Shown: positions 1-49,306 of the stretch, piece after piece | How the letters are laid out: each line of letters opens with the position of its first letter | How positions within the stretch are numbered: the stretch's first letter is position 1 | Source: a virus | Reading direction: 5' to 3' (one strand) | DNA length: 49,306 nt | Virus record (IMG/VR): IMGVR_UViG_3300020152_000253 | Span: 1 to 49,306 of that record | Position numbers and translations under genes: made by a program | The notes under the pieces: model-generated | Seen by the model: the letters and a program-made list of their open reading frames with translations, nothing else | Told to the model about the DNA's origin: nothing | Databases searched by the model: none

Positions 1-762
1 CTACGCCCCCTGTGTTCGCTGCTGGCGGCATTCCCGCAGCAGTTCAGTGCCGTCGTTGATGCGCCGGGTGTCCTTCGACTCCTGCCCCCATTGGATGGCC
101 AGATCGGCGAACCGCTCAGCCGCAACCAGGTCGCCCATACGGAAGAATGCCCTGCCGGCCAACCACGATACCTGCGCCTGGATCAGCGCCGGCGCCTCCG
201 GTGGAATGGACCGCCCCAGCTCCAGGACCGAGTCCAAATCCCCGTCAACCAGGGCGAGGTACGCCCACCCGACCTCCTGCTGCCACTTGGCCTCCTGCGA
301 TTTAGCCACGGGCTCGGCCTCGGCCAGAGCCTCACGGGCACCCTCTGCGTCACCGAGGCCGCACAGGGCCCACGCACGGTTCTGCAGGGCTTGTCTGAGG
401 TAGTCGTCCATCCCCTGCGCCCGGAACGCCGCCTCCGCCTGTTCGTACAGCCGTATGGCCTCGTGCGGCTCCCGCCGCTGCATCCTGACCAGGGCCAGGT
501 TGTAAAGGCACGCCCCCTCCATCAGGGGCTTGGAATCAGGGTACATGTCCCACCCGCTCATGAGACCGTGCAGGTACGTAAGGGCCATGTGTGTGTCGCC
601 CAGCTCCCGGGCCACGACGCCCGCCAGCAGCCGGGCCCTGGCCAGCCACTCCCCTTGTGGCTCCAGGTCGAACGCCGCCTCCAGTTTGCCTTTCGCTTTC
701 CACAGATCGCGATCAGACCAGGCCTGCCGCGCAGCTGTGATCAGCTCCCCCACCTCAGCCAC
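1..762 (-). CDS. TPR-repeat protein, cytoplasmic
   Basis: 253 residues, GTG start preceded by GGGGGG at 8-nt spacing; the TAG stop is the first three bases of the window. The protein is a run of helical pairs with tetratricopeptide signatures (for example LARARLLAGVVARELGD, ACLYNLALVRMQRREPHEAI, ALQNRAWALCGLGDAEGA), with no signal peptide, membrane segment or DNA-binding domain. TPR proteins are protein- or peptide-binding scaffolds; in Gram-positive phages some act as sensors paired with helix-turn-helix repressors, but no peptide gene is seen here. An SOS-type box and a promoter lie 55-90 bp upstream. If the window is circular, the two-HTH regulator at the right end would start directly after this stop codon. 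Fold confident, role unknown. Confidence 0.7.
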   Translation of the reverse strand: MAEVGELITAARQAWSDRDLWKAKGKLEAAFDLEPQGEWLARARLLAGVVARELGDTHMALTYLHGLMSGWDMYPDSKPLMEGACLYNLALVRMQRREPHEAIRLYEQAEAAFRAQGMDDYLRQALQNRAWALCGLGDAEGAREALAEAEPVAKSQEAKWQQEVGWAYLALVDGDLDSVLELGRSIPPEAPALIQAQVSWLAGRAFFRMGDLVAAERFADLAIQWGQESKDTRRINDGTELLRECRQQRTQGA

Positions 763-815
763 TGGACGTGCCCCCCACTCCTAGCGCATAGTGTTCGGCA
801 CGTCCAGCGTATTCC

Positions 816-850
816 ATTTTATGGATGAAACACAAGCGAACAACCGTTCC
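816..850 (-). promoter_or_regulatory. Promoter with SOS (LexA/DinR-type) box for the TPR gene
   Basis: CGAACAACCGTTCC at 837-850 matches the Gram-positive LexA consensus CGAACRNRYGTTYC at 13 of 14 positions. Read on the minus strand, TTGTTC inside this box (838-843), a 16-bp spacer and TAAAAT (816-821) form a promoter pointing into the TPR gene, so LexA binding would cover the -35 element. The box is seen; regulation is inferred. Confidence 0.5.
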
Positions 851-945
851 AATTGATCGACAGATTTGCGCCTAGTACCCAATTTGGATACGTGCTAGAA
901 TGGGAATGTCTGGTCTCCGCTTCTAGCGCGGCGGGCGGCCGGACA

Positions 946-994
946 GAAGCTCCCGGGTCCACCGCAAGGTAGTACCCGGGAGCTTCCTTTTTTC
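946..994 (+). terminator. Strong intrinsic terminator on the plus strand
   Basis: A perfect 13-bp stem, GAAGCTCCCGGGT (946-958) with its complement (974-986), is followed by CTTTTTTC. It lies in the 308-bp gene-free stretch 763-1070, which otherwise holds the SOS promoter and a lone TAGAAT -10-like hexamer at 896-901. No plus-strand gene precedes it, so it either ends a short untranslated RNA of roughly 80 nt or blocks read-through into the secreted-protein gene. Confidence 0.75.
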
Positions 995-1070
995 TTCCAG
1001 CTAGATACCGAACCCGAATCGACCGCCACTCGTAATGGATGGTGTACCCACATCGCGAGGAGGCGACAGA

Positions 1071-1892
1071 ATGCGACGCTGGGTTTCCGTTTGTCTGCTC
1101 ATCGCCCTGCTGCTGCTCCCCCGGGCCGCCAATGCCCACCACGGCTCGTGCTTTTATGATCCCGACAGCATGGTGGGGTTCGGGTGCACCCCGGTGGACT
1201 ATCAGATGATTGACGTGATGACCAGGATGCAGCTGGCGGCCAACCAGAGCGACTACGACACCTTTTATGACCTGCTGGGGCAGGCTATCGACCTCGAGGA
1301 CCGCTACGGTGGTGTGCGGCTGGGCACGTCTGACTCTACCCAGGACTACCTCCACATTAGCCCGTGGAATGGTCTGAGGCACTACCAGGTCATCGACTCC
1401 GCAGAAGCAGGGGCTAACATCCGGTATGCGACGGTCCAAGGTGAGAACGGCCGGCCTCAACTGATCTTCTGGGACCGGCTCGGGCGCCCGATGAAGATCG
1501 CCGGCATGAACTACACCTCAAAGGCGGAGCGCTGGATCGACATCGCATTGGCATTCGTCTGGGGCGCTGTGGGCAGCGGCGGCTGGGTCACCGGGTCACT
1601 TACGAAAGCCGTCACCATGGGCAAGGTAGTCGTACCTGCCACCACGGCGGCCGTAGGTGACGGTGTGATCAACCTGGGGCTTTCTCTAGCCGTCGGCATC
1701 CCGGACGCCGACTCCACTCAGGTGCTGGTCGACGTACTTCACACACAGGACGATGGTACTCAAGTGGTGTACCGCAACCGCGTAGTTGTCTCAAGCGAAG
1801 GGCAGATAGATGTCAGGCAACGGAGTGGGCAAACCTGGTGGAAGCTGGATGGCGTTGTGCGGTATGATAGAGACGGACAACCGGTGTGGTAA
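1071..1892 (+). CDS. Secreted protein, possible lysogenic-conversion (moron) gene
   Basis: 273 residues. The ATG at 1071 is chosen because GAGGAGG sits just upstream and the product then starts with a textbook signal peptide: RR charge, a leucine-rich core and an ANA cleavage motif before HHGSCFYD. Two cysteines near the mature N-terminus could form a disulfide. A glycine-rich hydrophobic stretch at about residues 160-215 (AFVWGAVGSGGW, then VVVPATTAAVGDGV) could insert in or lie on a membrane. The gene runs against the surrounding phage genes, has its own ribosome binding site and is followed by a 32-residue membrane-protein gene, as is typical of phage cargo expressed in the lysogen. Family not recognised. 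Confidence 0.65.
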   Translation: MRRWVSVCLLIALLLLPRAANAHHGSCFYDPDSMVGFGCTPVDYQMIDVMTRMQLAANQSDYDTFYDLLGQAIDLEDRYGGVRLGTSDSTQDYLHISPWNGLRHYQVIDSAEAGANIRYATVQGENGRPQLIFWDRLGRPMKIAGMNYTSKAERWIDIALAFVWGAVGSGGWVTGSLTKAVTMGKVVVPATTAAVGDGVINLGLSLAVGIPDADSTQVLVDVLHTQDDGTQVVYRNRVVVSSEGQIDVRQRSGQTWWKLDGVVRYDRDGQPVW

Positions 1893-1905
1893 GGAGGCGA
1901 GACCC

Positions 1906-2004
1906 ATGTGGGAGACCGTTGGCGCTGTTGGCCTGATTGGGATCAGCCTTTTCGCGGTGTACCGCCTGGTCGTCAGGCCCGCCCTCCAGAAAAGAGGGCA
2001 CTGA
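1906..2004 (+). CDS. Small single-pass membrane protein, 32 aa
   Basis: MWETVGAVGLIGISLFAVYR begins a 32-residue peptide that is one hydrophobic helix followed by a basic tail ending VVRPALQKRGH. AAGGAGG overlaps the stop codon of the secreted-protein gene and sits at ideal spacing before ATG 1906, so the two are almost certainly co-translated. The N-out hydrophobic, C-terminal basic layout resembles small membrane toxins and inner-membrane adaptors, but no family can be named. It may be a partner of the secreted protein. Confidence 0.6.
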   Translation: MWETVGAVGLIGISLFAVYRLVVRPALQKRGH

Positions 2005-2087
2005 ATCGAACTCGACGAGGGAAGAACCCGTATTAGCTGACAGAGGTGGCTCACGCCATGGGGCCCCTCGCCTCCGAAACTTGGGTG

Positions 2088-2113
2088 GTGGCCCGGATTT
2101 GCACCCGGGCCAC
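2088..2113. repeat. 9-bp hairpin, GTGGCCCGG / CCGGGCCAC
   Basis: Perfect 9-bp inverted repeat with an 8-nt loop, followed by AAAA on the plus strand. It lies between the convergent small membrane-protein gene and the minus-strand lysis operon and probably helps the next hairpin end transcription. Confidence 0.5.
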
Positions 2114-2125
2114 AAAACGAACATC

Positions 2126-2162
2126 GCCCCCCGGACGCCGGCAGGCATCCAGGGGGCTTTCT
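2126..2162 (+). terminator. Terminator between convergent transcription units
   Basis: GCCCCC-C-GGA-C-GCC pairs with GGC-A-TCC-A-GGGGGC across a 4-nt loop, followed by TTTCT on the plus strand. It ends the plus-strand pair and lies just past the stop of the last lysis-operon gene, so it may work in both directions. Confidence 0.6.
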
Positions 2163-2169
2163 GCATTCA

Positions 2170-2454
2170 CTATTGCGGCGGCTTCTGCGTTACTTTGGAG
2201 CCTGTGGCGTGGATCCCGAACGCCAGCGCCGAAAAAATGAACGTGGCCGCGATCACCATGAAGACCACGGGCGCCCACAGCAGCGACACCACCAGGATCA
2301 ACACGGTGCAGATGATCAGCAGCGGCATCCACTGCTTCAGCGCCTTGTACTGGCGTTTGAGGATCTGAAACACCACCCAGACAGCCATGATCAGCGACAT
2401 TCCGCCGGCGGCTACCTGCGTGAGATCCACCCGGGAAAGATCGAACATGGACAT
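2170..2454 (-). CDS. Membrane protein of the lysis cassette, possible holin
   Basis: 94 residues with an AAAGGGG ribosome binding site 9 nt before the ATG. There is one hydrophobic stretch at about residues 15-33 (GGMSLIMAVWVVFQIL), then a strongly hydrophobic region at about 43-83 that can hold two helices (LLIICTVLILVVSLLWAPVVFMVIAATFIF). It lies directly downstream of the amidase and close to the XhlA-like gene. Size, three possible helices and position fit a phage holin, though these also occur in unrelated small membrane proteins. It is the last gene of the late operon. Confidence 0.55.
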   Translation of the reverse strand: MSMFDLSRVDLTQVAAGGMSLIMAVWVVFQILKRQYKALKQWMPLLIICTVLILVVSLLWAPVVFMVIAATFIFSALAFGIHATGSKVTQKPPQ

Positions 2455-2487
2455 GAGCCTCTACCCCTTTCTGCTAAATGGCTGCAG

Positions 2488-3405
2488 CTAGTCGAAAGTC
2501 ACGGTGGGCGGCGCCGGCGTGTAGTTCGGCTTACGACCCATGGCGGTGGCCACCGGCCCAATCCACTGCTCGAAGTCAGTACCAGGCAGGGTGACGTAGG
2601 TGCGGCCGCTGCGGATCTCGCCCCAGATCTCCCGTGTCTGGGTCTGACCTGGCGCCGGCGGCAGAATCACCTTGCAGATGGGCAGCTGCCATTCCGGCGC
2701 CTTGGCCTTCAGCCCCATGGCCGTGACCAGGGCCCGGGCGATGCCGTCGGCCAGCTGGGGAATGAACTCCGGCCGGTCTGCGATCTCGTCATCGATGGGA
2801 TTTGTCCCAAAATGGCTTTCCAGCAGCCAGCAGGGGCAGTCAGGAATGCGCAGCTCACCGAAGTCGGCAGCCATGATCCTGTCGGGCGATCCCCGCCAGG
2901 AGATGCCCAGGGCGGCCAGGGTGTCCCGTATAATGGGTTGCCCCACCAGGGCCATGGCGTAACTGATGGGAGCATCGTGGTTGGGGGAGCCGTCGAGCTG
3001 GCGGGCTGCGGCGTTCAGCCACACGAGACCGCCTTCATCCTTCGGGTACTTGCGGGTCACGCGGCCCTGGTACTCGCGGAGCAGGCTGTGGATGTACAGG
3101 GAGCCACCACGGGCGTCCTTCGGTCCAGCGTCATGGTGCAGGCTCAGATAGAAGGCGGCGCCCAGCGTGTTAGCCTGGTTGGCCCTGGCGTACAGCTCCG
3201 GCCCCAGTGCAGTCCCCGACACCAGACCTGCGTCTGTCTCACGGGTGAGTACCACACGGCACTCCCAGCCTTCCAGAAGCTCGTCTCGGACAGCTTTGGC
3301 CAGCGGCAGCGTGTACTTGTACTCGAGCTCACCATCCGCCTGGACGGAACCGGGCTCCTCCCGGTCGTGGCCACCGGTGATTACGATCAGGGGAAGTTCA
3401 GCCAT
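2488..3405 (-). CDS. N-acetylmuramoyl-L-alanine amidase (endolysin)
   Basis: 305 residues. ATG 3405 is chosen because AAGGAGG lies just upstream. Residues 1-230 are an Amidase_3-type zinc amidase: GGHD (H13), a glutamate near 26-28, SLHHDA (H90/H91) and the catalytic glutamate in WLLESHFGTN (E196). It cleaves the bond between N-acetylmuramic acid and L-alanine in peptidoglycan at lysis. The last 65 residues (about 240-305; motifs YVTLPGTDFEQW and PNYTPAPPTVTFD) resemble stalk or copper-amine-oxidase N-terminal-like domains seen on Bacillota wall proteins and may bind the envelope. No signal peptide, so export needs a holin; an XhlA-like gene lies upstream and a membrane-protein gene downstream. 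Confidence 0.85.
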   Translation of the reverse strand: MAELPLIVITGGHDREEPGSVQADGELEYKYTLPLAKAVRDELLEGWECRVVLTRETDAGLVSGTALGPELYARANQANTLGAAFYLSLHHDAGPKDARGGSLYIHSLLREYQGRVTRKYPKDEGGLVWLNAAARQLDGSPNHDAPISYAMALVGQPIIRDTLAALGISWRGSPDRIMAADFGELRIPDCPCWLLESHFGTNPIDDEIADRPEFIPQLADGIARALVTAMGLKAKAPEWQLPICKVILPPAPGQTQTREIWGEIRSGRTYVTLPGTDFEQWIGPVATAMGRKPNYTPAPPTVTFD

Positions 3406-3419
3406 GGAGCTCTGCCTCC

Positions 3420-3629
3420 TTAGTGCGTCATGGCCCAAATAGAAAGACCGCCTACCAGGGTCCCCATGATGGTGAGCACCCAGGTGACGGTCCAGGATGG
3501 GCGTTCCGTCCTCTGATACAGGTCTTTGTGGGTCTCTCGGTTTTCCCGGACGTGGGTTACCATGGCGTCTTGCAGAGTTGCCACCTCCGTCTGGAGCTTC
3601 ACGCCCCACCCTGGGATGCTCTCGCTCAT
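3420..3629 (-). CDS. xhlA-like: XhlA-like holin-associated protein
   Basis: 69 residues. A heptad-rich helix (QTEVATLQDAMVTHVRENRETH) is followed by one C-terminal membrane helix, VTWVLTIMGTLVGGLSIW. This is the haemolysin XhlA family layout: Bacillus PBSX XhlA works with holin XhlB and amidase XlyA in lysis. It sits immediately upstream of the amidase gene, as in PBSX. The start is supported by AAGGGGG before ATG. Confidence 0.75.
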   Translation of the reverse strand: MSESIPGWGVKLQTEVATLQDAMVTHVRENRETHKDLYQRTERPSWTVTWVLTIMGTLVGGLSIWAMTH

Positions 3630-3694
3630 GTGGACCGCCCCCTTCTCTCCACCCGGGGAGGAGGTTATTGAACCAAGACTCTACGCTACGCCTC

Positions 3695-3723
3695 TTGGCG
3701 TCATTTCGTTTTTGCACTATACT
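3695..3723 (+). promoter_or_regulatory. Promoter of the plus-strand moron gene
   Basis: TTGGCG (3695-3700), a 17-bp spacer and TATACT (3718-3723) form a housekeeping-type promoter ending about 38 bp before the start codon at 3762. Position and orientation suit independent expression from the prophage. Confidence 0.6.
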
Positions 3724-3761
3724 GAAACAGTCGAACACCGAAACATATGGGGGTCGTACTG

Positions 3762-4277
3762 ATGAAACGTTGGGTAGCCGTGGCTGTCGTTCTGCTGGTG
3801 TTGCTTGCCGCCGCACCTGTGTGGGGCGCTGATGGGACCGACCTGCTCACCGCCCTACAGACGAAGGTGACCGACCTGGAGAAGCGGGTTGCCACGCTCG
3901 AGGCCGAGGGCTTCGCCAAGATCAACAAGAGTGACGTCGGTACTGCCACGGTCGACAAGATTACCGTAAAGATCCTTAGCGTTACAGCCGGTCCGCATGG
4001 TACGATCGTGGCCGTTCGCATCCAGAACGGCGGAGCCAAGACGCTCGAGTACTCCCGCTCGCAATCAGTGCTAGTGGCCGGCGAGAAGCAGTTGAAGGAT
4101 CCGGTCTACCGGTACGACTTCACGAATGACGAGGTCCTTCCCGGCGCTTATGCTGACCTTGTCATGGTGTATGACCCCCTCCCAGCCGGCACGAAGACCA
4201 TCAAGTTTGTGCCCTCGCTACGGTGGGAGGGCGATTTCATGAACACACCGAAGGTTACGGTCGAAGGCAAGCTATAG
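3762..4277 (+). CDS. Secreted or surface protein, moron gene
   Basis: 171 residues from ATG 3762, preceded by GGGGGT; the in-frame ATG at 3747 has no binding site. A signal peptide (KRW, then an AVAVVLLVLLAA core, cleaved after VWGA) is followed by a short coiled coil (LLTALQTKVTDLEKRVATLE) and a beta-rich domain with a DUF4352-like feel (VAVRIQNGGAKTLEYSRSQS, then a conserved-looking LPAGTKTIKFVPS). It has its own promoter and terminator and is inserted against the direction of the lysis and tail genes. Such genes usually change the lysogen surface. Family assignment tentative. Confidence 0.65.
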   Translation: MKRWVAVAVVLLVLLAAAPVWGADGTDLLTALQTKVTDLEKRVATLEAEGFAKINKSDVGTATVDKITVKILSVTAGPHGTIVAVRIQNGGAKTLEYSRSQSVLVAGEKQLKDPVYRYDFTNDEVLPGAYADLVMVYDPLPAGTKTIKFVPSLRWEGDFMNTPKVTVEGKL

Positions 4278-4279
4278 AC

Positions 4280-4308
4280 AGAAGCGGCCCAGGCTGGCCG
4301 CTTCTTTG
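4280..4308. terminator. Bidirectional-looking terminator after the moron gene
   Basis: Perfect 10-bp stem AGAAGCGGCC (4280-4289) / GGCCGCTTCT (4296-4305) followed by TTG on the plus strand. It closes the unit formed with the promoter at 3695 and separates it from the tail gene at 4312. Confidence 0.7.
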
Positions 4309-4311
4309 CGT

Positions 4312-4563
4312 CTACCTTGTGTACGCTGCGATGATGATCCCGCCGCCCCGCTTCCCCGTCATGGCCACCAGCACGGTCTTGCCGGCGGCCAGGGTGGTCA
4401 CATGGTCAGCGACCGGGAAGGTCCGGGTGCTGGCCGTCTCCTCGCCGTCGAAGATCACGGTCGGCTCCCCCGACACGTACCCGGCCGGGATCGTCCCGAG
4501 GCGGAATGGCGCCGCCGCCTTCTGTTCGCCCCGAATGTCCTTGATCAGCTGGTGGACCTTCAT
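4312..4563 (-). CDS. Small tail- or baseplate-associated protein
   Basis: 83 residues, beta-rich (GTIPAGYVSGEPTVIFDGEE, then TTLAAGKTVLVAMTGK), no membrane segment. It follows the tail gene at 4575 by 11 bp. Short proteins of this kind with a central IPAGYVSG-PTV-FDGE pattern occur after baseplate hub genes in phages of Gram-positive hosts. Function unknown. Confidence 0.55.
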   Translation of the reverse strand: MKVHQLIKDIRGEQKAAAPFRLGTIPAGYVSGEPTVIFDGEETASTRTFPVADHVTTLAAGKTVLVAMTGKRGGGIIIAAYTR

Positions 4564-4574
4564 GCCCTCACCCC

Positions 4575-5684
4575 CTACACCGTGACAATGCGGCGAACGA
4601 TGTGCTTCATGGCAGAGCCGGCTTTCAGCTCGAAGCCCCAGAAGACCTCTTCGTACCGCGTGGCCGGGATGCTCATGTCAGTGAACTCCAGGGTGAGCAC
4701 GTCCATGTGCGAGTGGAAAGGCATGACGGCCGTGCCCAGTTGGAAGGTCTCGTAGACCTGCGAGTCCTCAAATGCCATGCGCTCCACCATGGCGTCGAGC
4801 GCCGCTTGGCTCTCGGCGTCCACGGTCTCATAGCGCACGATGGTCCGCCCGCGGCTTACCGTCGACGTGGGGCTGTTCGGGTTGGTGTTGGTGTACTCGC
4901 TCCGGAGCACCTCCATGTCGCTCTCTGAGACCGTCAGCACCCACTTGTTGGGCACGCTCCACAGGTCGAGGAGCTGCTCGGCGTCCGGCAGGAGCACGGA
5001 CCGGTTGTCGTTCTTGTAGGTGTACTCGCTGGCCTTCTCTGCCGGCGAGATGTAGGGGGCGGCGACGGCCACCCCGTTTTCATCGAACCAAAGATCGTGG
5101 TAGACGATGGCCCGGAGCAGGTCGTTGATGATCTCCAGCTTCGAGGTGCCCGGGTCCCAGTCGCGGGCGGCCGGGAGCGTCTTGGTGCTGGGCGTCAGGT
5201 TGTGAGCCGTGATGCCTGCCCCCTCCAGCAGCTCCCGGACCTTGGCGATGTACTCGGCGCCGGCGGGCACCGTGTACCTGGTGGTGACCCTGTCGTCTAC
5301 CAGGATCTTCGCCAGGTCGTAGGCCTCCACCGTGCGCATGACCGCCCGGCTGCCCTCGGTGAGCGTCCTGGGGGTAGTGGACAGGAGGAACAGGCCGAGG
5401 GGGAACTCAGCCCACCCGCTGCCCACACCCACCCTGCAGATGGGTTTCACGCGATCGGAGAGGTAGTCCACTTCTGTGGTGTCCACCCATTCAAACTTGG
5501 CCGTCCGCTTGATATCAGCGCCGGCGTTATACTCGACCGACCCGCCCCTGACGTTCTTGAGGTGCGCCTTGAAAGCCCCGGACTTGCTGTACAGTTCATA
5601 CCTGAACCGTATGCGGCGCCGCGAGGCATGCAGGGCTGCCTCCACCTGGGCGCCGGTGTACCCGTTCCTTGCTCTGTCCAGCAT
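4575..5684 (-). CDS. Phage tail/baseplate protein, hub-like
   Basis: 369 residues. ATG 5684 overlaps the TGA of the upstream tail gene (TGATG), so the two are translationally coupled. The N-terminal half is beta-rich (RRIRFRYELYSKSGAFKAHL, GSVEYNAGADIKRTAKFEW). The middle has an IIxDLLRAI..HDLWFDENG segment typical of baseplate hub or Tal-like N-terminal domains, and the C-terminal half has SVPNKWVL and GRTIVRYE blocks. The final part (FHSHMDVLTLEFTDM, then YEEVFWGFELKAG) looks like the ring-forming closing strand. No lytic domain is seen. Expected at the distal end of the tail tube. Confidence 0.65.
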   Translation of the reverse strand: MLDRARNGYTGAQVEAALHASRRRIRFRYELYSKSGAFKAHLKNVRGGSVEYNAGADIKRTAKFEWVDTTEVDYLSDRVKPICRVGVGSGWAEFPLGLFLLSTTPRTLTEGSRAVMRTVEAYDLAKILVDDRVTTRYTVPAGAEYIAKVRELLEGAGITAHNLTPSTKTLPAARDWDPGTSKLEIINDLLRAIVYHDLWFDENGVAVAAPYISPAEKASEYTYKNDNRSVLLPDAEQLLDLWSVPNKWVLTVSESDMEVLRSEYTNTNPNSPTSTVSRGRTIVRYETVDAESQAALDAMVERMAFEDSQVYETFQLGTAVMPFHSHMDVLTLEFTDMSIPATRYEEVFWGFELKAGSAMKHIVRRIVTV

Positions 5685-7474
5685 CAGGCGCTCACCGCCT
5701 CGTCAAAGTCCGTCTCGGTGACCTCCAACGAGAAGGCGAACCCGCCCCAAAGTTCATCGGCCTGGGCCATGGTGGGCACCATGCCGAAGAGTTTGCGCCC
5801 GGAGTTGTCACGGACGCACAGCAACGGCTTTGTCATGATCAGACGGCGAAGCGCCTCCTTCGTCGCCTTGTCCTCAACCAGCACCTCTGCCCGGAACGCC
5901 CCGTCGTCTGACTCCCCCACGTCGGCGATCGGCCGGGTCCGCCCCGCCACCTTCATGAACGTGACATCGGCGGTCCAGTCCTCGTCACGGGCTTGCGTCC
6001 CGAGCTCTATGGCCGTCCCCTGAGGGTCGTCGATGTTGTGTAGCCACAGCCCTGTGAGGGTTAAGCTCGTCGCAGCCACGTTCGTGGCGGTGACCACACC
6101 GTTCACGCCGACAGCGTCGCCCTGGTACTCATAGACAACGCCGGAGGCCGCCGTGTAGTCGTCATATGTGCCGTTGGGTGGCACCGTGGTAGAGAGTCGT
6201 ACCCAGTCGCCGTCTCGCTCTCGGCGGTAGACGTGGTTGACAGACACGTCTACACCCTGGCCGGTGAACGTTACCCGGGTGAACCCCAGGGACGAGAACG
6301 GGGTAGCCGCAAAAGGCCCGGTCTCCGGGGGTATGAAGCTGGTCGTGAACGGTACCTTGACCTCTGCCCCCTGCAGGCCGTCACTATCAGTTGGGGCGAC
6401 CCCCACCTGGTAGCCAGTGGCGGTCGTGAGTCCGTAGTCGATCTCGTAGTCGAGCAAGCCGGCGCTCACGACGGTGTGCGGGCCGCTGAGGACTGTTGTG
6501 CCGTTGGCCGCATACAGCTTCGCCGAATATGACGCTGGGACAGCGCCGGCAACACAAGTCATCGATGCGATGACGCGCACTTTCGTAGAAGAGACGAAGC
6601 CTCCCGGTGCGGGAACTGACACGCTGCAGACGGGGAGGCTACTCGCCTTGGCCTGAACGGCGACTGAGGAGTATGGACCCTTGAGCCCTTGCACGTCCAC
6701 CGTGGCACCGTAGAACTGGTAGGTGACACCGGGCTCCCAGCCGGAGGCGATGGTGAGCGCCTTGCTGGTTCCTGACGCGGCGATTGGAGACACCGGCTCT
6801 GATGTCACCCATGCGCTCCCGCTCCACCATTCGGTTGTAGAGCCATGGACGCGGTTCAGGTACACACCCGTCAAGGTATCGTTGTCCGGGTCGTTGTGTG
6901 TCAGTGTGACCGTCAGACCGGCGCCTGCGTCAAACACGCTCGGAGCTGAGAGCGAGGGCGCGTTCGGGGCGCGATTGGTGATGTACGTGATCTCGATGTA
7001 AGGCCTATCCGCCTGGTCGTCGCCGTAGTGGTAGACAGACGAGTCCCGGTAGTCCATGCTGCCCCAGGCCAAGCCGTACTTCGCTGTACCGGAGTATCGC
7101 TGCGTCACGAACCCGGTAACATTTGCGTACGCCCAGCCAAGTGCTGTCGTCGGTAAGTTGCCAGCGGATGAACCAAGCGACGGCTTTGTGTCACCCTCAG
7201 TCCAAGATCCAGTAATCTCGTAGACAGTAACATCCGCAACCGGGTTACCGCTATCAGCGTAAGACGGGACACCGCCGCTCCACTTGACGTAGAACTCGGC
7301 AGACTGGATGATCGCCCCGGCCGGGAGCGTGGGCCAGTTGAAATCATAGTGCGGCTGCCAATATGGCGAGGATGTATTACCGTGGGGTACGCTCGAGCCG
7401 TGTGCGTAACCGTAGGCAGACCCCAGCAGATCCCAGACGTAGCCCTTATTCGCAGGAGCGGTTACCGTAGGCAT
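5684..7474 (-). CDS. Large distal tail protein with Ig/Fn3-like domains
   Basis: 596 residues, ATG preceded by GGGGTGA. Residues 1-165 (WPTLPAGAIIQSAEFYVKW, VADVTVYEITGSW) have the DNRLRE/carbohydrate-module-like beta fold. Then come two or three Ig or fibronectin III-like domains: NRAPNAPSLSAPSV to about 275, SSLPVCSVSVPAPGG to about 380, and PPETGPFAATPFSS to about 465. A C-terminal 130-residue domain (LWLHNIDDPQGTA, WTADVTFMKVAGRTRP, FSLEVTETDFDEA) resembles distal tail (Dit) or ring proteins. It probably caps the tail and contacts surface glycans. It is separated from the other tail genes by the recombinase block. Confidence 0.65.
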   Translation of the reverse strand: MPTVTAPANKGYVWDLLGSAYGYAHGSSVPHGNTSSPYWQPHYDFNWPTLPAGAIIQSAEFYVKWSGGVPSYADSGNPVADVTVYEITGSWTEGDTKPSLGSSAGNLPTTALGWAYANVTGFVTQRYSGTAKYGLAWGSMDYRDSSVYHYGDDQADRPYIEITYITNRAPNAPSLSAPSVFDAGAGLTVTLTHNDPDNDTLTGVYLNRVHGSTTEWWSGSAWVTSEPVSPIAASGTSKALTIASGWEPGVTYQFYGATVDVQGLKGPYSSVAVQAKASSLPVCSVSVPAPGGFVSSTKVRVIASMTCVAGAVPASYSAKLYAANGTTVLSGPHTVVSAGLLDYEIDYGLTTATGYQVGVAPTDSDGLQGAEVKVPFTTSFIPPETGPFAATPFSSLGFTRVTFTGQGVDVSVNHVYRRERDGDWVRLSTTVPPNGTYDDYTAASGVVYEYQGDAVGVNGVVTATNVAATSLTLTGLWLHNIDDPQGTAIELGTQARDEDWTADVTFMKVAGRTRPIADVGESDDGAFRAEVLVEDKATKEALRRLIMTKPLLCVRDNSGRKLFGMVPTMAQADELWGGFAFSLEVTETDFDEAVSA

Positions 7475-7501
7475 CGGTCGTCACCCCGTTTCTGGCATGC
7501 G

Positions 7502-7528
7502 AAAGGCGCCCCTCGCGTCAGGGTCGCC
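7502..7528 (-). terminator. Terminator downstream of the metallopeptidase gene
   Basis: On the minus strand GGCG-AC-CCT pairs with AGG-GG-CGCC and is followed by TTTC. It lies between the peptidase stop and the next tail gene and marks one edge of the recombinase-containing block. Confidence 0.45.
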
Positions 7529-7532
7529 GTGG

Positions 7533-8084
7533 TTACGCGTTGCTCAGTTGTCGTCGCAGTTCGTCGCAGTCACCCGCTGGGCTACCCCGTGCGGCGTATT
7601 CTCGGGCGAGCGGTGAGCCGAAACATCGGGCGAACAGATCGGCCGATGTTTCGCTATGCGGCACGCCGGCTACAGCCATCAGGACGTGTGCAGCCTCATG
7701 TGCAGCAGTCTTGCGCATCATGGCCTCCGTGGGCCTAACGGGGTACTCCAAGAGAATGTCGTGCTGGGTGGGTACCGGCGTAATGATGGTGTGGCCCCGG
7801 GCACAGCACATCGGGGCCGCCGATACGCTGGTAACCGGCAGGTGCCACCCCTGCTCTGCGAGGTAGTCAAGCTCTGCCAAGCCCCACGCCCTGACCTGGG
7901 CGTCCAGCTCGGCAGAGGAGCCCTGCCCGTCGCTCATCACTGCCGCGGGAACCGTCTGCCCTGCGCTCCTGAGTAGTCCCATCCCGGCCAGGATCATCAT
8001 CGCCCACAGGGCCAGGCTGATGACCAGGCCCATCAGGCACCCGCGCGCCGGGCTCAATGGATGCTCTTCCAACACGTTCACCAC
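7533..8084 (-). CDS. Membrane-anchored HExxH metallopeptidase-like protein
   Basis: 183 residues from a weak GTG; a TTG at 8057 preceded by GGAAGAG is the alternative start. One membrane segment (about 17-38, LMGLVISLALWAMMILAGMG) leads to an outside domain with AAHEAAHVLM (H129, E130, H133), a metallopeptidase zinc motif, and ETSAD (E145), a plausible third ligand. Paired cysteines (CC at 93-94; C154 and C163) suit an extracytoplasmic location. The order HExxH then ExxAD resembles gluzincin-type peptidases. It follows the recombinase gene but is separated from it by a terminator hairpin. Substrate unknown; possibly cell-wall or surface-protein processing, or exclusion of other phages. Confidence 0.6.
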   Translation of the reverse strand: MVNVLEEHPLSPARGCLMGLVISLALWAMMILAGMGLLRSAGQTVPAAVMSDGQGSSAELDAQVRAWGLAELDYLAEQGWHLPVTSVSAAPMCCARGHTIITPVPTQHDILLEYPVRPTEAMMRKTAAHEAAHVLMAVAGVPHSETSADLFARCFGSPLAREYAARGSPAGDCDELRRQLSNA

Positions 8085-8102
8085 CAGTCACTGGCATTGG
8101 TC

Positions 8103-8131
8103 AGGGCGCCCTCTAGTTTGGAGGGCGCCCT
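8103..8131. terminator. Perfect 11-bp hairpin between recombinase and peptidase genes
   Basis: AGGGCGCCCTC (8103-8113) and its complement (8121-8131) flank a 7-nt loop directly after the recombinase stop codon. There is no clear U-tract, so termination may be partial. The self-complementary core GGGCGCCC appears in both arms. Confidence 0.55.
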
Positions 8132-8137
8132 TCAACG

Positions 8138-8983
8138 TCACTGAATGAAATACCGCTCGTACGCCTGCTGCCTGGCTGCTCCCGACAGCTGTGCGTATAT
8201 CTGCGTCGTCTCGGGGCTCTCATGACCCAGGATGCTCTGCACAGCCGCCAGCGGTGCACCCTGGTTCAGGAGTGTCGTGCCGAGCGTGTGCCGGAACACG
8301 TGGGGCCACACCCGCTCACGCAGACCAGCGCGGGCGGCAATCCTCTTCACCAGGTACCAGATTTGATGGGGCGTGAGCTGACGGGCCTGGCCGCGCTCGG
8401 TGGTGAACAGGTAGGGGCTATTGTCGTGACGGCTGGTGAGGTAGCGGCGCAGCCAGATGCCCGCCTTCGCCCCGAAGTAGACCTCGCGCTCCTTGGCGCC
8501 CTTGCCCAGCACGATCAGGCAGCGCCGGTCCCAGTCCAGATCCTGGCGGCGAATGCCAGAAACCTCCCCCGCCCGGCAGCCCGTGGCGAACAGGAACTCC
8601 ACCAGGGCGTGCTCACGGGTCGTCTTGCAGGCATCGCGGATCATCTCCAGGTCCTCTGTACCGAGCGCCTTCGGTACACGCTGCGGCAGCCTCGGCTCCC
8701 GCAGTTTCAGGGCGGCGTTGTTGGGGGCGTACCCTTCTTCATACAGCCACCGACAGAATACTCTCAGCAGCCGGATGCGCATGGCTGTCGTAGCCGGCTT
8801 GCGATCGGCCACGGTTGAGAGGTACAAACGCAGGTCCTGCAACGTGATCTCGCCGGCCAGCTTGTCACCAACGATGACCGTGACCTTGCCGAGTAGGTAG
8901 CGATAGCTGGCGAGCGTATGCCGTGAGTACCCCTCGATCCGGCGCTGCTCCAGGTATGCGGTGGCGGCCTCTGACAGTAGCAT
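8138..8983 (-). CDS. int: Tyrosine recombinase/integrase, XerC/D-like
   Basis: 281 residues, the compact XerC/D-size form. N-terminal core-binding domain (SRHTLASYRYLLGKV to about 100) and catalytic domain with all key residues: R in TGCRAGEV, K in LGKGAKER, HxxR in HVFRHTLG, H in ILGHESPE and the nucleophile Y in TQIYAQ. There is no arm-binding extension, unlike many phage integrases, so it may act on a simple core site. GGGAGGGG ahead of the ATG is the ribosome binding site, and that sequence forms one arm of a 13-bp inverted repeat. Role: integration/excision, or multimer resolution if the phage is extrachromosomal. It lies inside the tail gene cluster. Confidence 0.9.
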   Translation of the reverse strand: MLLSEAATAYLEQRRIEGYSRHTLASYRYLLGKVTVIVGDKLAGEITLQDLRLYLSTVADRKPATTAMRIRLLRVFCRWLYEEGYAPNNAALKLREPRLPQRVPKALGTEDLEMIRDACKTTREHALVEFLFATGCRAGEVSGIRRQDLDWDRRCLIVLGKGAKEREVYFGAKAGIWLRRYLTSRHDNSPYLFTTERGQARQLTPHQIWYLVKRIAARAGLRERVWPHVFRHTLGTTLLNQGAPLAAVQSILGHESPETTQIYAQLSGAARQQAYERYFIQ

Positions 8984-8986
8984 GGA

Positions 8987-9036
8987 ACCCCTCCCGGTCT
9001 ATGGTAGGTCTGCTACCATCATCGACCGGGAGGGGT
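8987..9036. repeat. Nested inverted repeat at the recombinase start: candidate recombination site or control hairpin
   Basis: Outer perfect 13-bp arms ACCCCTCCCGGTC (8987-8999) and GACCGGGAGGGGT (9024-9036) enclose an inner perfect 7-bp repeat ATGGTAG (9001-9007) / CTACCAT (9013-9019) with a 5-bp centre. The left outer arm contains the recombinase ribosome binding site, so the transcript hairpin could hide it. The inner repeat has core-site-like geometry for a tyrosine recombinase. Confidence 0.6.
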
Positions 9037-9149
9037 CTGTTCTAGACCACAGTCGACACCATAACGTTGTGCTTTAACGGTACAGGGGCCAAACCTGGCG
9101 AACAGCTTTGCCGCCACACAATTCACTGTTCTCAGAAGGAGTGCTTGCC

Positions 9150-9854
9150 GTGCTAGATGATTCCCACCTCCTGCTGACGGATGCAGAACGTCTTCTCAGC
9201 GAGATCGAGCAGGTATGTCAAACAACCCTAACCTCGAAGTCCATCCCGCCGACTCTTCGCGTTCGAACCAAGCAGTTCCTGGACAACATCCGATCAGCTC
9301 TCGATTTTCTGGCATTTGAGGTCTTCACCAGGTTCTGCGCCCCCGGCATCCAGCCATCAGAGATCACCAAAGCCGAACGTCGCGTATACTTCCCAGTTCG
9401 CGATGATCGAGCAGAATTCCTGAAAGCAGTTGACACATCGTTTCCCGGACTGAACTCGACTCGCCCGGACCTGGTTTCCGCACTGCAGTCACCTCAGCCA
9501 TTTCAGACGGGTACACCGTGGCTGAAGCATTTAGTCGACTTGAGCAACGAAAACAAGCATCGTCAGCTGGCCCCGCAGACCAAGACAGAAACGAAGCAGG
9601 TGAGAGCGACAGCGGCATCCGGACAGGTGTCATGGATTCCGGCACAAGTGCAGTTCGGCCCTGGCGTCTTTATCAACGGTGTTCCGATCGATCCGCGCAC
9701 CCAGCTACCGTACCCCAGTCCATCACAGCGCGTAGAGATCACCACCTGGGTTGGAATCGAGTTCACGGGTTCAAAGCTTGGCGTGCTGCCCACTCTGAAA
9801 GAAATCCTCGCTGGGGCCAAAAACACCGTGGCCACCATTGAGCCGCTTCTATAG
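9150..9854 (+). CDS. HEPN-like protein, possible defence cargo
   Basis: 234 residues. GTG 9150 is chosen because AGAAGGAG lies 8 nt upstream. A helical N-terminal half carries FLDNIRSALDFLAFEVF and later LKHLVDLSNENKHRQL. This pair (LRSALDxLA followed by N-x-x-KHR) marks a widespread family of HEPN-like helical proteins usually left as hypothetical. The C-terminal part (from about residue 150) is beta-rich with a VEITTWVGIEF strand. It is on the opposite strand from the phage genes beside the recombinase, the usual place for lysogen-expressed cargo. RNase or abortive-infection activity would be inference; no complete RxxxxH motif is clear. Confidence 0.5.
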   Translation: MLDDSHLLLTDAERLLSEIEQVCQTTLTSKSIPPTLRVRTKQFLDNIRSALDFLAFEVFTRFCAPGIQPSEITKAERRVYFPVRDDRAEFLKAVDTSFPGLNSTRPDLVSALQSPQPFQTGTPWLKHLVDLSNENKHRQLAPQTKTETKQVRATAASGQVSWIPAQVQFGPGVFINGVPIDPRTQLPYPSPSQRVEITTWVGIEFTGSKLGVLPTLKEILAGAKNTVATIEPLL

Positions 9855-10031
9855 CTAAATATCTACGAGCAACCGTCTGAACCGTTCTCGCCAGGCTGAT
9901 TCTTCTATCCGGAGTTGGTCTCGGTCGGCTCCTGCATTCTGCGAGACCAGGTCAATCGCCTGTTCTTCGCTCTGCAGATAGGCTGCCAGGAGTTCCTCGA
10001 ACAAGGCAATCAAGTCTTGTCTCACCGCCAA
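9855..10031 (-). CDS. Small helical protein, 58 aa
   Basis: Starts at TTG 10031 behind AAAGGAGG (a GTG two codons on is possible) and ends at a TAG abutting the stop of the convergent HEPN-like gene. The product (LIALFEELLAAYLQSEEQAI, then NAGADRDQLRIEESAWRERF) is acidic and helical, like a coiled coil or small antitoxin. It is convergent with and touches the HEPN-like gene. Unrecognised family. Confidence 0.5.
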   Translation of the reverse strand: MAVRQDLIALFEELLAAYLQSEEQAIDLVSQNAGADRDQLRIEESAWRERFRRLLVDI

Positions 10032-10047
10032 AAGCTCCTCCTTTGTC

Positions 10048-10077
10048 AGACCACGACGGGCGATCCATACGTGGTCT
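10048..10077. repeat. 8-bp inverted repeat AGACCACG / CGTGGTCT
   Basis: Arms at 10048-10055 and 10070-10077 with a 14-nt loop lie just upstream of the 58-aa gene and 25 bp past the stop of the gene at 10103. It could be an operator for the small gene or a weak terminator for the tail operon. Confidence 0.35.
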
Positions 10078-10102
10078 CTTGCGTCACGCTTGTGGCCTTA
10101 TG

Positions 10103-10429
10103 TTACGGAGCCGGTTCCTCCGGCAGGGGCTCGGGCGGCGGGGGCGGCGTGTACGTCTGACCGGGATCTGCGACGTAGCCCAGTCGGTAAGCCGCGGCCT
10201 GCTCCAGCAGGGCCGTGTACACGTCATGCGCCGCTTTCAGGCCCGGCCACTCGTCAAGATTCAGCTGCACCTGCGGCGCGTCCACCTCGACGCGGACGGT
10301 GTTACCTTCACCGTCCTGCCAGGTACGTTCGATGGTTGGATAGACGGTGCTACCGTACGTGCGCTGCTCAACCAGACGGACGCTGGCGAGAACCATTACG
10401 GGCTGTGAGGGCTGAACATCAATCGCCAT
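10103..10429 (-). CDS. Tail-associated protein with proline-rich C-terminus
   Basis: 108 residues from ATG 10429 (GAGGAGG upstream); its start overlaps the end of the preceding gene by 11 bp. A beta-rich N-terminal region (VMVLASVRLVEQRTYGSTVY, NTVRVEVDAPQVQLNLDEW) is followed by a helix and a tail of PPPPPEPLPEEPAP. It lies at the end of the tail-fibre group and is probably a small baseplate or fibre-assembly protein. No family recognised. Confidence 0.55.
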   Translation of the reverse strand: MAIDVQPSQPVMVLASVRLVEQRTYGSTVYPTIERTWQDGEGNTVRVEVDAPQVQLNLDEWPGLKAAHDVYTALLEQAAAYRLGYVADPGQTYTPPPPPEPLPEEPAP

Positions 10430-10691
10430 CAGGTTTCGCCTCCTCAACGGGTAGGGCGTCGATCAGTTCCTGCATCCGCCGAGCGGCGGCGTAGGCGTTG
10501 GCCTCCTTGGCCTCAAGCTCTTTGAGGTAGACGGCATGGGCCTCCTTCGCCTGCTTGGAGGGGCCAGGGTCCTGGACCTCTGCGGCCATGCGCTCCAGGA
10601 AGGCATCGTAGCCTACCTGCCTGAACTGGTCACGCTTCTGTTCCAGCATCTGGCGCTTTGTCGCCAGTTCGGGTTCAAAGGTCTTGTCCAT
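10419..10691 (-). CDS. Coiled-coil protein downstream of the tail fibre gene
   Basis: 90 residues, almost entirely charged helix (LATKRQMLEQKRDQFRQVGY, YLKELEAKEANAYAAARRMQ). AGGAGG sits just before the ATG. Placed between the fibre-like gene and the 108-residue gene, with overlaps, so part of one translational chain. Possible fibre assembly factor by position only. Confidence 0.55.
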   Translation of the reverse strand: MDKTFEPELATKRQMLEQKRDQFRQVGYDAFLERMAAEVQDPGPSKQAKEAHAVYLKELEAKEANAYAAARRMQELIDALPVEEAKPDGD

Positions 10692-10700
10692 GGTGTCCTC

Positions 10701-11696
10701 CTATGCGGCAGTTATGGTTTTAATGGTCCCTGCGCTGTCGATGTACTTGAACGCCTTGGCAGTGTCGTCATACCAGAGGTTGGCGGCCCCGACAGCCGCA
10801 ACCGGAGCATTGCTTCCTCTCTGAGCAAGTCCGATAAATCGGCTACCGTTTTCCAGCGTCAGGGCTCCCCCACTGCCGACACGGAGACAGACGAAATCTA
10901 GGACATCTCTATACTGCGCTAGGTCTCCACCGACACCAGGGGTAGTGCCACCCTTGACCACCAGGACAGGGGCTGTGGCGTTGGCAATTCCATCGAACCT
11001 AGCAGCCGATACTGTAGGTAACGCAGGGGCATACACATACAGTCGAGCCGTGGCGCTATCTGGATTACCTCCGACGCCCACGCTTCCGTTGAGTTTTCCT
11101 GAACCGTTGAAATCATACAGGTACCCTGGTGTTGCTGTCGCTAGTCCCAGCCTCGTCGGCACACTGACATAGCCGTTGGCGTTGACGATGCGGAGGGCTT
11201 CGGTGCTTGCCCCGAACCCTGCACCGGTGACCGCAGCAAAGTAGGTGTCATTGTTAGTATCGAGGACCATGGAGAAGCGCCGGTCGCCGTTGCGATACTG
11301 CGAGTATAGGACCGTGGCAACAGCGTCCGTCACGTTGGCCTGAAAGGCTGTTGCAATATTGGCGCCTGTTCCTGTTACCTTCACCGGTCCACTGAATGAG
11401 TTGATTCCAGTACCGGAGACGGTGAGGGTGCCAGTGGCTGTGACGTTACCACTGCCCGTAACAGTGAAGGCACTGGCATTATCAGCAGCGTTGCGTACAG
11501 CCAGCGCTTGGGCGGCGTCACTGTTGGAGTTACGCACGAACAAGATCGGGGTTGTAACTCGGTTGCCAGTAATGACAGCGTAGCTACCCGCCACTGGGGT
11601 TAGTTCAACCGCACCCGCTGCACTCACCACCACCGACCCGCCACCACGCTGGATGCGGTCACGATACCTCTTGACGATGCGAGACATGGTTTCCAT
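10701..11696 (-). CDS. Tail fibre-like protein
   Basis: 331 residues, rich in G, T, A, V and N, with short beta repeats (GSGNVTATGTLTVSGTG, TGTGANIATAFQANVTD, NGSGKLNGSVGVGGN) typical of fibre shafts and of 'collar' proteins with ILFVRNSNSDAAQALAVRN openings. It ends in a small globular tip (AANLWYDDTAKAFKYIDSAG). No intramolecular chaperone domain is seen. GGAGG lies 9 nt before the ATG. Likely host-recognition structure; neighbours encode small accessory tail proteins. Confidence 0.65.
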   Translation of the reverse strand: METMSRIVKRYRDRIQRGGGSVVVSAAGAVELTPVAGSYAVITGNRVTTPILFVRNSNSDAAQALAVRNAADNASAFTVTGSGNVTATGTLTVSGTGINSFSGPVKVTGTGANIATAFQANVTDAVATVLYSQYRNGDRRFSMVLDTNNDTYFAAVTGAGFGASTEALRIVNANGYVSVPTRLGLATATPGYLYDFNGSGKLNGSVGVGGNPDSATARLYVYAPALPTVSAARFDGIANATAPVLVVKGGTTPGVGGDLAQYRDVLDFVCLRVGSGGALTLENGSRFIGLAQRGSNAPVAAVGAANLWYDDTAKAFKYIDSAGTIKTITAA

Positions 11697-11709
11697 CTAG
11701 CATCGCCTC

Positions 11710-12165
11710 CTAGCGGTAGTACGTGATCGTCAGCGTGCCGTTGGTTGCGGTTGTGCGGATCGCCCGGAAGGCCAGCAAATCCGCCCTGGTCATAAGCATG
11801 ATGGTGTCGCCAAACATGACAAGGTGCCCATCCGTAGCTGTAGGGGCTCCACCTGTCCACAGGGCCCGGATGTCACCACCATCCAACGTGATCATGGCTC
11901 CGGTGGCGTCAGCGGGGATGGAGGCCAACGCCTTACCGCCAACAGTGTTATCGACGGTCAGCGTCTCCGCTGCGCCCGTAACAGTTCTATTCGTCAATGA
12001 CACAGCTACCGGGTTCTCAGCTCCAACGGGTTCAAACGTCCCATCCGCCTTCTTGACATACAGGAGGGACGGCACCGCCTGGTGCTGAGCCGCATCCTCT
12101 TCGCCGATGTACGGGAAGCCGAGCAGCTTCCGCAGGACCGTCAACGGATTCTGAATGTGAGGCAC
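11710..12165 (-). CDS. Phage structural protein, tail module
   Basis: 151 residues from a GTG preceded by AAGGAGGGG. The N-terminal FPYIGEEDAAQHQAVPSLLY is followed by a beta-rich domain (VAVSLTNRTVTGAAETLTVD, GAMITLDGGDIRALWTGGAP) ending GTLTITYYR. The domain resembles accessory baseplate or fibre-support proteins in which a measured quantity is compared with a D-G-G-D-I-R-x-x-W loop; that loop occurs in many small phage proteins of unknown role. Confidence 0.55.
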   Translation of the reverse strand: MPHIQNPLTVLRKLLGFPYIGEEDAAQHQAVPSLLYVKKADGTFEPVGAENPVAVSLTNRTVTGAAETLTVDNTVGGKALASIPADATGAMITLDGGDIRALWTGGAPTATDGHLVMFGDTIMLMTRADLLAFRAIRTTATNGTLTITYYR

Positions 12166-12178
12166 GGCTCACCCCTCC

Positions 12179-12496
12179 TTAGGATTTCGGCAAGACAACG
12201 CCGCTGAACTTGATGGCGCTCTGCAGGGCCGGCCACTCGGTTCCATCGGGCTCCGCAACCCAGAAGGTCACCGTGTAGGTGTCGTTCAGCAGCGCAGTCT
12301 CGTTCTTCGGAATGGTCCCCACAAACGTGATGCCGTCGCCACTGTCGGTGAGCACCAGCTGGTAGTTCGCCGGGGTATTCACCCGCCCGAGCCGCATGGT
12401 TACCGAGGATCCGGGCGGGATGAGGGCCAACCCATTCTCACCGGACAGCAGCAGCTCCACGGGTACCGTACTGTAGCGGGATCGCTCCGTTGTCAT
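12179..12496 (-). CDS. Small beta-rich tail module protein
   Basis: 105 residues from ATG 12496, chosen for AAGGGG 8 nt upstream; earlier in-frame GTG and ATG codons sit too close. An Ig-like strand pattern (SVTMRLGRVNTPANYQLVLT, ITFVGTIPKN, TYTVTFWVAEPDGTEWPA) suggests a baseplate upper-type or fibre-adaptor domain. Family not recognised. Confidence 0.55.
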   Translation of the reverse strand: MTTERSRYSTVPVELLLSGENGLALIPPGSSVTMRLGRVNTPANYQLVLTDSGDGITFVGTIPKNETALLNDTYTVTFWVAEPDGTEWPALQSAIKFSGVVLPKS

Positions 12497-12501
12497 TTGC
12501 A

Positions 12502-12669
12502 TCACCCCTTCAGGACAGTGAGAGTTGGCGTGGCCGTGAAGCTCAGAACATCAGGCTTTGCCCCGCTCATCTGAACGGGGCCAGGCTTGCTGCCCGTAAC
12601 CGTGACGGTCACGGCGCTGGCCGGTTGGCCAATAATGCCGCCCATCAGAAACGTAGCCTTGATCGGCAT
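12502..12669 (-). CDS. Small tail module protein, 55 aa
   Basis: Starts at ATG 12669 with GGAGGTG upstream. MPIKATFLMGGIIGQPASAV opens a peptide of alternating beta residues rich in T, V and P. It ends just before the next gene, whose ribosome binding site overlaps its stop. A short conserved structural component is likely; role unknown. Confidence 0.5.
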   Translation of the reverse strand: MPIKATFLMGGIIGQPASAVTVTVTGSKPGPVQMSGAKPDVLSFTATPTLTVLKG

Positions 12670-12688
12670 AGAAAGCACCTCCATGAGA

Positions 12689-12714
12689 ACGGGCGCCTCG
12701 CAGGGGGCGCCCGT
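12689..12714 (-). terminator. Hairpin after the tape measure gene
   Basis: Perfect 9-bp stem ACGGGCGCC / GGCGCCCGT with an 8-nt loop, followed on the minus strand by TCTC. Five bases past the tape measure stop; probably a partial terminator or mRNA stabiliser inside the tail operon. Confidence 0.5.
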
Positions 12715-12718
12715 GTTG

Positions 12719-15013
12719 TTACGCTCTAGATCCCATGGCCCGGGCCACGGGGCGAACTTTGCCGGCGATACCGTCGAGCACGTACTCGAGGACTTCCTTG
12801 CCGCCGACTTCGATGTGGAGGTGGACCGGCCTGTTGTCCGCCTTGCCGGTGGCCCGCTCGGAGGCCGGCTGAATCGCCCGCATGGCGACGTCGACACTGC
12901 CGGCAGCTAGGCCGCTCATGGCGTGATCCACCAGCCCGTAGGTGTCCTGAATGCCCAGGGCGAAGCCCTCGCCCACGTGGGTGCCAATGCCTTCAAACAC
13001 CTTGGAGGGAGAGGCGATCCCCAGCAGGCCCTTGACCTTGTCGGTGATGCCGCCAACGAAGTTGCCGATGCTCTCCTTGATCCGGTCGAACATGCCGGTG
13101 ATACCGTCCCAGAACCCCTGCATGAGGTTCTTACCCCAGTCGACTGCGGCGGTGGCCAGGTCGATGAACCACTGTGAGATGTTGGTCCAGAGCGTGGCAA
13201 GTGAGGTTTTCAGCCACTCCCAGGCCTGGGGCACCCATTCGGTCAGGTCTTTCCACAGACCCTTCCACAACTCCACCAGATCGGTGGTCATCCACTCCCA
13301 GATGCCCTTGATAGCCTTCACTACCACGTCAAAGGCGAGCTTGAGGATGTTCCAGAAGCCCTCGGCGAGGGATGTGATGATCTTCCAGAGCCCTTCCCAG
13401 ATGGAAATGAGGGCTTCCTTCATGCCCTCCCAGTCGCCTTTGAACAGGGCCACAAAGAACTTGACGATCCCGGAGATTACCTTCAGCACGCCGTCGATGA
13501 TTCCCAGAATGGTGTTCCAGACTACACCGACGACAGCCATGATCTCGTCGCCCCAGGCGTTCCAGAACATCATGATCAGCGTGACAACGCCTTTGATGAT
13601 TTCCCAAATGGAGTTCATCACAGAGCCGATGGTGGCCCAGGTGTTGGCCAGCACGCCGCCCATGTTGGTGTTTCCGGTGGTCCAGCCCTCCACGAACGGG
13701 GCCCAGATGTTCGTCCGCCAGTTGGTCAGGTAACCGGCGATGGTGTCCCAGACCACCCGTGCCGCGGCGCCGAACACTTCAATCGGCGTGCGCAGGGTGT
13801 TCATGTCACCGGTGAAGCCCGCCACGAACGGGGCGATGATGGTGTCCTTGAACCAGGTCACTGCAGCGCCAGCGGTCTCAAGGACCGTCCCCAGTACGCT
13901 GAAGGCGGTATCCATGGCGGCTTGGATGGTGTGCATGTTGGTGGTGATCCAGTCGCCGGCCGTCATTAGAACGGGCAGGAACTTCTCACCCACCTCCACC
14001 AGGGCGACGGTGCCCATGGCCTTCAGCCGGGCGATCATGGCGTTGACAGTCTCCTGCTTCTTGGCAAAGGCGGTGTCGGCCGCACCGGTGGCCTTGGTCA
14101 TGGCGTCAGTCTTGGCCGTGAAGTCGGCCGCCTGGTTGCCAGTGAGGGCAAGTACGGCGTTAAGGGCCTCGACCCGGCCGAACATGTCTGCCAGCTCAGC
14201 GGTGTTGCCGCCGGTGGACTTGGCCAGAATGTCGAGGGTCCCCTGCAGGCCCAAGGTGTCGATCATGGTCTTGCCGCTGGAGAACCCGAGCTTCTTGAGC
14301 TTGGCGGCCATCTGACTGGTCGGGTTAATGAGTGCAGCCATGGTAGCCCGGAGTTGGGTGGCCACTTCGGAGGTGTTGCCGGTCACGCCCGTCAACGTCG
14401 CCATGGCCCCGAACAACTCTTCCTGCTTGACCGTCAAGGTGGCTGCGAGGGGCACCACGTTGCCCATGGAGGCGGCCAGCTCCGGGAAGGTGGTCTGGCC
14501 CAGGTTGGCCGTCTGGAAGGCCAGGTCTGCCACCTTTTGCACGGCTGCAGCGGACGTGTCGCCGTAGCCCTTCGTGACCACTGAGAGCATCTTCACAGCG
14601 TCAAGGGTCTCGGCCTTGCCGCCCACAGCCGCCTTCGTAGCGATCTCCAGCTGGGCGATTGCGTCGGCTGAGTCGCCGAAGGCAGAGATGGTCTCGTATA
14701 GGCCCTCGTTGATGTTCTTAAGGTCTTTGCCGGTCATGACCGAGATGCGCTTAACGTCCTTGCCGAACCGCTCCATGGCTTCGGCGGGCCCGCCGCTGAT
14801 CAGGGTGGACACATCGGCCATCTGGTCCTGAAAGTCGGCCGCCATCTTCGTAGCCGCTACTCCGACTGCCAAGATGGCCGTCCCGGCGACGGCGCCGAAC
14901 TGGACGAACTTGGTGGCTACTTGTCCGGTAGTCTTGAGCACGGAGTTCATGCCCGTGAAAAAGCCGCCGGTCTCAGCTCCTACGTGCACGATCAGGTTGC
15001 GCCAGGCGCCCAC
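12719..15013 (-). CDS. Tail tape measure protein
   Basis: 764 residues from GTG 15013, preferred over GTG 15022 because AGAGGGG lies 8 nt ahead of it. The N-terminal 330 residues are the TP901/lambda-type tape measure region: VATKMAADFQDQMADVSTLI, TSAAAVQKVADLAFQTANLG, and the conserved FPELAASMGNVVPLAATL and TQLRATMAALINPTSQMAAK blocks. The middle is long amphipathic helix rich in tryptophan (WEWMTTDLVELWKGLWKDLT), consistent with a molecule packed in the tail tube and inserted in the membrane during DNA injection. It sets tail length: at about 1.5 angstrom per residue, roughly 115 nm. No lytic domain found. Confidence 0.9.
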   Translation of the reverse strand: MGAWRNLIVHVGAETGGFFTGMNSVLKTTGQVATKFVQFGAVAGTAILAVGVAATKMAADFQDQMADVSTLISGGPAEAMERFGKDVKRISVMTGKDLKNINEGLYETISAFGDSADAIAQLEIATKAAVGGKAETLDAVKMLSVVTKGYGDTSAAAVQKVADLAFQTANLGQTTFPELAASMGNVVPLAATLTVKQEELFGAMATLTGVTGNTSEVATQLRATMAALINPTSQMAAKLKKLGFSSGKTMIDTLGLQGTLDILAKSTGGNTAELADMFGRVEALNAVLALTGNQAADFTAKTDAMTKATGAADTAFAKKQETVNAMIARLKAMGTVALVEVGEKFLPVLMTAGDWITTNMHTIQAAMDTAFSVLGTVLETAGAAVTWFKDTIIAPFVAGFTGDMNTLRTPIEVFGAAARVVWDTIAGYLTNWRTNIWAPFVEGWTTGNTNMGGVLANTWATIGSVMNSIWEIIKGVVTLIMMFWNAWGDEIMAVVGVVWNTILGIIDGVLKVISGIVKFFVALFKGDWEGMKEALISIWEGLWKIITSLAEGFWNILKLAFDVVVKAIKGIWEWMTTDLVELWKGLWKDLTEWVPQAWEWLKTSLATLWTNISQWFIDLATAAVDWGKNLMQGFWDGITGMFDRIKESIGNFVGGITDKVKGLLGIASPSKVFEGIGTHVGEGFALGIQDTYGLVDHAMSGLAAGSVDVAMRAIQPASERATGKADNRPVHLHIEVGGKEVLEYVLDGIAGKVRPVARAMGSRA

Positions 15014-15114
15014 TGCTCTCACCCCTCTTGCCGGGTAATAAGAAAACCCGCAGCAGCGCTGCAGGCGATTGTGTAAGCTTGTCTAGTTCAGATAGGTGTA
15101 AGGGGGGCACCTTG

Positions 15115-15824
15115 TCAGGGAGCCCCCCTCTTGTTCTTCTGCTGCGCTTGTGCCAGCTTCGTCCACGCCTTCGCCGCAGCCATCATCTGGCCGAATGACT
15201 GCGGCTCCTTAGGTCCGAATTTCGGAATGAAGTCGCTGGCCTTGAATGCCCGCTGGCCCTTCTTGCGACCGCCGTTTGCTGTGACTGCCGCAAGAATGCC
15301 CATTCGCAGATCGGCCCGCTCCTCGCCGAATGGCTCCCACTCGGCGTAGACCATCCAGTCAAGCAGTTCGACGTTGCTCATGCGGCTCAGAAGCTCGGCT
15401 TTGGTCATGCCCAGCGCCAAGGCCAGGCGATGCTTGAACCGTTCCTCCGGCCGCTTTAGCCGTTTTTTGCCTGACTGACCGCCTCGTCGTTCAGAGCCGA
15501 CAACCTGGCCGCCACGGAGAACACGCGCTCCAAGGCCTTCGCCGACTTCTTTCCGAGCGCGTCGGCGTCGGTGTCGGTGAACAGGCGCTCTCCGTTCTCG
15601 TCGATTACGCACATGGCCACCATGGCCGACTGCGTCTTGCCGAGCACCTGCTTGCCGGTGGGCTTGCCGTCGGGGCCGAACTCGGTAACCATCATGGCAT
15701 AGTGCTCACGCTCGGAGGCGGTCATGCCGCGCACCAGCACTTCGCCGCCCCACTCGGGCACGGGAACCGTCTCGGCTTTCAGGTCAGACGCCAAGAGAAT
15801 GGCGTCACGGTTCAGAATGGTCAT
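15115..15824 (-). CDS. Tail assembly chaperone fusion (gpGT-like), made by -1 frameshift
   Basis: The 122-residue first frame can switch at A-AAA-AAC (15468-15462) into the -1 frame, which continues KKRLKRPEERFKHRLALALG to a TGA at 15115, giving a 236-residue fusion. The extension holds MTKAELLSRMSNVELLDWMV and WEPFGEERADLRMGILA, which match the second tail chaperone (gp14/T-domain) of many siphophages. The -1 frame has no well-placed start of its own. As in lambda gpG/gpGT, the ratio of short to long product would guide tape measure and tail tube assembly. Confidence 0.8.
15456..15824 (-). CDS. Tail assembly chaperone, short form (gpG-like)
   Basis: 122 residues, ATG with GGGAGGT upstream. 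Sequence begins MTILNRDAILLASDLKAETV and contains WGGEVLVRGMTASEREHYAMM, the hallmark of siphophage G-type chaperones located between the tail tube and tape measure genes. Ends ...VSQAKNG then TAA just past the slippery site. Upstream neighbour is the major tail protein, downstream the tape measure, the expected order. Confidence 0.85.
   Translation of the reverse strand: MTILNRDAILLASDLKAETVPVPEWGGEVLVRGMTASEREHYAMMVTEFGPDGKPTGKQVLGKTQSAMVAMCVIDENGERLFTDTDADALGKKSAKALERVFSVAARLSALNDEAVSQAKNG
15462..15468 (-). promoter_or_regulatory. Programmed -1 ribosomal frameshift site A AAA AAC
   Basis: The heptamer is in the exact X-XXY-YYZ phase relative to the short chaperone frame (GCA AAA AAC GGC TAA). 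Only two codons separate it from the zero-frame stop. After slippage the reading continues AAA AAA CGG into an open frame of more than 110 codons. Confidence 0.8.
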
Positions 15825-15837
15825 GGTGTACCTCCCG

Positions 15838-16266
15838 CTATGCGAACGTGGGCAGGCCGTCGAGCTTCAGGGTCACGCTGGCCATGGTCATGCCGCCCTC
15901 GGCTTCGCCGGTCACCTCGAAGCCGGACACGAAGGCGGCAAACGACCAGGTGGCCGCCGTCCCGAACTTGATCTTGAAGTTCCGAACGAGGCCGTCGCTG
16001 AAGGCCGCCAAGAGGCCGGTGGTCTCGTCATGGGTACCCTCGGCAGGATCCCACATGATTTCGATGGGAACCTCGCCGCCTTCGGGGAGACCGGAGCGGT
16101 AACGTTGCGCCGTATCCCCGTGGAACGTCTTGTTGATCTGCTCACGGGACATGCCCGGGCCGCCGATGTTCTTCACGTTGGCGACCTTCGTAAAGAGCTC
16201 GGTGGGCGTCGCCCCGTCGCCCATCTCGATGGTGACCTCTGCGCCGAGAATTCCGGGTTCAGGCAC
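15838..16266 (-). CDS. Major tail (tube) protein
   Basis: 142 residues from GTG 16266 (GGAGG 8 nt upstream). Opens with LGAEVTIEMGDGATPTELFTKV and has NIGGPGMSREQINKTFHGD and VPIEIMWDPAEGTHDETTGL, followed by a beta barrel ending GFEVTGEAEGGMTMASVTLK. This is the tail-tube family of many siphophages (lambda gpV-like N-domain), with VTGEAE..MTMAS as its conserved closing strand. Many copies stack to form the tube. Sits between the tail completion and chaperone genes. Confidence 0.8.
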   Translation of the reverse strand: MPEPGILGAEVTIEMGDGATPTELFTKVANVKNIGGPGMSREQINKTFHGDTAQRYRSGLPEGGEVPIEIMWDPAEGTHDETTGLLAAFSDGLVRNFKIKFGTAATWSFAAFVSGFEVTGEAEGGMTMASVTLKLDGLPTFA

Positions 16267-16280
16267 GGTCAAGACCTCCC

Positions 16281-16670
16281 CTATACGCGATGTTGGACTG
16301 AGAAATCAAGCGTAACGCCCACTACCTTCACGTTCTGGTCATAGGCGTCACGGTCATCGGTGCATTCGATCCTTCCCAGACGGACGCCGGCCACGGTCGT
16401 ACTCCACGCCGCATGCATGGCTGCCTTGACCTGTGCGGCCACCTGGCGGGCGTTGACAAGATCAGGATTCCAGATATCAACCTGGAAGTTTGGGGTAGCG
16501 GCACCCTCGGGCCCGTCCTTCGTGTACCCCTGGTAGGTGCCCGTCCGGGTATAGGTAATCGCCGGCAGAATGGGCTTTTGGGGAAGCGTCTGCGGATAGA
16601 CCCGATCGGCGACGAGGGCGGTCAACTCCGCCCGGTGGGTGAGGATATAAAGAACGGCCGCCTCGATCAC
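16281..16670 (-). CDS. Tail completion protein, DUF3168/gp17-like
   Basis: 129 residues, GTG start behind GGGAGGG. VYPQTLPQKPILPAITYTRT followed by PNFQVDIWNPDLVNARQVAA is the characteristic pattern of the DUF3168 (SPP1 gp17) family, which joins the head connector to the tail. Starts inside the last codons of the upstream gp10-like gene. Confidence 0.75.
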   Translation of the reverse strand: MIEAAVLYILTHRAELTALVADRVYPQTLPQKPILPAITYTRTGTYQGYTKDGPEGAATPNFQVDIWNPDLVNARQVAAQVKAAMHAAWSTTVAGVRLGRIECTDDRDAYDQNVKVVGVTLDFSVQHRV

Positions 16671-17122
16671 TTCTTCCGCCCTCCCCTCTTCCGCTTCACA
16701 GCGTCGATGCCGCGGGCCATACCCTTGATCACGACAGCCTCGGCCTGGCCCATCGACTCACGCACCCCCGGGCCAAAGAACGGCTGTGCGGGGACGTTGC
16801 CCACTACTTGGCCGTTCACCACCAGGGCATGCCCATCTTCCACGAGGTGGGAGTGCGGGGCAATCTTGCGATCGATGGCGCAAAAGGCCGAGGGGCTATG
16901 CTGCTTCTTCCGCCTGGACTTCTTGGCCTTGACGGCCTTCTTCAGGCGGCCGGTGAGCTTCTTGGCCCGGCGCTTGACGGCGGTCTTGATGACCTTGGCA
17001 CCCTCCACCATGATCGGTTGGAGTTCCTTGTCGCTCATGGAGCCCATCAGCTGCTTGAAAGCGGCCTTCAGCTCGTCGAGGCCGGTAATGGTGATGGGTG
17101 GTTTCCTGCTTCGGGGAGGCAT
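16667..17122 (-). CDS. HK97 gp10-like neck protein
   Basis: 151 residues from ATG 17122, which shares one base with the stop of the upstream gene (TGATG). ITITGLDELKAAFKQLMGSM is the typical opening of the HK97 gp10 family, followed by a very basic stretch (KRRAKKLTGRLKKAVKAKKS) and PAQPFFGPGVRESMGQAEAV near the end, where 'aRPFL.pA' normally stands. Role in tail terminator or neck assembly. Confidence 0.8.
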   Translation of the reverse strand: MPPRSRKPPITITGLDELKAAFKQLMGSMSDKELQPIMVEGAKVIKTAVKRRAKKLTGRLKKAVKAKKSRRKKQHSPSAFCAIDRKIAPHSHLVEDGHALVVNGQVVGNVPAQPFFGPGVRESMGQAEAVVIKGMARGIDAVKRKRGGRKK

Positions 17123-17448
17123 CAGGCCACCGCCCTCTCGACACACATGAGGTGCAGCTCCACGTGGCGCTCCTCTGGGTCGATCACCGACTCGATGTCG
17201 AACGTCCGACTACCAAAAAGCACCCGCATTTTTGAGTGAACGCCCGGGCGGTACCGCATCTTGATCCGGTGGGTTGTCTCGGCGTTGACCTGCTGGGCTG
17301 CGAAGTACTCGCGGCCGCTGATTGGCTCCACGGCCGCCCACACGGTGGCCACATCCGACCACGTTAGGATCTCGCCGCCGGCGGCGTCTCTGCCTGTTGC
17401 CGTCGACTCCCGCAGGGTGATACGGTGCCTGTAAGTGCCTGCTGGCAT
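17122..17448 (-). CDS. Head-tail adaptor (stopper) protein
   Basis: 108 residues from ATG 17448. MPAGTYRHRITLRESTATGR, then WSDVATVWAAVEPISGREYF and THRIKMRYRPGVHSKMRVLF, are the strong signature of the SPP1 gp16 / HK97 head closure family. Upstream gene ends across its ribosome binding site. It seals the portal after DNA packaging. Confidence 0.85.
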   Translation of the reverse strand: MPAGTYRHRITLRESTATGRDAAGGEILTWSDVATVWAAVEPISGREYFAAQQVNAETTHRIKMRYRPGVHSKMRVLFGSRTFDIESVIDPEERHVELHLMCVERAVA

Positions 17449-17453
17449 TGCGA

Positions 17454-18044
17454 TCACCTCGCCCCGAATACCCTGTTTGGCCAGAGCAAGCGGTCGACGC
17501 CGAAGGGAATGGGCAGCGATTCACCGCGTTGCCGGGCAGCCGCCACCGCCTCGTGGTTCTCATACCAGTGCCCCACCAGCAGAAGCATCGCCTGCTTCAC
17601 TCGCTGTGGCACGGCTGAGGCGTCGCCGTATCCTGCCTCGTACCGAATGGCAATTGCTTCAGCTGGCCGGAGTGTCGCCGCCGGCCACGACTTCCCATAC
17701 CCGAGCACGATGCGTCCGGGTGAGCCCTTGGCGGCCACCACGTAGTTGGAGGCATCCCAAGTTGTCTCGACCCCGTCCTTGTCGACGAACTTGATGTGCG
17801 TGACCGAGCGGAGCGGAGGCCGGGGGACCTTGAGCTCGGAACCACTCGGCCAGGCGTCCAGCGTCAACTCCAGCGTCTGCGTAACGTACGCCCTGGCCTG
17901 GAAACCCTCGCAGTGCTCCCGTGCGGCCAGGATCAGCCCGGCGATAAAGGCGTCTTCGGCGTCGTGTTCGACCCTGCAGTGCGTCTTCGCTTCGTCCAGG
18001 GTGATGGGCTCCACCGCAGGCGGTGCGATCACGTTAACGGCCAT
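17454..18044 (-). CDS. Head-tail connector, gp6/gp15-like
   Basis: 196 residues, ATG with GAGGTG upstream. EPITLDEAKTHCRVEHDAED and FIAGLILAAREHCEGFQARA are the conserved opening of the phage connector (phiE125 gp8/HK97 gp6) family. A beta insertion is followed by RYEAGYGDASAVPQRVKQAM, another family hallmark. It forms the ring beneath the portal. Confidence 0.85.
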   Translation of the reverse strand: MAVNVIAPPAVEPITLDEAKTHCRVEHDAEDAFIAGLILAAREHCEGFQARAYVTQTLELTLDAWPSGSELKVPRPPLRSVTHIKFVDKDGVETTWDASNYVVAAKGSPGRIVLGYGKSWPAATLRPAEAIAIRYEAGYGDASAVPQRVKQAMLLLVGHWYENHEAVAAARQRGESLPIPFGVDRLLWPNRVFGAR

Positions 18045-18046
18045 GC

Positions 18047-18442
18047 TTACTTCACCTCGCCGGCAGCCTGGATGGCCTCAATCAGCTGGGCAACAGTCTT
18101 ACCCCTGGTCTCGATGCTCAGTGACGAAGCGAGTTGGACAAGCTCCGGCTTGCGCAGATCATGCAAGCTCGCCTCCGATGGGATCTCCAACTTCACGACA
18201 TCATCAGGCAGACCACCTGTCGTATCACCGGCCACTGAACCGGTCACCGATTCACCGGCATCAGCCGTGCCCGAAGCGGTGTCGCCGGGGGCTGGCGATT
18301 GCTGGGGAATGGCCGATGCCAGGATGACGCCTCGGGCATGCAGCACAGTGGCCCGCTGCTCGGACACCTCGATGGTCTCGCCTGGAAGCCGGCGGGCGCC
18401 GGCCTCCAGGTCCACAAACTCAGCAATAACCCGGTACTTCAC
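18047..18442 (-). CDS. Head-region protein with C-terminal SAP/HeH-like motif
   Basis: 131 residues from a GTG behind GAGGTG. Residues 1-40 form a small beta unit (YRVIAEFVDLEAGARRLPGE). A low-complexity linker rich in G, S, T and A leads to LRKPELVQLASSLSIETRGKTVAQLIEAI, which reads as a SAP, HeH or Rho-N-like helix-extension-helix. Genes of this type commonly lie between capsid and connector genes; DNA or capsid binding is inferred. Three bases separate it from the connector gene. Confidence 0.6.
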   Translation of the reverse strand: MKYRVIAEFVDLEAGARRLPGETIEVSEQRATVLHARGVILASAIPQQSPAPGDTASGTADAGESVTGSVAGDTTGGLPDDVVKLEIPSEASLHDLRKPELVQLASSLSIETRGKTVAQLIEAIQAAGEVK

Positions 18443-18483
18443 AGCGTCACCTCACAGACACAGCTGCCAGGCTTTCGGCGGGG

Positions 18484-19218
18484 CTAGAGAACAGCGCTGG
18501 CCCCAACCTTCTGCGCCGGCGTGAACGAGAGACCACCCCGGCGCAGGGACGCCGACACGACCGTGTTTGCCGTGGTCGTCACCTTCACGGCGACATGGGT
18601 GAAGCCGTTGGCCAGGTCCAGGCTGGACGCAGAGATCTCCACGAAGGCCTGTGCCTGGACCGTCGCGACAGTGATCGTCGCGTGCGAGGCTGCGGCCGTG
18701 ATCAGCGTCTCGCCGGAGACGGTGGACGTAAGCGTGATCACACCCAGGGCCGCCGTAGCAGTGACGCCAGGGACGCCGTAGACCCCGTGGTTGATGAGGC
18801 CAGCCAGTGCGGCAGCGTCAGCAGTGTCGTCACCGTCAATCTTGAACTCGCGGTTGGCTGCCGTCGTGGTATCGGCATGGGCAGTGAACGTAACGCCGTT
18901 GATGGTCACGGTCTGCGTGGCCAGCACCGTTGCCAGGGTCAGCGTAGCGACCGTCACGTTGGTGTTGGCGGTGACCTCTGCGACAGCCGCCTGGCCCGCG
19001 GTAGTCGGAATGCCCTTGGCGTCCGTGCCGGCAGCGTCCTTGGCCTGTAGCAGTTCGATCTTGGTCGTCTTGGTTGCAGCCATCGCACCGGCGATCAGCT
19101 CTGCCAGGACCTTGTCGACCCCTTGCAGGCTGAAATACCGGCCCGCAGCGTTGGTATTGTTGAGCGCCTGGCTGACCAGGCCGATGTCCATCTTCTCAGC
19201 CTCGTACATCCGCTTCAT
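18484..19218 (-). CDS. Capsid-associated protein, probable head decoration or minor head protein
   Basis: 244 residues from ATG 19218, 6 nt after AAGGT (a GTG two codons earlier is possible). The N-terminal helix (MYEAEKMDIGLVSQALNNTN) is followed by a long, alanine, valine and threonine-rich beta region containing VTINGVTFTAHADTTTAANR, DDTADAAALAGLIN and VTATAALGVITLTSTVSGET, a motif set common in phage tail sheath, decoration and lectin-like proteins where it forms a bacterial Ig-like unit. It is the first gene after the capsid terminator. Confidence 0.5.
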   Translation of the reverse strand: MKRMYEAEKMDIGLVSQALNNTNAAGRYFSLQGVDKVLAELIAGAMAATKTTKIELLQAKDAAGTDAKGIPTTAGQAAVAEVTANTNVTVATLTLATVLATQTVTINGVTFTAHADTTTAANREFKIDGDDTADAAALAGLINHGVYGVPGVTATAALGVITLTSTVSGETLITAAASHATITVATVQAQAFVEISASSLDLANGFTHVAVKVTTTANTVVSASLRRGGLSFTPAQKVGASAVL

Positions 19219-19259
19219 GGGCACACCTTACCTTTCTGTGAAGCAGGTTAGAGAGTAAA

Positions 19260-19277
19260 GGGGGCCAGGCGGCCCCC
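19260..19277 (-). terminator. Terminator behind the major capsid gene
   Basis: On the minus strand GGGGGCC-gcct-GGCCCCC is followed by TTTACTCT. Five bases past the capsid stop; a partial terminator here would raise capsid mRNA over downstream genes. Confidence 0.65.
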
Positions 19278-19282
19278 TTGCG

Positions 19283-20653
19283 TTATGCCGCGGGCACGTC
19301 GAGAAGCACGTACGGAGAGACCTTGGTGACGCCATCCTCCAGGGTAAGGGGAGCGTCGACCCAGCCCTTGCCGTCCACGTTCCAGAAGAGCTTGATCACG
19401 GTCTTGTTCTTCTTGAAGTAAACGTGCTCGGACGCCGCCAGGAACGGGCCACTGCCGTCCTTGACGAGGTAGTACTGGAAGTCAACCAGCATCAGGTCGC
19501 CCTGGGACCCGAGGGCGGGCGCCTTGCCGGTGAACCGGATCGGGAACCCGGCGAGAGTGTCGGGGATGCCGCGGGTGATATCGCCCTTGATGAACAGGCT
19601 GTTGCCGGCTTCATCCTTCAGGGCCCCGATCTGGGGAAGGGAGGACTGGGTGGCAACCCACATGCCGTTCGTCGAGTTGGGCATGAAGGCGGCCAGCATG
19701 TTCAGGATGTCAGCAAAAACGATCTTGTTGGCCGTGGTCCGCCTGACGGGCAGAGCGCCGGTGCCCTTCCTGACGCCGATGGGCTTGCCGACACCGTCGC
19801 CGCCCAGGAAGACCATGTCTTCGGTGTTCATGGCTGCACCCCGGAGCAGGAACTCAGCGAACGCTGAAGCCGCTTGCCAGTTGCGAAGCAGCTTGTCGGA
19901 CATGACGGTAATGCCCGTGACTTCCTGGGGCTTCAGGATGACCTCGCGGAGCTTGCCGCTGGTCTCGTCAGCCTCGGCACCCTCGGCCGTCCAGTACACT
20001 TCGACGCCGCCGAACACGCCGTTAGCACCCTGGTGGAACGCCGGGATGGGAATCTCGGCATCGGGCGGGTCGCCGGCGGGAACAATCGTGGCCCGGGGCC
20101 GGACGATAGCATCCTGGGGCCGGATCATCAGCGGAGCACCCTGGTACTGCTGAGCGGGTACGGCAAACCCGCCTTCCTCGCCGGTTCCCATGGTCCACTC
20201 GTTACGGAACTGGGGCATAATGCCCGCCTTGAACGCGTCCGGCAGTTGGAAACCACCGAGCTTGTTGGTGGGGATGCTGGCCAGGCGGCCCTTCTGGTCA
20301 CCGAAGCGCAGGGCGTCGAGGAACTCACCGACGTTGGAGAAGCCGGCGTCGTCCTTCTTCTGGTTGTTCGCGGAGGGAGCGCCCGGACCCGCATACAGGG
20401 GCCGGTACGGCTGGCCTTCGGGCTGGTTGAGTTGCGCCTCGCGCGCCGCCAGCTTGCGTTCCCGGTCCTCGGCCTTCACGGCCGCCTCGATCTGGGCGTC
20501 CAGGCCGGCGATGGTGGTGTCCAGCGTCTCGAACTCAGCCGCTTCTGCCTCGTTCAGATCACGGGACTCGCCCTTGGCCTTGTCGAAAACGGCCCGCTGC
20601 TTGGCCACCGCAGCGGCCTTCTCCTGGCGAAGCTCCTGAATGCTCTTTTTCAT
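19283..20653 (-). CDS. Major capsid protein, HK97 family
   Basis: 456 residues. An N-terminal coiled-coil delta region (IQELRQEKAAAVAKQRAVFD through about residue 80) acts as scaffold and is removed by the adjacent protease. The HK97 fold follows: GFAVPAQQYQGAPLMIRPQD, PEVTGITVMSDKLLRNW-type E-loop/P-domain strand, MNTEDMVFLGGDGVGKPIGV, and LVDFQYYLVKDGSGPFLAAS near the end. The GDGVGKPIGV and MWVATQSSLPQIGALKDEAG blocks are diagnostic. Immediately upstream is the prohead protease. Confidence 0.95.
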   Translation of the reverse strand: MKKSIQELRQEKAAAVAKQRAVFDKAKGESRDLNEAEAAEFETLDTTIAGLDAQIEAAVKAEDRERKLAAREAQLNQPEGQPYRPLYAGPGAPSANNQKKDDAGFSNVGEFLDALRFGDQKGRLASIPTNKLGGFQLPDAFKAGIMPQFRNEWTMGTGEEGGFAVPAQQYQGAPLMIRPQDAIVRPRATIVPAGDPPDAEIPIPAFHQGANGVFGGVEVYWTAEGAEADETSGKLREVILKPQEVTGITVMSDKLLRNWQAASAFAEFLLRGAAMNTEDMVFLGGDGVGKPIGVRKGTGALPVRRTTANKIVFADILNMLAAFMPNSTNGMWVATQSSLPQIGALKDEAGNSLFIKGDITRGIPDTLAGFPIRFTGKAPALGSQGDLMLVDFQYYLVKDGSGPFLAASEHVYFKKNKTVIKLFWNVDGKGWVDAPLTLEDGVTKVSPYVLLDVPAA

Positions 20654-20669
20654 GCGGCTACCTACCTTT

Positions 20670-21443
20670 CTACCGTTCGTTCTGCTTCAGCCGGCGTTCG
20701 AAAAGCGAAAGCGGCGCCGTGTTGCGCCGCTGTGCCGGATCGGTTGAGTTGGGACCTCCGGGCCTGGCCAGCTGAGCAGCCACAGCCAGGAGTTTGGGCG
20801 GATGCCGGAACCGGGACAAATCGAACTCCTGGCCGTTCAAGACCAACCGCCCGTTTTCAAGCGACGCGGCTACCTGCTTGGCTTCGTCAACCTCATCAGC
20901 AAACCCGAGTTCTACCGCCTCTTCAGCGTTCATCCAGGTCTCTGCATCCAGGAGTTCGCTGATTCTCTCCCGGGCCAGACCGGTCTTGTCCTCATAAGCA
21001 GAGATCATGGGCTCCCGGATCTTGTCCAGGTCGTCCGCCATGCGGCGGAGCTCGGTTGCGTTGCCATACCCCCAGGTCATGGGGTTATGCACCATCATCA
21101 TGGCGTTGCGAGGCATGCGGATCACGTCGCACGCCATCAGGGGTAGGGATGCCGCCGACGCCGCCAGGCCGTCAACATACCCGATCTTCGTAGCGGCCGA
21201 ATGTCGCTTGATGATTGAGTGGATTGCCTGTCCGGCGAACACATCTCCGCCGCCGCTGTTGACGAACACGCGGAGCTCGTCGATGTCGCCCAACGCCTTC
21301 AGATCCTCGCGAAACTGCTTCGGAGTGACCTCGTCGCCCCACCAACTCATGTTGGCGAACGTACCGTAGAGCAGCACCTCACCAACCTTGGGCTCGCTGG
21401 CCGCCGCCCGGATCTCCCAGATGCGCTTACCCTTGCCCACCAT
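20670..21443 (-). CDS. Prohead protease, ClpP-like
   Basis: 257 residues from ATG 21443 (AGGAGG upstream). ClpP fold with VFVNSGGGDVFAGQAIHSII, catalytic serine in GLAASAASL (S96), histidine in MMMVHNPMTWGY (H119) and an aspartate in the following helix region. ClpP-type proteases serve as prohead maturation enzymes in HK97-like phages of Gram-positive hosts. Overlaps the end of the portal gene by 17 bp. Confidence 0.9.
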   Translation of the reverse strand: MVGKGKRIWEIRAAASEPKVGEVLLYGTFANMSWWGDEVTPKQFREDLKALGDIDELRVFVNSGGGDVFAGQAIHSIIKRHSAATKIGYVDGLAASAASLPLMACDVIRMPRNAMMMVHNPMTWGYGNATELRRMADDLDKIREPMISAYEDKTGLARERISELLDAETWMNAEEAVELGFADEVDEAKQVAASLENGRLVLNGQEFDLSRFRHPPKLLAVAAQLARPGGPNSTDPAQRRNTAPLSLFERRLKQNER

Positions 21444-22695
21444 TCTCACCTCCTGCGGATCCGGTATTACGAGGCTGCTGCCGGACAGCCGTCTCGGTGC
21501 TGATCATGTTGCCATTCACCAGGTAAGCCCCACCGGCCACGCCGCCAATCGGGTTTATCTCCTCCCGCCGGCGCCAATCGTCGGCGTTGATGACACCGTT
21601 CTGGCGCTGAATCGCGAGGCCTTCCTGGCGGCTCTTGTAGTCGCCACGCAGAAGACCGTCGATGTTGAAGCGGATGTAGTACCCCTGCTGGCGCTCCCGT
21701 CTGGTGAAGAGCCGGCGGTTACCCTGCTGCTCCCAGCGCCGGTAGATCGGCAGCATGGTGTGCTTGGCGAAGCCGATGTCCTGGTGCTCGATGTTGGAGA
21801 ACGTGGCCCGGTCAAGGTTTGCGACCATGTGAGGCGGTACTCGGAAGAGCCCGCAGATTTCATCCCGGTTGAACTTCTGGCTCTCCACAAACTGGGCTTC
21901 ACGAAGCGGCATCGGGATCCGGGAGAGCTTCATGTTCTCCTCGAGGATCAGCGGCTGCCAAGCGTTTTCCATGCCGGCGCCGCGCTCCATAACGTCTTCC
22001 TTCAGGTTTTGTCTGCCTTCCGGACCCAGGAGGCCGGGGTGCTCCAGCACAACACCCATGTTCATGCCCTGGCTGTAGAACCGACCGGCAAACTCCGTAG
22101 CTGCCAAACCAAGCCCAATGGCCTCTGCCGCCATGCGTACCGGAGAGTAACCCATCACCCCATCGAAACCCCAGCCCGGTACGTGCAGCACCTTGGACGC
22201 CGGATACCGCTCTGGCTTCCCCCGGTCCATGACCCAGTACTCCAGCTGTCTGGTCACCGGATCACGTCTGGGCAGTACCTGGTTCCAGTCAACGGGGTAG
22301 ATGTCAATGACCTCGCCGCGCATGCTGTGCTGGAGAATCGAGTAGGCGTTGCCACCCAGCGTCATGTGCCCCTGCTGGGACTCCAGCCAGCTCTGCGAGG
22401 ACATCTCGTCATTCGGCTCACCGTAAAGCGACTCATACAGATAGTGGTCTGTCGCCAGATCGCTTCCACCGTCAGGCCGCCGCCGGTATACATGAAGCGG
22501 CACTGCGCCAAGTGTCTCGGACAGAACCCGTGCGCAGGAGTAGACAGTAATCAGGCGAAGGGCGGACTCTTCGTTCACCTTCGCGCCAGCCGAGCTTTTC
22601 CGGCCGGTGAAGAAGGAGCGCACGTCACGGGTGAACTGCTCCATGGTGTAGTCCTGGTTACGGACGGGCCGAACCAGGTCGCGGATTAGACCCAT
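21427..22695 (-). CDS. Portal protein, HK97 type
   Basis: 422 residues. Family landmarks in order: ESALRLITVYSCARVLSETL, LGAVPLHVYRR, PNDEMSSQSWLESQQGHMTL, GNAYSILQHSMRGEVIDIYP, FKHTMLPIYRRWEQQGNRRL-type stem, and LLRGDYKSRQEGLAIQRQNG then GVINADDWRRREEINPIGG. Forms the dodecameric DNA channel and terminase docking ring. GGGAGG-type binding site precedes the ATG; a membrane protein gene overlaps its start by 38 bp. Confidence 0.95.
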   Translation of the reverse strand: MGLIRDLVRPVRNQDYTMEQFTRDVRSFFTGRKSSAGAKVNEESALRLITVYSCARVLSETLGAVPLHVYRRRPDGGSDLATDHYLYESLYGEPNDEMSSQSWLESQQGHMTLGGNAYSILQHSMRGEVIDIYPVDWNQVLPRRDPVTRQLEYWVMDRGKPERYPASKVLHVPGWGFDGVMGYSPVRMAAEAIGLGLAATEFAGRFYSQGMNMGVVLEHPGLLGPEGRQNLKEDVMERGAGMENAWQPLILEENMKLSRIPMPLREAQFVESQKFNRDEICGLFRVPPHMVANLDRATFSNIEHQDIGFAKHTMLPIYRRWEQQGNRRLFTRRERQQGYYIRFNIDGLLRGDYKSRQEGLAIQRQNGVINADDWRRREEINPIGGVAGGAYLVNGNMISTETAVRQQPRNTGSAGGENGGQG

Positions 22696-22924
22696 GCTGC
22701 TGGCCTCCCTCCTTCTCCCTCGGTGACAGGCCTACCCACAGGAGGAGTAATCCACACACCAGCCACATCAGCGGCACGTAAATGAGCCACAGGCCCCGGC
22801 CGAGCATGAAAAAGCCTGCCAGAAGGCAGGCTTCACGCAACACGTCCAGGATCGTAGCCCGAGTGGGTAACCGGATCCGCCGCGGAGAGCCGGCGGTCCT
22901 CTTGCTGAACGGCCACAATTTCAC
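22658..22924 (-). CDS. Small two-helix membrane protein between terminase and portal
   Basis: 88 residues, GTG overlapping the TGA of the terminase gene. Two hydrophobic segments: EACLLAGFFMLGRGLWLIYV and MWLVCGLLLLWVGLSP, with a basic N-terminus and a polar tail. A short membrane protein gene between large terminase and portal is common in siphophages of Gram-positive hosts; its function is not known. Confidence 0.6.
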   Translation of the reverse strand: MKLWPFSKRTAGSPRRIRLPTRATILDVLREACLLAGFFMLGRGLWLIYVPLMWLVCGLLLLWVGLSPREKEGGQQHGSNPRPGSARP

Positions 22925-24543
22925 AGGGAAACACGCCCCCTTTGCGTCGCATACACCGATTGTTTGGGCTTGGCCCCGGCCGCAATCGCGTGGTTTCTGG
23001 CCTCCCAGGACAAGACGGCCGCCATGGCCAGGTCAATCTTGTGGGGCGAGTCTGCCCGCTCCTTGCGGATCAGCCACCTCGGTTTCCCCTGCTCGTCTCG
23101 CTGGGGCAGGTCGTACCGGTCAGCGTTGGCGATATGCCGGCTGAGTACCGCGTTGCCGTCATGCGAGATGGTCCGGGACGTCATCGCCGTGTGGAAGGCC
23201 TCCAGGGCGTAGCTCATGGGCATTCGCCTGTTTGTCCACCACTCGATGACGCGTTCTTCGCCGTACTGGCCGGCCCACTTGGCAAGCCATTCCTGCCAGT
23301 ACGGTGGGTCACCATACATGCGCCACACCTGGTACCGCTGGAACATCGCAGCCACAACATCGTCAACTTCCACCACGGGGACCTGCCAGGTCTCTTCCTT
23401 CCCGTACGGGCACTCCCAAGCGCCGACCACCCACTGGTAACCGGTCTCTACGTGCGTGGCCACCAGGCCAGTTGAGTCGTGAAACTGGGCCCCGTCAAAT
23501 CCAAGAACAATCAGGTCGCCGTCGCGCACTGGACACGTGTCCGCCGCCAGGCTGTTCCAGAGCTTCGCATCGAACGCTTTTCGACCGGATTTGACCAGGC
23601 GGTTGCACCATACACGCTCCCAGAACGCCCGGTCGGTTGTCGGATCCCGCCATAACTCCACGATGCTGTCGATATCGCGCCAGGCCGCTGCCGGGCCAGA
23701 TGCCTCGATGACGGCCGCCCGGGCTCCTTCTTCGGTGGTGAGATCATGCTCGTCGGACGCTTGACGATGAAAGTAGAACAGCTTCGAGTCCTGGATCCGG
23801 CCTTCCTTGACGGCCCTGCCGTACTCCATGGTGTCCTCGGCCACAGATCCCAGGCCGGCTTCCGGCGCCGTCGTGACCTCCAGGGCCCAGGCGTCAGCAA
23901 CCTTGCGCTTTGGCAGGTTGGCCATCAGGGTCTGATGCGCCCGCTTCAGCCGGGGCAGCGTCCACCAGTGAGTTTCGTCGAGGAGGCAGAACGTTGTACG
24001 TGCACCGTCGCGGGCGGATGGGCTCGATGACAAAGACACGGCCTTGCCGTCGCCATGTTTGCGCATGATCCGATCAAGGCCTATGTCGAAGTCGTCCCGG
24101 AGCGACCCTTCGTCCAGGATCACGCGCAGCGTGCCGTAGGCCAGTTCATCAGACTGCTCTTCGGTATAGGCTACCATGGGGATGTAGGGGTCAATAACCG
24201 GGCCGCCCAGTGGATTGCCGCGCCTGTCCCAGCCAACGCAACGCACCGGGGCCTCCGGGTGGAGTTCACAGGCGGCAATCCAGGCAGCCAGCTCGGTCTT
24301 TGCCAGACCTTTGGCCAGGGATAGGCCTACGCGCTTGAACCGTCGGCGTCCGGCAAGGGGATGGTCCTTCGGGTAGACCTCATACATCCGCCAGATCAGG
24401 GCTCGTTTCTCTGCATCCAGCCGGGCAGGCTGTCCTCGCAGATCGCCGGGACCAAAAACCAGGTTCTCTTCGATGAACCGGCATACCAGGGGCCCCAGCG
24501 TCGGCCAGGGCTTCGCGTCTTCGGGAACCATCAGGATGCTCAT
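22921..24543 (-). CDS. terL: Terminase large subunit
   Basis: 540 residues. ATPase half: a lysine-rich Walker A variant in GLSLAKGLAKTELAAW, Walker B CLLDETHWW and a coupling segment WALEVTTAPEAGLGS. Nuclease half: first metal aspartate in IVLGFDGAQFHDST, second region WRMYGDPPYWQEWLAKW and the final acidic site near HKIDLAMAAVLSWEA. Pumps DNA through the portal and cuts the concatemer. Layout and the Walker B ETHWW sequence resemble actinobacterial phage terminases. Overlaps terS by 4 bp (ATGA). Confidence 0.95.
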   Translation of the reverse strand: MSILMVPEDAKPWPTLGPLVCRFIEENLVFGPGDLRGQPARLDAEKRALIWRMYEVYPKDHPLAGRRRFKRVGLSLAKGLAKTELAAWIAACELHPEAPVRCVGWDRRGNPLGGPVIDPYIPMVAYTEEQSDELAYGTLRVILDEGSLRDDFDIGLDRIMRKHGDGKAVSLSSSPSARDGARTTFCLLDETHWWTLPRLKRAHQTLMANLPKRKVADAWALEVTTAPEAGLGSVAEDTMEYGRAVKEGRIQDSKLFYFHRQASDEHDLTTEEGARAAVIEASGPAAAWRDIDSIVELWRDPTTDRAFWERVWCNRLVKSGRKAFDAKLWNSLAADTCPVRDGDLIVLGFDGAQFHDSTGLVATHVETGYQWVVGAWECPYGKEETWQVPVVEVDDVVAAMFQRYQVWRMYGDPPYWQEWLAKWAGQYGEERVIEWWTNRRMPMSYALEAFHTAMTSRTISHDGNAVLSRHIANADRYDLPQRDEQGKPRWLIRKERADSPHKIDLAMAAVLSWEARNHAIAAGAKPKQSVYATQRGRVSL

Positions 24544-24989
24544 TTGACCACCCCGAGGACTCCGCGAGGATCAGCTGGATGCGGGTCCGTTTTGGGCGTC
24601 AGCGGCTTGCGCTTGCGTTCTGCCTCCTCGCCCTTCTGAACCTCCCACTGGAGGCGGCTGCGATCGACTGGCGACAGGCCGAACCGAGCCTCCTGCAGTC
24701 GGATCTCGCCCAGCATCTTCGGGTCCGGACGGTTGTAGAACGAGTCGATCAGAAGCGCCAAACGACCCAGGCCGTCAACATCTGTGGGGAGATACTCGCT
24801 GGCCATTGGAGATTCCCATACGCGCTTCCACCAAGCTTTGGTTAGCTTGTGCCACTTGCGTTTGTCCGGGTTTGGTAAGGACGGTGTCTTCGCTGCTTTT
24901 TGCGGAGCTGCAAGGGTTGTCGCTCCTGGCTTCTGATTCCTTCTTTGCCGCAAATGCGCCGGTTTCGGCGCTGGACCTCTGCCGGCCAC
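24540..24989 (-). CDS. terS: Terminase small subunit, P27 family
   Basis: 149 residues from GTG 24989, chosen since GGAGG lies 8 nt upstream and the product then opens MAGRGPAPKPAHLRQRRNQK, the typical start of P27-type small terminases. WHKLTKAWWKRVWESPMASE and LGRLALLIDSFYNRPDPKML follow, then SRLQWEVQKGEEAERKRKP, the conserved end. Recognises phage DNA for packaging. Confidence 0.9.
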   Translation of the reverse strand: MAGRGPAPKPAHLRQRRNQKPGATTLAAPQKAAKTPSLPNPDKRKWHKLTKAWWKRVWESPMASEYLPTDVDGLGRLALLIDSFYNRPDPKMLGEIRLQEARFGLSPVDRSRLQWEVQKGEEAERKRKPLTPKTDPHPADPRGVLGVVK

Positions 24990-25128
24990 CGGACACACCT
25001 CCAGACTCGTACAGAGAAAAAACTGACGACCCATCCGGTCTAGAGGCTGGCCCCCCCAGAGATTGGATACCCCCTACCCCTATGCCTTGTGGCAGTATGT
25101 TTTCAGGGCAGGAAATCTATGGCTGAAT

Positions 25129-25512
25129 TTACCCCCAGCGCCCATCGGTCCTTGCCGTCTTCGAGTCGTGGCATGGCTTGCACAGGGACTGGTGATTCTT
25201 CGGATCCCAGAACAGCTTCTGGTCTCCCCTGTGCGGCTTGATGTGGTCGACCACAGTGGCGGCCGTCACGCGGTCATGGTTCAGACACTCGACGCACAGC
25301 GGGTGAGCGGCCAGGTATGCCTTGCGGTACTTCTGCCAACGGTAGTCGTAACCTCGTTCAGCAGCCGTGCTACGTTCTTGGTCCTGTCGCCGCTGCTGTT
25401 GCTTCGCGTGTGTTGAGCACAGTCTGTCATCAGTCAGCTCAGGACAGCCCGGGTGAGAACACGGACGCCGAGGCCTCTTTGACACAACTGGACACCTCAC
25501 CTTGAAGGGCAT
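25129..25512 (-). CDS. HNH endonuclease
   Basis: 127 residues. Two zinc-type CxxC pairs: CSHPGCPELTDDRLCSTH near the start, then CVEC and CKPC. The HNH core is VVDHIKPHRGDQKLFWDPKN followed by HQSLCKPCHDSKTART. Small HNH proteins directly upstream of terminase genes cooperate with the terminase in HK97-like packaging. The RNA leader can form a hairpin (GACGAGCC pairing with GGCTCTTGTC) next to the start codon. Confidence 0.9.
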   Translation of the reverse strand: MPFKVRCPVVSKRPRRPCSHPGCPELTDDRLCSTHAKQQQRRQDQERSTAAERGYDYRWQKYRKAYLAAHPLCVECLNHDRVTAATVVDHIKPHRGDQKLFWDPKNHQSLCKPCHDSKTARTDGRWG

Positions 25513-25595
25513 GACAAGAGCCCCGGCTCACCGCCGAGGCTCGTCTCACAGAAACTCCATGTTACTGAAATTGTACCTCGTCTAGTAGATAACAG

Positions 25596-26000
25596 TCAAT
25601 CGTCTACTTCAGGACATGTGTCATAGTGCCGGGCCCAGATGATCAAGGGAATGCACGTGACAAGGTCCCTCGCTCGCTTGTACTGAAGGCCAGCTTCCAA
25701 GGCCACGGCCGTGATCGTCCCGTCCTCGTCATCAAGCCAGTAGCTGGCAGCGATGCGTTCGAGGCGTGACAGGCCGGCAAGCCAGCGTTCGACTGTGAGA
25801 CAGCGATGTTCCAGCTCCACGTTTCGTTCGGCTGACCGCATGGCCGGATCCCCACCGCCCAGGCCGCCCATGACCACCGGTCGGGAGTAATCGGTGCAGC
25901 TTGGCGCTCCTGGTTCTTCGGTGCACTCCGCTTTCCAGTCCCGGTAGGCCCTGAGCCACCTGGCAACCTTCTGAGATGTGAATCCGGTCGTACCGGCCAT
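25596..26000 (-). CDS. ArpU/sigma region 4-like late transcription regulator
   Basis: 134 residues, GAGGAGG ahead of the ATG. WLRAYRDWKAECTEEPGAPS opens; the C-terminal half LSRLERIAASYWLDDEDGTI then VALEAGLQYKRARDLVTCIP is a helix-turn-helix of the ArpU/RinA/sigma-70 region 4 type. Such genes sit at the border between early genes and the packaging operon and switch on late transcription. The repeat-rich region upstream may hold its promoter. Confidence 0.6.
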   Translation of the reverse strand: MAGTTGFTSQKVARWLRAYRDWKAECTEEPGAPSCTDYSRPVVMGGLGGGDPAMRSAERNVELEHRCLTVERWLAGLSRLERIAASYWLDDEDGTITAVALEAGLQYKRARDLVTCIPLIIWARHYDTCPEVDD

Positions 26001-26028
26001 GTGCAGATGCCTCCTCTACTTGGCCACC

Positions 26029-26289
26029 GTTACCGCGCGTGTTACCTCATTTGTTACCGCACCAAAGCCTTGTACCACAAGGATGTTACCGCGTTACCGC
26101 GTTTTCGTTGGGATACCCTCATTTTACATGCGAACCGCACTTTCGCATGTAAAAGCGTAGCGAACACTCACATGTAGGGTATTAAGTATGTGTAACAGTG
26201 GTAACAAAGGTAACATATATCTCTATCTCTACTCTCTCATGCCTTCCGGGCGTTACCGGTCTGTTACCGCTTCATCACTCTGCGGTAAC
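26029..26289. repeat. Iteron-like cluster: candidate replication origin
   Basis: Ten copies of GTTACC or its complement GGTAAC occur within 261 bp, starting at 26029, 26041, 26053, 26085, 26093, 26200, 26209, 26252, 26263 and 26284. Six extend to GTTACCGC (five direct, one inverted). An A+T-rich section and a perfect 13-bp inverted repeat lie in the centre. It directly follows the helicase gene. Only the last copy is inside coding sequence. Confidence 0.65.
26122..26154. repeat. 13-bp inverted repeat TTTTACATGCGAA / TTCGCATGTAAAA
   Basis: Perfect arms at 26122-26134 and 26142-26154 with a 7-nt centre, inside the iteron-like cluster. A second imperfectly centred pair, ATACCCT (26113-26119) and AGGGTAT (26176-26182), flanks it. 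Suits a protein-binding dyad at an origin or at the late-gene promoter. Confidence 0.6.
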
Positions 26290-27531
26290 GGGCCGCCACA
26301 CCGAGAGCGGGATCATGACCAGCCGGGCTGTGTCATCCTTCACCCGAATGACAAAAGTAGAGCGGCCGCTCTGAGTCTTCAGCCATCCACGGTCCCGCCA
26401 CTGCCTGATTACGGCCTCATAGCTAAATCCCTGGTCAACCAGGAACTTCTTCAGCTCATGCGGATAGATGGCCACGAACTTGGGGTCGTCGTAATCGGCA
26501 TCGCGCCATACGCCCAAATACTTCGACGGCGGCCTGAAGTCGTCTTCCTTCCCCCAGAACTGCTTGATGTTAGCTTGGCCCCACCCGCGGACGGCATCCA
26601 TGGCCCGGGAAGCGTAGTCCCCTTCCTCCAGCTCGCCGGCTACTTCCCGCATGATGGTCATGACGGCCTTCTCCGGCGAGCCATCGAGTTCCAGCACGCC
26701 GTGGAAGAGATCGCCGGCGACCCACACGAGGGCTACGTACCGGCTGAGGCGATCTGCCACGTTGCCGGGGAACTTCGTGGCCAGGATCTGCACACGGGTC
26801 AGGTAGAGCTCCCGCAACTGCTCCCACTCGCCGGCCCGCTGCATCGTGATCAGCTGGCGAACGATCTGGTAGGCAGCATGGCCATAGTGCCTGGCCGTGA
26901 CGGACTTGACCTCTCTCACCAGCTCGCCCTGTGGCTCGTCGCCGAACGGGCTGCCCCACAGGGTGAGCACGCGTGCCCGGGCCCCGCCGAATTCGGTGTT
27001 GCTGGTCAGGGGCTGCTCGCCGGTGGAGAAGCAGATTGTCCGCCAGTGCGTGACCTTCTGCACGCCGCCCTTTGCCGCGCCACGGCCCCGGCCGATACCG
27101 TTGGCCACCATGTAGAGCACGTTGGCCACGGTGCGCTGATCGGCCGTCTGGCTGTCATCCAGGAAGATGGGGAGATCGTTGAACAGGCCGCTGTAGCGTT
27201 CGGCAAAGACCTTGGTCACGTTCCACGACTTGACCAGGCCGCCCTGGTGTCCGGCCGGGAGTCCCCAGCAGCTGGCCGCCAGCTCCAGGGCCGTGGTCTT
27301 TCCGCGGGACGTGTCGCCGGCCAGGTCCACGATGAAGTTGGGCGCCTCGCAAATGTGGAGCAGCGGAGCCGCGCAGGCAGCATACAGGCAAAACATAACC
27401 CGCGGGAATGGCTGCATCTTCCTGAGCAACACGGTCCATGCGGCCAAGTCGCCGCGCGTGTCCAGTGCGGCCACCAGATGGGCGTCACCCTCGTTCTCAG
27501 GTTGGAACTGGATCCTCGATGGGTTAGCCAC
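26275..27531 (-). CDS. Replicative helicase, C-terminal half of a DUF927 domain (split gene part 2)
   Basis: 418 residues from GTG 27531 (GGAGG 9 nt upstream). The sequence enters the DUF927 domain in mid-fold: RIQFQPENEG, then RGDLAAWTVLLRKMQPFPRV, Walker A AGDTSRGKTT (71-80), SWNVTKVFAERYSGLFNDLP, Walker B PIFLDDSQT (about 121-128), and the arginine-finger type segment FGGARARVLTLWGSPFG. The preceding part of the same domain, up to its conserved GW, ends the primase gene at 33979. A 150-residue C-terminal winged-helix-like region follows. It is the ATP-driven DNA helicase of phage replication, probably acting with the primase part. Overlaps the MazG gene by 8 bp. Confidence 0.8.
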   Translation of the reverse strand: MANPSRIQFQPENEGDAHLVAALDTRGDLAAWTVLLRKMQPFPRVMFCLYAACAAPLLHICEAPNFIVDLAGDTSRGKTTALELAASCWGLPAGHQGGLVKSWNVTKVFAERYSGLFNDLPIFLDDSQTADQRTVANVLYMVANGIGRGRGAAKGGVQKVTHWRTICFSTGEQPLTSNTEFGGARARVLTLWGSPFGDEPQGELVREVKSVTARHYGHAAYQIVRQLITMQRAGEWEQLRELYLTRVQILATKFPGNVADRLSRYVALVWVAGDLFHGVLELDGSPEKAVMTIMREVAGELEEGDYASRAMDAVRGWGQANIKQFWGKEDDFRPPSKYLGVWRDADYDDPKFVAIYPHELKKFLVDQGFSYEAVIRQWRDRGWLKTQSGRSTFVIRVKDDTARLVMIPLSVWRPVTAE

Positions 27532-28240
27532 CGACCTGAGCCTCCTTGGGCGCCGCCTCCAGGAAGCGGATTGCTCTGCCGTGGGCCCGTGCATACTCCA
27601 GCTCACTCCTGGTCGATTCCCCGATGTAGCCGCCCACGTTCAGAATCAGCACCTCGTCGGCCAGGTCGATTTTCCGCTTATGGAGCTCGTCGAGGTCGGT
27701 CTTGATCTTGCGGAGCTCCTCATCCGGCAGATGGCCGAAGATCTCGTGGTCATTCTTCATGTTGCAGCCAATCGAGAGGACGATGTTACCCGCCAGCGTC
27801 TCCCGCAGGTTGGCCTCCTGAAAAGCGGCGCTGAACCGGGTGGATCCGCACAAACAAACGATCTTCGGGCTGGACACGATGCTGGCTTCCACGTTCGCCA
27901 CCTGAGCACCGTGCCCAAGAGCTACCAGACGACTTGAGAACTTGTCCACGGCCCGATGGGCCGCATCCTTCAGATCGATCCCATGCAGCGCCGCCCGGCG
28001 TGCCAGCACAAAGAGCACGTCACCTACTTCGTCGAGCACTTCGGCATCTGTGACCTGCTGGGCACCGCGCCAGTGAGTCCGATGACCACCATGCCGGCGG
28101 CACACCTTTGCCAATTCGCCCATCTCCTCGGCCAACTTGTCGCCTAGCTCGGCATCCAACCGGCCCCTGTCCTGCATTTCCTCGGGCCAGGCGATGGCAG
28201 CCAGCGCCGTGGCAAGGGTCTGGAACCTGTTCATGAACAC
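27524..28240 (-). CDS. MazG-like pyrophosphohydrolase fused to a deoxyribosyltransferase-like domain
   Basis: 238 residues from GTG 28240 (GGAGGG upstream) or 236 from ATG 28234. Residues about 10-105 carry the MazG metal motif EEMGE (36-40) and DEVGD (68-72, numbering from the ATG), as in all-alpha NTP pyrophosphohydrolases. Residues about 123-228 (IVCLCGSTRFSAAFQEANLR, DLADEVLILNVGGYIGESTR, SELEYARAHGRAIRFLE) match the nucleoside 2-deoxyribosyltransferase-like family. Both act on nucleotides, so the fusion may clean or alter the dNTP pool during phage replication. Coupled to the helicase gene that overlaps its end. Confidence 0.75.
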   Translation of the reverse strand: MFMNRFQTLATALAAIAWPEEMQDRGRLDAELGDKLAEEMGELAKVCRRHGGHRTHWRGAQQVTDAEVLDEVGDVLFVLARRAALHGIDLKDAAHRAVDKFSSRLVALGHGAQVANVEASIVSSPKIVCLCGSTRFSAAFQEANLRETLAGNIVLSIGCNMKNDHEIFGHLPDEELRKIKTDLDELHKRKIDLADEVLILNVGGYIGESTRSELEYARAHGRAIRFLEAAPKEAQVGG

Positions 28241-28341
28241 GTTGGTCCCTCCTACATCATACAGATTCGGACAATCCCATCTGTGAAACTTTCGCGAATT
28301 GGAGTACAATACGCGCGAAGGTCGAGAAGGGGGCATGTGCG

Positions 28342-28917
28342 TTGGAAACTGTCACCGAACGGCTTTACGCCCTTTTTCGGAAGTACCCGGGGTTGGCCGA
28401 CGGCGAACATGACAAGGAACTGATTGCCAAGTACCTGGAACTGCACCACAACTTCACGATACCGCTCGAGGTGTTGCGGGAAATCCCTTCCTTCGAGACC
28501 ATCCGGAGAACCAGACAGTACTACTCCGCTGAGATGGAAGCGGCTGCGGGCGTAGACGTGGACAGAGAGAGCCGGGTCCAGGTCGACGTCGGCGTACGGT
28601 TCCTGAAGGAATTGATTGAGGCTCGCGGGTACGTGATCGAAGCGGTTCCACCCATGATCAGCAGACTTGGTGGTCTAGAACCCACCCTTTACGGCGTGAA
28701 AGAAGACGTTGCCCTGGTAGGGCTCGTATGGCCTATCTCCGATATGGTGGCACACCGGCCGCACCTTGTGAAGGTGCTTGACTTCTTAGGCTGGGTTCAG
28801 AGCTACCCACGGCTGGACAGGATACCTATCTTGGTTCTCCTGGGCGATCTCACTCCCGAGGGAAACGCCGTCATTGAGGAACTCAAAGTGTATGGTTGGG
28901 AGGTCAGGTTCGCCTGA
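28342..28917 (+). CDS. Protein of unknown function on the plus-strand island
   Basis: 191 residues from a TTG whose ribosome binding site, AAGGGGG, is at 8-nt spacing. The N-terminal half is helical (ERLYALFRKYPGLADGEHDK, VRFLKELIEARGYVIEAVPP). The C-terminal half, LVGLVWPISDMVAHRPHLVK then RIPILVLLGDLTPEGNAVIE, alternates strand and helix. A TACAAT -10 element (28305-28310) lies between TTCGCG and CGCGAA (28291-28296, 28314-28319), a possible operator. Divergent from the MazG gene and probably co-transcribed with the zinc-ribbon gene. Family not recognised. Confidence 0.5.
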   Translation: METVTERLYALFRKYPGLADGEHDKELIAKYLELHHNFTIPLEVLREIPSFETIRRTRQYYSAEMEAAAGVDVDRESRVQVDVGVRFLKELIEARGYVIEAVPPMISRLGGLEPTLYGVKEDVALVGLVWPISDMVAHRPHLVKVLDFLGWVQSYPRLDRIPILVLLGDLTPEGNAVIEELKVYGWEVRFA

Positions 28918-28967
28918 CCCCAGCCAGTCCAGCACTTTCGCGAACCACCACCCAGGGAGGTGAGATC

Positions 28968-29105
28968 ATGCCGACCACGGGCGAGAAGCCGGGAATCGGA
29001 ACCTACGTGTGCACTAAGTGTGGACAGAGGGTTCACCTGGACAACTCTGACGACACGCTGCCCCCTTGCCCTAAGTGTAACGGAACAGATTTCAAGAAGG
29101 CGTAG
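28968..29105 (+). CDS. Zinc-ribbon protein, 45 aa
   Basis: Starts at ATG 28968 behind GGAGGTGAG. Two zinc knuckles, CTKC and CPKC, separated by 18 residues form a rubredoxin-like zinc ribbon; the sequence GTYVCTKCGQRVHLDNSDDT is typical of small Gram-positive zinc-ribbon proteins. Role unknown; perhaps a partner of the preceding gene. Confidence 0.65.
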   Translation: MPTTGEKPGIGTYVCTKCGQRVHLDNSDDTLPPCPKCNGTDFKKA

Positions 29106-29124
29106 GATGCTTGTTCGATCGAGG

Positions 29125-29158
29125 AGGCCCAAGGCTCTAGCCAGTCTTGGGCCTTTCC
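29125..29158 (+). terminator. Terminator of the plus-strand island
   Basis: AGGCCCAAG (29125-29133) pairs with CTTGGGCCT (29146-29154) and TTCC follows. It lies between the zinc-ribbon gene and the convergent end of the methyltransferase gene, so it may serve both. Confidence 0.7.
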
Positions 29159-29165
29159 GCGCAAC

Positions 29166-31601
29166 CTATGACACCAACTGCGATGCTGGCGGCGCCGGTA
29201 GGTCCAACGATACACCACTGACCCATACCCTTCCTCCTGTAGGGCTGAACAGGAACGCATCGGGCGCCAGTCTTGCCACGATCAGCGTGGGCGCCAGGGC
29301 CTCTGCATAGGCTCGGGCGGCCAGGGGCATCACGGCGTTGCCGATAGCCTGTCGCACATCTTGTCTGCTGCCGGCGATCTCGTACGGTCGCCCCTCGTCG
29401 TCATAGGCCGGGAACGTCTGTAGGATCCACAGTTCCCAGTCGGTGAGCGGCCGGTGCCAGGCGTTCCAAGGGCTGATGATGAAGCCCTGGGGGAACCACT
29501 CGGGCCACCAGTGGATGTTGACCCGCACGTCCTCAATGGCCGCCTGGCCACAGTACACGTCCAGACTGGCGATTATGGCCGGACTGGGACCGTTCCAGGC
29601 AATCACGCCCAGAGTACCGTTGCGGCTGGCGCAGGTCATGCGGGCATCGGCCAAGGCCTGAGCGTCGCCGTTGTGGTCGGTGGCAGTGGTGATTGTGTTG
29701 GCGGCGTCGGCGCCCTCGTTGACGTGCATGGTGCCGCCCTTGGCGTGCCGCACGATCCTGGGATCAGCCACGGCGCCGGGACCGTTGGACGTGGTAACCG
29801 ACGTGGCACCGGTAATGGCGCGGGAAGGATCGTTAGCGTCACAGACGCCATAGGCGCCATCATTCGGGGCGAAGGTAAGCCGGGGGTCTGCCAGGCTGTG
29901 ACCGCCACCACCGGGGCCGGTTCCGCCACTGACCGTTTTGCTGGGCTGGTCAGGCTCCCTGACGTTGTAGGCGTCGTTGAACTTGGGAGTCTCCAGACCC
30001 ACCCGAAGGTCGGCCACGGACGGAGCGCCGCTGCCCAAACGATCCGAAGTGGTGACCACATCCGACGGCCGGCCGCTGTCCCGCACTTCATACTTGGTGC
30101 TGTGCCGGTTCTCCCGGAACGCAAGCCGGATGTCCGACACGCTGGGCGCCCCGTTGGCCAGGTGCGTCGCTCCGGTCACGGCGCCAGCCTGTCCATCTGG
30201 CGGCGTCACCCGCATATGCGAGGCGTGGCGGTCTGCTTTGTCAGGGCACCGGGGATCGGCCTGCAGGCGGGTGTCGGCCACTGTCGATGCTCCGCCGCTC
30301 TTGCGGTGGCTCGGGTCGGCCGTCACCGTTCCCGAAGGCTGGGTGACGTCTTGCACCCAGTATGCGCCGTGGCCATTACCCATGGGTCGGTGGTGGAGGC
30401 GCACGTCGGCATAGTGCATGGCTCCAGGAAGCAACTCGGCCACGAACACTTTGCCCCAGACGGCCGGGTCAGGCCAGAACCACCGGAGTCGCTGCTTGCC
30501 GTTCTTGTCGAGCTTGGGCGTGCCGTCTGCGTTGAATAGGAGTTTGCAGAACGCCTCTGGTGGCACGATCCGGCCATCGAACGTGCGGAGCTGCCAGTGG
30601 CCGGGGCCGGGAATGTCCTTCCAGTCTCCGCCGGGCCTTATCAGGGCGAGACGCAGCCACGTCAGGAAGTCCAGGTTCGGGCAGGCGTGGTTCCGGCCGC
30701 CGGCGGGGTCACCGGGCATGGGCTTGTCGCCCAGGTAGTCCATGATCGAAGCCAGGGGCCGCTCCTGGGGCTTGTACAGGAACGGCGGGCAGGCCTGCCG
30801 GTGACGTTGCGTCCAGAAATGACGCGGGCGTGACTGCGGGGCACCGCAGACCTTGCCGGTGTCATGGTCGCCGTGGTGGGTCTCGTAGTCCATCTGGTCG
30901 GCAGACCGCCTCATGTCCTCAAGCAGGTGTTTGCTCCGGTACTTGATCCCGGGGACGTTCTCGCTGAACATGACCTTCACCGGCGTCTTGAACGGTGCCA
31001 GCGCAACCAAGTAGAAGGCTCTGGGTACCAGTCCGTTCAGGGCCCGGCTGGGCAGTTCGGCGGCGTCGGCCTCCGACTTCAGGCGGCTGTTGCCCTGGCA
31101 CGGCATGGAAGCAAAAACCACATCCAGGTCGTCACCAAAGAGTCGTACCAAGTCGTCAGGCGTGAACTCCTGCCACCCGGGCGGCGGCGTTACCCATTCG
31201 TCCACCCTGGCCCAGACATCATCGAAGCGCCAGTACCGCTGGTCGTCCAAGTTGATCAGGCCGTCAGGGTGAACACATTTCTGGATAGCGTTGTCCAGGC
31301 GCTCAGTCAGAGCCGGATCGTGAATGACCTTCGTCTTGCTGTGGAAAGCGATCCACTGTGCCCTGGTAAAGAGGTCGATGGTGTGGGCCACGCCCTCCAT
31401 ACTCATGAGCCGTTCAAACTCGCGATTGCGGACTGCGTTGTTGTCGATAGAGCCGGCGATTTCATATTCCCAGCTGACGGGCATGTCGCCCATCATGAAG
31501 GTGCCCTTGGCATCCTTGAAGCCCTTGGCTACGCCGCCAATTCCGCCAGCCAGAAAGGCAACCCTTAACCTCACGTGCTGAGCTAGCTGGGTTATGGTCA
31601 C
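29166..31601 (-). CDS. DNA (cytosine-5-)-methyltransferase with expanded repeat region
   Basis: 811 residues from a GTG that overlaps the stop of the helicase-methyltransferase gene (GTGA). Motif I FLAGGIGGVAKGF (16-28), motif IV with catalytic cysteine SMPCQGNSR (C168), motif VI ENV (214-216), motif VIII QSRPR (256-260), and the closing motif RQAIGNAVMPLAAR (750-763). Between VIII and the end, residues 398-694 are a degenerate repeat of about 41 residues: eight copies of [V/L]ADxRL, each preceded by a YxVxDxxxPSxTVTG-like segment. Ordinary enzymes have a single target recognition domain there. It methylates cytosine in DNA; repeats may each recognise a site. Probably protects phage DNA. Confidence 0.85.
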   Translation of the reverse strand: MTITQLAQHVRLRVAFLAGGIGGVAKGFKDAKGTFMMGDMPVSWEYEIAGSIDNNAVRNREFERLMSMEGVAHTIDLFTRAQWIAFHSKTKVIHDPALTERLDNAIQKCVHPDGLINLDDQRYWRFDDVWARVDEWVTPPPGWQEFTPDDLVRLFGDDLDVVFASMPCQGNSRLKSEADAAELPSRALNGLVPRAFYLVALAPFKTPVKVMFSENVPGIKYRSKHLLEDMRRSADQMDYETHHGDHDTGKVCGAPQSRPRHFWTQRHRQACPPFLYKPQERPLASIMDYLGDKPMPGDPAGGRNHACPNLDFLTWLRLALIRPGGDWKDIPGPGHWQLRTFDGRIVPPEAFCKLLFNADGTPKLDKNGKQRLRWFWPDPAVWGKVFVAELLPGAMHYADVRLHHRPMGNGHGAYWVQDVTQPSGTVTADPSHRKSGGASTVADTRLQADPRCPDKADRHASHMRVTPPDGQAGAVTGATHLANGAPSVSDIRLAFRENRHSTKYEVRDSGRPSDVVTTSDRLGSGAPSVADLRVGLETPKFNDAYNVREPDQPSKTVSGGTGPGGGGHSLADPRLTFAPNDGAYGVCDANDPSRAITGATSVTTSNGPGAVADPRIVRHAKGGTMHVNEGADAANTITTATDHNGDAQALADARMTCASRNGTLGVIAWNGPSPAIIASLDVYCGQAAIEDVRVNIHWWPEWFPQGFIISPWNAWHRPLTDWELWILQTFPAYDDEGRPYEIAGSRQDVRQAIGNAVMPLAARAYAEALAPTLIVARLAPDAFLFSPTGGRVWVSGVSLDLPAPPASQLVS
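29520..30410 (-). repeat. Degenerate tandem repeats, about 123 bp each, in the methyltransferase
   Basis: Coding repeats at the protein level: the (A/S/E)D-x-R-(L/V/I/M) motif recurs with start-to-start steps of about 43, 47, 41, 41, 41, 39 and 39 residues. Nucleotide identity between copies is low, so these are old repeats kept by selection on protein sequence. Confidence 0.8.
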
Positions 31602-33979
31602 CTTGCATCCACCTCCTCGCCAGTATCCGTGCCCTCAAGCATATCCGCCAGAGTTAGCGGCCGCATGTGACTCTGCCTGTACGCTTCCTCCACGTTCGCC
31701 TGCATGCTCCGGAAGTACGACTTCTTGAGCTCACCGCCCACAAAGCGTCGGCCCAGCTCGACTGCCACATACCCCTCCGTTCCGACTCCGCCGAACGGGC
31801 TGTAGACCAGATCATTCGGGGCGCTCCACAGCTTGACGCCCCTCTTGACGACACCGATCTGCAGAGGGCAGAGATGCCGCTCGTCGTCCGTTTCCCGGGC
31901 CTGCCTGACGTTGAGCACGTCCGTGATGCGGATTCCCTCGTCGTGGCAGGGTACCCATCGGGCTTCGGGCGTGCCGTTTTCGGTGATTACGCACTCGATG
32001 GCATCCCTCGGCATCCAGTCGGAGGAGTACCAGACCGGCCGGGCCCAGCGGATCCACTCCTGTTCGCTTACCCACCCGGCGCCTGGGTTGTAGCGGGGCG
32101 ACATGCCGGCAGGGATTGGTTCCGGGTTTTGCCCGGGCTTGCGGAACAGAAGCAGGTAATCGGCCAGAGCCATGCGCATGGCCGCCGAGTCCGTGGCCAG
32201 GCTTTTGAAGAGCAAGCCCTTCTCTTTGTTGCGCACGGCCTGGACCTGCGGATTTTTGTCGATGCACACCTCGCCGTGGTAAATCCAGCCGTTCCGCTCC
32301 ATCATGGCGATGACTCGCCCGCGGTAGTCCTGGATACCGATGTACCCGTCGCGGGAGAGCATGGCGGTCAGCTGCATCAGGTGAATGGCGCAGATCCGGC
32401 CCGGCATCAGGACCCGTAGAAGCTTCTCGGGCCCCACGAGGAACTCGAAGTGCTCAATCATGCGGGAGATCGTCTCGCAGTTTCCCACGTCCTGGACGCT
32501 GTTGCTGTAGGCATACATGCCGGGAAACGGCGGGCTGAAGATGGAGAACCCAACGGTGCCCGTCTCGATCCGGTCGATGGTCTTGATGCTGTCGCCAAGG
32601 AAGAGCGTCCAGGCCGGCCCCTTGACTACGGCCTCTTCGTACTCAGCCTCCTGGCGGGTTGTCTGCTCCAACTGGAGCCCCTGCATGTGGGTGATGATCT
32701 CATCGAACATGGCGGCCGCCTGCGCCTCCTTTCGCCTGATGTTCTCGACCACTGCGCCCTCGGTTTCGGCCGTGATCAGGTACACGTCGACGGGCCGGGT
32801 CTGGCCAAACCGCCAGCAGCGCCGTACCGCCTGGTAGTACTCCTCCCAGGAGTCACTGAGGCCCACGAAGGCCTCCCTGGCACAGTGCTGCCAGTTCATC
32901 CCGTGCCCGGCGATGCTGGGCTTGGTCACGAGAACACGGATCTTGCCGACGGCAAAGTCAAGCATCGCCTGTTCCTTGGCCTCCGGCGGGTCACTGCCCC
33001 GTACCTCGACGGCGCCGGGGATAGCCCGGGTGAGCAACTCGGACTCCCGGTTCAGGTTGCACCATACGATCCAGGGCTCGCGCCACTCGGTGTTGACCAG
33101 GTCTGCGCAGCGGGCCACCCGCTCTCCGATGCTGTCCCTGCGGGCCTGGAGCCGCTCCTGCAGGGTGGATGCCGCCATGGGGAACAGCGTGCGCATGTTG
33201 GTGGGCGTGACCTCAACAGTCTCCTGGTGGACTCGTAGTTCCGGGAGAACGAACCGTCCGTCATCGTAACCGAGATCGGACGGCCGCCGCAGGGCGACAC
33301 ACCAGGTAGCCATCCAGCGCCAGAACTCCCCCCGTGCGTGGCCCTTCAGCCGCCACTGATGCGTTGTGTTGCCATCCTGCGTGAACCACAACGCGATCAT
33401 TTCTTTGCCGCGCATGATCCCCAGGAACTCGGCGTGGTTGATGATCTCGACCAGATCGTTGGGTGCCGGCGTGGCCGTGGCGCAGAGCCGGAAGGGAATC
33501 GTGGAGGCGAACTCCGTCAAATCCTTGCGGTACACGCCCCCGAAGTTCTTCAGGATGCTGGACTCGTCAAGCACAATGCCCCGGAAGGCCGCCGGACTAA
33601 GGTGACCCATCATCTCGTAGTTGGTGATGTTGATCCCCGGCCGTACATCGGCCGCATGTCGGCAGACGGTGACCGGGATGCCAAACTCGTGACCGATCTC
33701 GGCTGTCTGTCTGGAGACCGCCAGAGGGGCAACGATCAGCACGCTGCCGCCGGTTCGCCGGCATACCTGGTTGGCCCACTCGAGCTGCATCGGTGTTTTG
33801 CCCAGCCCGCAGTCTGCGAAGATCGCACTCTTGCCCTTGGCCAGGCTCCACCGGGTAATCTCCTGCTGCCAGGGAAACAGCTTCTGGTTCAGATCGCATG
33901 CCGGCATGATGAAACCGGTTGCGTTGGGCTTGATCCGTTTGCTTTCGACCCATTCGTCGTAGGAGAGTGAACGGTCCAT
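31598..33979 (-). CDS. SNF2-type helicase fused to a DNA methyltransferase
   Basis: 793 residues from ATG 33979, which shares a base with the primase stop (TGATG). Helicase half: FADCGLGKTP (motif I, 54-63), LDESS (motif II, 137-141), ATATPAP (motif III) and QAVRRCWRFGQTRPVDVYLI (motif VI, about 383-402), all SNF2-like. Then a beta-class amino-methyltransferase: catalytic motif FSPPF (481-485) precedes the AdoMet-binding YSPFGGVGTEG (726-736). SPPF suggests N4-cytosine or N6-adenine modification. Helicase-methyltransferase fusions in phages, such as P1 DarB, guard DNA against restriction. Partnered with the cytosine methyltransferase downstream. Confidence 0.85.
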   Translation of the reverse strand: MDRSLSYDEWVESKRIKPNATGFIMPACDLNQKLFPWQQEITRWSLAKGKSAIFADCGLGKTPMQLEWANQVCRRTGGSVLIVAPLAVSRQTAEIGHEFGIPVTVCRHAADVRPGINITNYEMMGHLSPAAFRGIVLDESSILKNFGGVYRKDLTEFASTIPFRLCATATPAPNDLVEIINHAEFLGIMRGKEMIALWFTQDGNTTHQWRLKGHARGEFWRWMATWCVALRRPSDLGYDDGRFVLPELRVHQETVEVTPTNMRTLFPMAASTLQERLQARRDSIGERVARCADLVNTEWREPWIVWCNLNRESELLTRAIPGAVEVRGSDPPEAKEQAMLDFAVGKIRVLVTKPSIAGHGMNWQHCAREAFVGLSDSWEEYYQAVRRCWRFGQTRPVDVYLITAETEGAVVENIRRKEAQAAAMFDEIITHMQGLQLEQTTRQEAEYEEAVVKGPAWTLFLGDSIKTIDRIETGTVGFSIFSPPFPGMYAYSNSVQDVGNCETISRMIEHFEFLVGPEKLLRVLMPGRICAIHLMQLTAMLSRDGYIGIQDYRGRVIAMMERNGWIYHGEVCIDKNPQVQAVRNKEKGLLFKSLATDSAAMRMALADYLLLFRKPGQNPEPIPAGMSPRYNPGAGWVSEQEWIRWARPVWYSSDWMPRDAIECVITENGTPEARWVPCHDEGIRITDVLNVRQARETDDERHLCPLQIGVVKRGVKLWSAPNDLVYSPFGGVGTEGYVAVELGRRFVGGELKKSYFRSMQANVEEAYRQSHMRPLTLADMLEGTDTGEEVDAR

Positions 33980-35484
33980 CAGGTGGTCTGCTCCTCCTCT
34001 GCGTCGTCGGTGCCCAGGATGTTCCGGCCGGCGACAAAGAGTTGTCCGGCACCGTCGCTGTCCTTTCGCCATCCCGACACGCTCACTACGGTCTGCTCTG
34101 GGATAGTCGCAAGGTTGGCGGTCTCGTAATCGGCCAAGTACTGCACCAGGCGGTTCGACGTGTTGCTGGTGACCAGGAGACCCCGGCCGGAGAGCCGCAC
34201 GATGCGGCTCCTGTCGGCCAAGGTGTCTCGCTCTACGGCCATCGATCGCCAGCGCCTATCCCGCAGGAGGGCGATGCGTACCGTCTCCAAGTCGGTGTCG
34301 AGGTTTCGAGATCGTTCGGTGATCACCACAGGCGTCGCCACGATTTGGCGAAACTTGGTCTCACCGTCTCGACTGGTCGCCTCGAAGACTCCCTTGTCGT
34401 TCACCAGCCATCGCTCCGGAAACACAGCCGTCTCGCTCACTGGCGCCGTTGGGAGTCGGTCGAGTACTGGCTCCAGTTCCGGTGACCCGTCATCGCCTGC
34501 GGTCTTCGCTACGACCGGTGCCCGGGCCATCAGTTCACGGAGTTGCTCCGCTGTGCCGCCCGCCAGGATCCAGTCAGTGATGTCTTTGGGGTCGCCCTTC
34601 TTCTGCCAGGCCAGCGGTAATGAGAGGAGACGAACCTCCGCAGCCACCTTCGCCAGCTGATCAGCCACCAGGCGGGCGCCGTCCTGGCCTTCGGGGTCAA
34701 CGTCGTAGCAGATCGTGACCCTCTTGCCGGCGAGCGGTTCCGAGAAGGCCTTTCCCCAGGACTTCTCTCCGGCCGTGCCGGTAATCGCCGGGATGCCCAG
34801 GGACCAGGCAGCCAGGGTGTCCATCTCGCCGGCACAGAGCAACAGCTCCTTCTCCTGCAGAGCCCAGGCTGGGTAAAGCCTGGGCCTTTCCGTGCCCGGT
34901 CCCCAGACAACCTTTCGGCCGGGGTACTTGTGCTGCCAGTCGTAAAGCCTGGTTCGCACTGTGGAGCCCTTCTTGTCAAGAACGGGTATCACGATGCGAT
35001 GCTGTTGGCCATCGTAGCCCAACCTGGCCCGGCGGATGATCTCAGGTGAGAGCCGCCGCTTCTCCTGCAAGAAGGTGATAACCTCCGGGTGACGCTCAAG
35101 GGCGGCCACTTGGCGCTCCAGCTCGCCATCTGCCAGAGACATGGCTACCGGTATGGCCGGAGAGCGGCGGGCGGCCGGGGCAAGCCTGTCTTGCAGGTCC
35201 ACCCCGGCCCGGGCCGCCAGTTCCTTGACAGCCGCCGCCTTGTCAACGCCTCGCCAGCGCTCGTAGAAGTCGACCACATCGCCCGCTGCTCCACACCCAA
35301 AGCACTTGAATCGCTGGCCACCATCGGCGGCCTGGTAGATGGTGAAGCTGGGGTCCGTGTCGCCGTGAAACAGGCATTTGCCCTTGAACTCGCTGCCTTC
35401 TTGCCTCAGCTGGAACCCGGCCTCAACAGCCAGTTCCTCCAGGCGAAGCCTTGACTTGATGTCGGGGATGGTGCTGTCGGTCAC
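33979..35484 (-). CDS. Primase with N-terminal half of a DUF927 helicase domain (split gene part 1)
   Basis: 501 residues from a GTG behind GGGGGT. Zinc-binding domain C37-x2-H40 and C61-x2-C64 (CLFH, CFGC), catalytic TOPRIM domain with LLLCAGEMDTLAAW (E220) and ICYDVDPEGQDGARL (D251, D253). From about residue 355 it runs into DUF927: FPERWLVNDKGVFEAT, TPVVITERSRN, SGRGLLVTSNTSNRLVQYLA and the conserved GW (471-472), and stops at QLFVAGRNILGTDD about 25 residues later. The rest of that domain is encoded at 26275-27531. It makes primers for phage replication; coupled to the methyltransferase gene. Confidence 0.85.
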   Translation of the reverse strand: MTDSTIPDIKSRLRLEELAVEAGFQLRQEGSEFKGKCLFHGDTDPSFTIYQAADGGQRFKCFGCGAAGDVVDFYERWRGVDKAAAVKELAARAGVDLQDRLAPAARRSPAIPVAMSLADGELERQVAALERHPEVITFLQEKRRLSPEIIRRARLGYDGQQHRIVIPVLDKKGSTVRTRLYDWQHKYPGRKVVWGPGTERPRLYPAWALQEKELLLCAGEMDTLAAWSLGIPAITGTAGEKSWGKAFSEPLAGKRVTICYDVDPEGQDGARLVADQLAKVAAEVRLLSLPLAWQKKGDPKDITDWILAGGTAEQLRELMARAPVVAKTAGDDGSPELEPVLDRLPTAPVSETAVFPERWLVNDKGVFEATSRDGETKFRQIVATPVVITERSRNLDTDLETVRIALLRDRRWRSMAVERDTLADRSRIVRLSGRGLLVTSNTSNRLVQYLADYETANLATIPEQTVVSVSGWRKDSDGAGQLFVAGRNILGTDDAEEEQTT

Positions 35485-35496
35485 GGGGTATACCCC
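35485..35496. promoter_or_regulatory. 12-bp palindrome overlapping the primase ribosome binding site
   Basis: GGGGTATACCCC touches the primase GTG and overlaps its GGGGGT binding site. A small hairpin in mRNA or a dimer-binding operator could modulate primase translation or transcription. Confidence 0.35.
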
Positions 35497-35544
35497 CTGT
35501 GCGTTCGCTTCGATACCGTGGCTTACCCAAGGCCTTGGCTTGGG

Positions 35545-35886
35545 TCAACCGAGAATCGGGTATTTGGCCGTCATGGCGTGAGGCATGTCGCCTGGCAGCA
35601 TCCAGAACAGGGGTCGGTCATGCAGCAAGACACGCTGCTTCCGTGTTGCTCCCCGCCACGGGAACGTGGCGATGAAAGCGGGATACTGACCTGCCTTCTC
35701 TCCAAACTCGGCGTGGCACTGAAGTCCCTCGATGACCTCTGCCGGTCGCCATGCCTCGTCCCAGTACACGAGGATCTTCCGGCCGGGGAGTGGCTCGCAC
35801 TCGCCGAGGTCAGCGAGGCGAGCTCTAGCGGGTGGCACCTGGGGCAACTCCCAGACGTGAAGCTGGTTCGGATCTGCCACGCGCAC
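35545..35886 (-). CDS. Hypothetical early protein
   Basis: 113 residues from GTG 35886, chosen because AAGAGGGG overlaps the stop of the gene before it at 8-nt spacing. The product (ADPNQLHVWELPQVPPARAR, ILVYWDEAWRPAEVIEGLQC, FPWRGATRKQRVLLHDRPLF) looks like a small beta domain with a WDEAWRPAEVI segment. The gene immediately upstream encodes a similar 'VTEYRRWVPAKI' pattern, so the two may be diverged duplicates of an RNA- or DNA-binding beta barrel. Family not recognised. Confidence 0.5.
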   Translation of the reverse strand: MRVADPNQLHVWELPQVPPARARLADLGECEPLPGRKILVYWDEAWRPAEVIEGLQCHAEFGEKAGQYPAFIATFPWRGATRKQRVLLHDRPLFWMLPGDMPHAMTAKYPILG

Positions 35887-35900
35887 CACTCCCACCCCTC

Positions 35901-36143
35901 TTAACAACGATAACGCCACCATGTGTCATGGCCGGTTACTGTACATCGATCAGTGATTCCACGCATGTCTGTGCCGTCTGTTGGCCACCACCAGAAGGGC
36001 CGATAAGGGTCGACGCCTTCAGCGACTGCCTTGATCTTGGCTGGTACCCACCGCCGATACTCCGTCACATAGACCTCTATTAGGTCATCAGGACGCGGTT
36101 CCGGCGTCAGGTCGCTGATCGTTAGCTGGTCGGCAGCCTTCAT
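35901..36143 (-). CDS. Hypothetical early protein, possible paralogue of its neighbour
   Basis: 80 residues from ATG 36143, overlapping the stop region of the membrane-protein gene. DDLIEVYVTEYRRWVPAKIK followed by VDPYRPFWWWPTDG and TGHDTWWRYRC, unusually rich in tryptophan. The order 'V-Y-W/V-T-E...R-W-x-P-A-x-I/V' matches the gene at 35545. Start less certain since the binding site is weak. Confidence 0.45.
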   Translation of the reverse strand: MKAADQLTISDLTPEPRPDDLIEVYVTEYRRWVPAKIKAVAEGVDPYRPFWWWPTDGTDMRGITDRCTVTGHDTWWRYRC

Positions 36144-36148
36144 GGCTA

Positions 36149-36349
36149 TCAAGGCACCTGCTGAGTCAAACCGCTGCTCAGGGCGATGGCCCAGGCCCAA
36201 AACAGAAGCGTAATGGTCACCAACAGGATCCACCCACCACGGTAGTGCTCTTCGGCCCATGCCCAGAGACGGGCGACCACGGAATGACGGGGATGGAGCT
36301 GGACTGGACGAACCTTGTCGGTCTGGACGACCTGGTGATGGCGCAACAC
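36149..36349 (-). CDS. Small membrane protein, single-pass
   Basis: 66 residues, GTG with GAGGAGG 7 nt upstream. A basic N-terminal part (LRHHQVVQTDKVRPVQLHPR) leads to WILLVTITLLFWAWAIALSS, one membrane helix, and a short outside end. Sits in the early operon; such genes may block superinfection or modify the host membrane, but this is inference. Confidence 0.5.
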   Translation of the reverse strand: MLRHHQVVQTDKVRPVQLHPRHSVVARLWAWAEEHYRGGWILLVTITLLFWAWAIALSSGLTQQVP

Positions 36350-36373
36350 AACGGATCCTCCTCTGCTGTGTGG

Positions 36374-36640
36374 TTACGTCGGCCGATAGACAGACCCCGT
36401 GGTCTTGCCCTTGCTGATCGCCATCTGCTCCCTTGCAGCTTGGGCCTCGGGTGTGTCCGGGATCTTGCCAGTGAATGCGGCCGGGACCGGAAGCGTCTTG
36501 AGTGCTTCGGCTTCCTTCTGCATCTGCTCGGCCTGGTCAATAACCGCCTCCCCGAACTTCCGGAAGGCGCCCTCCGGCTTCTTGAACTCGGCGGCCAGGG
36601 CAGCCCTGGCCTTCGTCACGTTGACCTTGAGTAGAGACAC
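36374..36640 (-). CDS. Hypothetical helical early protein
   Basis: 88 residues from GTG 36640 (GGGAGGAG upstream). LLKVNVTKARAALAAEFKKP and FGEAVIDQAEQMQKEAEALK form amphipathic helices; the tail is disordered. Follows the 391-residue gene by 17 bp in the early operon. Unrecognised. Confidence 0.5.
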   Translation of the reverse strand: MSLLKVNVTKARAALAAEFKKPEGAFRKFGEAVIDQAEQMQKEAEALKTLPVPAAFTGKIPDTPEAQAAREQMAISKGKTTGSVYRPT

Positions 36641-36657
36641 TGTGCTCCTCCCGGGTA

Positions 36658-37833
36658 CTACCCCGCCTGGCCAGCCATCCACTCGGCCAGCTCCGTGGGA
36701 GTGGACTGGCGGACGTGGAGCCGGAGGTTGGTGGTGATGCCGACCTTCGCCGACTCGGGAGCCTCGAAGGCCAGATAGGTCTTGCCGTCAACGGCCACCT
36801 GCCGAAAGTCGGAGAGGGCAATCGGCGACAGCGTGACCGTGATCCCGCCGGCGACCATCTTCACAGAGAACGAGAACAGGGACTCGTAGGCCGGGCGGTA
36901 CCCGAGATCTCCGAAAGCCGACTCCCACCGGGCGGCGAAGCCCAGACGGTCGATGCCGTGGCCCATGACCTTCTCCAGCGCCGTGGCCACGTGCTCGGCA
37001 AGGAGGCCGTTCTCCGCATCGTCTTGGAGCAGTTCCGTCATGCGGGCGAACAGGTCGGGCGTGATCTCCTCGCCATCCGTCTGCTCTGCGATCATCTTCA
37101 GCAGGGCCTTACCCTCGGCCTGAGGGCTGAACCGACGGGTGGCCTCCAGGGCCTTGAACCAGGCTCCGGCGCCGCTGCCGGCATACACCAGCAGGTCAGC
37201 CGTTTCCTTGCCTTCTTCGTCCAAACACGGGAAGAACACGGCACGGGAGACCTTGCTGCGCTTGATGGCGTTGTGGATCTCCTGGGTGACGAAGCGGCCC
37301 TTCATCTCGTCGAACAGGGCTTCTTCCCGGTCGTCCAGGTCGACCACCGTGGCGAAGACGAAGGGGATGGGCTCTGCGTCCAGGTCGGTCATCGCCGTGG
37401 CCTTCAGAATGGCCACCAGGTGATTCTTGATGGCACCGGCGGCCATGACCTTGAAGGCCAGGATGTTGCCGAACTCGACCAGCTGGGGGTTGAAGGCACT
37501 GCCCATCACCGGGCCCATATCCCGGATGCCTTCCAGCAGTTCCACCACCGGCTGGTTACGGGTCAGGTCGGTCTCCGAGGAGGTTACCTTACCGATCGAC
37601 AGCACCTCGCCCGTGTAGAACGCCCGGAAGTTCACCTGGTCCTCTTCCCCGTCCATCGCCTGGTACAGGTGCGAGTCCAGCACACCGCGAACGGCGGGCT
37701 CAACCTCTTCCCACAGGCAGGCTTCTGCATGGGCGAGCACCTTGCGGTCCTCGTCCTTCTTGATGTGGCCCAGGTACACGTGACTGATCTGAATGCCGCC
37801 AGCCAGGGCGGCCTTTGCCAACTGCGTGAGCAT
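36658..37833 (-). CDS. Unrecognised 391-residue early protein
   Basis: AAGGAG precedes the ATG. The sequence has regular alternation of strand and helix: ISHVYLGHIKKDEDRKVLAH, NFRAFYTGEVLSIGKVTSSE, GNILAFKVMAAGAIKNHLVA, FVFATVVDLDDREEALFDEM, SRAVFFPCLDEEGKETADLL and LVYAGSGAGAWFKALEATRR. The FFPCLDEE... to ...VY pattern reminds me loosely of DUF4317-type Bacillota proteins, which are also unexplained. No membrane segment or nuclease motif. Located between small early genes and RusA. Confidence 0.5.
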   Translation of the reverse strand: MLTQLAKAALAGGIQISHVYLGHIKKDEDRKVLAHAEACLWEEVEPAVRGVLDSHLYQAMDGEEDQVNFRAFYTGEVLSIGKVTSSETDLTRNQPVVELLEGIRDMGPVMGSAFNPQLVEFGNILAFKVMAAGAIKNHLVAILKATAMTDLDAEPIPFVFATVVDLDDREEALFDEMKGRFVTQEIHNAIKRSKVSRAVFFPCLDEEGKETADLLVYAGSGAGAWFKALEATRRFSPQAEGKALLKMIAEQTDGEEITPDLFARMTELLQDDAENGLLAEHVATALEKVMGHGIDRLGFAARWESAFGDLGYRPAYESLFSFSVKMVAGGITVTLSPIALSDFRQVAVDGKTYLAFEAPESAKVGITTNLRLHVRQSTPTELAEWMAGQAG

Positions 37834-37851
37834 GATGTGCTCCTTTCTTGG

Positions 37852-38040
37852 TCAGCGCGGGTTGCGGAGGACGGCAATTAGGTCAGCCCTGGTTATGCAC
37901 CTGCCGTACGGGGCTAAGCCTCTATTGCGCTTTCGGCTCCAATCATTCCGGTAATCGCGGCACTTCTGGCATACAGCCAAATCGGGTAACCGCGGGCGGC
38001 GCGGGCACATGGAACAAGGCTCTGTCGTTACCGCCACCAT
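37852..38040 (-). CDS. Small zinc-finger protein
   Basis: 62 residues with CSMC and CQKC pairs about 15 residues apart, then a basic stretch (RDYRNDWSRKRNRGLAPYGR) and a short helix. Resembles phage-encoded zinc-ribbon nucleic-acid-binding peptides. Its start lies within the end of the next upstream gene (13-bp overlap). Confidence 0.6.
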   Translation of the reverse strand: MVAVTTEPCSMCPRRPRLPDLAVCQKCRDYRNDWSRKRNRGLAPYGRCITRADLIAVLRNPR

Positions 38041-38273
38041 GCCGGGTCCTCGCAGGTCCGCTCAGGCTCGTAGCTGACCTCGTGGGGCTTGCCATAGGAG
38101 ATCAGGAGCCCCGTGTGGATCCGGTCGGTGATGTCTGCGACCACCGTCATGCGGCCCCGGTTACCGAAGCGGGCCAACAGTTCAGCCTTGACCACGTCCA
38201 TCGGGCGCCGGGCCGTCACCGGCTCAAGCCGGCACTGTCCCCCAACGAAAAAGCTGTACATGACGTAGACCAC
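38028..38273 (-). CDS. Hypothetical early protein
   Basis: 81 residues, GTG with GGAGG 8 nt upstream; its start codon directly follows the RusA stop. VYVMYSFFVGGQCRLEPVTA, then MDVVKAELLARFGNRGRMTV, then DRIHTGLLISYGKPHEVSYE. A small alpha/beta protein; family not recognised. Confidence 0.5.
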   Translation of the reverse strand: MVYVMYSFFVGGQCRLEPVTARRPMDVVKAELLARFGNRGRMTVVADITDRIHTGLLISYGKPHEVSYEPERTCEDPAWWR

Positions 38274-38732
38274 CTATTGCACCTCCAAGGCATACACGGT
38301 CAGCTCCACCCTGGGGCGCCCGGCCTTCTCGTGATAGAACTTGCCGTGGTTGGGACCGAAGCTGACGATCTGGTTGTCGTCGTACCAGATGACCTTGGCG
38401 AGACCGTCCTGAACAGCCTTGTAGAGATTGTCCAGGTCGGGCTTCTTGGTGTGCGGAAGGGCGCCGTCCAGGTCACGCTTCCGCATCAGATGGTGAGGAC
38501 GCGGGAGGTAGAAACGGCACTCCAGAACGATTGGGCAGTCAAGCAGGGCACTGGGCGGGTTGGCACGCATGACGGCGTCCTTCACGTCGGCCTTGAACTG
38601 CTGCACCGGGTGGGTCTTGGGCGTGTAGTTCATATCGAACTGGCCGCCAGCCTTGGTGACCACGTGCCTGTGACGCTGCCGGGGCTGCGCCACAGGGGCA
38701 CCGTAGACGATGGCCGAGAGGACCTGTTTCAC
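38274..38732 (-). CDS. rusA: RusA-family Holliday junction resolvase
   Basis: 152 residues, GTG start inside the stop of the previous gene (GTGA). RusA landmarks are clear: APVAQPRQRHRHVV near the start, HTKKPDLDNLYKAVQDGL with the catalytic aspartates, and VIWYDDNQIVSFGPNHGKFY. RusA cuts four-way DNA junctions symmetrically and is common in phage recombination modules. Length is slightly above the usual 120 residues owing to a small insertion before the catalytic core. Confidence 0.9.
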   Translation of the reverse strand: MKQVLSAIVYGAPVAQPRQRHRHVVTKAGGQFDMNYTPKTHPVQQFKADVKDAVMRANPPSALLDCPIVLECRFYLPRPHHLMRKRDLDGALPHTKKPDLDNLYKAVQDGLAKVIWYDDNQIVSFGPNHGKFYHEKAGRPRVELTVYALEVQ

Positions 38733-39361
38733 GGGGTCGACACCTCCAGTCGGTCAAGAAGGGTCAGTTCATCGATCCCTGCCAGCGCACCAGTCCTGGC
38801 CAGCGCTGCCATGTCCAGCGGGTCAAGCTCGCCGGCGCCGCCGGACTTCCACGGCACGATGCGGTACTGGCGGCCAGCAGGCGTCTGCACCTTGATGGCC
38901 ATGTGGCCAGCAGTGTGTGCCTGCCTCATGTCCCGAAGGAGCCGGTCTCGGTCTGCGGGTGACAGCCCACGGTCTCCACCGACCCTGTTCGGGCATGTGG
39001 TGGGCGGACAGGGCGTAAGCTCTCTGACCACGTACTCAAGCAGCCGGATCTGCCAGGCCAGCTGGACGATGCGCTTCTCGTACTTGCCCCTGATCTGCTC
39101 GTCTGCCACCTGGTCAAGAAGGTCGTAACCCTTGCGAAGACTGGCGCTGAGATCGTTGTAGAGGGCTTCGATCCACGGGCTTGGCTTCAGTGGAGCAGGT
39201 TGCGGGACCGCTACGGCCGGACCGGCTGTCTGGATCTCGGTCGTTGGTGTGCGGCTGAATGGGTCGTCGGCCGGCGCCGGCACGTCCACGAACCACTGCT
39301 GAGCGGTGGGCGACACAGCCCGGGCCTGCTCCAGAAGCTGCTTGAGGTCGATGTTAGCCAC
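38729..39361 (-). CDS. Unrecognised early protein
   Basis: 210 residues, GTG with GGGAGG upstream and an 8-bp overlap with the previous gene. N-terminal 65 residues are proline-rich and probably disordered; then a helical part (YNDLSASLRKGYDLLDQVAD, YEKRIVQLAWQIRLLEYVVR) with two cysteines at CPPTTC, and a C-terminal beta/alpha segment (GHMAIKVQTPAGRQYRIVPW). The arrangement suggests a DNA- or protein-binding adaptor. Precedes RusA. Confidence 0.5.
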   Translation of the reverse strand: MANIDLKQLLEQARAVSPTAQQWFVDVPAPADDPFSRTPTTEIQTAGPAVAVPQPAPLKPSPWIEALYNDLSASLRKGYDLLDQVADEQIRGKYEKRIVQLAWQIRLLEYVVRELTPCPPTTCPNRVGGDRGLSPADRDRLLRDMRQAHTAGHMAIKVQTPAGRQYRIVPWKSGGAGELDPLDMAALARTGALAGIDELTLLDRLEVSTP

Positions 39362-39869
39362 CTATCTCTGCCTCCCACGGGAACGGCTTGGCCACAAGTG
39401 GCTCGGACTGGGCTACCCGCTCGGCGCCCTCCTGAGCCTCCTTGGCGAGCGGCCGATGCCGGGTCACGATCACCCGGACACCGATTACGTCCCAGTCAAC
39501 CGGGATGGCCGGGGCCACCAGCTCCTGCAGGGTCTCCATCCCGAATGCCAGCTCCTGCAGGGACACGGCCACCTGCCGCTGGACCACCGCCGGCGGCCCG
39601 TCCTCCCAGTGTTCTGTGGCGCAGACCTGCACCCCGAACTCCTCGGCCCGGGTCAGGAACTGCGGCCAGTAGCCACGTGGCAGGGCAACCTCCTTGGTGA
39701 AGGGGTTATGGTAGAAGGCCTGAATGGTGGGCGGCGCAGCCTTCCGTTTGCCTGCCAGCGGGTTGGGGAACGTGTTGTCTGCGGCAAGGGCCCGGCGGAA
39801 GCCGGCCGGGAGATCGTCGGAACTGACGAACTGGATCTCCCGGCCGACGCTGACCAGTAAAGTCGTCAT
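39354..39869 (-). CDS. Unrecognised early protein
   Basis: 171 residues; the ATG overlaps the stop of the previous gene (ATGA). A compact N-terminal strand set (LLVSVGREIQFVSSDDLPAG), FYHNPFTKEVALPRGYWPQF in the middle, and a C-terminal helix (SEPLVAKPFPWEAEIGG ends). The 'ALPRGY' segment resembles the entry of phage SNF2 or DnaB-loader partners but is too short to name. Confidence 0.5.
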   Translation of the reverse strand: MTTLLVSVGREIQFVSSDDLPAGFRRALAADNTFPNPLAGKRKAAPPTIQAFYHNPFTKEVALPRGYWPQFLTRAEEFGVQVCATEHWEDGPPAVVQRQVAVSLQELAFGMETLQELVAPAIPVDWDVIGVRVIVTRHRPLAKEAQEGAERVAQSEPLVAKPFPWEAEIGG

Positions 39870-40087
39870 GGCGCTAGCTCGGCATCAACACGAGGCAACA
39901 TGGCAGCCAGTGCGTCACTGATCCGTGCTTCGATGTCATCAGCCGTCAGTGGCGTGTGGACTTTCTCACCGTCTGAGAGCAGGACGGTTGACTTGTTGCC
40001 CTGCTCGCTGCTTTTGACCGGCCGTACGTAGCGAATCTCCTCCGTGCTTACGATCCAACCGTTGCCAAGGTTGATCAGCACATTCAT
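39866..40087 (-). CDS. Hypothetical, 73 aa
   Basis: GAGGTG ahead of the ATG. MNVLINLGNGWIVSTEEIRY, then STVLLSDGEKVHTPLTADDI, a pattern found in many small Gram-positive proteins of LytTR- or flagellar-FlbD-like size (N-x-x-G-W-I-V-S...I). Alpha/beta; likely small regulatory or accessory protein. Family not named. Confidence 0.5.
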   Translation of the reverse strand: MNVLINLGNGWIVSTEEIRYVRPVKSSEQGNKSTVLLSDGEKVHTPLTADDIEARISDALAAMLPRVDAELAP

Positions 40088-40090
40088 GGC

Positions 40091-40501
40091 CTACACCTCG
40101 ACAATGTTCTTGCGAGTGATCTCCAGGCGGGGAGGCTTTTCGACTTCCTTCACAGCCGCCTCGATGATCTGCTTGATGGCCCCGCCGAGCTTCAACAGCT
40201 TGTTCAACTCGGTCTTGTTGGGCGTGACGACGGTCTTGAAGGTGCGGTCGTACTGATCCCCGGTCAGGTGGTACTTCAGGCCCATGAGCGCCGGCAGATC
40301 GTACTCGTAGCTGCGCTGGGCCACCAGCTTGACCGTGAACTCCGGCATCTCCCGGATGGTCGCCTGGTCGTTCATGAGGCGGTGCGTCACGGTCGCCTTC
40401 AGCTGGCCCACGACACTGGACAGGTCCGTCAGCAGTGCCTCAGCGCTGGTTATCAAATCGCACAGGTCGCCGTCCGGCAGCGTCTCTAGGTCACGGAGCA
40501 T
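40091..40501 (-). CDS. Hypothetical early protein with uncertain start
   Basis: 136 residues from ATG 40501, which lacks a good ribosome binding site. In the same frame upstream, codons read ESLLLYDPVLAEILKPVD for another 18 residues, looking like true coding sequence, yet no ATG, GTG or TTG exists there before an in-frame TAG. Adding one G to the ATGAGTCC at the stop of the upstream gene would give a coupled start, MESLLLYD. The protein is helical with a central MPEFTVKLVAQRSYEYDLPA strand pair and a basic end. Possibly a recombination accessory factor. Confidence 0.5.
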   Translation of the reverse strand: MLRDLETLPDGDLCDLITSAEALLTDLSSVVGQLKATVTHRLMNDQATIREMPEFTVKLVAQRSYEYDLPALMGLKYHLTGDQYDRTFKTVVTPNKTELNKLLKLGGAIKQIIEAAVKEVEKPPRLEITRKNIVEV

Positions 40502-40553
40502 GTCGACAGGCTTCAGGATCTCGGCCAGGACCGGATCGTACAGAAGCAGGGAC

Positions 40554-40916
40554 TCATTCTTGGGAGCGGGCCCTACTGTGGCCCCCTTTCGAGACTATCG
40601 AATCGCTGTCGATAGACGTTTGTCTCTCGCCACCCAAAAGAGAAGGCCCATGGCTGGCCGAGATCCGCTGAACATTGGCGGTATGGAGCCGGTACCACTC
40701 GTCAAACGAACCGACGGAGGTCCCTTTCTCGACGGCCTTCCTGTATGCGGTGCGAAGCCGATAGCCGTGTTTCTTGAGCATGCGGCTGACCTTTCGCACC
40801 CCAAGTTCCGCCGCCTTCCATGGCGGACCCCAAACCGGCAACCATCCGGAGCGCTTTCGGTACATCCGGCGCAGTCGGATGAGCGACTTCTCTTTCACCT
40901 TACGGATCCGCTTCAC
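40554..40916 (-). CDS. Basic protein with Lys/Arg-rich N-terminus
   Basis: 120 residues, GTG with GGAGGTG upstream and overlapping the helicase stop (GTGA). KRIRKVKEKSLIRLRRMYRK and VRKVSRMLKKHGYRLRTAYR give a strong positive charge suited to nucleic-acid binding. The last 40 residues are low-complexity. Family not recognised. Confidence 0.5.
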   Translation of the reverse strand: MKRIRKVKEKSLIRLRRMYRKRSGWLPVWGPPWKAAELGVRKVSRMLKKHGYRLRTAYRKAVEKGTSVGSFDEWYRLHTANVQRISASHGPSLLGGERQTSIDSDSIVSKGGHSRARSQE

Positions 40917-43438
40917 CGACCCACACCTCCCTTCAGGAACTCGCCGATGCCGTCCAGGTAAGCAACCTCTGGCATCGGCGGAAGAGACTGCAAGAACACC
41001 CGGCCATAAGGCTTTGTGCGCAGCCGCGGATCCAGAATGGCAATCAGACCCCGGTCGGTCTTCGTTCGGATCAGCCGGCCCACGCCTTGCTTCAGCTTGA
41101 TGGCCGCCTCCGGTACGGAGTACTCCATGAACTCGTTGCCGCCCCGGGCCTTGATGGCATCCAGCTTGGCCAGCGTGACCGGGTCATCGGGCCGAGCGAA
41201 CGGGATCTTGTCGATGATCACGCAGGACAGCGCCTCGCCCTGGATGTCGATGCCTTCCCAGAAGGTGCCCGTAGCGAAGAGCACGGGGCTCCGGCCGGCG
41301 GCGAAGGTTTCCTTGAACTGCTGGACCAGCTGAGTACGGGGCAAGTCACCCTGTCGCATGACCACCATGCCGGCCCGCCTCAGCTCGTCGGCCAGTGCGT
41401 CGTACGCTGCTGCCAGGCCCTTATAGCTGGTGAAGAGGACGAACGCCCGGCCGCCGGTGACGGCCAGCGTGTCCCGGATCTCCGCCTGGACGGCTGCCTG
41501 GTACTGTTCTTCGTTGGAAGGCTTGGGCTCGGGCAGACCGCGGGGGATGTAGAGCCGGGCCTGGGTCCGGTAGTCGAATGGGCTGTCCACCAGAAGTTCC
41601 TTCACCGGCTTGTCGGTCAGTTCCAGGCCCACCTGCCGCTTGAAGTAAGCGAAGTTGCCGCCCGTGCTGATTGTGGCCGATGTGCTGACGGTGGACCACG
41701 CCGGGGTCCAGACCGTGAGGGCCAGGTCCATAGCCACGCTGATCGGGCTCCGGTGCAGAACCGGCTTGGGCGATTTGCCCTGCTGGCGCTCCACCGAGAT
41801 CCAGTTCACGTAACCATCGGTATGCTCTCGAAGCGCCTGCAGGGCCTCCTCCATCACGAGGAGTCGCCTCTGGTACTTCTCACACTTCTGCCGGCTCTTC
41901 TCGTCGCTGTAGCCCCAACTGAGGCCGCCGATAGCTTCCTCCAGGTCCAGCAGTGACTTGGCCAGCCAATCGATCTCTACCCGTAGCTGCTCCTGCACCA
42001 ACTCGGGCAGGCGCCGCACGTCGACCTTATCGATGGGCGGGTCCACCAGCAGGGGTCGCTCGAAGACGGTCCTGTTGGCTTCCTCCACCTTTCTCAGCAA
42101 CTGCTCCGGCGTGTCCGGGTGCCGCAGGCGGCGAATGTCCCGAAGGATGGCCGGAAGCCTGAAGGGTGAGATCTCGATACCGAAGGCCTCGCCGGCTATG
42201 GGCTCAACGTGGTGGGCTTCGTCGAAAATCGCCGCCGAGTACTGGGGCAATACGCCGGCGCTGCCCCCGCTGCTGCCCTTGATGGCCAGGTCAGCGAAGT
42301 ACAGGTGGTGGTTGCACACCAACACGTCAGCCCGGGCCCACTGCTCCTTAGCCTTGAACAGATGGCACTTGTGGTAGAAAGGGCAGTCCCGCTTGTTGCA
42401 GGTGTCGTCAACGTTGACCAGACTCCACACGTCCGCTGGCGGGATGAACATCAGCTCGCTCTTGTCGCCCGTGGCCGTGGTCCGCGACCACTCCGCGATG
42501 CTGGCAAGGTCAGGGTTCTGGAAGAAGGTCTGCTGCTTGAGTTCGTCCTCCAGCCGGCTCAGGCAGAGGTAGTTGCCCTTGCCCTTCACCAGGGCCGCCT
42601 CGAAGGGGACGTCCAGCGTCCGAAGCAGGAACGGGATGTCCTTCGTGGTGACCTGCTCCTGCAGGGCGATGGTGCCCGTAGAGACTACCACCGGGCGCCC
42701 GGCCTTGCGGGCGAACCAGATGGCCGGAACGAGGTAGGCCAGGGACTTGCCGGTGCCGGTACCCGCTTCGGACACCAGGTGCTCCCCGGTGGCCAGGGCC
42801 CTGGCGATGGCAACGGCCATCTGGACCTGTGGCGGTCGGGCTTCATACCCAGGCAGCTTCTCGGGGAATAGCTCCTCGAACACATGCCGCACGAACCGCT
42901 CGCCCTCATCTGGATCCTGCGGATAGGAAGCGCTGACAGGCTCGTCATCGTCCACGAGGTCAATAACCTGTCGCTCGCTAACGAGTGGAGCAGGTTCCGA
43001 GTCCTCAGCTTTGAGTACCTCGGGCGCCGGAGTCTTCCCGCTGCGTAGGGCTTCAATCATGTCCTGAATGTTGCCGTGACTCTCGCCAGTCTCCCGTACC
43101 TCCCGGTACAGTTGCTCGAGTGCAGCGATCTTGTCCGGTACCGGGATGGCTGCCTCCCAGATGGCCTTTGCCATGCAGATTGGGCCAATCCCCCGGCGCC
43201 GGCTGTCGGGGTGAGTGAGTTCTCGGCCGCAACGCCGGCAGTGAACCACCTTGCGTGATGTTCCAGCGGCGTTCACCGGCACCTCGGGCTCCAGAATAAC
43301 GAGACGGTTTCCAGGGAAGCTGGCCGGTGGTAAGCCCTGAACCCAGACCGTGAGGTTATTCCCCCTGGCCAGGCTCGCTCTCTCCTCCGGCGTCAGCACC
43401 AGGAGCAGTTGCTCCCCCTGCGTGGTCACCTCCGCCAC
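40913..43438 (-). CDS. dinG-like: DinG-type iron-sulfur DNA helicase with N-terminal zinc knuckle
   Basis: 841 residues, GTG with GGAGG 8 nt upstream. Residues 50-100 form a zinc knuckle CRRCGREL...GPICMAKA (C67, C70, C88), as in phage DUF6011-type modules. Helicase: Walker A EAGTGTGKS (224-232), iron-sulfur cysteines C292, C347, C352, C358, FDEAHH (405-410), then helicase C motifs FATGTFWEGIDIQGEALSCV and QGVGRLIRTKTDRG. XPD/DinG enzymes unwind DNA 5' to 3', often at recombination or damage sites. Overlaps the Sak4-like gene by 83 bp, unusually long. Confidence 0.9.
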   Translation of the reverse strand: MAEVTTQGEQLLLVLTPEERASLARGNNLTVWVQGLPPASFPGNRLVILEPEVPVNAAGTSRKVVHCRRCGRELTHPDSRRRGIGPICMAKAIWEAAIPVPDKIAALEQLYREVRETGESHGNIQDMIEALRSGKTPAPEVLKAEDSEPAPLVSERQVIDLVDDDEPVSASYPQDPDEGERFVRHVFEELFPEKLPGYEARPPQVQMAVAIARALATGEHLVSEAGTGTGKSLAYLVPAIWFARKAGRPVVVSTGTIALQEQVTTKDIPFLLRTLDVPFEAALVKGKGNYLCLSRLEDELKQQTFFQNPDLASIAEWSRTTATGDKSELMFIPPADVWSLVNVDDTCNKRDCPFYHKCHLFKAKEQWARADVLVCNHHLYFADLAIKGSSGGSAGVLPQYSAAIFDEAHHVEPIAGEAFGIEISPFRLPAILRDIRRLRHPDTPEQLLRKVEEANRTVFERPLLVDPPIDKVDVRRLPELVQEQLRVEIDWLAKSLLDLEEAIGGLSWGYSDEKSRQKCEKYQRRLLVMEEALQALREHTDGYVNWISVERQQGKSPKPVLHRSPISVAMDLALTVWTPAWSTVSTSATISTGGNFAYFKRQVGLELTDKPVKELLVDSPFDYRTQARLYIPRGLPEPKPSNEEQYQAAVQAEIRDTLAVTGGRAFVLFTSYKGLAAAYDALADELRRAGMVVMRQGDLPRTQLVQQFKETFAAGRSPVLFATGTFWEGIDIQGEALSCVIIDKIPFARPDDPVTLAKLDAIKARGGNEFMEYSVPEAAIKLKQGVGRLIRTKTDRGLIAILDPRLRTKPYGRVFLQSLPPMPEVAYLDGIGEFLKGGVGR

Positions 43439-44420
43439 TGGCCTCTCCTCCTCCCGTGGCCATGAAGTGCTCGGTCAGACCGCGGATCTCGTCGGCCGTG
43501 AGTTCCTGCGTGGATGCCTTGCCCGTCTTTTCGCTGATTACGGCCCGGGCCGCCATATCGCTGATTCCCTTGTTCCGCCAGGTCCGCGCCATCTGCTTGA
43601 TAGCGTCGTCCAGTTCTCGGCGGCCGCCCAGGCGGGCCAAGATGGGGACCAGCATCGACTGCCAGGAGACGTTCTCGACCCGCTGTCCCTGCCGATAGGT
43701 CTGGCTCCGGTCTTTGATGATAACCGCATCACGCCGGTCCGGGTTTTTCGGGTCCATGGGGTTGACCATCTCAAAGAACAGGTCAAAGGCGTAGATCGTG
43801 GACTTTTCGGAGTCAGCCTTCGTGCCCACCTTCTTGCCATCTTCGGTGATGTCACCGCTACGAGCCGTGACGATCACGTTCATCGGCAGGTTGATGAGGC
43901 GGTTGAGGATGCCCTTGTAGTCCCGCTTCATGTCCCCATGGTCCTTCCAGCTGAAGTCATCCTTGTTCTTGCGGTCAGACCGCTCGATCTTCAGGGCCTG
44001 ATTGAACTGGATGTTCTCCCACAGGAGGGTGACGGGGTCGATGACGAGAGTTTCCCGACCGTGAACGGGCAGGTTGGCCGTAGGGTCTATGGCCCGGCGG
44101 TGGGTCAGGCGAGGCACGTTCCGCTTGAGAACCGGGTCGAAGATGTTCTCCACCTCGAAGCCGGACTCGAGGAACGAAAGGCCGGAGTGGATCTGCTCAA
44201 CCATGTCGCCCATCAGGCTGTCCATGACTTCCCAGTCGGAGAAGCCGGAGCGACCGATGAACCAGTCGGTGCCGTGTTCCGGGTCGATGACGGCAGGGTG
44301 GGGCGCCTGCAGGGCGAAGTGCGTCTTGCCCACGCCGCTGCCGGCATAGTAGCCGACCTTGGCGAAGATCGGCTTCGCCGTGGGCTTGCGGAAGGGGTTG
44401 GAGGGAACGACAAGGCTCAT
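43356..44420 (-). CDS. RecA-like ATPase, Sak4-type single-strand annealing protein
   Basis: 354 residues. Walker A YYAGSGVGKTHFAL (GSGVGKT at 27-33) followed by VIDPEHGTDWF, Walker B TLVIDPVTLLWENIQ, and MNVIVTARSGDITEDGKKVG. This is the short RecA-core layout of phage Sak4 annealing proteins, which load onto single-stranded DNA with a phage SSB; an SSB-like gene lies two genes upstream. A disordered glycine-rich tail (about 325-354) ends the protein. AAGGGGG precedes the ATG. Confidence 0.75.
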   Translation of the reverse strand: MSLVVPSNPFRKPTAKPIFAKVGYYAGSGVGKTHFALQAPHPAVIDPEHGTDWFIGRSGFSDWEVMDSLMGDMVEQIHSGLSFLESGFEVENIFDPVLKRNVPRLTHRRAIDPTANLPVHGRETLVIDPVTLLWENIQFNQALKIERSDRKNKDDFSWKDHGDMKRDYKGILNRLINLPMNVIVTARSGDITEDGKKVGTKADSEKSTIYAFDLFFEMVNPMDPKNPDRRDAVIIKDRSQTYRQGQRVENVSWQSMLVPILARLGGRRELDDAIKQMARTWRNKGISDMAARAVISEKTGKASTQELTADEIRGLTEHFMATGGGEASGGGDHAGGATAPGADAGGESEPGQGE

Positions 44421-44423
44421 GAT

Positions 44424-44762
44424 CTATGCCCCCTTGATCGTGGAGATGATGTCATGAGCCTTGCACGTGAGCCGGAGCGTAATCGCTCGGCGGTCGGTTG
44501 TGGAGTTGACCCGCTCGACCAGGCCTTTCCGTTCCATTCCGTCAATCAGGGCGGTTAGCGTGCTATCGGCCAGGACGAGCCGTTCGGCAAGCTGCCCCAT
44601 GGTAACGTTGGAATCGGCGTCGACCTGCAGGATAGCGTCGAGTTGGGGGATGGTAATGTCGAACTGCTCGTTCAAGGCAGGCTCCAGTTCGCGAGCCTTC
44701 GTCAGTAGCTGGCGCCGCAGTGCGATGACGTCGGCTACCAGTTGCGTGAGCGGGATCTGCAT
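44424..44762 (-). CDS. MarR-like winged-helix regulator
   Basis: 112 residues. LDAILQVDADSNVTMGQLAE, RLVLADSTLTALIDGMERKG and LVERVNSTTDRRAITLRLTC follow the MarR winged helix precisely, including the DRR beta-wing. A long helix at the start (VIALRRQLLTKARELEPALN) would dimerise. It lies between the SSB-like and ATPase genes, an unusual place for a MarR protein, so it may control early genes or have been taken over for DNA recombination. Confidence 0.8.
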   Translation of the reverse strand: MQIPLTQLVADVIALRRQLLTKARELEPALNEQFDITIPQLDAILQVDADSNVTMGQLAERLVLADSTLTALIDGMERKGLVERVNSTTDRRAITLRLTCKAHDIISTIKGA

Positions 44763-44780
44763 GGATTTGAGGTCACCTCC

Positions 44781-45569
44781 CTAGAACGGCACGTCGTCGT
44801 CATCATGGAACTGCGCCCCGGGATTCGGAGACGCGGGGCCCGGCTGAGCCGGGGGCGGGGTAACGGGATTCGGGCCGGCCGCCGGCGGGATGGCTGCAGC
44901 GGCATCAAGGCGAGTCCAAATCTCCTGCTGATCATCCCAGACTTCCAGAACGGCCACATCCAGCCGACTGATGAAGTCACCAGTGGGCAATCCGAACCGG
45001 TCAATCTGCGTCTTGGCGACGATGTCGCCCCGGGACCGGATCACCCGGCCGACGGCCACTTTCTGGTACAGCAGGGCGGTCATGGCCTCAGGCGGGCAAA
45101 CCCGCATGGTGCTCTCCTGGTCGACCTTGGCGCCGTCCTTTTCGTACTGCCGCACGCAGGTGATGGGCACAACCAGCTCGTTGGCGGCCGTCTTCTCAAG
45201 GCGGCCCATGTGGCCGGCGATGTGGTAGACCAGCTTGTCCTGGTCGTGGGCGTCTGCCTCGCTGATGGTCCAGGCCCGCATGCTGCGATAGAGCCGCTGG
45301 TCCTGTCCAACCTGCTCCTCAAGGGAGCCCCGGGCCGAGACCTTCATGCCGACCGCCAGCTTCGCAGCGAGATCCTGCGGGAGCGAGGGCTGTTTCTTCG
45401 AGCCGAAAACCGTGACCCGGAGCTTGCTGCCCGCGGCGGCGATCTCCGCCTTCAGGTAAGCGATCGGCTTCTTGCCTTCATCCTTGGGCTTCGTCTGCTC
45501 CAGGGTGACGGCCGTCAAGGCGCCGACAGCGATTGCCTGAACGTCGTGGGGGCTGCGCTTTTCAGTCAT
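44781..45569 (-). CDS. Single-stranded DNA-binding-like protein
   Basis: 262 residues, GGAGG 9 nt before ATG. Strand pattern AYLKAEIAAAGSKLRVTVFG and LAVGMKVSARGSLEEQVGQD matches an OB fold; a second beta unit occupies about 120-215 (ELVVPITCVRQYEKDG, RVIRSRGDIVAKTQIDRFGL). A proline-rich linker ends in HDDDDVPF, the acidic SSB C-terminal tip that recruits partner enzymes. It is longer and diverged from standard SSB (about 170). Coats single strands for the Sak4 ATPase and helicase. Confidence 0.65.
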   Translation of the reverse strand: MTEKRSPHDVQAIAVGALTAVTLEQTKPKDEGKKPIAYLKAEIAAAGSKLRVTVFGSKKQPSLPQDLAAKLAVGMKVSARGSLEEQVGQDQRLYRSMRAWTISEADAHDQDKLVYHIAGHMGRLEKTAANELVVPITCVRQYEKDGAKVDQESTMRVCPPEAMTALLYQKVAVGRVIRSRGDIVAKTQIDRFGLPTGDFISRLDVAVLEVWDDQQEIWTRLDAAAAIPPAAGPNPVTPPPAQPGPASPNPGAQFHDDDDVPF

Positions 45570-45970
45570 GCTTGGGTTCCTCCTCGGCTTGCTGATGGAT
45601 GGATGCCTGAGCCTTTACCCACCGAAGAGCCCGCAATAGGGACTCTCGGCTTGGTGGGTGAGCCGTGACCACTGGAGCCGGCTTTTCCTGTACCGGCCCG
45701 TTCATCGTCGTGTGCCTCCTCTCCCTCTGGCAGTTCACCAGCTACTTCGCCTCGCCACGAGACGATTGTCTCTGCCAGGACATCAAGAGAGACGCCCAGG
45801 AGCCGCTTCATCTTCAGGAGGGTGCTGAGGTGCGGGTCACGATTCCGGTTCACCCACCGCCAGATCTGCTTCGGGCAGACCCCTAAAGCACGCTCCAGAG
45901 CGCTGTCTGACCAGAATCCAGCCGCAGAGCGGATCTGCACCCACCGTTCACTCCCCGGTACCTGGGCCAT
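45566..45970 (-). CDS. Cro/antirepressor-like helix-turn-helix protein
   Basis: 134 residues from ATG 45970 (GGAGGTG upstream). WVQIRSAAGFWSDSALERAL, then GVCPKQIWRWVNRNRDPHLS, is a helix-turn-helix of the Cro/C1 type; TLLKMKRLLGVSLDVLAETI continues the domain. The last 55 residues are low complexity. Divergently transcribed from the repressor gene at 46123, so it is the first early gene and likely Cro counterpart. An exact copy of ACGATTGTCTCT from the operator region also lies in its coding sequence (45762-45773). Confidence 0.75.
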   Translation of the reverse strand: MAQVPGSERWVQIRSAAGFWSDSALERALGVCPKQIWRWVNRNRDPHLSTLLKMKRLLGVSLDVLAETIVSWRGEVAGELPEGEEAHDDERAGTGKAGSSGHGSPTKPRVPIAGSSVGKGSGIHPSASRGGTQA

Positions 45971-46000
45971 CGAACCACCTCCGTTCTGTCCGGTAGTCAA

Positions 46001-46081
46001 ACTATACGATTGTCTCTCGTATACGTCAATATCCGATCCGGAAATATGCGGTTGACTTTTGTAAACCGTCTACGATACAAT
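46001..46081. promoter_or_regulatory. Divergent lysogeny switch: two promoters and operator
   Basis: Minus strand, for early genes: TTGACG (rc 46024-46029), 17-bp spacer, TATAGT (rc 46001-46006). Plus strand, for the repressor: TTGACT (46052-46057), 18-bp spacer, TACAAT (46076-46081). TATACGA (46003-46009) and TCGTATA (46017-46023) form a perfect dyad over the early promoter, a clear candidate operator. Related ATTGTC/GACAAT half-sites recur near the repressor -10. Confidence 0.8.
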
Positions 46082-46122
46082 TGTCCTCAGAAGTAGACAC
46101 GAAACGACACGGGGTGAGATAA

Positions 46123-46467
46123 GTGGCGGAATCCTCGGTTAACCTGGGTGAGCGAGTCAGGACGCTGCGAGAACAGATGGGATGGAACAAGAAGGAGCTG
46201 GCCGAGAGGGCCGGGGTTCATCCTACGCATATCGGCCTGATAGAACGTGGTGGCCGTGTTGACGTTCGCTACGAGACCTTGGAGAAGATCGCCACTGCTT
46301 TCGGCGGCACGGTTCCCTGGCTGATGGGCGAGGACGAGGAAGGACAGACACCGGCCAGCGACCTGGAGCCATACAGGGCTGCAATAGAGGCGGCGAAAGC
46401 AAACGGCCTTAGCTCAGATGATCTGGTGAATCTGATCAGCACGGCGGCCGCTCTCTTCAGGAAATAA
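46123..46467 (+). CDS. Phage repressor, XRE/CI type
   Basis: 114 residues, GTG behind GGGGTGA. LGERVRTLREQMGWNKKELA, RAGVHPTHIGLIERGGRVDV and RYETLEKIATAFGGTVPWLM are a full XRE helix-turn-helix. The short C-terminal part (SDLEPYRAAIEAAKANGLSS) is for dimerisation; no self-cleavage domain. Derepression would therefore need ImmA, whose gene follows convergently, as in Bacillus ICEBs1 and phi105. Its promoter faces the early promoter. Confidence 0.85.
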   Translation: MAESSVNLGERVRTLREQMGWNKKELAERAGVHPTHIGLIERGGRVDVRYETLEKIATAFGGTVPWLMGEDEEGQTPASDLEPYRAAIEAAKANGLSSDDLVNLISTAAALFRK

Positions 46468-46469
46468 CA

Positions 46470-46500
46470 AGACCGGGGGCGACGTCCCCCGGTCTTTCTC
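46470..46500. terminator. Bidirectional terminator between repressor and immA
   Basis: Perfect 10-bp stem AGACCGGGGG (46470-46479) / CCCCCGGTCT (46486-46495), TTTCTC on the plus side. It ends the repressor gene and also abuts the stop of the convergent ImmA gene. Confidence 0.8.
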
Positions 46501-46957
46501 ATCTGTACCGTTTTTCTATGCGCGTCCACAATGCCGCGCCTGTCACCCCAAAGATCCGCTCGGCGTCGAAGTGCGTGGTCATGTACAGGTGCTCTGTTGG
46601 TATGAGCAGGGCCCCTGCAAACTCGTTCGCCTCCCCCTCCAGCTCCCCGGCCAGCTCCAGGCTAGACCGCCGAAGGCGTTGACGATGAAGACACCAGTGG
46701 CCCAACTCATGCGCGATAGTGAAGCGCCGGCGGCGGGCGTCCCTATACCGATTGTTGACCACGATCAGCCACTGCTTTGGTCCTTCGCGAATCAGCATGC
46801 CGGAGACAGCGTTGGAGAGTGGCAGTTCTTCAATGTCGATACCAAGGCGCCTGGCCGCCCCTTCAACATCCACAGGCGGAAACAGGCTGGCCCAGCGGAT
46901 CAGGCGGGTAGCCATGTCCTCCGGCCGTGATAGGACGTTCGCGGCGACGAGTGCCAA
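46499..46957 (-). CDS. immA-like: ImmA/IrrE-family metallopeptidase
   Basis: 152 residues from a TTG preceded by GGGGC. Zinc motif TIAHELGHWCLH (HExxH) and the third ligand in EGEANEFAGALLIP are complete. ImmA-type peptidases cleave XRE repressors after DNA damage and thereby induce integrated elements. Paired convergently with the repressor at 46123. Its leader carries an SOS-type box inside a long hairpin. Confidence 0.9.
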   Translation of the reverse strand: MALVAANVLSRPEDMATRLIRWASLFPPVDVEGAARRLGIDIEELPLSNAVSGMLIREGPKQWLIVVNNRYRDARRRRFTIAHELGHWCLHRQRLRRSSLELAGELEGEANEFAGALLIPTEHLYMTTHFDAERIFGVTGAALWTRIEKRYR

Positions 46958-46968
46958 GATGATGAAAG

Positions 46969-47006
46969 CCCCTTTCGGTAGAACGTACGTTCGTTACCGA
47001 AAGGGG
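46969..47006. promoter_or_regulatory. 38-bp inverted repeat with SOS-type box in its loop, ahead of immA
   Basis: Arms CCCCTTTCGGTA (46969-46980) and TACCGAAAGGGG (46995-47006) are perfectly complementary. The loop holds GAACGTACGTTC (46981-46992); with flanks it matches the LexA consensus CGAACRNRYGTTYC at 13 of 14 on the minus strand. Hairpin formation in mRNA would involve sequence close to the immA ribosome binding site. Confidence 0.6.
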
Positions 47007-47047
47007 CATTTCCTTTCATTCACTATTCCGAAATTGTGCAGACATAT

Positions 47048-47779
47048 CTAGTCAGCTACCACCAAGCGCCTATTTGGTTTGGGCGGCGGGGTACCCCCGA
47101 AGAGCAATGGCTTGACAGCGAGAAGGAAATCAAGATCCTCTTCCGGGGTGAGATCGTCCTGGATCACAACACTACGGTTTGCAGTGATGATCACCTGAAG
47201 AGTACTGCGGCGCCCCTCAACCACTAGGTCGAGGTACAGCGCCGACATGGTCTCCGGACCGTACTTCTCAAAGTCTGGATCGAGACGTACGTTGTCTCCA
47301 AACATGCCAGCCGACTTGACACGGCCCTGCAGGCCAGTAAACCACGAGCCGGCCACATCGCCCTTGATGTGTTCAAGCACATAGGCAAAGTCGACACGGC
47401 CCTCCTCTACGGATACCGCTTCAGGGAACCGCTGGGCGAGGCGCCGGAACGCACCGCGGCCAGCATGACGGGGGCCACGGAAAATGAGGAAATCTGCACC
47501 CGCCTGGTAGTAAATATCGTAGGGTGCGATTGGTGCCGCCACGGTCGACCTGTCGTAGGGGATGTCGTCACCCCAACGGTGGGGCCGCTTGTCCTGAACT
47601 TCGTGATTGCAGAGCAGATGATCCAGACCACGGAAATACTCCTTCGTCTCAAGCTTCATTTCAGTGCGCGGGTTCGTGCCGAAGCCGTGCAGGGAAGCTT
47701 GAGTTGCCGATACAAGTTCTTGTTCATTATAGCCCGTGAACTTTCGGACGGTGAAGAAGGAGTACCCCCGTGGTGCCAC
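47048..47779 (-). CDS. Unrecognised cytosolic protein of an SOS-box operon
   Basis: 243 residues, GTG with GGGGG 8 nt upstream, starting 4 bp after the stop of the membrane gene, so co-translated. No membrane segment or known catalytic motif. The parts I can see: YSFFTVRKFTGYNEQELVSA, EYFRGLDHLLCNHEVQDKRP, YDIYYQAGADFLIFRGPRHA, FAYVLEHIKGDVAGSWFTGL and a beta region MSALYLDLVVEGRRSTLQVI ending VIQDDLTPEEDLDFLLAVKP. It may be a sensor or effector partner. Family not recognised. Confidence 0.6.
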   Translation of the reverse strand: MAPRGYSFFTVRKFTGYNEQELVSATQASLHGFGTNPRTEMKLETKEYFRGLDHLLCNHEVQDKRPHRWGDDIPYDRSTVAAPIAPYDIYYQAGADFLIFRGPRHAGRGAFRRLAQRFPEAVSVEEGRVDFAYVLEHIKGDVAGSWFTGLQGRVKSAGMFGDNVRLDPDFEKYGPETMSALYLDLVVEGRRSTLQVIITANRSVVIQDDLTPEEDLDFLLAVKPLLFGGTPPPKPNRRLVVAD

Positions 47780-47783
47780 CTGA

Positions 47784-48572
47784 CTAACCCCCTGACAGCG
47801 CTAAGTGCTTCGACAGAAGTGAAGTCAATCCGTGAACATCTGTAGCTACGAAATCCATTTGGGCTCGCGACACCCTGACGCGTTTCCTGGTGGGAGCACC
47901 CTTTAGGGCCTCTGGCTCCAGGATTTCGCACTGGAAATTCCGAAGGTCGGCCTTCGGAATTCGCTTCGAGTACACGCCAAGGAACGGATTCTCACCCCGG
48001 AAGTATAGGGACAGTGCATATGAACGCTGCTCGGGGCACAACGCCTCCTCTACTGTGCGGAGCAGCGGGAGCACCTTGTCCTGTAGATCTCGGGCGGTGG
48101 GGTCGTACGGGCCGTGATATTCCAGTAGTTGGAGGTTGATATGACCTGCCTCTTGGTCGTCTAGTTCTGTCCATCGGAATTTCAGCACGTAGTCCATTCC
48201 ATCGACCTTCAGGACCAAGTAATCCTGCTTGTCGCTGAGAGTTTCCCTGCGTTCACCGAATCCGTACATGAGGCGACACACAGCCGCAAACCGGTCCGGT
48301 GTTATGTTTGTACCATCATAGTCAGCAGAAAGACTGTAGCCAACCTTGCTACTAGTCAACAGAGCTTTGCCTTTAGCCAAAAAGGTATAAAACCTCACGG
48401 ACCGGCCTTGATACCACTGGATGCCTGTGACCAACCAGGAAACACCAGTTGCCAGCCAGGCTTTATACGCCCACACCTGTTCCCACCACACGGTGCAAAC
48501 CACCGAAATGCTAACCAACAGTAGCAATGCTCCGATCCGCCAGGTCCACACCCGATCAGACATCTTCGTCAA
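47784..48572 (-). CDS. Two-pass membrane protein of an SOS-box operon, unrecognised
   Basis: 262 residues, TTG with GGAGGTGA at good spacing. Two membrane helices close to the start (about 11-28, WRIGALLLLVSISVVCTVWW; about 35-55, WLATGVSWLVTGIQWYQG) hold a cytosolic alpha/beta domain of about 200 residues: VLKVDGMDYVLKFRWTELDD, INLQLLEYHGPYDPTARDLQ, YALSLYFRGENPFLGVYSKR, FQCEILEPEALKGAPTRKRV. It is followed 4 bp later by a partner gene. Layout (2TM plus soluble partner, beside the immunity genes) suits superinfection exclusion or defence. Family not recognised. Confidence 0.6.
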   Translation of the reverse strand: MTKMSDRVWTWRIGALLLLVSISVVCTVWWEQVWAYKAWLATGVSWLVTGIQWYQGRSVRFYTFLAKGKALLTSSKVGYSLSADYDGTNITPDRFAAVCRLMYGFGERRETLSDKQDYLVLKVDGMDYVLKFRWTELDDQEAGHINLQLLEYHGPYDPTARDLQDKVLPLLRTVEEALCPEQRSYALSLYFRGENPFLGVYSKRIPKADLRNFQCEILEPEALKGAPTRKRVRVSRAQMDFVATDVHGLTSLLSKHLALSGG

Positions 48573-48593
48573 GGCAGATCACCTCCTGCCCCC

Positions 48594-48629
48594 ATTGTCA
48601 CACCGAAGGCGTTCACGAACAAGCGTTCC
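48594..48629 (-). promoter_or_regulatory. Promoter with perfect SOS box for the two-gene membrane operon
   Basis: CGAACAAGCGTTCC (48616-48629) matches CGAACRNRYGTTYC at all 14 positions. On the minus strand TTGTTC within it (rc 48617-48622), a 17-bp spacer and GACAAT (rc 48594-48599) form a promoter leading to the TTG at 48572. The same placement of a SOS box over a TTGTTC -35 occurs at 838-843. Confidence 0.65.
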
Positions 48630-48718
48630 ATCAAAAAGAACTTGACGTACGATTTCTCGCGGTTCCGACATGAGTATGCGGCTCCTTGTCGAACCATGTC
48701 GAACGACATAAGAACTCC

Positions 48719-48745
48719 AAAAGCCAGCCTCTATGGCTGGCTTTT
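48719..48745. terminator. Bidirectional terminator after the two-HTH regulator
   Basis: AAAAGCCAGCC (48719-48729) / GGCTGGCTTTT (48735-48745), perfect 11-bp stem with A-tract and T-tract on both sides. It overlaps the regulator stop codon and isolates it from the membrane operon. Confidence 0.8.
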
Positions 48746-49306
48746 ATCGCGTTGTTCCCGCTCGCGCCGTAGGCGCCTGGCCTCCAGGAGATCCTTCACG
48801 GCTTCCACGTCTTCGGACGAGAGCTGCTTGCCCCTCAGGAAGTAGACAAGGTCGTCGGTTGGCGACGTGGCTGCTTCCGGATCAGAAACATGCGGGGGAT
48901 ACAGATCAGAGTATGCGATGCCAAGGGCGCGACACAGACGGGAAGCGTCCTCTTCGTCAAGTGAAGCGTCGTCCTCGTACCCCGCAAGAGTCTCAACAGG
49001 AATGTCCGTCTTTGCGCTCAGTTGCTTCAGGGTGAGTCCAGCTCGTTCCCTGAATAAGAGCAATCGCTGGCTCAGGCCCACCTTCAGCAGGTCGTAGTCC
49101 ATTCCTGGCTCGGACCGCCCCAAAACGTAGTCAACCGACACGTCATATAGGTCTGCCAGACGCTCTAGGGTGCGTCCTTCCGGACGCTTTGTTCCGGTCT
49201 CCCAAGCGGCAACAGTGGATCGAGCCACGCCCAAGAGATCGGCAAGCTCCTTCTGGTATAGACCCTTGCGGGCTCGAAGATCCCGCAGCCGGTCCCTTAG
49301 CTCCAT
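48731..49306 (-). CDS. Regulator with two tandem XRE helix-turn-helix domains
   Basis: 191 residues; the ATG is the last codon of the window, so its binding site is outside unless the ends join. First domain: LRDLRARKGLYQKELADLLG, VARSTVAAWETGTKRPEGRT, LADLYDVSVDYVLGRSE, a full XRE domain. Second, about 72-125: LLLFRERAGLTLKQLSAKTD, IPVETLAGYEDDASLDEEDA, a weaker helix-turn-helix. A helical end (LSSEDVEAVKDLLEARRLRR) closes it. It may control the SOS-box operon next to it or be a second repressor. Completeness at the N-terminus cannot be checked in a linear window. Confidence 0.75.
   Translation of the reverse strand: MELRDRLRDLRARKGLYQKELADLLGVARSTVAAWETGTKRPEGRTLERLADLYDVSVDYVLGRSEPGMDYDLLKVGLSQRLLLFRERAGLTLKQLSAKTDIPVETLAGYEDDASLDEEDASRLCRALGIAYSDLYPPHVSDPEAATSPTDDLVYFLRGKQLSSEDVEAVKDLLEARRLRREREQRDKSQP

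What the first reader, a model, noticed from the sequence alone, without database searches (positions are those of the whole stretch)
26275..35484. Primase-helicase split within one DUF927 domain by a 6.4-kb modification module
The primase gene (33979-35484) continues past its TOPRIM domain into the first half of a DUF927 helicase domain, up to the conserved GW and QLFVAGRNILGTDD, and stops. The remaining half, starting RIQFQPENEG and RGDLAAW and then Walker A, is a separate gene at 26275-27531 with its own GTG and ribosome binding site. Joined end to end, the parts seem to rebuild one domain with little or nothing lost. Between them lie two DNA methyltransferase genes, a plus-strand island and a MazG fusion. 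This looks like cargo that landed inside an essential gene and was tolerated because the halves still assemble, or a system for which the split itself matters.
Basis: partly seen in the sequence, partly recalled or inferred. Interest (0 to 1): 0.85.

Follow-up and report, generated by a model that had tools for sequence, protein, structure and literature searches.

The report
Phage replication helicase split between domains
In this phage, the gene for a primase fused to a ring-shaped (MCM-like) DNA helicase is cut cleanly in two where the helicase's collar domain meets its motor domain, with 6.4 kb of other genes in between; at least one and probably two other mobile elements are cut at the same place, which suggests that the motor and the primase-bearing collar can work as separate proteins.

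Summary
Pfam DUF927 (284 positions) is found as 13-133 in the primase gene and 146-283 in the helicase gene; PHROG 8841 likewise as 93-217 and 227-612. End to end they align to intact relatives with no conserved column lost. About 200 distinct intact relatives carry both parts in one gene.

The cut is not inside a folded domain. DUF927 lumps two structural domains, and the break lies in the length-variable linker between the N-terminal (collar) domain and the AAA+ motor. Both halves are predicted to fold alone (pLDDT 90 and 92). Trees put both next to the same intact DnaG-DUF927 proteins (Kuenenia/Jettenia), so one ancestral gene was split.

Two other elements are split at this linker without cargo (L408; probably L409), so cargo did not have to cause the split. 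The motor half keeps its HTH and a candidate iteron origin directly downstream, an arrangement seen at 83% of intact loci against 1.4% of controls.

Best reading: a functional two-subunit primase-collar plus motor, probably assembling in trans as artificially separated archaeal MCM tiers do. Cargo insertion is neither shown nor excluded.

The parts
33979..35484 (-). DnaG-type primase (zinc ribbon, Toprim) ending in the complete N-terminal (collar) domain of a DUF927 helicase
   Evidence: Pfam Zn_ribbon_DnaG 1.7e-18, Toprim_2 5e-7, DUF927 13-133 1.8e-9
33982..34437 (-). Collar (N-terminal) domain of the helicase, primase residues 350-501; residues after about 490 are a disordered tail
   Evidence: AlphaFold2 pLDDT 90.4, tail blocks 54 and 52; only significant PDB matches 8tch chains B and A, E about 1e-7
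33979..34002 (-). Junction end of the primase half: codons AEEEQTT plus stop, containing the ribosome site of the next gene and the TGATG overlap
   Evidence: sequence; no counterpart in intact relatives
31598..33979 (-). SNF2 helicase fused to an N6/N4 DNA methyltransferase (between the halves)
   Evidence: Pfam Helicase_C, SNF2-rel_dom (below its cut-off), N6_N4_Mtase; 72 viral relatives, best about 60% identical
29166..31601 (-). C5 cytosine DNA methyltransferase, 811 aa (between the halves)
   Evidence: Pfam DNA_methylase 1.6e-12
28342..29105 (+). Plus-strand island: a 191-aa ORF without matches and a small zinc-ribbon protein
   Evidence: Pfam DUF1451 zinc ribbon 1.5e-11 for 28896-29105, none for 28342-28917; lower GC3
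27524..28240 (-). MazG-like protein, likely start GTG 28240; its end overlaps the helicase start by 8 nt
   Evidence: Pfam MazG 1.5e-7; PHROG 715; sequence
26275..27531 (-). Helicase half: AAA+ motor (Walker A GDTSRGKTT, Walker B IFLDD) plus C-terminal Cch-type HTH; own GTG and AAGGAGG site
   Evidence: DUF927 146-283 3.9e-34, HTH_56 3.5e-14; pLDDT 91.9; PDB 5dgk, 8tch, then MCM
26028..26295 (.). Candidate iteron origin: ten GGTAACR (six GCGGTAAC) in both orientations, 13-bp inverted repeat at 26122-26154, lowest GC of the region
   Evidence: same arrangement at 129 of 155 intact loci against 1.4% of controls

Best explanation
A single ancestral gene encoding DnaG-type primase + collar (N-terminal) domain + AAA+ motor + origin-binding HTH was split at the flexible collar/motor linker. 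The phage now makes two proteins: a primase that carries the collar, and a stand-alone MCM-like initiator motor that binds the iteron origin just downstream of its own gene. Both remain functional. Most likely the collar of the primase protein docks on the motor ring without a covalent link, so that the primase is held at the helicase by protein contact. Shown by computation: common origin of the halves, completeness of both folds, position of the split, adjacency of a candidate origin to the motor half. Inferred: that both are active, that they bind each other, that the HTH reads these iterons, and how the 6.4 kb came to lie between them (linker insertion, or fission followed by gene shuffling).
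For: Two independent profiles are divided without loss. Intact single-gene relatives in 163 + 85 evaluable loci, 200 distinct proteins. Both halves group with L089/L090 (100/99 and 100/100). Each half is predicted as a complete fold with disordered ends only at the junction, matching consecutive parts of 8tch. Conserved positions kept as well as in the nearest intact relatives. Split at the same linker in L408 and probably L409. Candidate iteron origin next to the motor half in the window and in both other splits. Archaeal MCM tiers made separately and mixed regain processivity (PMC4619765).
Against: No direct evidence that the halves bind. No close relative of the window's replication genes exists in the collections, so selection on the halves cannot be measured and the order of events is unknown. 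Long branches in the trees. The window and most relatives are metagenome contigs. L409 could be an indel error.
Confidence: 0.62

Rival explanations
1. Both proteins are active but no longer interact: the AAA+/HTH half is a self-sufficient initiator helicase and the collar on the primase is an evolutionary remnant or binds something else.
For: The archaeal MCM core unwinds DNA without its N tier (PMC4619765); the motor half keeps HTH and candidate origin; relatives such as L006, L007 and L092 encode the primase separately from the collar-motor protein.
Against: The collar keeps about as many conserved positions as intact relatives (25 of 42; L088 63%, L089 49%) and a confident fold, not what a decaying remnant should show.
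Confidence: 0.23
2. A modification module was inserted into the linker of an intact gene as one event, and this insertion caused the split.
For: 6,447 bp lie exactly in a linker; the junction codons are non-homologous and carry the ribosome site of the next gene; the plus-strand island has lower GC3. It can be true together with the best explanation.
Against: No empty site in a close relative, no duplication, integrase, homing endonuclease or intron at the edges; even composition; splits without cargo; SNF2-methyltransferase genes near intact genes in L161 and L073.
Confidence: 0.4
3. Contig misassembly or a broken, dying gene.
For: The record is a metagenome virus contig without a close relative; conserved positions are fewer than the family mean.
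Against: Overlapping start/stop joints and good ribosome sites at both edges, long open frames, one copy of each half, even GC, independent natural splits at the same linker, fewer conserved positions also in the nearest intact relatives.
Confidence: 0.05
4. The halves are rejoined after transcription or translation (split intein, trans-splicing intron).
For: The halves would rebuild one protein.
Against: No intein domain in either protein, only a few extra residues at the junctions, no Rfam intron in 25,000-37,000, separate starts, stops and ribosome sites.
Confidence: 0.01

Closest known systems
DnaG-DUF927 primase-helicases of phages (Thermoanaerobacterium phage THSA-485A, Faecalibacterium phage FP_Epona; also Kuenenia/Jettenia loci L090/L089)
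   Same: Same order of domains: zinc ribbon, Toprim, collar, AAA+ motor, C-terminal HTH region; iteron-like repeats directly downstream
   Different: One polypeptide there; two genes 6.4 kb apart here
SaPIbov1 Rep (PDB 8tch) and SCCmec Cch (PDB 5dgk)
   Same: Collar and AAA+ folds match consecutive parts; DUF927 family; SaPI origins of iterons lie downstream of rep (PMC7581432)
   Different: Collar and motor are one chain there; no DnaG-type primase attached to the collar
Artificially separated tiers of archaeal MCM (Barry et al. 2007, as described in PMC4619765)
   Same: Core works alone; separately made N tier raises processivity when mixed
   Different: A laboratory construct; the window is a natural split with a primase on the N tier
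Splits L408 (G113, Bacillota) and L409 (G812) found here
   Same: Same split point between collar and motor; iteron-like repeats downstream of the motor half
   Different: Halves adjacent (94-nt gap; ATGA overlap), no cargo; in L409 primase, collar and motor are three ORFs and an indel error cannot be excluded
Phage genes split by homing endonucleases, introns or inteins (known from general literature)
   Same: An essential replication gene in two pieces
   Different: No endonuclease of that kind, intron or intein in the gap; an HNH gene lies elsewhere, next to the small terminase gene

Membership tests
DUF927 / MCM-like initiator helicase (SaPIbov1 Rep, Cch) | DUF927 profile covered | tested here: met
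   13-133 and 146-283 in two proteins
DUF927 / MCM-like initiator helicase (SaPIbov1 Rep, Cch) | Walker A and B motifs of the AAA+ motor | tested here: met
   GDTSRGKTT at 72, IFLDD at 122 of P0002
DUF927 / MCM-like initiator helicase (SaPIbov1 Rep, Cch) | Fold of the solved structures | tested here: met
   collar to 8tch, motor to 5dgk and 8tch
DUF927 / MCM-like initiator helicase (SaPIbov1 Rep, Cch) | C-terminal HTH and downstream iterons | tested here: met
   HTH_56 3.5e-14; GGTAAC array 26028-26290; binding not tested
DUF927 / MCM-like initiator helicase (SaPIbov1 Rep, Cch) | Collar and motor in one polypeptide | tested here: not met
   two genes 6,447 bp apart
DUF927 / MCM-like initiator helicase (SaPIbov1 Rep, Cch) | 3'-to-5' helicase activity, hexamer | not testable with these tools
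   needs biochemistry
DnaG-DUF927 single-chain primase-helicase | Primase, collar and motor in one gene | tested here: not met
   primase gene stops after the collar; both halves group with single-chain members
Split intein / trans-splicing | Intein halves at the junction | tested here: not met
   no intein family matched; short non-homologous tails only
Intron-interrupted gene | Group I or II intron in the gap | tested here: not met
   no Rfam intron family in 25,000-37,000 at E up to 1
Insertion of a mobile module into a gene | Empty site in a relative, target duplication or mobility gene | tested here: inconclusive
   none found, but no close relatives exist in the collections

The most novel reading that the evidence does not exclude
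A natural two-subunit MCM-like replicative helicase: motor subunits form the origin-bound ring, and a collar tier made of primase-collar proteins is added in trans, so that the number and timing of primases on the ring can vary. Recurrence of the split at this linker would mean that the collar is a detachable primase adaptor in this family.
Probability: 0.35. Interest if true: 0.72.

Novelty: new variant of a known kind. Interest (0 to 1): 0.56.

Why it matters
MCM-type helicases are built of two tiers, and I found the use of separated tiers described only for laboratory constructs of archaeal MCM. A phage that makes collar-primase and motor as separate genes offers a natural, small two-part replicative helicase, and turns 'how is primase coupled to the helicase ring' into a pull-down and unwinding experiment with two proteins and a candidate origin. 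The survey also suggests that an iteron array directly downstream is a general feature of DUF927 helicase genes, an easy way to propose replication origins for many phages.

Tried and rejected
Close-relative scans of viral contigs with the helicase, the primase and the C5 methyltransferase found nothing; genome contigs with the helicase alone gave nothing; megablast of 14 kb against phages found no match. Terminase relatives (up to 77%) share the packaging genes, but none of the replication genes was found in the stretches fetched, so no empty-site comparison was possible. Repeats at the module edges look like chance. Loci that looked split but end at a contig edge were set aside: L008, L091/L320, L388, L399. 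The alignment of the collar alone was too variable for a collection scan. An order and a class search around G113 returned the same 20 genomes, and two Bacillota searches largely the same sample. Pfam does not recognise the L409 collar ORF; it was identified by its match to intact L421. L409 alone cannot be told from a frameshift error; L408 can, because it has two in-frame stops and a ribosome site before the second gene. Split intein, intron and programmed frameshift were considered and rejected (the halves are 6.4 kb apart).

Full report
Observation. The primase gene (33979-35484, minus) carries a DnaG zinc ribbon, a Toprim domain and positions 13-133 of Pfam DUF927; the helicase gene (26275-27531, minus) carries positions 146-283 and a Cch-type HTH domain. 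A search of the record finds these two pieces and no other. An independent profile, PHROG 8841, is divided in the same way: 93-217 in the first protein, 227-612 in the second. The genes are 6,447 bp apart. The primase stop overlaps the start of the next gene (TGATG), and the helicase GTG lies in an 8-nt overlap with the MazG gene and has an AAGGAGG site. The last seven codons of the primase (AEEEQTT), which have no counterpart in relatives, contain the ribosome site of the next gene.

Intact relatives. THSA-485A and FP_Epona encode primase, collar and motor in one gene, and the joined window halves align with them end to end. L088 (an uncultured Firmicutes bin) is 47% identical to the helicase half and reads through the junction in one frame, although its primase is of another type. 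Of 165 loci with the motor domain from the first scans and phage records, 163 carry collar and motor in one ORF; the other two, L008 and L091, end at a contig edge there. A second pair of scans gave 85 of 85 evaluable loci intact. Together these are 200 distinct intact proteins. So the split is real, derived and rare. Trees of the primase+collar half and of the motor half both place the window with the same intact proteins, L089 and L090 from anammox planctomycete bins, with support 100/99 and 100/100; branches are long, so this is good but not final evidence of one source gene.

What the cut separates. The window collar fragment is predicted with pLDDT 90.4, with a disordered tail from about residue 140, and its only significant PDB matches are the two chains of 8tch, the SaPIbov1 Rep helicase. 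The motor half is predicted with pLDDT 91.9, its first residues disordered, and matches 5dgk (Cch), 8tch and then MCM proteins. By sequence, the motor half matches 8tch 175-438 clearly and the primase tail 8tch 60-140 only weakly (E 0.09). Across intact relatives the stretch between the halves is the gappiest part of the alignment (gap fraction 0.68, against 0.19 and 0.13 on either side) and varies from 23 to 53 residues from anchor to anchor; the joined window has 46, L088 41, L089 39. DUF927 is therefore two structural domains, and the cut lies in the linker between collar and motor. Conserved positions are kept in both window halves about as well as in the nearest intact relatives, so neither half looks like decay.

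The same split elsewhere. In a survey of 300 Bacillota genomes, G113 shows DUF927 2-131 and 140-283 in two neighbouring ORFs. The locus (L408) has a primase-collar gene that ends after the collar, a 94-nt gap with two in-frame stops, and a motor gene with its own AGGAGG site and ATG. Its primase-collar half groups away from the window, so this split is probably independent. In G812 (L409) a Toprim ORF, a 182-aa ORF and a motor gene follow each other; the last two overlap as ATGA, and they match residues 31-200 (40%) and 202-636 (46%) of the intact protein of L421. A sequencing indel cannot be excluded for L409. Neither has cargo between collar and motor. A search of 294 genomes of the Planctomycetota group gave no clear split, and one of 297 genomes around L093 gave only L409.

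Origin. Directly downstream of the motor half, 26028-26290 holds ten GGTAACR in both orientations (23 in the whole window against 5.9 expected; six exact GCGGTAAC here), a perfect 13-bp inverted repeat, and the lowest GC of the replication region. Testing the same spot at intact loci, 129 of 155 (83%) have some 8-mer at least four times within 500 bp, against 1.4% of 715 control windows (some loci are near-copies of each other). L408 and L409 have such repeats after the motor gene too. SaPI origins lie directly downstream of rep and consist of iterons (PMC7581432). The motor half thus keeps its HTH and its presumed origin, which argues that it is a working initiator helicase.

Mechanism. For archaeal MCM the core unwinds DNA without the N tier, and the N tier raises processivity whether it is in the same chain or added separately (PMC4619765). 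I infer that the collar on the primase docks on the motor ring in the same way and holds the primase there without a covalent link. This step is not shown. If it fails, two independent proteins remain as the next best reading.

How the 6.4 kb arrived. The genes between are an SNF2-methyltransferase fusion common in phages, a C5 methyltransferase, a plus-strand pair of small genes and a MazG protein. SNF2-methyltransferase genes lie within a few kilobases of intact primase-helicases in L161 and L073. No mobility gene, flanking repeat or intron was found, and GC3 is even except in the plus-strand island. Insertion into the linker and fission followed by rearrangement both fit; cargo-free splits show that cargo is not needed.

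Verdict. Observation confirmed; interpretation partly supported and refined; new variant of a known kind. The confidences given for the rivals are not exclusive: the insertion history can be true together with the best explanation.

Noticed in passing
26028-26295: Iteron-like array of GGTAAC repeats with a 13-bp inverted repeat, directly downstream of the helicase half: candidate replication origin.
   Followed up: partly
155 DUF927 loci: 83% of intact DUF927 helicase genes in phages and mobile elements have a short repeat array directly downstream, against 1.4% of controls; many repeat units share a GTAAC or GTAA core (window GCGGTAAC, THSA CGGTTACC, L088 CCAGTAAC, L409 CCGTTACC).
   Followed up: partly
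L408:2345-2531: A second short repeat array (AGTACACA, six copies) lies exactly in the gap and gene end between the split collar and motor genes.
   Followed up: no
29166-31601: The C5 methyltransferase is long (811 aa) with an inserted middle of repeated units around 'VADxR', between its N- and C-terminal catalytic parts.
   Followed up: no
27524-28240: MazG-like protein has a C-terminal extension (CGSTRF...) that reads like a nucleoside deoxyribosyltransferase-type domain; not matched by Pfam.
   Followed up: no
28342-29105: A plus-strand island of a 191-aa ORF without family matches and a zinc-ribbon protein interrupts the minus-strand operon and has lower GC3.
   Followed up: no
L088:316-3303: The closest relative of the helicase half is fused to what reads as an archaeo-eukaryotic-type primase instead of DnaG, showing primase exchange in front of a conserved helicase.
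   Followed up: no

What the first reader, a model, noticed from the sequence alone, without database searches (positions are those of the whole stretch)
29520..30410. Cytosine methyltransferase with eight ADxRL motifs where one recognition domain is expected
Between motif VIII and the last conserved motif the enzyme carries about 300 residues of degenerate repeats with an (A/S/E)D-x-R-(L/V/I/M) motif stepping 39-47 residues, each preceded by PSxTVTG-like sequence. Multispecific phage methyltransferases of Bacillus (SPR, phi3T) carry several recognition domains in this position. Here the repeats are short and numerous, which might give many target sites, DNA wrapping, or variable specificity by recombination between repeats.
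Basis: partly seen in the sequence, partly recalled or inferred. Interest (0 to 1): 0.75.

Follow-up and report, generated by a model that had tools for sequence, protein, structure and literature searches.

The report
Phage methyltransferase with seven recognition modules
This phage gene encodes a DNA-marking enzyme that carries seven side-by-side copies of the part that normally reads one DNA target, and its relatives swap such copies like cassettes, so one enzyme could shield the phage from many different bacterial restriction enzymes.

Summary
ORF 29166-31601(-) (811 aa) is a C5-cytosine methyltransferase with intact catalytic motifs, and its eight (A/S/E)DxR(L/V/I/M) motifs sit where stated. 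Seven are ends of a ~40-aa module; the first (aa 398) is a leader, so there are 7 modules, not 8.

In 167 relatives the same module occurs 3-10 times (usually 5-6). It is homologous to the single target-recognition core just before motif IX of ordinary C5 methyltransferases: profiles match in both directions, only at that place. Residues that distinguish module types cluster where the two recognition loops of M.HhaI align. Enzymes with near-identical cores differ by insertion, loss or replacement of whole modules, and one array almost never holds two alike modules (2 pairs against 14-47 expected).

Best explanation: a multispecific phage methyltransferase that works like the Bacillus SPR/phi3T enzymes, each module reading its own target, with modules exchanged between phages. 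DNA wrapping and intragenic recombination are not supported. AlphaFold did not fold the repeats, no target sequence is known, and activity is untested. New variant of a known kind.

The parts
29166..31601 (-). C5-cytosine DNA methyltransferase CDS, 811 aa, GTG start, GGAGG at 31616-31612; start overlaps the stop codon of the upstream gene (GTGA)
   Evidence: Pfam PF00145 E=1.6e-12; phrog_116 DNA methyltransferase
31533..31562 (-). Motif I (VAFLAGGIGG), SAM binding
   Evidence: sequence; aligned in A1
31095..31103 (-). Motif IV PCQ with the catalytic Cys168 (many relatives have PCK)
   Evidence: P167 and C168 invariant in the 44-sequence alignment A2
30954..30962 (-). Motif VI ENV
   Evidence: invariant in A2
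30822..30836 (-). Motif VIII QSRPR
   Evidence: Q256, R258, R260 invariant in A2
30396..30410 (-). First 'ADVRL' (aa 398-402): leader of the array, not a module end
   Evidence: relatives carry a leader such as EEYRLEHIPR here; weak HMM score of 12.3 bits
30267..30392 (-). Module 1 (aa 404-445) ..GAYWVQDVTQPSGTVTADPSHRKSGGASTVADTR
   Evidence: HMM 35.3 bits
30126..30239 (-). Module 2 (aa 455-492) ..SHMRVTPPDGQAGAVTGATHLANGAPSVSDIR
   Evidence: HMM 33.9 bits
30003..30116 (-). Module 3 (aa 496-533) ..TKYEVRDSGRPSDVVTTSDRLGSGAPSVADLR; second-loop segment 82% identical to a module of L013
   Evidence: HMM 31.6 bits
29880..29984 (-). Module 4 (aa 540-574) ..DAYNVREPDQPSKTVSGGTGPGGGGHSLADPR
   Evidence: HMM 38.0 bits; closest to a module of L010
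29757..29861 (-). Module 5 (aa 581-615) DGAYGVCDANDPSRAITGATSVTTSNGPGAVADPR
   Evidence: HMM 36.3 bits
29640..29750 (-). Module 6 (aa 618-654) ..GGTMHVNEGADAANTITTATDHNGDAQALADAR
   Evidence: HMM 19.6 bits
29523..29624 (-). Module 7 (aa 660-693) NGTLGVIAWNGPSPAIIASLDVYCGQAAIEDVR; resembles type 14, the usual last type of the window's subfamily
   Evidence: HMM 20.9 bits
29409..29456 (-). Motif IX (HRPLTDWELWILQTFP)
   Evidence: second Pfam PF00145 stretch, aa 716-769
29325..29351 (-). Motif X (..AIGNAVMP)
   Evidence: Pfam PF00145 stretch; G754, N755, V757 invariant in A2
31598..34072 (-). Upstream gene, overlapping by 4 bases: SNF2-like helicase with a C-terminal N6/N4-type methyltransferase domain
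   Evidence: Pfam and PHROGs

Best explanation
The gene encodes an orphan, multispecific C5-cytosine methyltransferase of a temperate tailed phage. One catalytic domain is shared by seven tandem ~40-aa target-recognition modules. Each module is a diverged copy of the recognition core that ordinary C5 enzymes carry once, just before motif IX, and each probably presents its own pair of recognition loops and directs methylation of its own short target. The phage DNA would thereby be protected against several host restriction enzymes at once. The set of modules changes by insertion, loss and replacement of whole modules through recombination between phages. SHOWN: catalytic motifs, seven modules, homology of the module to the single-copy recognition core, clustering of type-determining residues at the M.HhaI loop positions, whole-module differences between near-identical enzymes, and avoidance of alike modules within an array. 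INFERRED: that each module binds DNA, that each reads a different target, that the enzyme is active, and that its role is escape from restriction.
For: C5 enzyme with motifs I, IV, VI, VIII, IX and X and no obvious lesion; the catalytic part is predicted mostly at pLDDT >90 and Foldseek matches DNMT1/MET1/M.MpeI structures. Seven modules. Relatives in phages and prophages carry 3-10 modules: 167 proteins, 1002 modules. HOMOLOGY: the module profile's sub-threshold hits in 12 whole genomes (9 at E 0.01-0.1) include three ordinary C5 methyltransferases, each exactly before motif IX (L181, L182, L183; 11.4-12.0 bits). Reciprocally, a profile of that element from 7 ordinary enzymes gives 163 hits of 4 bits or more in the family, all inside modules (35% of residues), none outside. 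LOOPS: with the module's T28 set on T250 of M.HhaI, the columns that differ between types but not within types are mainly 14-20 and 32-37, 40, i.e. HhaI 236-242 and 254-259 plus 262, covering Q237, R240, Y254 and G257; D44 and R46 are invariant. EXCHANGE: 401 of 513 pairs with core identity of 80% or more differ in type string; L056 against L084 (core 98.5%) differ by one inserted module, L117 against L128 by one replaced module. NON-REDUNDANCY: within-array pairs of 65% identity or more: 2 observed, 47 expected on free shuffling, 14.5 when shuffled only at equal index and array length. PRECEDENT: Bacillus temperate phages array multiple target recognition domains in one polypeptide (PMC12707154; PMC8936443).
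Against: No recognition sequence is known for any module and no methylation data were available. AlphaFold failed on the repeats in two attempts, so the fold of the array is unknown. A direct profile comparison with a small set of Bacillus phage and HhaI recognition domains keeps the register but is not significant (E=0.09, probability 0.6%), and no solved structure matched the module profile. Certain types have fixed places (type 0 last, type 2 mostly first), so some modules may be structural. The shuffles do not fully remove common descent of arrays. The window's modules are the most diverged sampled (all singleton types; modules 6 and 7 score only about 20 bits), so some may be inactive.
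Confidence: 0.75

Rival explanations
1. Mostly dormant array: only one or two modules (perhaps the positionally fixed last one) read DNA; the others are inactive or drifting copies kept as a reservoir or spacer.
For: The last module type is almost always the same (type 0/A, relative position 1.00) and the first two places are also mostly fixed. The window's modules 6 and 7 score only about 20 bits and have lost the PxxTVTG pattern.
Against: D and R of the module end are invariant in nearly all 1002 modules and loop residues are conserved within each type across distant enzymes, which is not expected of drifting copies. Alike modules are avoided within arrays.
Confidence: 0.13
2. The repeats form one extended DNA-binding or wrapping structure that reads a single long or composite site, or raises affinity without giving separate specificities.
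For: Regular spacing and invariant end residues would suit a solenoid; the fold is unknown.
Against: Module number varies from 3 to 10 and single modules are inserted or replaced in near-identical enzymes. The region is acidic or neutral (net -4 in the window, about +0.1 per module in the family). The module equals the single recognition core of ordinary enzymes.
Confidence: 0.07
3. The enzyme methylates host or phage DNA for regulation or packaging rather than for escape from restriction; module diversity follows regulatory sites.
For: Orphan phage methyltransferases can act in regulation or packaging (PMC12707154). The gene overlaps a helicase-methyltransferase gene in a metabolism block.
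Against: Rapid turnover and non-redundancy of modules fit a changing set of restriction challenges better than conserved regulatory sites; this is inference only.
Confidence: 0.1

Closest known systems
Multispecific C5-methyltransferases of Bacillus temperate phages (M.SPRI, M.phi3TI/M.SPbetaI, M.H2I; also M.BssHII and M.phiBssHII)
   Same: One catalytic domain; tandem recognition units in the variable region between motifs VIII and IX; TRDs of about 40 aa with a central T-(V/L/I) doublet (unit size from my knowledge of Trautner 1996; sequences of SPbeta and SPR read here); temperate phages.
   Different: SPbeta and SPR proteins are 443 and 439 aa, with three units discernible by eye in SPR (three specificities also from memory). 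Here there are 7, and 3-10 in the family. The modules share an invariant D-x-R end not seen in SPR/SPbeta. No close sequence similarity of core or modules. Specificity unknown.
PHROG 116 / 32684 and proteins annotated 'DNA cytosine methyltransferase' in Pseudomonas phages Dobby, D14H, LKA5, H66 and Sinorhizobium phage PBC5
   Same: Same protein family and same module, 4-8 copies.
   Different: About 30% identity to the window; none of the window's modules falls in a shared type at the clustering level used. The annotations do not mention the array.
Ordinary monospecific C5-methyltransferases (M.HhaI type; L181, L182, L183)
   Same: Catalytic motifs, and one copy of the module's W-D-x-P-A-x-T-(V/I/L)-T...G...P..R core before motif IX.
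   Different: One copy instead of seven.

Membership tests
C5-cytosine DNA methyltransferase (PF00145) | Motifs I, IV (PC), VI (ENV), VIII (QxRxR), IX and X in order | tested here: met
   Pfam E=1.6e-12; invariant columns in A2; Foldseek to DNMT1/MET1/M.MpeI
C5-cytosine DNA methyltransferase (PF00145) | Methylates C5 of cytosine | not testable with these tools
   no methylation data for this record
Multispecific C5-MTases of the SPR/phi3T kind | Several tandem recognition units of about 40 aa between motifs VIII and IX | tested here: met
   seven modules at aa 404-693
Multispecific C5-MTases of the SPR/phi3T kind | Each unit homologous to a C5-MTase recognition domain | tested here: met
   profiles match in both directions with the single pre-motif-IX core of ordinary enzymes
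Multispecific C5-MTases of the SPR/phi3T kind | Sequence relationship of the units to the Bacillus TRDs themselves | tested here: inconclusive
   hhalign keeps the register, E=0.09, probability 0.6%; HMM below threshold on mtbP
Multispecific C5-MTases of the SPR/phi3T kind | Each unit confers its own target specificity | not testable with these tools
   indirect only: loop-column diversity and non-redundancy
Multispecific C5-MTases of the SPR/phi3T kind | Encoded by a temperate phage | tested here: met
   integrase, terminase, portal, major head protein and protease in PHROGs

The most novel reading that the evidence does not exclude
A widespread family of phage and prophage methyltransferases, mostly in Proteobacteria, stores anti-restriction specificities as an exchangeable cassette array of 3-10 recognition modules on one catalytic domain, each module reading a distinct target, with array content shaped by the restriction enzymes of the hosts. 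The window would be a seven-target enzyme.
Probability: 0.5. Interest if true: 0.75.

Novelty: new variant of a known kind. Interest (0 to 1): 0.62.

Why it matters
If each module is a separate specificity, this is a natural plug-in code for DNA recognition with about a hundred module types at the clustering level used, already recombined by evolution. It would allow the target of each module to be read off by methyl-sequencing a few enzymes that differ by one module, explain how temperate phages resist many restriction systems at once, and supply parts for programmable C5 methylation. It would also make testable how one catalytic site is shared by several recognition units, which is unresolved for the Bacillus enzymes as far as I know.

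Tried and rejected
(1) AlphaFold on the window protein with 43 relatives, and on a four-module relative (L150) with 59 others: catalytic domain good in the first, repeats at pLDDT about 25-42 in both; no structural claim is made for the repeats. (2) First relative search with the window protein alone found nothing; an alignment with phage relatives was needed. (3) Module profile against solved structures: only chance hits to NF-kappa-B. (4) Module profile against the SPbeta/SPR/HhaI recognition domains: not significant. (5) DNA wrapping: rejected on charge and module turnover. (6) Recombination among the window's own repeats: rejected, 41% mean DNA identity. (7) Eight repeats: reduced to seven. 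(8) A search for DUF927 in 14 records that carry members of the family found none, so the split seen in the window could not be compared there. (9) Literature: seven searches in the held open library gave reviews of the Bacillus enzymes but no description of arrays like this one; the original Trautner 1996 and Sethmann 1999 papers are not held, so absence from the literature is not shown. (10) Association of module types with palindrome avoidance in phage genomes was considered and not run, because host relatedness would confound it.

Full report
WHAT IS THERE. The minus-strand ORF 29166-31601 encodes 811 aa from a GTG start that overlaps the stop codon of the upstream gene, with GGAGG about 10 bases before it. 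Pfam PF00145 matches at E=1.6e-12, PHROGs name it DNA methyltransferase, and motifs I, IV (PCQ), VI (ENV), VIII (QSRPR), IX and X are in order, with key residues of IV, VI, VIII, IX and X invariant across 44 sequences. The predicted catalytic part is confident and matches DNMT1, MET1 and M.MpeI structures.

THE REPEATS. The eight ADxRL-like motifs are at aa 398, 442, 489, 530, 571, 612, 651 and 690, spaced 39-47. Shuffled sequence gives 0.07 on average. A profile of the unit in relatives finds seven full modules in the window, 19.6-38.0 bits. The first motif has no TV element and lies where the nearest relatives carry a leader such as EEYRLEHIPR, so the count is seven modules. The unit reads roughly GGKYGVVPWDEPAGTVTGASGPGNGAFSVADPR in the family, with D and R of the end nearly invariant. 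The window's own modules share only 22% aa and 41% DNA identity on average.

RELATIVES. Tblastn found 32 phage records. Profile-guided scans found many more: 572 relatives among the first 599 viral candidates and 198 among 301 genome candidates, with 80 of each kept. In 167 proteins the module count is 3 (3 proteins), 4 (11), 5 (46), 6 (60), 7 (24), 8 (18), 9 (3) and 10 (2); for the window this count of 8 includes the weak leader hit. Most sources are Proteobacteria (Pseudomonas, Sphingomonas, rhizobia, Burkholderia, Cupriavidus and others), with a few other phyla among metagenome bins.

WHAT A MODULE IS. The module profile, run over 12 whole genomes, finds the arrays and then, below threshold, nine marginal hits; three of these are ordinary C5 methyltransferases and lie directly before motif IX: YPAVYGRMEWGKPAPTMTGQCFGFGNGRFGHPEQHR (L181), YPGVYGRMVWDEPAPTLTTQFYGFGNGRFGHPEQDR (L183) and [37 protein letters not shown] (L182). 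A profile built from that single element in seven ordinary enzymes hits the family 163 times at 4 bits or more, every time inside a module and never outside, though modules are only 35% of residues. The module is thus a tandemly multiplied copy of the recognition core of ordinary enzymes.

WHERE TYPES DIFFER. Average-linkage clustering gives 111 types, 61 of them with two or more members. Comparing entropy between and within types, the type-determining columns are mainly 14-20 (apart from 19) and 32-37 plus 40, while V19, W22, V29 and 42-46 are shared. Setting T28 on T250 of M.HhaI (the sequence I supplied was verified identical to the solved chain), these columns fall on HhaI 236-242 and 254-259, which include Q237, R240, Y254 and G257 of the two recognition loops. 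That these residues contact bases in M.HhaI is from my knowledge of that enzyme, not tested here.

HOW ARRAYS CHANGE. Of 513 pairs with core identity of 80% or more, 401 differ in type string. L056 and L084 (core 98.5%) differ by one 40-aa insertion; L117 and L128 by replacement of one module while the next modules are nearly unchanged; Dobby and D14H by replacement and loss. Order is mostly kept: 77 of 945 co-occurring ordered pairs are in the minority order, and the first, second, penultimate and last places have preferred types. Alike modules (65% identity or more) occur within one array in 2 pairs, against 47 expected on free shuffling, 27 when first, middle and last are kept, and 14.5 when shuffled only among modules of equal index and array length. 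Common descent of arrays accounts for part of this, but the strictest shuffle still gives a deficit (minimum 6 in 300 shuffles).

MECHANISM. The most economical account is one catalytic domain with exchangeable recognition modules, each reading its own short target, as in the Bacillus phage enzymes (PMC12707154 and PMC8936443). The phage is temperate by its integrase and has terminase, portal, head and tail genes, so protection against host restriction is the likely benefit. Number of targets, activity and role remain inferred.

COMPARISON AND NOVELTY. It works like M.SPRI and M.phi3TI. Direct sequence relationship of the modules to those recognition domains was tested and is not significant, so membership in that exact family is not claimed; both are C5 enzymes with a multiplied recognition core. 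Differences are the number of units, the invariant D-x-R end, the host range and the evident cassette exchange. In the held literature I found no description of this family, but subscription papers and REBASE were not searchable.

LIMITS. No fold for the repeats, no methylome, no target. The window's modules are the most diverged sampled; their best matches elsewhere are 45-61%, for example module 3 with TTSDRLGSGAPS against TTSDRVGSGALS in L013.

Noticed in passing
window 34000-34380(-) and 27049-27471(-): The DUF927 primase-helicase domain (PF06048) is split over two genes about 6.5 kb apart: profile 13-134 at the end of the CHC2/Toprim primase ORF 33979-35484, and profile 146-283 in ORF 26275-27606. 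The C5 methyltransferase, the SNF2-methyltransferase and a MazG gene lie between them. It may be a fractured gene split by an inserted block.
   Followed up: partly
window 31598-34072(-): An SNF2-like helicase is fused to an N6/N4-type methyltransferase domain in one ORF, directly upstream of and overlapping the C5 methyltransferase.
   Followed up: no
A1 alignment; window 31095-31103: Other family members have PCK instead of PCQ in motif IV; the window keeps PCQ.
   Followed up: no
L118 and L160 (Asticcacaulis): My motif-based ORF picker did not retrieve these two members; whole-genome search shows at least four modules in a 780-aa open frame for the genome of L118.
   Followed up: partly
L180 51-1856 (Staphylococcus phage CUB-EPI_14): A 601-aa SPbeta-like C5 methyltransferase with several possible recognition units and a long insert before motif IX.
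   Followed up: no
window about 30411-30584(-), aa about 340-397: A stretch of about 60 aa between motif VIII and the array is absent from the phage relatives aligned in A1.
   Followed up: no
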